Of a stretch of 64,000 nucleotides of DNA, positions 1 through 64,000 are shown in pieces. Position 1 is the first letter of the stretch, and each line of letters begins with the position of its first letter. The notes beneath the pieces were generated by a model, which was not told the origin of the DNA, ran no database searches, and was given only the letters and a program-made list of their open reading frames with translations. The stretch comes from Xiphophorus maculatus (lineage: Eukaryota > Chordata > Actinopteri > Cyprinodontiformes > Poeciliidae), in contig NC_036445.1 of the NCBI RefSeq assembly GCF_002775205.1, forward strand, positions 3,678,802 to 3,742,801, read 5' to 3'. A program made the position numbers and the translations under genes.

Positions 1-3000
1 ATCTCCGTGCTGTTTTGTATCTGCACCATCACTTTCTCTGCACCGGATGCGGATCTCAGAATACTCAGCTGTCTTTGACTCCAGTCCTCTGATAGCACCA
101 TCTCCAAGCTCACCTTCTGATCTGGCCTGCAGTTTAGCGAAATCCACATTGACATAGTTAAGGTGCTCTTCCGTGTCTCCTTCCACCTCTTTCACTGCAG
201 CTTTGTCTTCTGGGGAAGAACTGACCTACAAAAAGACCAGAGTACAATAAATGGAAGTGAAATCACTTGCATTTATTTCAGGAAGTCTGGGAGTATGAAG
301 GCTCGCAATAAAATGTTCTGTTGCATCACAGAGTTAGTTTATGCATTGATGCCTTCTGGTTTTACATGTAACCAAATGCATAAGTCGTGATTCTGCAAAA
401 AACTAGACTCACCACATTGGTGACTAAACATTCTTCTGTTTTCATCAATTCCTTATTGAGTGAAAAGCTGTCTTTTCTTCTCCTACAACGAAAGAAAAAT
501 CCTGATTATGGGAGGAGTAAGAAGAAATTTATTGAAACTGACTCAATATATATAAAGCATGCCCAAAATGTATTTTTACAGAGTGTTATGAAGCTTACAT
601 TATCTGGATGTACTTGACAAAAATGTATTGACATATGTATCAATTTTACACCTGTTGCCTCTTTTGGTCAAAAAGAAAAAACTTTCATAGAAAACATTTT
701 CAGACAGTTACATGCATCTACAAAGTTGGTCATATCTCAGGTCAATAATGATAAAGCTGCCGTCACAGTTCTCTATCATTAATTTCTTGGAAATTAAATA
801 CTTTATTTCATATCTGTAGAAAAGCAACTAGGAGGGTAATATGAATAGCACAAAACAAACAAATGTGTAAGAATGGGTAAAACATTGCCATATTTGTGAC
901 AATAGTCTTTAAATGAACACGTCCCTCATTTAACATAACTATGTTATGATAGTTCTGTTAATTTGAATCATTTCACAAGTGCTAGCTGAATTATTAATCT
1001 TTTTACCTGCAAAATAAAATCAGCAGTGGGATACAAATCATCATCATCCCTAGTGCTCCAGCTGCTGATCCGATTAGCAGAGATACAACGTCAACGCCTG
1101 AAAATCCAAAACAAACCACGTTAGATGACAAACAAAACAGATAAATGACGCATCAAAGAAATAAATGCAGCATCTTGAAGTATCCCACCCAGCTGAGTTT
1201 CACTGGAGGAAACATTATAAGCCAGACTGTCTGAGCCCAGTGAGTTCCTGCTGATGCACACTAAAGTGGGCGTGTCTGCATTCATATGGTACAGAGTGAT
1301 GACACTCCTCATGGTCCCATGTCCCATGATTATCTCCCGTACTGGGATGTCAGCTGAGTGGTTGACAGGTTCTCCAGCCAGTTCCCAAACCAGGGAAGGA
1401 AGCGGGTTACCCTGACTGTTGCAGGAGCATCTTAACTGGGATAATATTCTAACGCAGCGGGAAGACGGTAGGATCTCTGGAGAATCTGAAAACAAGGATG
1501 ATAAGATATGATTTGCTGGAGAAAATTCTGGGAAAATTAGAAATATTTTATGGATATCAAACCTTACATAGGACATCAACAGTGACAAGTTCTGAGTATT
1601 GAGATCCATGAATATTTAGTGCTTCACAGTAGTATAGATCTTCTGAGAGTTTGGTCACATTGAAGGTGAAATCCCGCTCTGATCCCACAACTTCCTTTTC
1701 TCTTCCAGCAGCTCGGAACCAGGTAATGTTAGCTACTGCTGGATTGGCGACGCTGGAGCAGGTCAGAGTCACAGAGCCGCCATCAGGAACCGGACCAGAG
1801 GGGTCAGCAGACACCGTGGTGTTTTTAGGGGAATCTGAAAGAAATCAGTTGATTTTATTTTGATGGTACTGCATTGCTTTCTTATGGAAAATGTAGATTC
1901 AATCTAGTTGGAAAATTAAATTTCAAGTTGGTCTTGGTGATTGCAAATCACTTTCAAAATCTTTTACTTGATAATTCCTTCTTCCTAATTGAAAAGGTAC
2001 ATAGAAGTACATCTAAAAATTACTTCCAAATATATCAAATATATTTCTACCATTTTTCCATGCAAATGAAGTGAAATAATTTGGTATTTTATGTGTTTCT
2101 TACATAAAATTAAAATATTACACTGCATAGTGTAATATCAAGAAAGGAAAAGAAAAACATCCTAATTAGGGGACCAACCAAACAAAACATTTCCACATAA
2201 GTCTGAACACTTGCACATGTGCACAGCAGAGTCAGTCAGACACAATGAGGGTTCTGAGGTCGTCACGCAACATGACAATGTGTCACTGTCCATGATCCAG
2301 ACTTTTGTTGTGAACAAGTCTTGGCTCTACTTCATGTTTGGGTTTTCACAGCTGGACATACAGTAGAGCCATAATCCACACAATGTACTGCTCTGTTTTT
2401 TGTTAGGACGGTAGCTCAACCTTTTTTCTTAGTTGCACAAACTCACACTGAACATCCAGCTGAGTCTTTGCGGAAACTTCTTCTCCCAGATCATTTTTTG
2501 CAGAGCAGCGATAGCCACCGCTATGGCTGGGAACGACATTGTCTAAAACCAAGACCGGTCCGGTCCCTTGATGCACTTCACCATCTCTGTACCAGGTGTA
2601 ATTAGTCACTGGAGGGTTTGAACGGCTTCTACAAATTAGAGACACAGAGCTGCCCTCTACGACTGGACCGGATGGTTCAACAAGAACTGTTGTGTCCTTT
2701 GGAGAAACTGCAAATACAAACAAGTATCAGTCAGTTTTGTTTTAGGCTGTGGAAATACTATGTTGTGTCTGTATGTGTTTCACCCTGACTTACACTGCAC
2801 ATCTATGGAAGCGATGGAAGAGTTCTGGCTTCCATATCCATTATCGGCTTGACAGAAAAACCGCCGGTCAACTTCTGTAGCTGTGGTGGAAAGTTTGTTC
2901 TTAAATCCAACTGCTTCCACTTGCTCGCCATTAACTTTGTACCAAGTGTAGTTGTCCACCTCTGGATTTGAGTTGGTGCTGCAGGTCAAAATCACCAAAC

Positions 3001-4928
3001 TGCCCTCCAATACTGGACCAGAACCACTGACTGATGTGTTGTGTGGAGGGTCTGGAAGGAAGTGAGAAATATGAAATACAAATCTAGTACATATACATGT
3101 TGATTAGGTGTTTTTGATAATAGCAACTATTCCTCTTTTTACATCCCTATACCAACACACTATTAAAAAGCTCCTTTTTGTTTTCAAAGCTGAAGCAAAT
3201 GTGTCAAAAATCTCAAAATGTATTTGAAAGGATCTTTTTCATGAATTACTTCCCTGAGGTCTGACCACTATTATATCTAAGATTTGAAACTAGCGATGAT
3301 CCAATAAATTTGTGATCCATTATCCACACAGGAACAGCTTTTTAATCAAGACCATCAGGTATCAACTTCAGCATCATCAGCCACCTATGGTAAGCAGCAA
3401 TATTTTCTTATGGTACCGTGCACACACACATTAACGTGACATGCAAACAAGCAACAAAAAACTTGTTCAGGTTCCACTGACAGGAGACTTTGTGCCCCCT
3501 TGAGAAGAATGCAATATCCACCTCATCAAAAAAGCATGACTGTCAGTATCTTCTATTTAGATAAAACTGCAAACTGAATTAAAGGCAATTTAAATTAAAA
3601 CTTTCAGTATATAATTTTTACTAGTGTTTTTTCAAACTGTAATCCTTTTCCAGAAAGTTGTCAAATGTGTCACTCTACTCTCCAAAGCCGCAGACAAAAA
3701 ATTGCTACAATTGATTGTAAAACCTGACCATTGCATATGTAAAAGAATGACAAAATAGCTCCTTGATTGGGTTATTATTCCTACTTTTATAAACCCAATT
3801 CACTCTAGATTATATTTTCAATTAAAGAAAAATAAAACTGTTAACAAATGGATAAATCAGCTGTGATTTGACAGGTCTTTCAAATTATGTTTTTTTTTTT
3901 ACTGCAAAATGTACTCAAGATTTTTAAACAACTTTTCTCACTCTGTAATGTCACGTTTTATATATGACTTCAGACTTATAAACTGATAAAATATTTCTAA
4001 GTAAATTGCAGTCAAAACCAGAAATATACTCACAAAAAACCTGTATAGTCAAACTTCTTTCATAGACAAGGTCACTGTACCCAGCTTGTCTGTTGTATGC
4101 AGCACTGCAGGAAACCTTCTGTCCATGGTGGAGGTAAGAAACATTAAAGTTCATGACAGAGTTTAAAGATTTTGCTTCCATATTCTCCTCGATGTCCCCT
4201 AAACTGGGTGACCATGTCACAAGTGGTAGAAGAGTAGGACAGGCGACAACAGCTGAGCAACTCAAGGAAACTGCAGTGCCTTCTTCAACTTCCAGCTTAG
4301 GGGGAGTTATGGTAGGCTGGGGGAGTGTATCTGAAAAGTAAAACAATAAGGAAAAGCTGTGGGTCATAAACAAAAAAATATAGCTTTTCATGGTTAAGCC
4401 TCTACTGAACAGACCTTTAGTGGTGATGCGAACACTTTTTCTAAAGTTAAACTTCAGTGAGTTGTCACACTGCAGTCTGAAGTAATAGTTGTCATAATGG
4501 TTAGATGGCAGGTTGGTGAAGATGGTGGTGCAGTCTTTGTCACGCAGAATCCCGGTCAGCTTTCCCTGTAGGAGATTTAAGCTCACACTCGCTCCAGTCA
4601 GGCTGGAATCAAACACCTGCGTTTGGCTCCAGCTGCCTCTCTTCCATACGGCTTTACATGAGTGGTCCAGGTGTTCATCCCATTCAGAAGGCAAGCTGAA
4701 AGTGCAGGGGATGATCACACAGGATCCACTCAGCCCCTCTACAGTCTGAGGCATGAAGACTGACCACTGCTGGCAAAAGATGCCTGAGGAAAAACAGTGA
4801 GTTCATCAACATAGGTTCAACAACTGCAAGGTTTCCACGAAAGCAGATTTTTATTAAAAACATATAACATGAAAAATCTTACCTTGAAATGAAAAATATA
4901 TGAACAAAAGTTTCACAATGAACATCAT
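1..4928 (-). CDS. Siglec/CD22-like Ig receptor, 3' end beyond the window
   Basis: Cell-surface lectin-type inhibitory receptor of the Siglec (CD22/MAG) family, probably on leukocytes. Exons on the minus strand: 4928-4883 (signal peptide, [14 protein letters not shown]), 4783-4415 (V-set), 4330-4034, 3051-2794, 2707-2447, 1834-1568 and 1485-1189 (five C2-type domains), 1097-1007 (membrane span), 220 to the window edge (tail). Every junction obeys GT-AG and the phases agree. The V-set shows Siglec hallmarks: GSCVIIPC in strand B, a strand-E cysteine (DKDCTTIF), and the arginine of YYFRLQ where Siglecs bind sialic acid. About 598 extracellular residues precede the span [19 protein letters not shown]. 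The tail has LNYVNV (ITIM-like, also a Grb2-type YxN) and TAEYSEIRI, like the membrane-distal Siglec motif but with Ala at -2. Six Ig domains is one more than MAG and one fewer than human CD22, so I give no symbol. The stop codon is not in the window. Confidence 0.85.
4415..4783 (-). other. V-set Ig domain exon of the Siglec-like receptor
   Basis: The exon starts after tttttcctcag and ends in ACTAAAG before gtctgt. It joins exon 1 in phase 1, giving [20 protein letters not shown], the usual Siglec N terminus. The unusual Siglec disulfide (strand B to strand E) is supported by C in IIPC and C in DKDC. The conserved sialic-acid arginine is in YYFRLQCD. Sialic-acid binding is inferred from family knowledge, not shown. 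Confidence 0.8.
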
Positions 4929-7860
4929 TGATTTTGTTCACGTTATTGAACCTAGAATAAAGTAGTGGACAGAAAAGAATCAAATTAAAAGATTAATCTT
5001 AATTTTTTATTATTAATTTCCAAGTAACTGAAATAAAAGTAAGGATCAGTTATAAACATCTGAAGCATTATTAATACAGATATTTATATCAAAGCATTGC
5101 AATAATAATAATAATAATACCAATGTTACATTATTCTGTTTGTTCTAGTCTAATAATTGTCTTTCATAGGGAGTCATACCAAACTATGCTTTAAAAAATA
5201 ATCAAAATAACAACCTGAGTAAGCAATAAAGTTTGATTTGCGCAGAATTGTGTTTACTTTGCTAGAATCTGCCCACAGACATTACAAAAATGGTTCTCTT
5301 ATAATTTAATTAAAAATAAATAAATAAATACAAAAACATTCAGTAAAATACTATGTTAAATCCAAACTTAACTTTGGTGGTATTTAGCAAAGTTTTTCTA
5401 TAAAAAACAGAAGAGAATAAAACTATTTCACTTTACTACTGAGTTCAAAAAAAGACTGGACTAGTTTATATGTATTTAATGGAATCTAATATTGAAACAA
5501 ATTCAGAGATTTACCAGAATTGACTTTGCAGTGTTTCCAATTCAGCGAGTGAGTCTTGCCAGTCTCCTTGCGTGTCTGTCTGGACGAGACATGCAGCTGT
5601 GCTACTGGACACTGGCAACCAGAAAACAACAGGGTTTTGATACAGAGTCCACTGGCTGACACATTTCCTTCAAAGCTGATTTTTTTTTCCCTCAGCAAAA
5701 CATAAATCTGACATAATATTATCAGCAGTGAGAGAAAGTAGAATGAATGAACCGCACCCAAAAATAAACTGTAGGACAGATAAACCTTAAGAATTACGCT
5801 GAAGTAGAGCAGTTAAAATCCAACATTGACACAATGGAAATTTAATCATTAAAACTTATATTTCAGCAAGACACTAATGTACAATAATGGTCAATAAATT
5901 AGGATTTGCCTTCAGATGGAGTTAATTTGTCAAATTAAAAGTCCTTTTTGAAAATAATCTGTAATCTAGCATTAAACATGCTTTTCGTCAAGCCAACATT
6001 TCCGCTTAAAATATGTTTTTTTAATTGATGTAACATTCTCATCTTAAATGGCATATAATTAGCTGTAAGTGAAACAGAAGCAACAGTTTGAAAACAGTCT
6101 GTGAAATTAATTTATATAATCTGTTTCAATTAGTGAGTAGAAGTACTTAAATAAATTACATTTTCATCTTCATTGGTATGACTATACTGCAGACTTACAA
6201 AATAAATATATTTCACAAAGAGAAAGTATGTTAAATACCTTTAAATGTGTGAGCAGCAATCGTCAGACAAGATGTGTTCAAAGGAAATACAAACACAAAG
6301 AGGAAAATTTCAAAAGCTTGCATGATTGAGGTCAAAAGATTTAAATTTACGTCAGCAAGAATCTTAAGAGAAAAAAACAACAACAGGAAATTGCTTAAAC
6401 GAAAATGATTTCTTAATGTGTGCAGTGAACTGAGGAAGTTCTCATACAATCAGGAGTTTCACAATTAATCAACAAATGTACCTTGATATTTTACACTCAA
6501 TTTATCGCCAGCAGAAATATGTGGATTTAGTTAGAAAAACTCACTTCTGTCTACATATGGCTTTATTAATAATTTTGCATGTCACAGTGAAAGCTTAAAC
6601 ATGAAAAAGACAACTGCCTGTTGACAGAAGTGTCAGGTCCCATTTAGGTAGGCATACTGTAGTTTTGGTTAAACTATGTTTGGATGTGCAAGCTTCTTCT
6701 AAATGTGACTGTCCAATAAAATTGGTTGTCTGTATAAAAGTGTGTCCCAGTATGGAGGGAGAGTTAGAAAAAAAAGAAAGAAAATCATCTAGGGCAGTCT
6801 TGAGTGATGGCTCAAAATGACTGATTGTCAGAGTCAAGGGTTTATCAAACATGCATTAAAGAGTCAAAGTAACACTCCAGGTATGTTTTGATGAGGGAAC
6901 AACATTACAACACAATATAAAGCTAAAAAAGTAAATTTTACATAATACCCCCCTTTAATCTACTGGTAAGTATTCACAAGACATTCAGATGGGTCAGATT
7001 TTGTCATTAAAAAAAACCCAAAAAAACAAAAAACATAAGAGCACAGATTCTGCCTTGTTTCAATACATCAGGCTGCATGAAATGGCCTGATGTATTGGCA
7101 CAAGTACACAATGTGCCAGTGTGTACTTGGCACATTTGGACTCCTGTGTCCCAATACAGAGTTGGTTAAATGCCACAGCCTTTAAACAGCATCAATACAG
7201 TATTGATGTTTGAGTATCAATACTCAATGATACAATGATATGACATGGCAGGATCATATTGATATCATCATTATTGATGATACTGCCTGTGTATCATTAA
7301 TACTCAGGCAGGCTGAGTATTGATGCTGACCATGTCCATCCTTCAATGATCACAGGATGTGCACCGTCGACTCCACCGTCCCCAGATCCTACTAAGGCAT
7401 ATCTATGAAGTTCCCAGTAAGAGTATATTCTCCTGTGACCTTTAGCATACCTCATATGGGTAATGGACTGCTATCAGCCATGTCCCTGTGGAAGTGTTAC
7501 AGGTGCATTCATGTTAAGATGCAATCAAATAGAAAAAAAAAAAACATTGAAGAAAAGGTATCTTCAATTATTTTTCATAACACCTTGGAATTGATTTCAC
7601 TATTACCTTTACAAAGATGCTTCAATAAAAACAGACAAACATGAGCATTTTTTATAAAAACAAACATTTAATGTCGCCCTGATACCAGAGTACAGTTTAA
7701 TTTACCTACAAACCAAAGCCATATAAACCTCAATATAATAAATAATCTTCAAAACTTTCATAACATTCCTTTATCTGAAAACAAAGGCAAGGGGTGCGTA
7801 TAACAAAGAGATCACCTCCAGTGTAGTGGCATATTAGAACAAATGACATCCTGTAAGTGC
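4929..7860. other. Intergenic stretch between the Siglec-like gene and phldb3
   Basis: I see no gene here. A splice acceptor (ttattctag) about 25 bases upstream of the Siglec ATG implies a separate 5' untranslated exon; a possible donor (TTCTG|gtaaat) lies at 5516, so a non-coding first exon may sit at about 5517-5800. The rest is AT-rich, with short A runs and a dense patch of inverted repeats at 7061-7330 (listed separately). The phldb3 3' end lies at the high-coordinate edge. Confidence 0.5.
7061..7330. repeat. Cluster of nested inverted repeats
   Basis: Several hairpins follow each other. Arms of 13 bp, CAATACATCAGGC (7061-7073) and its exact complement (7085-7097), surround an 11-base loop. 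CATCAATAC/GTATTGATG (7190-7198 and 7200-7208) have a one-base loop. Further TATCAATACTCA and GAGTATTGATGC words alternate in both orientations to about 7330. No transposon ends were recognised, so this looks like repeated local template switching or a decayed fold-back element. Confidence 0.6.
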
Positions 7861-7867
7861 TGGTGGT

Positions 7868-7873
7868 TTTATT
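7868..7873 (-). promoter_or_regulatory. Polyadenylation signal of phldb3
   Basis: AATAAA on the minus strand, about 340 bases after the predicted phldb3 stop codon, in a plausible place for the transcript 3' end. Position alone supports it. Confidence 0.5.
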
Positions 7874-8214
7874 GTGCCCATTTCTGGTATCACTGTGTAG
7901 TGTACATTACTCCTGTGATGCTGGACTGTAACCAGCAGGGGGAGATCAAGATCCGTGAAAAAATCCTCCCTGTAACAGACAGCTGAATCACCATGAGTGA
8001 GTCCTTTAAAGATTTGTGTTCTGAGCTGCAGCTGATGAACTCCTATCAGTAACATTGTCCTCCACGTCTGACCCATGGCACCTCCATGTGGATATTCGGT
8101 CTTCTGAATCCACCCAAGGCACATTTCCAGCAAATATACTGCCCAGACAGGAAAGGGGAAAATAACCACAGTAGAGTCCATTCAGCAGCTTCACTCCATA
8201 GTCACGTATTTAAG

Positions 8215-23672
<15,458 letters not shown>

Positions 23673-25281
23673 CTCTAAAGCCTGAAACCAAATAAGCAAT
23701 TAAAATTAAAGAGTTAGAAGAAAATATTATCTTTAATAAATACTATGGCTTATCACACAGTAATGGTGAGAGCATATGAGCAAATCAGGTATAGTAAGGG
23801 GTAATCGCACAACAATTATGCGAATTGGGAGGTTAAAACACAGAAATCCCCGTGGGTTTCCAGAAAGAAGTCTGTGATGGGGAAAGCATCACGCTTTGAT
23901 GAGGAAGCAAAAGCAAAAGAGGGGAGCAATTTCAGGATGTGTGCAGTGGTTTGTGGTTGCATTTCAGGGTCTCAGTGTGGACAGAGGCCATACATGCAGC
24001 AGTTTTACATTTCTACAGAAATCTTTGATGTTCAATAGCAAAGAGGAAATGTATGAAAAGCCACACATCTGACAATTACTTTGAAGTACTGTTTTCACAG
24101 GGCTTTTGTTTTGTCACTCACATTCATATCATTCATGTGGATTTACTAAAGCAAATATCATTATAATATCATTATGTATTGTGTTTACCAACTGTTACAT
24201 GAAAGTGACTCCCAACATTTGGGAATTTTTCCTCTTAAAAGCCAACATTATGCTGTGGTCTTTCACTCCATGTTGCCCTTTGGCCTCTATTGGTGCTTTC
24301 TCCATACACAAATACTTGCAGGCAAGCAGACACAAAATTTCAGTCTTTGTGACCTTCAAATCCAACATGTGGGAATTCTTGTGTTGAGAACTTTTTCCCA
24401 CTGTTTTCCTCCTCGAGTGCTTTGCCCCCTCCCTCTGTTCTGAGACCAATGCCTTATTAGGCTGATGGCAGAGAAGGATGAATGAAAGTACAGAGATAAA
24501 TATACAGTAGAGATTTAAATGGGGTTTCCTAATGATGAATGGTACAATGACATCTAGGAAAAAAATGGTAAAAAAGCAGTGGTAGTCTTGTAGGACACTC
24601 CCAGTGTACTACAACAGTTTTACAGGCATAAAGACAAAGATTGATAGAGCTACCACACCAACTACTTACCACGAACTACAAAGATAAGTGTGACTTATCG
24701 ATGATGTGAACATATTTGAAATCTGCTTATTCGTTTCCCATTTGTCTGATAGAGTTATCACTAACTTTAAGAAAAATATGACTAATGCAGTATAACAGGA
24801 AAAAAAGCATCAATGCTGCTCTGTGACCTGGACAAATAATCAATAAATGATAAAAAGTAATTTTGATCCAACTCCTTGGAAACAAATAAAAGACACAAAA
24901 TCCATCTTTTTTATGTTACTGAAGTTTAATGAATAGATAATAACAATAACAGTAGTTATCAGGTGCAGCGCCAGTTCTGCAAGTACAACACAGCCGTGAG
25001 ATTTTGTGCTTTATATAAAAACACAGGTCATAAATGAATAAAATGAATATCAGGATTTATGCATCTGCGTGGCATTTTGTCATACAGGTTTGGATTTATT
25101 GCAATGTCTTCTCTTCAACACTGATTCAAATATAATCAGAATTAATATTAAAACAACCATATTTTCACTATTGCATTTTCAGTATCGCATGATCATTTAA
25201 AAAAGCAAACACTGATTATTTCTACATGTTATATTATCTGTGAAAAACGCTCAGAGCAGCAGTGTCTGGTATGTGTTACAC

Positions 25282-25325
25282 AGAGACAAAGACAGAGAGA
25301 GAGAGGGGAAGAGAGAGAGAGAGAA
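25282..25325. repeat. GA-rich microsatellite
   Basis: Imperfect AGAG run (AGAGAC, GACAGAGAGAGAGA, then GGGGAA and GAGAGAGAGAGAGA), purine-only on the plus strand for most of its length, inside phldb3 intron 1. Confidence 0.85.
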
Positions 25326-26879
25326 CGTCATGTTGAGTCACATTATTATACAAACATCAGTACAAGTGTTTGACCTCCAACTAAAGTCCAGTTAGATACC
25401 CTATCAACATCCCACACGAGAGGGAGTTATTCAGGGGTAAAGTCCACAGCTTGATGCTAATATACCACTGTGTTCAAATGAAAACCAAAAGCAATAGAAA
25501 TCTTGATAGGTTGCCCCAAAGACGCTCAAAAGAGTGAGAGATTAAGAAAGGAAGTAAATATACCAAAATCAGCAGACGCAGAGTTCAGCCTGAGAGCAAG
25601 ATCAAAGAACAAAACAAAGTTTTGTGCCCAAAATTGGATTTGATTGCAGGGAGGGGAGCGCCTCTGGAGAATTAGATAGGGGGGGGGGGAAAAAAACAGT
25701 GAACAGAGGTGCAGCTAAGCATCCAGTGAGCAAGTTTGTGTGCTTGTCATGCAAACACAGCCTTGAGCAATCACAAGAAACAAAACAAAAGAAAAAAGGA
25801 ATAACAACAAATTCAGTCTTTAAACAGATCCAATAAAATGTGAAACGTTGTTAATTTTCAGACTAATCAACCAAGAAGAACTAAATTCTGAACAGGATTT
25901 AGTTTCCTCAGACCAGTGTTAGGAAATATTTAATGTAGGTTCAACAGCAGTAGAAGTTGAGAGGGAAAGAATGTTGTCCATGTCATATTATCTCACCATG
26001 TCCTCAAATCAGCCAGGCTTATCACTCGTTCTCTCAACACCAGGCTCCAATGGAGCTTTGCACACTCCCAATATTACATACTGCAAGATTGAGTTTGATT
26101 TCATCCAGAAAGGCCAAATATGTTTTAGTAGGAGTAATGTTGTCTGAAAGAAGTGGCTTAATCTGAATAATAAATTATGACAACATTTTTGTGGTTAAGA
26201 GTAATAAAGAGAAGGCGGGTGGTAGATTGAAGATAGAGTTGCAAAATATCTCATCACAATTGTTACAGCAACACCAAAGCTTTAGATATCACAATGGTTG
26301 CAGACACTGTAATAATGGAAAAAAAAAAGACACAGTAAAGTGAGATATTCCTAACAGCTTGTTAAGAAAATATTCAGAGATAGTGTTGCAGTTACTCTGA
26401 ACTACAGTGCTAATTAAAACACTCATTTTAAATATCTTAATTGCTGTCTAAGCTGGTGAGTTCACTTGTATTGCAGGATACAAGTGTTATTGCAGGATGT
26501 TGTATGAATCCAAGCACAACATCCCAATGTTGTACTAATTTTAATTCACCTCAAACTAGGTGGTCAAAAGTCTTTAATGAACCCCACTTTGAGCATTACT
26601 GCAGACAGGAATGTGGATTTGGACTTGGCTCCCCTTAATAGAGAGGTTAGAATACCAGGTTGGGAGTCCTTATTTTGCTCATTCGAAGTGAGTAGATAAA
26701 TAAATGTATAGATTCTTCAGCTTTAGCTTTAGGCTGATCACGATGTCAAAGATTGAGATGATGCAATTTGCACTTTACGTGACATGAATTGTATAAAGAA
26801 AAAAGTTTTATTTTCTCACTTTCTGACAAGACAAAAATATTTCCTATTTTATGTTTCTTAGAATTCCCCACATTGTTTT

Positions 26880-27520
26880 TATGAGCAATAAACTCAGAAG
26901 TTTACATGCACTCCCTAAGTATTTGGTACTATTGCCGCCTGTGTGACTATTGTAGCAACTGTAAAGCTTGGGTTTAACTTTTTTGAGAATCTGCCTACAA
27001 GTTTTTCACAAATAGATGGACTTTTGCACCGTCATCCAGACAGAACTGGTGAAACAGATTTGTTTCACCAGTTCCTACAAACATTTTCAACTCTACACAC
27101 AAATTTCCTGTAGGACTGAGATCGAGGCTTTGTGTTTTGCTGACTCCAAGTAACATTATAACTAACTTGGAGGTATGCTTAGAGTCATTGCCTATTATAA
27201 AGACTCATTCCTGTCTAGACTTCAAGTTCCTAGCTGACATCTTGAGGGTTTGCTTCCACATAATGTTCTTTCCTCATGATGGGATAATGGTCTCAGCCTT
27301 GCAAGCTTTCCCGTTTTTCCTCCAGGTGTAATACTCATTACGGTCAAGACCATCAGTTCCAAAACTGATGGGGGTTTTTTCCTGAGGGCATTTGCAAATT
27401 GTATGCATTTATGTTGTTTCTGGAGTAATGACTTCACAATGAATTTGTTCTGCAGTCGCTACAAACATTTTGCACCAAAACAAGTTCACCTCTGGGACAC
27501 AAACCTTTCATGATCAGCGA
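26880..27520 (-). mobile_element. Decayed Tc1-like DNA transposon
   Basis: The plus strand reads as the complement of a Tc1 transposase region: CAGAAGTTTACATGCACTCC at the end, then TTTCCTGTAGGACTGAGATC, GGAGGTATGCTTAGAGTCAT, CTTGCAAGCTTTCCCGTTTT and finally GCACCAAAACAAGTTCACCT. Order and spacing follow the fish Tc1 layout but large parts are missing and no frame is open. A 14-bp hairpin at 27043-27074 has arisen inside it. It lies in phldb3 intron 1. Family assignment is from remembered consensus text. Confidence 0.75.
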
Positions 27521-30500
27521 AAAGGTTCAACATTCCCATGCTGTTTATAATTGCATTTCATCGTTTGAAGACATGACTAAAACCAAACTAGTAGAGGCAT
27601 AATTATCTCCCTGGCTAAATTTTTTTTAAATTTATTTATTTTTCAGTCAAACAAGCAAACATTGTCTTTGGGGTGGTGCATTACAATGCACCCATAGGAA
27701 TGATTTCAAATAACTGAAATATTGTGAGTGACCATATCAGAAGCTTAAAAAGCAATTCAACATTTGCTGGGTCTTCCCAAGTAGTTTCAAGACATAATTG
27801 TAAAAACATACCAAAAGAAAATGTCAATGTCATTATTCTGGGATTAAACACATAACATTTCAGTCACTCTAAATGTCTTAAAACAGGGGGGATCACGTTG
27901 ATTTCATTTTAGACAGTGAGAACAAAATTGACAATGCCTTTTTATTCAAAGTAAATATCTAGTTTCAACTGTACATTTAAAAGAACTAAATGTGGGAAAT
28001 TAGGTTTTGTTGTCATTTGTGTTATCATGGACCAGCAAAGCTAAATAATAGAATATTAAACAAAATGTTAATGTTCATCGTGTTTTACTGTGTTTCAGTG
28101 TTCTCTGAAAAGCTCCAAGCATCTGGTAATTTACCTGTGACTAATCATTTTTTCAAAGTATGACTAATCCCGTCCCTGAACATGAAACCATCATAATGTT
28201 GCCACACCTTAGCTCTTGAACAAAGGCAATAACAAAAACCATCCATTATGGTTAACATAGCCCTATCCCTTTCTGAACCCCCTCATTGAACACTGACACA
28301 GCACTGTGTATACAGAACCATAAAGTTAACACCGACAACAGCTATATTCCACTAACTACATTCAGGACAAAAGAGCGGGGACGATAGTGTGCTCTGTGTG
28401 GGTGTGAATGCTGAGTATAGCCTGTCACCAAGGATTCAGTGAGAGGGAAGTATAGGCAAACATGTTACAAGTGGAACATGTGAGCATAAATGGCCTGTAA
28501 AGAAGGAAGGCATAATAATCCATGAATTTACACACAGTTATCCCATTCCTTCAGATGAAGAAAATAAGAAGAGTCAGAATGGTTCAGATTAACTAAGTTG
28601 TGTAATGACCAAATGCACAAATAGTGGGAAGGAATCACAAATAACTCAGTTGCAAAACAAAGCAATGAATGCTCATCAAAAAGTCAGAATGCTCAAACTT
28701 TTTAAATATTTTATTAGAGAAGCTAAATGTGAGCTGACCCTGTCCTGAAAGGGAGTAATCTCTGGGTCACAGTGAACTTCAAATGTAAACAGTAGGAAAC
28801 AAGTTTGTGTTCACTCGGCAGTTTGAAGGAATAAGTTAATTTGTGGAGAAATACAAGGATTGTATCTAAGTCATACATTAGCTTGATGTAATCCACTCCT
28901 GCTATTTCTCAACTAGCAGGAGTGCTAATGCCAAACCTAATGCCTAAGTTTGGCATTAGGTTTGACCTGCCAAGCGTAGGAAACTCCTGCTAAATGCATG
29001 TCCACCTGGTCAACAACCTCTAGTCACACAGCACTTCTGCTTGTCTCTGGAAGAAGAGACAACTGTCTCTTCTTGTTTTCCATTGATAGAAAACAGTTTA
29101 CTTTAACTGCAATACTTTTCTTTCAGAAGACTGTCATAATAAATTTCTCATTTTTAAAAAAATCAAGACCCATCTAATTAAATTAACTTGCAAGATGTCA
29201 CCCATTTGGCTTAAAGAAAAGAAAAATCAAATCACAAATAACTTGGCTATCATTTTCATTCACTTTGTCGTAGAAACAGAAAAATCGTGGTTCAGTAAAG
29301 TGAATTTTGTTGAAAGCAGAAAGAATCTGGTGCACTGAACCTTATCGCACAGTTGTACAAAAAAACAAAGGAGCAACAACAACATAACAAAATACTTCTG
29401 TAGTCACTCCGAGTGGTCGGTTTTCATCTGTAGACGATATAAAAGCAAAACCTGCTATTAATTCATTTTAACATTGGTAGTTCTGGTTGCACATTATTTT
29501 TATTGGCCAAAATTACAACGGTTGTATTTACTCATGTGGACCAAATGGGTGATTGTTTAAAGTTTTGTGTTTAATGAATACCAGATTACCACATATCTCT
29601 CCTATCAACATTTTCACTGAAATAGTGTCCTTCTTTTACTTTCCAAAAAGAGTGCTACCCGGATCCAATAATAAAATGATCTACCTACAACTACAAGCAT
29701 GCTTTAAAAAACAAATTAAGTCAAACTTCTGACAGTTTGTAATGAGTATAATTTCTGTGCAATAAAGGTGGTTTAATGTTTACAAAGGCCAATCCTGCTT
29801 CCTTACACCAGATGAAAATGAAACTTTGCTTGGATATTAAGCTGACAGAACAAAAATTATGGACTTCCCCAAAGCAAGCCCTGAACCTTTTGCATAAAGT
29901 TCCTCCTGGCTCAATCCCAATAACCGTCAAGCTGTCATCCCATTATTACAGAGGGTCTGAGTAAATGGTGACAATTCAGCAGAACACCCAAGTGATTTAT
30001 TATTCAGTCTGTACCATTTAGGAACAGAACAGTGGATATTAGCTGTTACTTAATTGGATGAATTTACATTTTAATCAACACACATTTTTTATCAAATAGC
30101 CACTGATTTAAAGCATTTAACTTCAACGCTGGCTGTACGCTTATGGTCCTTATACTGGTGAAATGTTTAACTCCATCCCAAACTCAACTCTTTTGCTCTC
30201 TGTTCTGTAACAAACCTTTAAGGCCTTCACATAACAGCCTAACTTTATGCTGAGATGAAATTACACACAGGTTGGCTATTAATAATTTGGTAACTGGTAA
30301 AGGCAACTGGTTGCAGTATATCTTGATTTAATGCTACTAAAGCTATGCAAAGGAACAACACACTATTTTTTGTTTTTAATCATAAAAATATTCATAACCA
30401 TCTATCATTTGCTTTATTTGTTTATTAAATTCTAAAACATTCAAGATTTTATTTGTAACAGGACGAAATGTGAAAAGGGTGCAGTCTTTACAGAGGTTAA

Positions 30501-32273
30501 AACATCACATTTTGGCAAATATTTCACAGCCTCACATAAAACATTTCATAATTAAAGGCTATAAAGATCAAAAGACTTCAAGAGTAAGATAACTAAGTTG
30601 AAATACTGGTTTAAAAGCTTGTGATGCAAGCACTGTTCAGAGACTTGAAAACAAAAAAGAACCACTGCAACTATTTTACTAGTTTCAATCATCACCTGGG
30701 AATGTCAGCTTCAGGCAAACACAGACAAAAGCCTGTATTCAAACTCTGGCCAGTCCTTCTTCTTCATGTCTAACTTTTTTTTGTCAATAACTGCATTTCG
30801 GTTTGTCAAGATACAGGCCAAATAAAGGAAAAATGAAACCCAAAGCGTAAGTGATAGAAATATGAAATTACTGTTTGAAGTGTCTTAATTCTGTGAGGAA
30901 TTAATTTGTTTCTCCATTAAAAACCAAAGCTGTCAAATGTTACATAAGCACATGTATAAAACTATGTAAACACTTCACCTGCATAGAGATTTAGGTAGTG
31001 ATACTAATAATCTCGTCACAGTAATGCATTGAAGTCCAATTGCAGTTTTTAATAAAATTAAGTTTCCATTTAAAAGGTGCTTAAATTTAATTGTTGCACA
31101 CAGCTTCATCTGACCAGAATGCCCCGCGGCCTCAATACAGGTTTCACAGATGGCTGCAAACCTACACCGTCTGATGTTAACATTAATGTTCTTACTTAAC
31201 CCTGTGATTACAGGGTCCCAACAGGTTTAGTTGCATTCTGTCAAGGATACTGAAAGGCAGTTGGGAAATGAGAAAAATCAGTTCAAAAGAAGAGAAAACA
31301 AACAGAAAGAGTGCAAATAACTCCTGCAAGGTGCATCTGCCAGAAGTCCATCCGAATTACATTTTACATCACAAGAAAAAGTGTTAGAAAAGTTAAACAA
31401 GAGACTACATCCAAAGACTACATCCAAAGTACTTGTATGAGTACTTGTAGCACTCATACAAGTATTAAACCTTATAATAAAACATGAGGGCTTTTCTTCC
31501 CGCTTCCCAACCTTTCATCGTATGATAACTGTACTCACAGAGATTCCTTTGGTTTGAGTATGTCTGTGGGAGCTGTGATGCAACAAAGACCGATCCATTA
31601 ATAACAGTAGAGACCTCACAGGGCTCAGACATAGATTTGTCCAATAGCAATCAAAACGAGACTTCTGTGTGCCTGTGTGTCTGAATGAGAACTGAGGGGG
31701 AAAAAGGCTAAAGGCAGAAGTCCCCAGACAGCAAATCCTCACAATCCTACCTCAGCCTTGTCACCCACCCACTCTGTTTACCCACTGAGTGCTGATGGGG
31801 GGATAAAGGGCCAGAGATCTCGAGGTCTTTGTAAACACAGGAGGGGGGATGTGTTTGTACTTACCGCATTGTCATGGGACAAGCTTTGACAAACACAAAT
31901 TTAGTTCAGAGAAAGTTTCTGCAAGTAGAGATAGAATATCTTGAAAACGAACTATACAGGTGTCTATTTGGTATGAACCTGATAAAACCTGTATTTCATA
32001 AACACCGCTCACCTTCACTAAAGTAGAGCAGTTCAGGATATGACATTACATATCAGGAAGTCGTAAAAATTCCTCTTTTGCTGTAAGTAGATAGATTAAA
32101 GTACATCAACGAGGTTCCTAATATTACTATCAATTGCCAAACACTACCGCTCCTGTAGCGTGAGCACTTTGTTTGTTTTATGTTTTCATATACACTCCTG
32201 AAGCGCAGTGCTGCGTGTGCGTCTGTTGACTAAAGCTGGAAAGTGAAAAAAATAGTAAATAAACCCATTTTAC

Positions 32274-32600
32274 CTGGAAAACGCGCTCCCATTTAAACGA
32301 CTGGAGATGAGGCTTCTTCCGTCCATAACAGAGCGTCAGAGACGAGAACCGTGTAGTGAAGCGACTTTTAGACCTGTTTCACTTCAAACGCAGGCTCGGA
32401 AAGACTCCTCCGTCTCTGCAGTTTGTTGCGAAGCAGTTTTAGCTGTTTTCTTTCCTCGGTTTCGTCCGTAGTTTGAACCTCTGTCCTGAGATCTGACAAG
32501 TCGGTGTGAGCAGACCGTCGGCGTCAACAGGTGAGGCTGAGCTGTGAAATCACGCGGGGGAAGGTGACGACAGAGGCGGACACAGCCTAGTTAAACCAAC
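32274..32600 (-). promoter_or_regulatory. Probable phldb3 first exon and promoter region
   Basis: A locally GC- and CpG-richer stretch (AACGCGCTCCC, CACGCGGGG) in otherwise AT-rich DNA. On the minus strand it ends in a good donor, GCGCGTTTTCCAG|gtaaaatg, with the exon ending at 32274. No suitable long frame leads into the phldb3 coding exons, so I infer a 5' untranslated exon and promoter. The start site cannot be placed by eye. Confidence 0.45.
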
Positions 32601-33852
32601 AGCCCAACGGTGGAAACATTGTTCTCGAACAGTTCGATGTTACAATGTTTATCCACCGCAGATCTATAAAAAAGAAAAAATATTGAAGCTTTTTTTCTTT
32701 TTCAATTATGCACTGAAATGTGGCATCTATTCTGGGAACTAGCGCGGTTTTGTCAATGCTGACTCATCTGGGCTCCTTTCCAAAAATGTGTTTGATATTT
32801 TCAACGACTAAAAACTTCCACGGGATGTTTATACAGTCAGATTAAAGTCAAATCAACTGATAAAGCTAGACATACTGATACACCTCAATAAATCAGGTTA
32901 TTATTAAAAATAGTTAATTTAAATTCATATGGTAGATTGACATTTTGTTACTTCAGCTGTAAGCAGTTTGTTTCTGGGAGGAAATGAGCCATCTTTAAAA
33001 AGAAAATAAAATCGTATGAGGGGTATACATTTGTAATATTGATTTATTTATTATGCTTGTCAAAAATTATTGACAGCCTGATTAATAGTCAGTGGGAAAA
33101 TCAATAATTGCTGAACTATGGTGGCCCACAGGTGCAAACCCGCAACAAACACTAGAATGATGCAAACTATAAGATACAAATGCACAAAAACAAATGCAAC
33201 AGAAAAACGCTACAAACGAAAACTGCTGAATTTACAAAAAATGAAAGCAAAAACCTACAATCAACAAAGCATAAGAAAAATGCTGCAACTTCAGAAAATT
33301 GTTGCAATCACAGGAACGAGAAGCAAAATATAAAATTTTGAGGCACTCTTCAGAAACCTGAAGAGATAAGAATTGAGAAAGCATGTGCACTATAGAAATG
33401 TTGTTAAAGAATAAAGAAACATAATGTGAAAATAAATACGGAAGCATTATTATATTTATTTTTTATTATTATAGCTAGCAATCCACTGAACTCTAATCTC
33501 ACTTCACAGCAGAGTCTGTGCTTTTTTTAGCTAGTGTTGGAACAGTGACACATCTAAAAGTTGCAGGACACCAGACCCTCACTCTTGTATTTAAATACCC
33601 CACATACTGTACATGCAATGCATACATTTTGTAATGATAATATTGGTTGCAAATAATTCATATGTTCCCTTTCTTTTCAATCATTTCAGTTTCATACCTT
33701 GTGGCCTGCATCTACCTGTCCTTGCTGGGGTTCTGCTATCTCCACTGGGTCTTGGGTGCAAAGAGGGATGCAACATTGATAGTCACTACCAGTCCTTCAC
33801 ACAATAAAACAGAGAGACACAGAACCAACAACCTTGAACACACGGACGAAAA

Positions 33853-34030
33853 GGGAATTTAGAGTAACTAATTGATCTAATATTCATGTTTTTGGATTGT
33901 GAGAGGAAGCTAGAGAGAACCCATGCATGTAGAGAGAGAATATGCAAATTCCACGCAGAAAGAGGTCAGACCAGGAGTCAAACTCAGGGCCTTCTTGCTG
34001 TAAGGCAACACCAGCCTTTCAACCATTCAG
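33853..34030 (-). mobile_element. Degenerate tRNA-derived SINE
   Basis: The complement reads GGTGTTGCCTTACAGCAAGA, then CTTTCTGCGTGGAATTTGCA and AATCCAAAAACATG, the same family as the copy at 12193 but more mutated and lacking the 3' half and tail. It is an older insertion in intergenic DNA. Confidence 0.7.
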
Positions 34031-34530
34031 TCGATTGTTACAACAAGCAACAATATTTTAGTTATATTTTTCTTAACTAATGCAAACTAATCTTTAATAC
34101 AGAAATGTGTACCAATATGTTCAGAGGGTAAGCAATCTGGATATTTGGAACCTATGTTCCTGATATATATTCATGTGATGGCTCTTAAAACACTGATTCC
34201 ATCTGCAGTCCAAGCCTTGTCAATTGCCCCTAAACTCTTGAATGGGCTTTGCTTTACCAGCCGCTCAAGGCTGCAGTCATTCCTGTCGCTTGTGGATATT
34301 TTTGTAACAAATTCGTTTGCTTCCAACTTCACTTTCAATGTTCGGGTAATATTGTTAAACATAGTTTTACATGAACAGTCATTTTCTTTAACAATAATCT
34401 TTTGTGGTGTTTCCTCTTTGTGGAGGGTGTTGTGAATGACTGTAAGACAGTATAGAGTCAGTAATCTTCCCTTTGGCTGTGGACACTTTACCTAGTCTAA
34501 CATTTTTAAATAAAAGTGCCCACTGAGTTT

Positions 34531-34569
34531 TATCCATTTGGTTATGGTTAATCCATAACCAAATGGATA
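34531..34569. repeat. Perfect 17-bp hairpin
   Basis: TATCCATTTGGTTATGG (34531-34547) and its exact complement (34553-34569) around the five-base loop TTAAT. A further copy of CCATTTGGTTA follows at about 34576. No T-run follows and no gene end lies here, so it is not a terminator. Confidence 0.85.
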
Positions 34570-36536
34570 TGGATTCCATTTGGTTAAGCCAAGCAAGTAA
34601 CCTACAAGAAGGCTAACACGAGCCCCTGCAGCCTCAAGCAATATCCATGGGTCTCATGTACAATTTGGAGGATGAATGTTATACTTCTTCTATTTTGACT
34701 TGAAGTGATGTAATAGGATCTCATATGATCTGTTTAACAACTCAAGTCTCTTTTTTCCCACAACATATTTAGGTATCTAAAACTATGTTTTATTTGTGAA
34801 AGTTATTTGGGAGGACAAACTTTTTTATAAGGATGTTTAGGCTTTTCATATCAAGCTGTGTATTCAACTCATGAGGTTAAAATACCACTAAGTCTTACAT
34901 ATTTACCATACGCTTTCCTTCGAGGACCCCAGCAATGCTGAGAGAATGCTGCATTAATAGTGAAACAGGACACTCTGAAAACTGAATTAACCACACAGAT
35001 TCCATTCAGGACTATGTATAGACATTTCTTTAAGGCCCCACAGGCAAAATCAGCTCTCTTTACTGTGAGGAGTTTTATCACCCTGACTGGCCTCTTTACA
35101 GCTTTTTCTCAATGAGCTGATAGTGCAATAGATTCTTGCCAATGACATGTGGATGGCGTGAGAAAAAAAAAAGTGCTGCAGGTTTACTGTGGCATGGCTG
35201 CAGCGGGACCAAAAAGAGTGCTGGCAGATGGGCGACAGCATGGGTGAAAGGACAGCTGGCACACTGCATCTCAAAAACAAAATAAGATAGGACTGCTTTA
35301 CATGGGAATGAATAAATCTTCAGCCTGTGAAAAAACAATCTCACAGGCACCTTTTGTTAAAAAAAAATGCAGGTTTCCATCAGCGAATTCAGAGACAAAA
35401 GGTTGTCTAATATTGTTGTTTGTCTCAAATGCAGAGACAGCTGGTGTGTGGTGGATGTGTGGGTTTAAGGTATCAACTTGCATGAGCGCAGGAAACACCC
35501 ACCTATAGATAACCCTTTCTCCACCCACATTTCCCTGTAGTGTTAACTAATTAAAGGCCAAACATCAAGGATCTCATGTCATTCTGTACATTCTGGAACA
35601 TCAAGATGAATTTTATGATTCAGTTCAGTGCAGTTTATTCATAAGGCACCTATAAACAACAATCAGATAAACAAGTGCTAAAAGGTCCACCAATTCCTTT
35701 GTAGTTAAAAAGGCACTGGGTCAGCTTATAGCTGACAAGTGTAGAGGAACAATGTACAAGTACATTTAACTGCTACGTCTTTCTATACAAAAGTAGATTG
35801 TAGCTTTCTGCCATAGACTTTAAAAAGAAAACCTGCATTGCTGTGGCATACTCTCAAATAAAAACAAGTTCCTTATAGATTGTGAATGCAAATGGTGCAG
35901 ATTTGTTTTCCTGCTATGCAAAAACACCCTGGCTATTAACAGTCTGCATATTGTGGATGTGTGGTAGGCTAAGGGAGTACAGAATCTCTGCAAAGGCCTT
36001 GTGAAAGAAGTCAGTTGAAGTGGGAAAACATAATTGTTAAACCAAACCTTTAATGAATTAGGGGTGTCCCAATACCAGTTTTTCCATACCAAGTACAAGT
36101 ACTTGAGTTTAGGTGCTTGCCGATTCCATGTGCCGATTCAGCGTACTAGTATCAGGTATCAGACCTGATACTAGTATCGGTATCGGACACCACTGTCATG
36201 AATGGTTCGATTTTCTATCAGAGAAACATCCTGTATTGTTCTAAAACACAGCACCACTGAACAATGTACAGAACATTAAAATTTACCCCAAAGACATACA
36301 GTGATAGTGTTCCACACACACACAATTATACAGAATCGTTTTACATTTAAAAAGTGAATTTCATTATTTTTTTCCTTAGACAATAAAAAAAAAAAAATTA
36401 ATAGCTGCACATCTAAAAACAACAGCTTCTCAAACAAATAAAATTGAGACTAAATGAAACAAAGTATAGTTTTGGTAAAACAACAACTATGGGTCACTTT
36501 AGTGGACTCATAATGCTCCGTTCTGCTCGACCCTTA

Positions 36537-39500
36537 CTAGTCTTGCAATCCACAAAGCAGGTTTGCAGGCACTGCAATATCTGCAAAGGAAGAAGAAAAT
36601 GTGTTTTAATAAGTCTATTATAGTTTATAATTGTGTCAAGCCTCGACAATCTTGGAATGAAATCAGCCATAACGTTATGACCACCCTTTCTAATGACAAG
36701 CTTCCCATTATGCTGCCAAATTATGCATAACATGTCAGTTTCTTGACTTATCGAATTTGTCCCAAAAAAGAAAAAAAAACAATACAATTAGGTGTCTAAT
36801 TAAATAACAATTCCCATGCTTAACAACTTCACATTACAACTTATTGTTATTAAAGTAACTTTAGGAGGATTTTTCTCTTATTCTTATAAGGGCTACATTA
36901 TCTAGTTTCAGTTTTGGTTTCTGTTCAGAGCTTTTTTGTGTGTGTGTCAATGTTTAAATAACCATTTAGAAAAGGTATGACGGTTCCCTTTAAATATTGC
37001 TAAACATATCCTAATTAAAAGCTAAAATTTAATTTGTTGCCAGCTTGAATTATCTGTATTTTATTTTAAGATTTGTCAGCAAGACAGCTAAAATAGACAA
37101 GACCATTTTTATCTGAAGCAGTTAGACTGCAGTTTTTTCCCCAAAGGTTAAGGTAACAGATGAACTGAGACAACTTCCGTTAAAACTTCACAATAAATGT
37201 CTTAAGGAACTATTCTATGCTCTGAATTAAAAGTAAAATTAATTTACATAGTGGGCAATGTGTTTGTAAAGTTGAGGAAAAATAATAAGAATTAGGTTTT
37301 ACTAAATGAGAGATGATATTTCTGTCATATCTCACACAGTGTTCCCAAAATTATTCTAGTTGTTTTCACTGTTAAAATAGGTTTACCGTCTTCATGATGC
37401 ATTCGTAATGTTAGGGCTGACTAGTGTCTAACATTTAGATTTAACGGTAGGTTTGTAGCGGTTTAAGTACCAATTTTCTTTGGCTTAGGGAGATTCAGGT
37501 TGTCCATGATTTTCACAAACTCCTCCAAATTCTTGGTTAGGCGGGGATTGTACTTGCGTTCCTCACCAACTGTAGTAACTGTCTGACCTAGTAAACAAAA
37601 AATCAGAAAGCTTAGTTATAAAGTAATAACATTGTAGAAAAACTATTTAAAAAGGAATGCACAAGAATTATATAATGTAGCTAATTAAAAACATTTGAGC
37701 ATTTCTTTGGTGCATGAAGCCTTGAACAGGACATGAATAAAAACATTGTAGTGACTTCTGAGTGTTGAAAACTATGTTTTTCAATTACTATGCTCTGGCC
37801 TAAAATCATTTTTCAAAGTCATTTTGTCACCGTCTGTGAGATAGGACGTAGTTTTAAGAAATTAAGCATGTGGGTTTTTAACCAACCTTTGTAGTCATGT
37901 GCTGGGTAGAGGAGGCAATCTTCAGGCAGCTTGAAGACGACCTCATGGATTGACTTGTAAAGCCTTTCAGCAGAACCTAAGAAAAAGGACCAAGATTAAA
38001 CTCTAAAGTCAAAAGCTTGTTAAAAATATTTAATCAAAGACTTCAAACTGTTAAAAAAAGACATTTATAGAAGACTGAATTATTCAAGTGTTATTTTATT
38101 TAATGCAATACTGCCCCCATGTGTCCCTTGTGTTTAATCACACGTCTAAGAACTATGGGAACTATGGGAAGAAGACTACTGACTATTGTAAGAGATGCAA
38201 GTCGTAATTACTCCAATACGGGAAATTTACAGGAAAATACTGCTATGGGAGCACGCTGGAACAGAAAGCTCAAAATGGGATACTTGACAGGTATGAGGAA
38301 AGACCATGTGACTACCCTGCTGGAAGTCTGTTCTTCCACAGCCTCTGATGAGCAGAGCGTCCCCAGTGAAAGCCATGCTCTTGTCCCCCAATACCAGGGT
38401 TATACACCCATCAGTGTGTCCTGGTGTTTCTCTCACTATCAGACACTGGTGATTAGAAATAAAAAATAAAATAAAAAAATTAGCTGGACACATTTTTTGC
38501 TCAAATCTATTTTATCAAATTATTTCAGCAACAATTTTTCACCATTTACCATGTATTAGAAATAAAATTACAACATACTGATAAGAAAATAGTAATAATA
38601 AATAAATAAATTAACGTGAAAAAAAATAATAGTTGTCCTTACATGTTTTCCGAAGGTGATGTTGTCCCCCTCTGACAGCTGAATATCTGCTGAGGCACCG
38701 CTGTGTTTAGAAATGGCACTCTTCAGTCCCTGGATCTGTTTCTTCATCAACCCAGTGCCAGTTACGTGGTCTGCATGGCAGTGGGTATTAACTACCATAA
38801 ACACACACACACATTAGATTTTGTTATTGGAAGTAATTTATTGTCAGTAAGCAAAGTTGGAAATACTTAAATATTTTATTGAAGGGGAAAAGGTCTAACA
38901 GCTATATGGGCTGTTAGACCCATATGTTCAGCTTGGTGACGTCCAATGGCAAACTGCCTGACAGGACTATTAGCAGAATGATGATCATATCTGTCTTTGT
39001 TAAGTAACATCGACTTTGATCTAATACTGATTAGATCAATGTCAATGTCAAAAGATCATCTACTTTTATATGTGCAGGTTATGCAAGCACTGAAACATTA
39101 TTAAGCTGATAATTAACTTGATGAAAAAAAAAACTTCTTCAAAAGCTATCTTTTGTGATTATGGCTAGACAGATTACCCATCTCAGAGAAAGCCATTGTT
39201 TGAGAAAGTTATGATCTCCAAAATGTAAATAATTTTCTTCACACCACTCCAACATTTCTACCCTGCTATTAAATGCTTCTAAGGAGATTTCAGGGTTTTT
39301 TTTCAGCTGTATTGATTATAGATAACTGCAGCACTACCTTTCCCTCACTTGCTGCTACAAGTCAGCAACTTGTCAGCTGCTTTTGCATGTAAGGAAATAC
39401 TTTAAGTTGCAAAAATAACACAAACAATTAACTACAGCAGCTTCACTCGTCATTCTTATTAAGATGAGACTTTAAAAATGATAATTGGCAAGCTACAAGC

Positions 39501-40830
39501 AGCTTGTCTGTAAAGCAGGTGGTTACAGGCTCACAACTTCTATTGCGAGCAAGTCAATGTGAGAAAAACTAAATTGTGTTTTTACTTAAGGTTGATCATA
39601 CCTACCAGGCCATGTCTAGTTCCAAGTCTGATTCTTTAATTCTGTGAAAAATTCAGTTAAGGTTTTCAATACATCTGTATAATTTACACTTATTTAGATA
39701 TTCTTTGATGAAACCTTTTTTTTTGTTTGCTTTTCATGCAGATCCGGCAACAAGGATGTAAATAAATGACAGCACAATAAATGAATAAATTACAAAACCA
39801 CAAGGTGAACCTTTTATGTCTGCAGCAGATTAAATGTACTTCAGAAAATTCTTTTTTTTTTCTTTCAAATTGATATATTAATGGAAAGCTTTCAACAAAA
39901 ATAAAACAATTTAAAAACATTCAAAATGTTTTATAAGAGAACACAGATGAGTTTTTGAGGTCATGCCATGACAGAAATTGCATCTCCCAACCCATTTGTG
40001 GTTGCAAAGATACCTGCAATTTTTAGATTGAGCCCCAGCTCCTTCACAAACTTCACATCTCTGTCGAGGGTCTCCTTCACGGGATCAATGATGACTGCCT
40101 CTTTAGTGTTTTTGTCCGCTAGCAGGTAAGTGTAGGTGGAGCTCTCGCTCTCAAACAGCTAAACAGGAAAAACAAGAGGGCGATATCAACAGTTCACATC
40201 TTGCAGCTACGGACACATACATTCCCTCTACATTGTTAGATAGTAATTGTTTTTAAATGAAGCCTAAACAAGTTACTTAATACGGAAGTTTGGAGTTCAG
40301 GTTGAAGAAGTAAAGAGACCAAAATATGTGCTTTTAGGTTAGGATTCCCTGTGTGACAATTTGTTTCTCTGTACCAAAACTACTTGTGGTCAATATGCAG
40401 TTATTTATAATAAAGCTTTGGGAAATATGGAAAAAATCTGTATTCAAACATCAAATAATGAAATATTGTTTTTAATGGCAAGGAGAAAGACATTCAACTG
40501 TAACTGTAGAAAACACCCATCTATTTTACGTCAACTGCAATGTCATAGTGATGCAGCGATGACACTAATTAAGCTCAGAGCTTTTTAAAAGCTAAAACAG
40601 AAAGAATACGCGTTAATCAGAGTAATGTTAGTTAAAAGACATTTCACCTGAAAAACATCAAAATCGTGTCTGACAATTACCTCACTGTACTTACAGTAAG
40701 CTAAGGCTAACTCTACAACTTCCTGTTACGCAGTCAAATTCAGAGCTGCAGCACTGTCCCCAAGTTTGACCATACAAAAGTTTTAAAACACACATACTTG
40801 TCTGAAGATCGGCGCTTCGGGATTCGCCAT
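36537..40830 (-). CDS. ethe1: Persulfide dioxygenase ETHE1, copy A without leader peptide
   Basis: Oxidises glutathione persulfide to sulfite in the sulfide-oxidation pathway; a non-heme Fe(II) enzyme of the metallo-beta-lactamase fold. Exons: 40830-40798, 40158-40014, 38791-38643, 38445-38316, 37976-37887, 37587-37471, 36580-36537; 235 residues. THCHADH gives H63, H65, D67 and H68; H119 (PGHTDG), D138 (AFTGD), R147 (CGRTDF) and H179 (PAHDY) match human H79, H81, D83, H84, H135, D154, R163 and H195. The protein begins [14 protein letters not shown], so it lacks the 16 or so N-terminal residues that carry the human mitochondrial signal. The start is firm for this exon: the upstream frame reads TAA four codons before the ATG. 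Location in the cytosol is therefore inferred, unless an unseen upstream exon supplies a leader. It is upstream of phldb3 on the same strand and in tandem with copy B. Confidence 0.92.
36654..36695. repeat. Short transposon-end-like fragment
   Basis: GCCATAACGTTATGACCACC occurs in the last ethe1-A intron. This word is frequent at the ends of fish Tc1/mariner-type elements. Only a few tens of bases are recognisable. Confidence 0.35.
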
Positions 40831-42779
40831 CTTGGAGCCGTATTACTTAATGTTTACTCGAGTCAGCTAACGCACGTGGTAGATGCGCCCTCTCAGGAAA
40901 GTAAACCAATGACTGGAGCTGCGTGTGGTTGTTCCGCTTACATATAGCCTCTCAGCCACGCCCAGATTACCTGTCAAGAACTAGTCTGAGATACGTGATC
41001 TCCAAGGGTGCGTCAGACCAAACACATGCTGCACAACCATAATAAAAAAAAACTGCTTTGTCATCATTACTCCACTTTTAATCTTTACAGAATTGTATTT
41101 ATTGCTATGGTTGTAAAGGTAGACTATTGATTGAGGATGTTAATAATTATATCTAATACTATTTGAGCTCTTAACTTATGCAGCATTACTATTACATGTA
41201 AAAAATAATAGCAAGGCAGTGATATTGGATTTGATGGAGTTATTGCTTTTGATAACATGTACAGCCTTGTTTCCACTGTGCATTTGCAGGCCTCGGAATG
41301 CCTCTAAATATTCTCCAAAAACTGTTTTTACAAAAAACCTGTGAATCAGTAAACGCATGTCTGCCTTATCTCCAACTGAGCTATAGCATGTGAACAAAGT
41401 AGATTATTATGCAAAGAAAAAACAAGCTTTAGGCACATGTTTTATCATCATGGGGCTGACTTGAGACCAGAACATTTCTTTGTAAACAAATAATTATTTA
41501 GACGCACTTTATATTATATTTGACATTTGATCACTTCTGAGATAAAAAGCGAAAATTATGCTAGAAGCAGTTTGAAAAGCAAACTTTATTTGGAGAGCAC
41601 TTTCCATACAGTATGCAAAACAGATACAAAGGCTAAAAACAAAAGGGCTTCATTACAATGAGGCGACAATAAGGGAAAGTATGGTTGGAGTATTGAGATC
41701 TAAGAACACTAACAGTCAGTTACAGGTACACTGCACAGAGTGGGTAGAATAATAAAGGAGTAAAATAAAAAAATTTCAACTTGACTACTAATCAATTACT
41801 TGATATAGAAAGTGTTATGACAGACAAGACAGTGATTCCAAACATAAAACCAAGACTGATTTTGACTCTGTTAAAGCAGACTAACAGTAAGCTTCCAGAA
41901 TGGTTACAACCTTTTCTGAAAATTACTTGATTGTGAAAACCAGTATTATTCCAAAACCAACCAATTTTAATGAGGTCAACAAAATTTGCCAATAAAAGTG
42001 GACCAATGTCCAGTGAAAATGACTGAAGGTATTCATTGCCTAAACTAGAACTTGCTAAGCAAGATTCATTATATTAAAATTTCAGTAAAAAATAATGTAT
42101 ACAAGTGCATTATCCGCTTTTGTTTTGATAACTGCAATTATGTTAGTACATATAAGTCAACAAATTGGAGACTTTGCTATGGCACTGTGAATCCTTATAA
42201 CTTAATAATTTTTTCATTATTATTATGATCATTCCAGTTTTTTCTTGAGTTCAAACTGTGAATTGTTTCTAGTAATTATGACAACTGAAATAGTTTCATT
42301 TGAAAACAGTTTCATTTTGATACAGGTCTCAGAAACTATTGCAGTTATTGAGTCAAAGGACTGAAAACAGCACAATCAGAAATTTTGAAAAATAAAGAAT
42401 CCAAACAGATTAAAGGTATTGGCCTTCTTTTTCACATATAGATTATACAAGAGCCAAGGTCATTACAAGGTTCCCTAGCTTGTTCTGTAATGAAAACTTC
42501 TTTATAACCCCTGTGACTGGTAGCAGTGTGGGTGATTAAATTATATATATTTTTAGCAAAATGCCATTGAATAGCCCATGCAAAAGAAGTCACATGTACC
42601 AGTAAAGCAACATGACCATGAAATCAAACCTTGAAGGCATTTATTTCCCTTAAACATGTTTTGTTCATTCATTCTTTCAATCATGTTACAAGTCAAAATA
42701 TTACAGATGTACAGAGTAAAACACACACATTTAACTTAAGCGCAATACAAAAACTGTTAGTTCTTCTATAAACAAAAGC
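40831..42779. other. Upstream region of ethe1-A, intergenic
   Basis: Immediately upstream of the ethe1-A ATG lies a CpG-containing stretch to about 40980 that includes an E-box-type CACGTG at about 40873; this is the likely promoter, with no clear TATA box. From 41000 to 42779 the DNA is AT-rich and I recognise nothing. Confidence 0.4.
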
Positions 42780-42787
42780 ATTGTTAT

Positions 42788-44165
42788 ATGGAGCCCTCCA
42801 GGGGACAGGGATTTTTTTTTTTGCGTTCTCTCGCAAAACCTTTGCGTCTCCTCGCAATAATCTACTGATCAGTTCATGCGGCATAATTGAATACTGTAAG
42901 CCCTTCTAAAGGTGGCTGCCGTACTTTCTGCCTTAATACAAGGTTATGTTTTTCCATGTATGCTAATATCTCCTTGTGAAATATATGACATTTTATATAT
43001 TTTTCTTTAGTATGGAAAGACACCACAAACCTATGATATAAACAGAAACTTTCCATAAGTAGGAAAAAAATAAAAATACATCCAAACTATTCGAACTATT
43101 TCTGAGTTATTATCGCGGGGTAATAAGTCATCTGACAGTTTTGATTGTGTTTCTGTTGTGTTTGTAGTATGAATTTAAAGGGCTTCTTTCAGTGCCGTTC
43201 CATCTTAGCCTTAACAGACATAAACATGCAGTAAAAAAAAAAAAAAAAAAAAAAATCTATTTTCAATCAGTGTTTTGCACCAAGCAGTTAATAATAACTG
43301 TTGTCACTGATGGTCTGTTAGAGCCATATGAATGAAATAAGTAATTATTGATATGACAGGAGCACGCGACTTTGACACTTGGATGGTGGGTGTGTCGATG
43401 TGGGCGTGGCTGTCAGCAAGTATGAATGGGAAGTTTACTGGCGCGCTGGCTTTGTGTGTATGAGGAAACGGGTGAGCAGGGTGGTCAGTTCTTGCAAAGT
43501 ATGGAGCATAATAATCAAAATGGAATAAATTGATAATTGTGACAGAACAAAGTGGCTTGGAGTTGATTGATACACGGACAGATCAGATTCCCCAAGTAAA
43601 CCTAGTGAGGCCCTCTACCACCATTAGTTTGCTGTGTTTAATAATAATAAATTGTGTTTGTTATTATTAAGTCTTTGGTGCAAAAAACTGATTGAAAATC
43701 GATTTATTCACTGCATGTTTATGTATGTTGAGGGTGAGATGGAACTGAACATGAAAACGGCCCTTTAAACCATTCAGACAACCAGCACAACAGAGACACA
43801 ATCAAAACTGTCAGATGACGCATTACCCCGCGATAATAACTCAGAAATAGTCAAAATTAGGATGTATTTTTATTTCTTTCCTACTTACGGAAAGTTTCTG
43901 TTTATATCATCGGTTTTTGGTGCCTTCCTATCCTATAGAAAAAGATATAAAACTTAAGATATTTCATAACGAGATATTAACATTCATGAAAAAACCTTAC
44001 ATAACCTTATATTAAAACAGAAAGTACGGCGGCCACCGTAAGAAAGGCTTACAGTATTTGATTATGCCGCATGAACTGATCAGTACAATATTGCGAGGGA
44101 ACGCAAAAGTTTTGCGAGGTAACGTAAAAGAAAAAAAATTCCCCATGTCTCCTGGAGGGCTCCGT
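42788..44165. mobile_element. Fold-back transposable element with about 490-bp inverted arms
   Basis: Left end ATGGAGCCCTCCAGGGGAC, right end GTCTCCTGGAGGGCTCCGT. The arms are about 42788-43281 and 43672-44165. Matching landmarks in inverted order include TGATCAGTTCATGCGGCATA, CAGAAACTTTCC, the GCGGGGTAAT block and the GTGCAAAA word. The 390-base centre (43282-43671) is unrelated between sides and has no open frame. ATTGTTAT (42780-42787) and ATTGTTAC (44166-44173) look like an 8-bp target duplication with one change. A non-autonomous DNA element; 8-bp duplications suit several superfamilies (hAT, P, Merlin) and I cannot choose. Confidence 0.8.
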
Positions 44166-44209
44166 ATTGTTACAATATTTTTTACTATCAAATTAGATTT
44201 TGTTCCTTT

Positions 44210-44215
44210 TTTATT
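44210..44215 (-). promoter_or_regulatory. Polyadenylation signal of ethe1-B
   Basis: AATAAA on the minus strand about 200 bases after the ethe1-B stop and just 44 bases outside the fold-back element. Confidence 0.55.
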
Positions 44216-44411
44216 TAAAGCACAGTTATAGTTAGATCAGTAGCTACACTCCAAATGATAGCAGATTTTCAAATACGTAACGTACAAAGAACAATAAAAG
44301 TTATTTATGGTAAGCTGTTGGGGTCGGTTTTCCTGAAACAAATTTTTGTGTGAATCATTCCGTAGCTATGTCACTGATTTTGTTATTTTCTTCTTGTTTT
44401 CTTCAAAACAT

Positions 44412-47400
44412 TCAGAGTCCATGGAGTCCACAAACGAGGTTAGCAGGCACTGAAATATCTGCGAAAGAAAGAAAAGAGAAATGATTAAGGATTTGTAGTG
44501 TCGCAGTTTTCCCATTGAATTGGCACATTGGAACCCACAAATTAACACAGGTTACAGCTGAACTGTGAAACAAAACTGATTTGATACCTATTTTATCTGG
44601 CTTTGGGAGATTCAAGCTGTTCATGAGCTCCACAAACTCGTCCTTCGACTTTATGAGACGAGGGTTATACTTGCGTTCTTCACCAACCGTGGAAACAGTC
44701 TGACCTGATTCACAAAAACACATCCAGTCAGTATTACATGTAGGTACATGTTTATGGTATAGTTTTAGCTTAGAACCCCACTGATTAACTACAACATAGT
44801 GGTACATTTCAGTAAAGTAGACTACATCTCAAAAGTTAATTCAGTAATTCAATGCAAAAGTGTAAACCAAATATTATGTACAGGAGATTCATTATATACA
44901 CTAATATACTTTAAGCCCTGTTTTACTCTTGGTATTGACTAATGATTTACAACTAATGAAGAAAGGCTCTAAATTCAGTTTTCCAAAACTAACTGTTGGG
45001 AACTTATTTCTACCACAGATTTTCCTTCCACTCAACATTCCAATAATATGCTTGGATACATCTCTCAATTTTTATTTATTATATCCCAATTTGTTTATTA
45101 CTCTATTTAATACATTTGTAAAACAATACTATAAAAACTGTCTTGTAAATTATGTGACATTATTTTTAATTAGATATGATTTCAAACATTATGTATATGT
45201 GTTTATAACTAACCTAAATAGTCATGTGCTGGGTAGACGAGGCAGTCATCAGGCAGCGTGAAGATCTTGTCGTGGATTGAATCGTAAAGGCATTTTGCGC
45301 AGCCTGTAGTAGAGATGTGACAATTTCAGAAGATTTAGGATACTTCAGGAGTGTAAACAATGAGAGCATTTCAAAATATTCCATGCTGAAGTTTACATAA
45401 TAGCTTAAAAACAACATTACAATAATTCCACCAAGACAGATTCTGAATCCATACTTCAACAGTTCATTAAAAGGCTTTTTCTACACAAGCCAATGAGGCA
45501 ACTCATTCCCATCATTCAGGTGGTTTAGTGAATGAATGAATTTCAGAAATGGAGGGCGTTGTGCCCCGAGGACTAGAATTGGGAAACTATTTATGTAATG
45601 ATAGATCCACTAAAAACATACAAGTCATGACATATGCCTACCTTGCTGGAAGTCTGTTCTGCCACAGCCTCGGATAAGCAGAGCATCCCCAGTAAAAGCC
45701 ATGCTTTCATCTGATGACACTAAGGTTGTGCACCCATCCGTATGTCCCGGTGTTTCTCTTACAGTCAGGTACTACAGAAGGAAACAACAGTCAGCTCAAA
45801 GCATGTCAGATCGTTTTTTTATTTGGCAATTTCAACTGAAATGTTCCTAATTTTACAGTGCGTGAATTACAAATAAAAAAAAAAAATTAAATGTAAAGCT
45901 GACAAGCACATTTTTACACCTGATCTCTCAACTACACCGAGATAAAACAGTTATGAAAAAGTTTTTTAGCTTTATTACATGTTTTCCAAAGCAGATTTTG
46001 TCGCCCTCTGACAGCAGGATATCTGCAGAGGCACCGCTGAATTTAGAGATGGCACTCTTCAGTCCTGCAATTCTTTTTTTCATCAACCCTGAGCTGGTTA
46101 TGTGGTCTGCATGGCAGTGGGTATTCACTATCAGAAAAAAAGGGAATAAAATACAGGTTACCATATAGAAATGTATGGGTGAAAGTCATTCTGCCCTTTG
46201 CATCTGTTTCAGGTCATTTTGTACTAGACTTTTTCGGGTACGGAAAAGAAGTTGTCTGCCACTGGGTGTTTAGAGTCAACTATGCTTCAAGCCATACCCA
46301 CCAAGAGGACGTTTACTACCTGCTTTGTTGACAGAGGATTGAAAATAACGTGCATTTATATTGTTAGTCTACCATGCAGAAATGTGGTTATGACAGAGGG
46401 CATAAGGGATCACCACCCAGCTCTCTTATCAAGATAAGGCTGTTTTAAAACTGTGGTCAGCCCGCTACGAGTGGCATAGCTGCTAAGCAGTGGGCTTTAG
46501 GATAATTGCCCAAATAAGTTCCTCAACTGATTACCCAGCTAATATCAGATTGTTATACCTTTATTACTCTTTAAAGAGGAGACAAGTAAAAGTGTATAAT
46601 ATTCTGCAGAATAAGCACTTCAAAACTATTACTAAATTTAGCAGGTCTTCTGTCTATATTTTTTGCTTTGTCTATACATGAAGATCAATATAAGTAAATG
46701 TTATAGAGAACAGTAATATATTAGTTTAGCAGAAGAATGAATAAGTATTGCTTTTCTTGTAATAATAGTGATCCCATTGTATTATTTGTTTAGATTTTTT
46801 GCAAATAGTTGTGTAAATAAAGTGAAAAGTTGCTAGCCTTGTTCAAGATTATCAAACCATAGCAATCTCATACAGACACATGCCCATGTAACCACAACAC
46901 ATAACACCTACCGGCAGGAGTTCTGTGGGAGCGATTTATGGTTTGATCAGGTTTAGTAATCTGTCTTTTGTTTTAAAACTCCACATTGGGATCACTTATC
47001 AGGAAAATTGTATTAACTCCTAAAAGGGCTATGGTATTTGTTAACCAGAAAAAAAAAACAATATAAATAAGTTGTAATGTTGGTTTTCAGGAAATAATTA
47101 ATTATTAATATAAACTTTTATTTGACACTGAAACTTTTTTATGATTATTTACCTCCATAATTCATGAAAATGCTTGACTACATTGATAAATAAGCTCATT
47201 TGCCATGGCTTAAGTATGCTGGTTCAAAAATAGTGTGACAGGGACTAGGAAATGGGGTAACAGGTAAATGGGCATTTTGATCATATTTTGAATTGACTGT
47301 AGGGGATAACAGTGTGACCACATGATTTTCATCTAAACATTTTAAATTGAAGCTTCTGCTCATTTACTGAAAGTAAAAGATTTTTACATGCTGTAGTGGA

Positions 47401-48626
47401 CAACTGACCGTGTTTAAAATATTTTAAATTATTAATATGTTCTCTTGTTTCTATTTAAACTGAATCAAAGTAATTGTTTTTATCAATGGGATGCAATTGT
47501 AAGTGTCTTAAATAAGCATATTTAAAAACTTTACAATGCTTACACTGACATAGCCAGTTAGGAAGACCAGAACACAGATTTTTAAAACAAGTCTAAACTC
47601 ATGGAAAGTAACAGTATTTTGTAGCTCAGCCACAAAAACACACACAGATACCTGCTAGTAACAGCTTTAGCCCCAGTTCCTCTACCAGGTTTAAGTCTCT
47701 GTCAATTGTCTCCAGCACAGGATCGATGATAATGGCCTCTCTGGTGTTCGTGTCTGCCAGCAGGTAGGTGTAGGTGCTGCTCTCCACCTCAAACAGCTAA
47801 ACAGGAAAAACATGTGACAGGTGTTACTCTACAATAATTGCCAACAGACAATAAAGGTCACGTACTTCACGTCCTGCACATCTTCCTCAGATAATGTTGG
47901 TGAGTGTGGTGAAGACAAAGGAGAAGAGAAAGCAGATTGTAACGAGAATGCAGTGTGTGGGCATGATTTTTTTTTTTTTTGCATGATCAGTGTTACTATT
48001 TTGATGTAAGTATCTCCTTATTTGGGAGAATGGCGAAAAATATGTTGAATAAACTTGAAATGCAAACATATAAACTGTCATTGAGAAAAAGCAACAAAAA
48101 GTTGCCAATAAATATAGATACTGCATTATGGAATTGTAAAAATAAAGTCTACTTAGCTGTAAAGCATAACACAAACTGCAAAGTCATCCTGATGCAGACA
48201 TACTGCATCTGTCAACTTCAGTCTAGCTTGACTGGGTTTTAACAAACCACCAAAAATACTAGACTACTAAAGATTAATCTCTACATCATGCTAGATGCTA
48301 ACCCTTCATGCTTCCTGTTATCTTACATCAAGAATGAAGGTTAAACATTCTCATGACTCGATCCCTTTGACATAATTGAATAATTAACCCAGGCATAAGT
48401 TCATATAACGTGGACCTACTTGTCTGACGAGCAGTCCTTCTGTCTTCGCTATCCTGGAGCAGTAGAACCTGGCATTCCTCTGCAGGTCTACGACAGAATT
48501 CTTGCCGGGAGAGAGGCGCCTGCTTTGGGTTGCCGCATAACTCGAGCCCTCGGTGTTGGCTCCGAGACGAAGCGACAGAGCTACAGCCCGATGGATCGGT
48601 CTTACTCTGGTTAATACAGAGCACAT
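44412..48626 (-). CDS. ethe1: Persulfide dioxygenase ETHE1, copy B with mitochondrial-type leader
   Basis: Mitochondrial-matrix sulfur dioxygenase of sulfide detoxification. Exons: 48626-48420, 47796-47652, 46127-45979, 45771-45642, 45303-45214, 44704-44588, 44458-44412; 294 residues, longer than human (254) because of the first exon. That exon encodes 69 residues starting [20 protein letters not shown]: many Arg, Ser and Ala and no acidic residue in the first 23, typical of a cleaved targeting peptide. Metal ligands are H121, H123, D125, H126 (THCHADH), H177 and D196; CGRTDF and PAHDY are intact. Exons 2 to 6 match copy A in exact length (145, 149, 130, 90 and 117 nt) and phase, so the pair arose by DNA duplication, not retroposition. 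Copy B is the better candidate for the ancestral mitochondrial function. The C terminus is CGLHGL, versus CGLQD in copy A. Confidence 0.92.
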
Positions 48627-49080
48627 TGTCGTTTTCTGTCTGAACTAGCAGCTAGGTTTGACTGGATAGCCACCAGCTATCCAGCACCGAAGAACCAGAA
48701 GCTGGTAACCGTAAGATTTTGAGGTTGTCCTTAAGACCGCGGCAGATACAAACAGATTAAAAACACAAACAAACCCTGAGCTCAGTCCCGTTTGGAAGCG
48801 AAGCTATTACTCGCTACTGTTTCATTCCGTCTTTACAGGAGCTTTGCCTACCACTATACCCAGAATTAAGACTACATAGCAACAAAATCCAGGTTTTCCG
48901 CTTTGATCGGCCAACCCTCACAACCGGTGTCACGAAACTAGGTCAAAAAAATGTCAGCTGTCGCGCGCAAACTGTTCCCAGGCGCGTTCACGGGGCACGC
49001 AGACAACATAACTATGGACTACGTGACAAATGTAGCATACGGCTCCATACCGAAACCAAACCTTACGTTGTTGTGATGAA
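48627..49080 (-). promoter_or_regulatory. Probable ethe1-B promoter region
   Basis: CpG-enriched stretch (CCGCGGCAG, GTCGCGCGCAAAC, GGCGCGTTCACGGGGCACGC) directly upstream of the first exon, contrasting with AT-rich flanks. A 9-bp hairpin CTGGATAGC/GCTATCCAG is at 48662-48684, probably in the 5' untranslated part. No TATA box is obvious. Confidence 0.45.
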
Positions 49081-50067
49081 TGTGCATACTCACTCATAAT
49101 AAATACGCAAGCATGCACGCACACGAACAGTTATTTCCAAACTCGTTTGGGGAATTTTTATTGGATAGCAATCACCTTACTATGTTTTAAAGTTTTAAAG
49201 AGGCAGTATCATGTATTTTCCAGAAATATAGTTCCGTTTTATAACACAATCAAGTAACTATGTTGCCGTCAGTTGCTATAAAAGTGATATCAAATATGAC
49301 TTGAAAGAGTTTTGATTTAGTATTTTAACAATAGGGTCTCTTTAAACGTTTCTACTCTTTATGAAACTCCGCCTTCAGGAAGTTATCACGAGGAGAGAGG
49401 AAGGCATATCAAATACAAAAAGATAATAATACAATTATGTAAGAAGGAACAATATAATGAAGAGGCAAGAGGAAATGTGGATAAATAGGTTGAGGATTAG
49501 GCGTACACGTATAAAAAGTGGTCTAAATATTATAGGAAAACATACATCAGGGTTTGTTCTCATGTAGGAGAAAAAGGAGTGGAACATTTGATAAACTGTA
49601 GAAAATACAGAGAAAGAAAGAGAATGGAAAGACCAAGGATTCGAAAGCAATGTTTAATATTTTAGGGAAGCCTCGATCACAAGGTAACACATCACGTCAC
49701 ATTGTCCATCAAATTGGTATTTTTATTAAACTAAGTTATTTAGAATAGCTGACTGAATACTGAATGGAGATTATATACCCTTTGGCATTTAATGCCTTAT
49801 AAAAAAACTGATGTGGGGTCTGAATTTATGTAATTGGTTTTACTATTACTGTAATTATAATTAACATTTTATGTTCTACTGTTTTCCGCAGCTAAAACAT
49901 GCCAGACATTACAGAAGAGTACTTGATAGTTTTCTTTGCATTTTGTTGCCACTCTGATAAGTCCTCAATAAAGTATTATTATCTGTTAGCATTATTATCA
50001 GCCTAATAACCTCTATGTTCAATGATAACACCAAAGACATGAGAGGCAGGTCTATAATGTGTTAATC
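49081..50067. other. Intergenic stretch between the protease 3' end and ethe1-B
   Basis: AT-rich DNA with no frame, splice pattern or repeat that I recognise, apart from a short TTATTATC-rich patch near 49980. Confidence 0.4.
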
Positions 50068-50073
50068 TTTATT
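50068..50073 (-). promoter_or_regulatory. Polyadenylation signal of the tmprss5-like gene
   Basis: AATAAA six bases after the predicted stop codon (AGATAACTGACAATAAAG), implying a very short 3' untranslated region if this last exon is used. Confidence 0.55.
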
Positions 50074-50078
50074 GTCAG

Positions 50079-53000
50079 TTATCTCAGAAAGGAAATGGTT
50101 GCTGGCAAGGTCTCCTCTGGATCTGCTGTGGTGTCCTTCAATATTTCTGATTTAATCTGCAATCAAAGTGCAAACAGAGTAGATTCAACATCACATTTTA
50201 ATCTGAAGAAAAAAATAATTACCTACCCCAGCTTGTTGAGTCCATGTCTACAAACTGAATCATTTACTTTTCTTTAATACTTAAAACCTAAGCATTAACT
50301 TTAATATATTCAAGACTGAAAAGGACAACCTGGTTTTAGACAGTATGGTATTTACCTCTGTGACTCCTTCAACCCACTGGAGCAGGTGAGTTACTCTGCT
50401 GTAGACGCCTGGTTTGTTAGGCCGGGCACAGCCTTCTCCCCAACTCACCACCCCTGCCAGTCTCCAGTCCCCATTAGGTGTCTCACACACCAGTGGTCCC
50501 CCACTGTCTCCCTTAAAAGAATAGCAAACAAGTCTGACCTGGTGATTCTTCAGAGTCCTTGTTAGGCTTTGAGAAGAAATTTCTGAAAAGGCTTGTGTGT
50601 AATTGCGTGTGTAATTTTGATGTGTCTGCTTTGTTTTCTCAAGTCCCCTGTCAGTGACAGCAGATGTCCACTCACTCTGAGTTTTGTTCTGCTGAAGGTT
50701 TCTTTCTTGTTGAAAGGGAGTATTTCCTTTCCATTGTCACCATGTGAATGCTCGCTTTGAGGGACTGCTGCAAAGTTAATGACTTGATGCAAGCAGCTGT
50801 CGTGTTGCCACATCCTCATTCAGTAGGAAGGATTGCTGCAACGTTACTGACCCAATACACTTTGCTGTGTTTCCTTAGACACCAAACGTTTTTACAAGTT
50901 GGCACAATAAACTGAATTTAACTGCACTTATAATTGGGATCAAATAAAATTGTAATCCCTTTAAATGATTGAATTTTATTTATCATATATATCTGTATTT
51001 AAATCGAATCAGTTTGCTTTGTAAAGTGCATTTGAGATGCATTTGTTGTGAATTGGTGCTATATAAGCACTGACTGAGAGTGAATTATGTCACTTGGGGT
51101 ATACCTGGCAAGAGTCGACGCCCCCTGAAAGGCTCCCAGCACAAATCATCCGTGGAGTAATGAAGGCCCCATAGATGGCCAAGCTGGAGCAGACGGACTG
51201 AGCTATCACATTCACCTGAGCCTCCTGTAGATTTTCTGACACAAACCCTGAAACATTAGTAATAACACAAACAAAGAACATTTAAGAAACAACTCCCTTA
51301 TGGGTTATTTAAAATTACTTAGAGATTATTTTAAACAAAATTTAGTAAGCTGAACAATATAGTTTAAGGACGTTTTCACTTTTTGGTGTACTTCATCACC
51401 AGTGGGTAACGAAAGGATCTTCCCAAAGGATCAATAAAGTACAAGTCTAAGTCTAAGTCTAAGTCTAAATATAGCTGACAGAATTTTATTAGTGTTTTAC
51501 TTTTAAAACAATTTGGTTTAGCCTAATGGATATCAGACTCTTGGGGAACATTTATTTGTTTTAATTCACCTCCTTCTTGGGAAAATCCCCAGCCTGTGAT
51601 CCAGCAGGGTGCTCCAGGAGGAAAAGACTCTTTCGGTGTCGGTAAACACACTGGCCGCACCCCACCTATAAAAAGAGGCACCAACTATCAGATTGCAACA
51701 TTTTATTATAGGTACAATCTAAGCAGTAAAATCATAAAAATCACTTAGGTGTAAAGATCACAAAACATTTTTTTGTCACATGAAACACTGTCACTTTTCA
51801 AAAACAAGCTTTTTCTATTGTTTTCTTAATCAGCTTCTTGTTTGTTATTATATTTTTGTCAAGGTTAATACATAAAAATTTTACAACAAGTTTTAAATTC
51901 ATACACAAATACCAATACAATTCTTAATTAAAAAAAATGCTCCTTTCCCCCATATTTCATGGGTGAAGTGATAACGCAGAAGCTGCTAATGTTATTTATT
52001 TATTTATTTGACTGGATGTTTGACTACCTTTCTTGGTAGAAATGTCAGAGTTCATTTATACTATTTGGCTTCTTGAACCAGAATCTGTTTAAACTTTGAT
52101 TGGAGATTTTTTTTAGGATTGATGTTGAGGGTATTCCAGAAGCCTAATATTAGCTTTCACATGTATTTACAAGATGTATTTGGGACCATTTCTCAACTGG
52201 AACACTCAGCTATGTTCACAGTTCAACTACCTGATCCAGATAAAATGGTTTGTGGGCTTCAGTGAAACAAATGCAGAATTTTAATGGCCTGACCAGTTGT
52301 TTACCAAGGACAAAGCCAGTGCTCCAAAATATACTCATAGCTTCCTTTGTGGAAAATACAAATTCGTTATGAGGAAACATTTTATGGTCAGAGGGGACAA
52401 AGATAAAGTAATTATGCCATAATGACTAGAAGCATGTTTGAAGGAGTTGATTATTTCAAACTTATAAACACTGCACCAACTACCAAACACGGTGGTAAAA
52501 CTATCATGCTGAGGGCCCATTTTGCTGCCATTTCATTGGTGCTTTGCCATATATATAGAAGACTACCTCCAAAGTCTACACTTCACAACTACGCAGTCAA
52601 ATACAATTGGGTTTAAAAATCTGTGCTTTATGTGTCTACCTGAGCAAACACACCCTGTTGATGGATTACACTGAAAAGTGGGATCTTAAAATAAAATAAA
52701 TGTAAAGCAAGAATTACCACAGGCCCTTACTGATGACTGTGTGTGGTTTTTCTGCACTGTGAGCAAATCATCAACAATAGCTGAAGTCACTTAGACACAT
52801 ATTTATGAGGGGTATATCTATATATTTGAGCATGTATGTGTAATTTTAACCTGGAATAGATAATGGAAATTCTATAATTAATTTAGAGTAGACTAAATTA
52901 ATTGTAGAATTAATTTTTGTTTCTAAAAATTACTGAAGAAACTCTGTTGTATTGTTAGTCCATTTAAAAAAGAATGACTAAAAAAATAATTAAAACCCCA

Positions 53001-56000
53001 ATATTTAATATGATATTCAGTTGGAATGTGTGTAAACTTCTAACTGGAACAGCTACTTCATAACAACAGCCTCATGATCAATCCAACAAAGAAAAAGGTA
53101 TGGGAAAATATGCATGAGTCCTCAAAGCTAATTTACCATTACTATATTTCTAAAATGATTAATTGTTAACCATCAGCTGATAAATTAAATTCCCATATGT
53201 TAGTTAAGCGCTAGTTCATAAAACAAAATGTCATAAGACACATCCACTGTGTATTTAATCGTTTTTAAGGATGTTTTCAAATCCGCCAGTAGATGGAGCT
53301 ATTTCTTTGTTACCAGTCATGTCCATGTCAGTGATGGTGCGCAGCAGCCCCACATCATAGTCATTGTTGTTCTTGTTAAACTGAGGGTGGTAGTGAATCA
53401 GCTGAGCTCCGTGGCGTTTCCCCATGGAGCTGTGTGCGATGCTCACTGTGCCCACTACCACAAACCAGTCTGCTGCTTGAAACATGTTGTTTCTGCAAAG
53501 AAGAGAAATAATCTGTTTGCAGGTTTACTTCAAGCTCAGGTAACAACATAGACTCCATATATTTCTCAAAAGCTCTGAGGCTGAGGCAGTTGAAGTCCAA
53601 AACTAGGCTAGGATTTAGGATTTTATTTGACAACATTCTGATTCGAACTGTGTGTCATTTAAAGGGACTAAAACAAGTACAAGTACCAGTTTTACTTTAC
53701 AGACAGCAAGTTTTTAGAACTAAAACAAAAGTAATATGAATTTATATGTTGATTAATTCAATGTTATTACATCAGTTCCATTATTACAATCAAATGTTTC
53801 TTAGTCACTAATTTTTTGATTAACATCTTATTTTCACTTCAGCTCTACAGACAATTTAGTGAGCAGCTTTTTGTCTGAAGTGGAGCTCAAAATATTTTCC
53901 GTAAGTGCTCAAAATCCCAATTAAACATTAAAGGGGTTGTGTGGAGAGTACTAGCAGACAAAACACCATCTGTCTACTTCAAGCTCTTCGTTTCAAAATG
54001 TGTGAGTGCTTTTGCTTCAATTTTATTTGTTACATGCTCATAGATTGACCAACAACCTTCCACTAGCAGATTAACTAAAAGTGACTGCCTGACTGAATGG
54101 CACCTTTTGTCAGTTTTCTGTACATTTTCCCCATAAGTCTACCTCTTACTCAACAAAGCAGTGAGCTGCAGTGATGACCCAGTGGGGGGAGATGATGGCG
54201 CCTCCGCAGACGTGCTTCCCCTTCCAGTGCATGCTGACTTGCCAACCCCACTTGCCCTCTGCCGCTAAGGTCCCGCCCACAATACGTTGGCCGCCATTGA
54301 CCATAACCTGGCAAGCTATATTTGGGATGAGAAAAAATATATATATGTACATGGAGTAGCAATAAAAATACATTTTAAAAATTGCCTGTCTACAAAGGTT
54401 ATGAAATAGTTTGCAACAAAGAAAAAGGCCATAGAGCAATAACTTCCAGACAGGGGATAGAAATATAGTCAGACTAAGGCAGGTAAGCACAGACTTAGTG
54501 CTCTGCATGCATTTATAACCCACTGACTGTAATTTTCTTTACCTGCAGTGATGTTTCCTGTCTGGTTGACTGGGTTCTTAGACAGAAAAGGTAGTTGACT
54601 TGAGACACTGCAGCTCCCTCCTGTGTCACAAGGAGGAGGTGATTCATTTGACTCAGATGGGAATGCTAGGAACTTGACTGATAAAAAAAGAGACAAGAAA
54701 TGCAGTGAGATGACAGCATTAGTTACTTCATGCTGACAGTGAGGACTTTTATCTGTAGCGAGGATGGTTTGGAGAATGAACCTATGTTGAATTTTTTTGA
54801 AGTAAATTATATGCTTACATTGTGTTTGAGTTTTCTCATGATAAAACAAACTGATTAATAATGCAGTCTAATTAGGTGTAACTAATAGCAGGAATTATAT
54901 GAATTAAATGTACATCTCTTTTTTTTCATTGGTTTTATGTAATATTCACATTTTCTGAGAAATAAAATTTTTCATTAATTGTAAGCCACAATTATCTAAA
55001 TTAACAAAAAAAAATGCTTGTAATCATTCATTTTATGTTTTGTTAAACTTTACAACACATATAGCTAATAACTAAAATATAAGTTTTAATATAGTAAAAC
55101 TGTTTAGTAATATTATAATCTATGAACATGCACCTGTAGGTAAAAAAAGAAATCACATATTTGGACATTTTATATCAAAATCAGACCGCGGTGTAAATGT
55201 ATATTCAAACATTCCTTTCAGCTTCAGCTCCTGGCTGATGACCAATCAACATGGAAAAATGCCATCTCATCCTCCCTGAACTGCTCTTTTGCAATTTGAG
55301 CTAAATGAGTCCTGACACTGTCACACCATCTCAAATGGTTGGAAATTAATTATTCAAGGTATGAGAAGGCAAGAGATAGCTAACCTGAAACCAGTTTGAC
55401 TTGTTAAAACCAGATTTCTTTTGGCATGACAGTGTGATTAGTTCTAGTTCTATTTCTTAGAGAAAAATAATACATGGTTATTAGCTATATGTCATCTGTC
55501 ATATAACTTATGGGTTCAAGTATCAATCTTACAGATTATGTAAATGTAGATAAAGTTGATTTCATCACATACCTAAGAGAGCAGTAATGATGACCAGCTT
55601 AATACACAGCGGGATTCCCAGTATTACAAGCAGTTCACGAGATGAAAAGGCACGATGGTTTCCACCTACAACAAACAAAAAAAATTAGAATTCGGGGTGT
55701 TAAATAATCTATTTTTGAGAAAACATGACTAACATTCAAATCCAGAATCTGCAAGAACTAACTCTTGTAGTCTATTCAGTATCCTTTTTGAGCTGCAGAT
55801 TAGCCCTGCTGGTCCTTCTTCTGTATCAAACGTTGCATGAAGTCCACTTGGATTGCAACTTATAAAATTAGGACCGAGTGTATGAGATTTGTGATACGTT
55901 ATATTTCAAGACTTTATATTTCATGAATATTTGATAACTATTATTACGGAATATGTTTTCATACAATAAGAAAACAGATTTTCTTATTGCATGACTCTTT

Positions 56001-59000
56001 CATCACTCTGCCTGGTTAGCAGTGCTGCCTACTAGAAAGAAGCATGCAAGGCCATCTGACATTCTGGTAACCTGTCAGAGAGTCTTCAATTTAATATTCA
56101 GGTCTTCTACTTCTACTTCACAATTTTACTCCTCCAATGTCATCTTATTCACTTTTTCAACTGCTGCAGCTGTAATTTTTTTAAAAAGAAAATGTGAAAA
56201 TCTATTTAGTTTTTCTGTGTAGAGACCTACTGTCATTGCAAGAGTACCATAGAACTGTGCAGCTTTCTTCATAATCTGAAAAGTTATTTTGTTCTAACTC
56301 CTGATTCAACTGCAAGTACTGCATCAATTACTTTTTAAATGATTGTTAGAATCTCTGAATATACTCAAATCTAAGTCTGTGTTCTCTGAATACTGTGTGA
56401 GGTTTTGTCTAAAGAGGAGTTTGCACAACCAATTTTAAAACATCACTGCATATTTTCAAACGAGACAGGCTTATTATTTATAGATGTGTTTTCCAATCAA
56501 AACAATCAAATATTATTATTTTTCTATTATTTACCATAATGGCAACAATAAAAGGAAACCTGAACTATAGCAATATGAGCTGCTGGATCAAATACACTAA
56601 ATCTGGTAAATCTATATGATTTTGTGCTTATATGTGGATAAAATATAACTATTGATAATGCATTGATAATGATTTTAATACTTTTACAAACCTGATAGCA
56701 GTGTGCTTAATCTTTGAATTAATTTAGAAAGAACTTAAAACAGATTTTCGTATTATTTTTGGCTCCTATACAGTCTAATAAGCTCTAATGTATTTTATTG
56801 CAAAGTTAGAAAATTATGGCAATAATACATTTTTATCATTATATTTTCAAAACTGATGTAAACTGTACCATATAAAAGTTTGCTCTGTCTGTAAATTCTT
56901 ATTTAGTTCAAAGAATCTTTATAGAGCTTGGTGTTACACTCTATCAGCTCTCATAGACGAATCACAGGCAATGCTTTTATAAACCATTGTAAGGTAGACA
57001 ATGAGGTACAATGTTCTTTCAGCAAAACAAGCTGTCATCTGAGATGAACAATTTACTTTGCTTCCTAGCTGCTGCTGGCTCTGAGACAGGTTAACAGCAG
57101 CTTTTGTAAGGAGGAAGAATTAAAAAAGGAAACACTCAATGACCTCTAACTAGCTCGGTGAAATGTCACAAAACCCCTGGAAATCAAAATTTTTTAGTTG
57201 TTTTATTTTTTGGTTTGCTGCAAAAGCAAAGTTTTTGGTTGGTTGTTGTGTTAGAGCAACATTTTTATTGGAAAAGTATTGCAGAGACATAATTCCAAAT
57301 GTACATGAATGGTATATGTATGAGGTCAATAAGAGAGAGACAAGAGTTTTTTTTTTTTTTTTGTTGATTGTAAATAACAAAAACTTAAATAAGCCTATAG
57401 AATACATTGTTTTGCAGGTGGATTGCTTTTCCCATTTTGCTCACTTCTCATACAGCTGAACCAAAGTGTGAAGGTTAGTTTTGTCTGGTGTAGGTTTGCC
57501 TTTTGCCACAAAATATTCAAAGCATTCATTGCTTATTTATTGTACAAAACCAGAGAGAGCACAATTAATACTTGGTGGCAAAATGGTTTTCATGGCCATG
57601 CAAAGTGCCCTTTTAAATCTTGAATATTTCTCTTGTAGATACTAAAGTTTGAATATTTCCAGTATGCAATGTTTCCATTAAAAATAGCTACTGGTAGGAG
57701 AACATATTTTAATGATTTGCATTTCTTAACGAATCTGACTGCTGGAATGAGACATAGAATTAACACATGTGCCCCAGGACAAACTCGTTCACTCTTACAA
57801 AGCCTTGCGATTTAGTTTGATAAATGCAAAAGAAAATGCAGAAGGCACATGCTTTTTAAAAGAAAAGTCATAATTTGCAACCACCAGACTGGAAAAAATC
57901 TAAATTTGACAAGATGGATGCAAGTCATGTCATAAATCACATGACACAGCAGGTCAGTTCCCTATTTAGGATTAAGCTTCCTGAGGTTCTCTGATGAAAT
58001 AGTTTGCTCATCCGAAGGCTGAACCAACACACACATACGCATCAAACACACTGCACATTTTTTTTATATCAAGTAAAACATGAGCTGCATACAATCAGTC
58101 ATAGGGAAAACAGCTTAATGTCAGTTATATGCTTGAGTGACAGCTACCTGAGGCAGATGAGCACTGGTAGAGCATAAAATCTCTCAGGTTTCTGATGAAA
58201 GCCTGTTGACAGGTCAGGTTTTAACAATTGAGGTGATGAACTCTAGAAGTTAATTCAAGTTTAATTTCCTCAAAAAAAAAATTCTCCATAGTTTTGAGTT
58301 GACTAAAATTTTTTTCATACATAGCCATGAAATAGACAGAAAGCATATTTCTCAAGGACAACAGTATGACGGTTATATCCTGTACTATATACCTACAGTT
58401 TTGTAAATAACAGGTAAATAAATAACAGAAAATTCTTCTTCACTTTCCAAATCTCACAGACAAATTTGGAAAGGAGTTAAAAAACTTTAAACTCACTTAG
58501 TATGCTGTTTAGTAGGTTTCTTAGATGGAAATTTTTGCTTGATTATATTTGGTTTTGTAATTTTTGTGAACATCACCTTGGTCAGAGGCTGTTTTGTATT
58601 TTTTGTGACTTTCATGGATTGTTGTCAAGTTGTTTCTTTGAGTGACTTATGCAAAGGTTTTTCTTAACTGGAACTGAGTAAGAGTTTCATTGAAGTTCAT
58701 ATTTTGTTTCATTTGTTTGGTTAATCAGTGGTAAGTATACTGGCTAATCAGTATAACATTTTATTCTTGATTTTATTGATTCTTAATTCTAGTCAGTTTT
58801 ACATTTTTAAGTATAATGATCACTTTCCACTAAATACAGATGAAATCTAAATTCTGAGGGACACGTAGACTGTTTTGTGCTTCTTTTAACATAATAATAT
58901 TTTCCTGTTAAATGTTCAATAATTATTTTAGTGTCACAATACTGGTTTAATAATTAATATAATTTAAAATCTCCTACAGATACCTTATCCATGAGTGCAC

Positions 59001-59774
59001 AGATTGTATTCTCTGCAATAGGATTAACTATTTTTAGTATAGATTCATTTTTTACTATTTTCAGCCTTCAGTGCATGATAGCAGAAAGGTCATTTGAAGT
59101 TCAACAGCAATAAAACACTTAAGACTTTATCCCATGCTAACCCTCTTATTGACATGACTTTACTATATCTCTGCAAAACAAACTCATATTGTTGGAACAG
59201 ATTTCTGAACCATTTTTGTTGCAGTGAGTACCACTGGGCCCACAATCCAGTGGTACTTTTGCCGTAGACCAGCCCCAACCAGGTTAGGGTTATGGTTAGT
59301 TTGTTTATTTGTGTATGGCCTTAGTATTTGAACTACTATCCAAAAGCTAGATCTAATCTAAACTGTTACAATACCTGTTTCTTCATTGTGGTCCTCTTTG
59401 GGCAACATTAAACGTATGGATTTGTCCTCCAGGATGTGTCCATCTGATGGCTTTCTCTGCTGAACTTCTGCAGGATTAGTGTTATCAGAAATTGGCGTGG
59501 TTGTGGTTTCTTGACCCCGAGCTTCTAAAAATTCAGAACTACATGTTTTGGAAAGTTTCCTCTCCTCTTTTTCTTTAGTAAAAAATGGAAATTCAGAGTA
59601 TGGGTTTCCAGTAGTTGTGGTGTGACTGCTGGGAATGAGTGTGAGGACAGTGGAAGGGACCAGAGATGATATACTCAAAATTTCATGCTTGTCTGGACTT
59701 TGAAAAGATGTCGATGTCCATTGCAGAGGTGAATGGCAAGAACTCATGTTGTCTGATTGATTATGCAAATCCAT
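50079..59774 (-). CDS. tmprss5: Type II transmembrane serine protease, tmprss5-like
   Basis: Trypsin-like membrane protease. Exons: 59774-59375, 55665-55573, 54677-54543, 54315-54150, 53492-53314, 51665-51570, 51247-51105, 50511-50356, 50156-50079; about 481 residues. Residues 1-133 form a Ser/Thr-rich cytoplasmic part; [20 protein letters not shown] in the next exon is the membrane span; a stalk of about 45 residues holds two Cys and N-glycosylation sites (NQT, NIT). Activation site R220|I221 (GGQR-IVGG). Catalytic triad H261 (TAAHC), D311 (NDYDVGLL) and S407 (GDSGGP); D401 (VDSCQGD) gives trypsin-like specificity for Arg/Lys. Known TMPRSS5 has a scavenger-receptor (SRCR) domain before the protease; none was found and the span, stalk and protease exons join in phase without it. 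The name rests on proximity to the dopamine receptor, as in human 11q23. The last 25 codons come from a small exon; reading past the donor at 50356 would give another tail. Confidence 0.8.
51411..51468 (+). repeat. Retroposon 3'-end-like sequence with AAGTCT repeats
   Basis: GGATCAATAAAGTACAAGTC followed by four tandem AAGTCT units. Sequences of the form GATCAATAAAGT plus a short tandem tail are common at the 3' ends of fish L2-type LINEs or their SINE partners. The body of such an element is not recognisable. Confidence 0.5.
52868..52911. repeat. Near-perfect 19-bp hairpin
   Basis: AATTCTATAATTAATTTAG and a right arm complementary at 18 of 19 positions, with the loop AGTAGA. Located in an intron of the protease gene. 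Confidence 0.8.
55666..59374 (-). other. First coding intron of the tmprss5-like gene
   Basis: About 3.7 kb of AT-rich intron between the cytoplasmic exon and the membrane-span exon. I searched it by eye on the minus strand for SRCR-like or LDL-receptor-A-like exons (Cys-rich, between splice sites) and saw none, and no transposon ends were recognised. Confidence 0.45.
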
Positions 59775-60077
59775 AATTGTAAATAGTAGGCTTGGTCTCA
59801 GGTGGTGGAAGACATTCACATCAATGAAGGATGTTTTATTACTGGTGGATTTGAACAAGACTTAAACTTTAAAGAGACCTGCAAGAGCAAAATATTGAAA
59901 ATATTAGTGCAAAAGTTGAGTTCTGTGTTATATAAACATAAGATGAGTCTTAAAAAAAATCCTGACAGAGCTAAATGAACAAATCGTTTCATTCTGTTCT
60001 CCAAAGTTTCACACGAAAACCCACTAGAAATCTACTTTTGATTGAATTTTTTAAAGCAGTCCAAAAAGATTTTTACC
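59775..60077 (-). promoter_or_regulatory. 5' untranslated exons and upstream ORFs of the protease gene
   Basis: The exon holding the start codon begins after ctcttgcag (about 59881). An upstream non-coding exon ending at 60077 is suggested by TTCAG|gtaaaa. Before the main ATG (59774) the leader contains ATGTGA (59821-59816), a start codon followed at once by a stop, and directly after it ATGTCTTCCACCACCTGA, a five-codon reading frame. Both are out of frame with the main ATG and could lower its translation. Confidence 0.45.
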
Positions 60078-63000
60078 TGAACTCAAATGCACACATCTGC
60101 TTCATTTGTATTCAAAGAATTATCCATCCATGTGTTTTCTGTACCTATTAAACCAACCAGTGTCACAAAGAGAAAAAGAAATTCATCACCCGTGGAGAAT
60201 AAGCGACAAGACTCCGAAGGATCCTGCTTACTGTGGTTCATCCTAAATCCAAAGATATATTCTCCAGTGCTGCAGATTCATCATCTTCAACTTGCACATG
60301 TTTCAGTTTGTCACCTGTGCTGCTGTCTTCCTTTTTGGATAACACTTAATCCACATTTTGTGTCATGCCCTTCTGCCCCTACCGCCTTTCCATAATCTTT
60401 CTTCTCTGACTGCTGCAGCCTTCCCTGCCGCAGCCGACTCAGTAACAGATATGCACCTGGGTAGTCATTGGCACTCTATGTAATATGCATGGCTATTATT
60501 GTGAGCCTGGGTCAGAGTTGAATAACAGAGGGTAATGTACACCTCAAACAATGAGTCACTCACAAGGGCAGGCTGGACTCGCGTAAACAGAATTGAATTT
60601 CACATAACCGAGAGATCAGTATCTAATAATTCAGCTCCCTTTATTAATTTGAATGGTTGTACAGGAACTGTAGGTCTTTTTGTACTGAGATTTCCCAAGG
60701 GTACTTATTTGATCTCCTTGTGTGAGACTATAAAGCTCTCAGATTGATCATCTTGTTGGAGAGTTAGTCAGCATTTTCTAGGTCACACAAAACTGATTAT
60801 CACAAAGGAGAAGACACCTCAAGCAGATAGTGGATTTGTATGTCTCCATTATAGCATGACATGGCATAATTGATTTCTAAAAGACCTCATGTTTTATATT
60901 TATATATTTTTTTTAGATTTCTGAAATCTGAAAACATCTGAAAAGATTATACTGTGTTCTGTAGGTTTATGAGTATGTATCATCAATTAAATCTCCATCA
61001 TAGATTCTCCTTAACAACATGAAACATGACAGTACATTTTTTTTGTTGAAAAAGGAAATGTATCTATTTTCAGGACCACTTATTTAAAATGTTAAATTAC
61101 TAAGAATTTGCTGCAAACAATTTGTATTCTGAGAAATAGTCACAAAATGTAGATGTATTCTTCACACAATAACTGTCAATCAAGAATCAATTAAGATATT
61201 GAAAAAGTGTTACCATCATGTTTTTTTCTGAAATTTGTTCTATAAGATCTTTGTCATTAAAGGTCTGTTTCAAGTAGAAAGGGATTCAATTCCCAGGTCA
61301 TGGAAAGTGCAAAATGAATATTTTGGAAAGAAAAATAATGCAGTGCTGACTGTTCTCTGTGAAGTGTATCATAAAGGACGCTTTCCAACATGTAATCTAC
61401 AAAATATCTATACAAACTTTCAGAACAAAAGCATGAGGTTCCATCCTTCCAATCTCCTCATCACACTGATGCTAAGAAAATAAACCTTTCATGTCTGACA
61501 GCTTTGCAACCTCTTGGCAACAGTCAGGGAGAGAAAAAAAAACCTAGGCTATTTCACATTATAAAGCAGCAGTATTTACAACTTTATAACATCAGTTGTT
61601 TTATTTTGTGCCTGGTGACAGATCAGCAAGCTCACTGACAGTGCAGCAGAGCTCCTGTCACAACGCTGCAAGTTACACACTTTTTGTTTCTCTTCTTTGT
61701 TCCTGTCAGACTTGCTGGCGAGAGGGAATAAAAATCTTTTTATACTTGTAACTATAAAAACAGTTTTTATTTTCACTTCTGCTGCCTTCATTTAAATAAT
61801 GTTTGAACATCAAGAGACTTAATGAAATACAAATCTGAAAAGTTGACTAAATGGCACCAGAGTATAAAATTATTTCATATTTCTTAAAGTTATTTAACAC
61901 GTTTGGATTAGGTAGAAGAGGGGATTATAATATCAAAGGAAAAGGAAATTATCTAGCAAACAAATGTGGATTTAAATGAATGCCTTTGAAGTCAATGAGT
62001 TTAGTCAAGACAACCACCAAAGACAAAATGAGTTCTATATTCATTTCCTCAATAGTTCAACTTGAAAATTTCCCTTTACAATTTATTCAGAATTGCTAAT
62101 AAGCTAACTTATAAAGTTAGACATTATCTTCCAAAACAATAAAAACTCATTTTGTCTGTTTTTAATGGATGCACATTTGAATAAACCCATAAACTTGTAT
62201 TTTTTAGTTGCTAAGATGTTCTGTGCATGGCAAAGAGACTTAATGATGTTTTATGTATGCATGTACACATAAACGGTGAAATGTACAAAGTCATCTGTTA
62301 TGGCCCTCTTTAAAGGGGGAAGGAAAAAGCACAAGCAGAGGTTTTATGGTGCCAAGCAAAATTTTACAATTATTGCAGCAAAACTCATGGAAACAACTTA
62401 ATAATTTCAGAGCCGCGGTGTGATAAACTAATAGTGATCGGTAAGAAACCCGCATACACAGATTTTGTGTGAGTGATTCACATCCGCTGCCATCACCAAA
62501 ATAGGTGTACACATTCAAATCACTAAAAGTTAAAATGATTTTTAAAAAAAAATATACCCACAATGGTATAAAATTACATCACCTGGTGGTGCTGTTAAGC
62601 AGATGAAAGCAATGAGGATGTTTTCTCCTCCACAGTGATGTTGAAACTGATGGTGGAAGTACAGAAACCTCCCAAGTACATATGGAAGGAAATAGCACAA
62701 AGAATAACTTGGTTCATTTTGGCTGAGGGTTTTTTTCCCCCCTCTATAGCAAATCTGAAAGAGATGAAATTATTATTTTTATTTGATAATATTTATTGAT
62801 TGATAATATTTATTTACACAATGTTCAACACAAAATCTATTGAAACAGTAAATTATAGATGGCACAATTTATGCACTGAAGTAGGGTTGGGGTTAAAAAC
62901 AATTACTGACAGCACATATTTAGTAAACGAAAGTAGGTTTCCAAAAACATGTCACCAATACAAAATTAAACAAAAACAAATTTGGAGTACCGGTATTTCC

Positions 63001-63607
63001 TTTCCTTTTCTTGTGCATTTTATTTGCTCCTGTCATGTGAGAAATACCAGCACATGCAAACACGTTGAGAGAAGGTTTGCTGAGATCACAAGTTAATGTA
63101 GCAGAATCGGTCAAATACAAATCAAAGGTTTGAGTACTCAGGAAACAGTAGTGTTGCGCTGAAATCCACAAATGTGGAGTCTGAGTCAGAATGATGAAGT
63201 ATGATCACCTGTCTGAACGTATTCCCTTTACAGAATATAGACACATTGCACAGTATTTGTCTCCTTTACTGTACATTTCTCCACCTTTCTTATTTTTCTT
63301 GTCGCTGTCTTCCACTTGTCACAAACTATTTTTTGAAGGATATTTTGTGCCTGCTGTCGTTGGCTTCATAAACATTATTTTCTCTCTGTGGCTTAGTCTT
63401 GACTGAGGCGCTGGTTAAATTTTTTTTTCCTCAAGCTTTCCAAAATAAATCTTTATCTCTATGACTCCAAGTCACACAGATTATAGTCTCAGTTCCTCTC
63501 AGAATCAAACTGTCACAGAGTATTTTTATTTTTGCAATCTCTTAACAAGTCCCACAACTTGTTTTCTTATTTATTTATTTTGACAACTGATGCATTTTTA
63601 GTCTGGG
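60078..63607. other. Intergenic stretch between the protease gene and the dopamine receptor
   Basis: AT-rich sequence. No convincing exon on either strand and no recognised transposon. The 3' untranslated region of the receptor gene should occupy the high end. Confidence 0.45.
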
Positions 63608-63804
63608 CTAGCAGTGCAGGATCTTGATGAAGGCTTTGCGAAATTCAATGTTGAAAGTTGTGTAGATGACAGGATTTACAGCACTGTTGAGATATCCAAG
63701 CCAGGTGACGGCACTGTACAGAGAAGGTGAGATGCAGCAGCTCCTGCAGTGGGCCTTTAGCACATGGGTCAGGAAGAAAGGCAGCCAGCAGATGATGAAC
63801 ACAC
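63608..63804 (-). CDS. drd2: Dopamine D2-like receptor, last coding exon only
   Basis: G-protein-coupled receptor for dopamine (Gi-coupled D2 group). The exon begins after ttttcaag in phase 1 and encodes 64 residues to TAG. It holds transmembrane helix 6 with the CWLP signature ([15 protein letters not shown]), extracellular loop 3 with its CRSC cysteines, helix 7 with [14 protein letters not shown] (NPxxY motif), then helix 8, [17 protein letters not shown], ending in the terminal cysteine that is palmitoylated in D2 receptors. The ending KILHC and [14 protein letters not shown] fit D2 better than D3 (KILSC) or D4. Whether it is drd2a or the teleost drd2-like paralogue cannot be told from one exon. 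The rest lies beyond the right edge, upstream on the minus strand. Confidence 0.85.
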
Positions 63805-64000
63805 CTTGAAAACAGACAGACAACACTGATCACATATGTGAATGTGTGTATACATAAATATATATCCGTATATATTTATATTCCACTCTAAAAATGTCTG
63901 ATAATCATTATTCATTTGAAAATCTCCGAGTAGTTCATTAGCAAAATCAACAGCACAGAATATCAGCTCAAAACAAAAGAACGACATAAAATAGAATTAC

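Follow-up and report, generated by a model that had tools for sequence, protein, structure and literature searches.

Does a fish genome in which two ethe1 genes stand side by side encode one persulfide dioxygenase for the mitochondrial matrix and another for the rest of the cell? The locus that raises this question lies in a 64,000-nt stretch of the Xiphophorus maculatus genome (NC_036445.1, positions 3,678,802 to 3,742,801; hereafter the window), where the original prediction had described a tandem pair made up of a leader-bearing gene, here copy B, and a leaderless one, copy A.

A tandem pair of ethe1 genes

Both genes could be rebuilt from the window, which confirmed the pair. The minus strand carries two ethe1 genes of seven exons each in head-to-tail order, with copy B upstream of copy A, matching intron phases and GT-AG boundaries at all 12 introns; exon 1 of each ends in phase 0. 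Copy B, whose ATG begins at 48626, encodes a protein of 294 aa, and copy A, whose stop codon ends at 36537, one of 235 aa. The gene models are as follows.

48420..48626, minus strand: copy B exon 1, 69 codons (207 nt), presequence-like
47652..47796, minus strand: copy B exon 2; its peptide matches here and in copy A
45979..46127, minus strand: copy B exon 3, with the THCHADH metal motif
45642..45771, minus strand: copy B exon 4, with the H135, D154, C161 and R163 equivalents
45214..45303, minus strand: copy B exon 5, with the H195-D196-Y197 equivalents
44588..44704, minus strand: copy B exon 6
44412..44458, minus strand: copy B exon 7, with a TGA stop
40798..40830, minus strand: copy A exon 1, 11 codons (33 nt), 24/33 nt the same as in copy B
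40014..40158, minus strand: copy A exon 2, exon-2 genome match
38643..38791, minus strand: copy A exon 3
38316..38445, minus strand: copy A exon 4, exon-4 genome match
37887..37976, minus strand: copy A exon 5
37471..37587, minus strand: copy A exon 6
36537..36580, minus strand: copy A exon 7, with a TAG stop

Queries with the exon-2 peptide and with exon 4 each returned two matches in the 704-Mb assembly (704,300,149 bases), copies A and B only, and no third ethe1 copy was found with them. Human has a single ETHE1 gene, in contrast to the two found here in tandem. Searched against the PDB, both proteins matched human ETHE1 (4CHL) best, with E-values over the mature length (2.1e-99 for copy A and 3e-99 for copy B) that rule out chance. 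No NCBIfam model, from a library that serves prokaryotes, reached its cut-off for these proteins. The human enzyme shares its family, iron ligands and substrate-channel residues with both copies, and is identical to copy A at 144 and to copy B at 147 of 225 columns. The copies themselves are identical at 173 of 225 aligned residues and are sisters in a tree of 23 sequences (support 96/89).

Both copies retain the active site and are under constraint

The iron ligands of human ETHE1, His79, His135 and Asp154 (PMC4383860), are kept in both copies, as are the channel and nearby residues R163, T164, D165, Y197, R214 and C247. The alignment thus agrees with the earlier claim that both copies keep the metal ligands together with T152, C161, R163 and D196. 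The wider claim that the positions mutated in human disease are conserved in both held for nine of the 11 compared (38, 55, 63, 136, 152, 161, 163, 164, 165, 185 and 196; Gln12, in the leader, was left out) and did not hold for L55 and position 63. The former is Leu in copy B and Lys39 in copy A; the latter is Gln in human, Lys in copy A and Asn in copy B. However, position 55 varies across the family: only 30 of 83 further sequences have Leu here and seven have Lys, and the residue in the Arabidopsis protein is Asp. It is therefore unlikely that Lys would inactivate copy A. Among 54 columns conserved in 80 bacterial and archaeal relatives, copy A departs from none and copy B from one; since the loci of these relatives were retrieved by means of a copy A query and patterns like YPAHDYKG, which tilts the set towards copy A, these counts do not rank the copies.

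Over 224 codons, the comparison of A with B gave a dN of 0.155-0.165, a dS of 0.62-0.81 and a dN/dS of 0.19-0.25. Relative-rate counts for A and B were 14 v 11 (human), 11 v 15 (Arabidopsis) and 11 v 13 (Burkholderia), so that copy A is not changing significantly faster than copy B. The sequences support the view that both copies are intact and constrained, one with a leader-like first exon and the other without.

The two N-termini

General presequence rules point to a mitochondrial precursor for copy B, with an Arg-rich, acid-poor N-terminus (6 Arg and 1 acidic residue in positions 1-40), an amphipathic stretch (residues 1-20, charge +4, no acidic residue, moment 0.61) and a cleavage-like motif, RFY|CS, at residues 53-57. 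The first exon of 69 residues with a basic leader that had been foreseen for this copy is indeed present and leader-like. The N-terminus of copy A is not Arg-rich and acid-poor, as its residues 1-20 have a charge of -2, acidic residues at 5, 14 and 16 and a moment of 0.49, and residues 1-40 a net charge of -3. A chance-like R-10 motif occurs at residue 10 of copy A. Internal targeting signals are possible in mitochondrial proteins.

Also borne out was the description of the first exon of copy A as 11 codons preceded by an in-frame TAA, with four codons between this stop and the ATG. However, such a stop is not peculiar to copy A, because copy B likewise has one (TAG, the seventh codon before its ATG).

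A remnant leader upstream of the copy A start

When the two first exons were aligned from their splice donors, 37 of 51 nt were identical. The best of the other anchors among 7,254 GT dinucleotides gave 25/51, and only that of copy A reached 37. The part of this alignment that lies upstream of the copy A ATG is the following.

40831..40848, minus strand: remnant leader of 18 nt that matches codons 53-58 of the copy B leader at 13/18 nt and holds the in-frame TAA

This 13/18 match was equalled at none of the 7,253 other GT anchors and was reached in 3 of 20,000 anchored dinucleotide shuffles. Slid unanchored over every position of both strands, the 18-nt block found two chance matches of 13/18 besides copies A and B (at 4813 and 18473), and such a slide gave one chance match of 10/12 (at 1051). 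Farther upstream the homology is weak, its gapped score being reached by 26 of 1,000 shuffles. Recognizable homologous leader sequence is thus present in the leaderless gene, and the first exon of copy A is, on this alignment, a homologous remnant of the first exon of copy B, a relationship that is new here. An unrelated origin of this exon is ruled out by its homology to the 3′ end of copy B exon 1.

The TAA aligns with Phe54 of copy B, and Met1 of copy A with Ile59, the fourth residue past the RFY|CS motif. Stop and new start both seem to fall inside the old leader, so that copy A resembles a mature enzyme whose leader was removed in situ. The upstream homology to the copy B leader strengthens the idea that copy A once had one and lost it.

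The start region of copy A and the intergenic interval

A CpG-rich peak surrounds the first exon of copy A.

40600..41100, no strand assigned: region of high CpG density at copy A exon 1, with 13-14 CpG in 300 nt

Elsewhere from 39.6 to 42.4 kb, windows of this size contain 0-7 CpG, and equally CpG-rich windows occur near 8.05 and 12.2 kb, where no start is known. The sequence AAGATGGCG occurs once in the whole window, on the minus strand from 40833, where it overlaps the copy A ATG.

A hidden leader exon was sought across the 3,581-nt intergenic interval, with 300 single-base shuffles as the control and a donor score of at least 7/9 required, a threshold at which weak donors are missed; no leader-like candidate was found at such donors. 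The single alternative upstream frame running from an ATG to a donor (42884-42729) is not leader-like and overlaps a foldback repeat. The donor of copy A exon 1 itself scores 7/9, and four of the 12 donors in the pair fall below this value, among them those of copy A exons 4 and 6 and of copy B exon 6 (5/9 each). The interval between the genes contains nine AATAAA or ATTAAA signals, starting with one at 44215.

Interpretation

We consider it likely that these genes are tandem duplicates of an ancestral mitochondrial ETHE1, of which copy B keeps the presequence while that of copy A has been cut off in place, leaving an intact enzyme that is now extramitochondrial. One ancestral gene would have given rise to both copies, and copy B would have retained its matrix-targeting presequence. 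In exon 1 of copy A, a TAA interrupts what would have been the presequence, and a Met codon stands in the place of Ile59 of copy B; together they would make translation start at about the old mature N-terminus, with the CpG-rich start region and the intact active site kept. Copy A would then be expressed and translated from its exon-1 ATG, would stay in the cytosol, perhaps entering the nucleus as well, and would oxidize glutathione persulfide to sulfite outside mitochondria, while in the matrix copy B would carry out the classical reaction that follows SQOR. From its sequence, copy A is probably cytosolic or nucleo-cytosolic.

It is also conceivable, if unlikely, that copy A still reaches mitochondria, through splicing of copy B exon 1 to copy A exon 2, another upstream exon or an internal signal, and that the two copies then differ in their expression, not in where they act. 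In human, ETHE1 is active in the matrix (PMC4383860, PMC12926118), the layout of the pair makes the B exon 1-A exon 2 splice phase-compatible, and the exon scan was limited to the stronger donors, which a third of the donors of these genes are not. However, copy A has a first exon of its own with a donor of 7/9 and a CpG-rich peak, the one upstream candidate is not leader-like, and the nine polyadenylation-type signals between the genes count against transcripts joining them.

That copy A is decaying, having lost its matrix function along with its leader and persisting without a role, we hold to be quite improbable. Loss of the leader would abolish the classical function, and the two weak donors and Lys at position 55 are in keeping with decay; yet its 235-codon frame is open, its catalytic residues are kept, and position 55 is variable in any case. 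When tested, decay was disfavoured by the dN/dS and the relative-rate counts. It seems highly improbable that copy A is mainly a nuclear-cytoplasmic regulator rather than a detoxification enzyme, as proposed for human ETHE1/HSCO (RelA/p65 export, HDAC1, p53). Nucleocytoplasmic shuttling has been proposed for human ETHE1 (PMC4819959), and a KPKK patch at residues 217-220 of copy A, absent from copy B, fits a weak four-residue nuclear pattern. Nevertheless, this patch is very weak evidence, and a purely regulatory role would not need the conserved active site.

If copy A is indeed an extramitochondrial enzyme, the choice between subfunctionalization and neolocalization for the pair hinges on prior dual localization of the ancestor; human ETHE1 has been placed in nucleus, matrix and cytosol (PMC10572406).

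Comparison with known systems

Human ETHE1 was crystallized without its 20-residue targeting sequence (PMC4383860); copy A is leaderless and the leader of copy B is longer. The Arabidopsis ETHE1-like protein (2GCU) and the bacterial persulfide dioxygenases (5VE3 and relatives) share the family and active site of both copies, and their matched part starts just before the RQLFE segment, as in a mature form, but they are not tandem pairs of leader-bearing and leaderless genes.

Relocalization of duplicates is already a known process. ARG1, beside ARG2, is a paralogue that moved out of mitochondria after duplication, and rodent SIRT3 lost an N-terminal mitochondrial signal (PMC2790464, whose main text contains no occurrence of ETHE1). 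These are different enzymes, whereas in the present pair the cut-off leader is still recognizable and the copies are adjacent. Extra ethe1 copies in fish are also known, since a syntenic group including ethe1 is duplicated in salmon and huchen; those copies belong to blocks on two separate chromosomes and do not form a tandem pair, and the passage describing them does not discuss leaders (PMC10029227). Excerpts on the zebrafish and pufferfish loci name ethe1 and do not address tandem copies. Among the matches listed from the open-licence literature, we found no report of a fish tandem ethe1 pair or leaderless copy, nor of a relocalized ETHE1 duplicate.

Implications

In a 2026 review, ETHE1 is assigned to the matrix (PMC12926118), and the human protein is also described in cytosol and nucleus (PMC10572406, PMC4819959). 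Chances appear evenly balanced that certain fish possess a persulfide dioxygenase devoted to the extramitochondrial space, derived from a tandem ETHE1 duplicate cut at the mature N-terminus, and divide persulfide removal between matrix and cytosol by means of two genes. If the genome does encode separate leader-bearing and leaderless enzymes, then cytosolic and matrix persulfide removal could be knocked out separately. The ethe1 pair would also offer a readable case of relocalization, because the cut-off leader is still visible upstream of the new start.

Structure, conservation and age of the ethe1 pair

Two complete ethe1 genes are predicted from sequence at 36537-48626 on the minus strand. 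The leader-bearing copy B comes first in the direction of transcription and encodes 294 residues, and the leaderless copy A encodes 235. Exons 2-6 have the same lengths in both (145, 149, 130, 90 and 117 nt), intron phases are identical, and all 12 introns are GT-AG.

Predicted exons 1-7 of the two genes
48626-48420, 47796-47652, 46127-45979, 45771-45642, 45303-45214, 44704-44588, 44458-44412, minus strand: copy B
40830-40798, 40158-40014, 38791-38643, 38445-38316, 37976-37887, 37587-37471, 36580-36537, minus strand: copy A

Human ETHE1 (4CHL) was the top solved-structure match for copy A (E = 2.1e-99) and copy B (3e-99), and the Pfam metallo-beta-lactamase domain was found in both, while no NCBIfam model scored above its cut-off against either. 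Both copies keep the iron ligands described for ETHE1 (H79, H135 and D154; PMC4383860), together with R163, T164, D165, D196, Y197, R214 and C247. The original prediction that both retain the equivalents of T152, C161, R163 and D196 was correct by residue comparison; its wider claim for disease residues held at 9 of the 11 positions compared and failed at L55 and position 63. At position 63 each copy is unlike human, and L55 is replaced by Lys in copy A. The latter change is probably tolerated, since position 55 is Leu in 30 and Lys in 7 of 83 other sequences (human, Arabidopsis, Burkholderia and 80 loci retrieved by a copy A query; the set is biased towards copy A). At the residue following H195-D196-Y197, beside the active site, human ETHE1 has His where copy A has Lys182 and copy B has Leu240; this residue is Lys in 81 of the 83 other sequences, 80 of which were retrieved with the copy A sequence.

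37888-37890, minus strand: codon after H195-D196-Y197, copy A
45215-45217, minus strand: the same codon, copy B

Exons 2-7 align over 224 codons, of which 171 encode the same residue in both copies; nucleotide identity is 78%, with dN of 0.155-0.165 and dS of 0.62-0.81 across four methods, a divergence that disfavors a haplotype artefact as the source of two copies. Relative-rate counts for A versus B were 14 v 11 (human), 11 v 15 (Arabidopsis) and 11 v 13 (Burkholderia), and against these three references neither copy was significantly accelerated. Peptide searches of the same assembly (704,300,149 bases, 101 contigs) returned two matches for exon 2 and two for exon 4, all within copies A and B. 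Copies A and B group as sisters (support 96/89) in a 23-sequence tree; the duplication probably postdates the split from the human lineage, and the tree dates it only to that interval because human is the sole other vertebrate.

Origin of the leaderless exon

When the exon-1 donors of the two copies are aligned, 37 of the 51 preceding nucleotides are identical, a score reached by the copy A donor alone among 7,254 GT anchors on both strands (runner-up, 25). The likeness continues past the copy A ATG into the untranslated side: directly upstream, 10/12 nucleotides match copy B codons 55-58 and 13/18 match codons 53-58, and none of the 7,253 other GT anchors reaches either value. Among 20,000 dinucleotide shuffles, 2 reach 10/12 and 3 reach 13/18. 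An unanchored slide across the whole window finds 10/12 at one other place and 13/18 at two others; therefore, the argument for homology rests on the donor anchor. Farther upstream, homology is only suggestive, as the gapped alignment score was equalled by 26 of 1,000 shuffles (1 of 1,000 with the coding part added). Aligned in copy B's frame, the copy A TAA falls on Phe54 and Met1 on Ile59. Together with the anchored match, these positions identify the leaderless exon, on sequence grounds, as the former leader exon cut at approximately the mature N-terminus. This homology is an advance beyond the original prediction. The leader-bearing state of copy B is taken to be ancestral because human ETHE1 has a leader (PMC4383860).

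Copy B exon 1 reads as presequence-like: its first 20 residues carry a net charge of +4 and no acidic residue, its first 40 hold 6 Arg and 1 acidic residue, and it contains an amphipathic stretch (moment 0.61). Residues 53-57 read RFY|CS, which we take to resemble an R-3 cleavage motif. The copy A N-terminus has net charges of -2 and -3 over its first 20 and 40 residues and a highest moment of 0.49. A loose R-10 pattern is present in each copy.

Copy A exon 1 lies within a CpG-rich peak (13-14 CpG per 300 nt, 40600-41100), and the remaining windows in 39.6-42.4 kb have 0-7; richer peaks occur at the copy B start and at ~32.3 kb, and windows with 13 CpG also at 8.05 and 12.2 kb. AAGATGGCG, presumably akin to a YY1 site, occurs once in the window, overlapping the copy A ATG, whose context we consider strong. 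A scan for an alternative leader exon (phase-0 ATG-to-donor frames in the 3,581 nt from the copy B stop to the copy A ATG) recovered copy B exon 1 as positive control and gave one candidate versus 0.66 expected from single-base shuffles, being blind to donors below 7 of 9, as are 4 of the 12 donors of the two copies. That candidate overlaps a foldback repeat and does not resemble a leader, and it was rejected. Copy B exon 1 might instead be spliced onto copy A exon 2, which would keep phase, but nine poly(A) signals in the intergenic stretch, the first at 44215, separate the genes and make such chimeric splicing less likely. The foldback repeat, probably a mobile element, is large, with five inverted-arm pairs (49-144 nt, 75-91% complementary) centered at ~43.48 kb.

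42812-44136: foldback repeat between copies A and B

Neighboring genes

1560-2726, minus strand: Ig-domain exons (Pfam Ig_2)
10178-10498, minus strand: partial PH domain (E 2e-4, under the Pfam cut-off)
32.1-32.6 kb: CpG-rich peak
50284-54538, minus strand: trypsin-type serine protease exons (Pfam Trypsin), upstream of copy B

The Ig-domain exons fit the CEACAM-like genes reported close to ethe1 in fish (PMC3628338). The PH domain is compatible with phldb3, and the CpG-rich peak may be the promoter of this candidate.

Proposed roles of the two products

Copy B would be imported into the matrix and then oxidize SQOR-derived GSSH, a known pathway there (PMC12926118). Copy A would be translated directly as the mature enzyme and stay in the cytosol, where we infer that GSSH could come from persulfides made by CBS, CSE or CARS1; the same review names all three as persulfide sources and CARS1 as cytosolic. 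Human ETHE1/HSCO has been proposed to have nuclear roles (PMC4819959); similar ones are possible for copy A but unsupported here.

It is established that duplicates can relocalize by losing or gaining mitochondrial signals; of 92 multigene mitochondrial families in human, 59 include both mitochondrial and cytosolic members (PMC2790464). Among fish, at least the salmonids are known to carry extra ethe1 genes, as block duplicates (PMC10029227), whereas the copies here form a tandem pair; a search of open-licence papers for ETHE1 duplicates found no report of a leaderless or tandem copy. Human ETHE1 is stated to be present in nucleus, matrix and cytosol (PMC10572406). If the ancestor was likewise dual-localized, the pair would represent subfunctionalization, as originally proposed. 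The leader-bearing and leaderless pair yields a clear, testable prediction.
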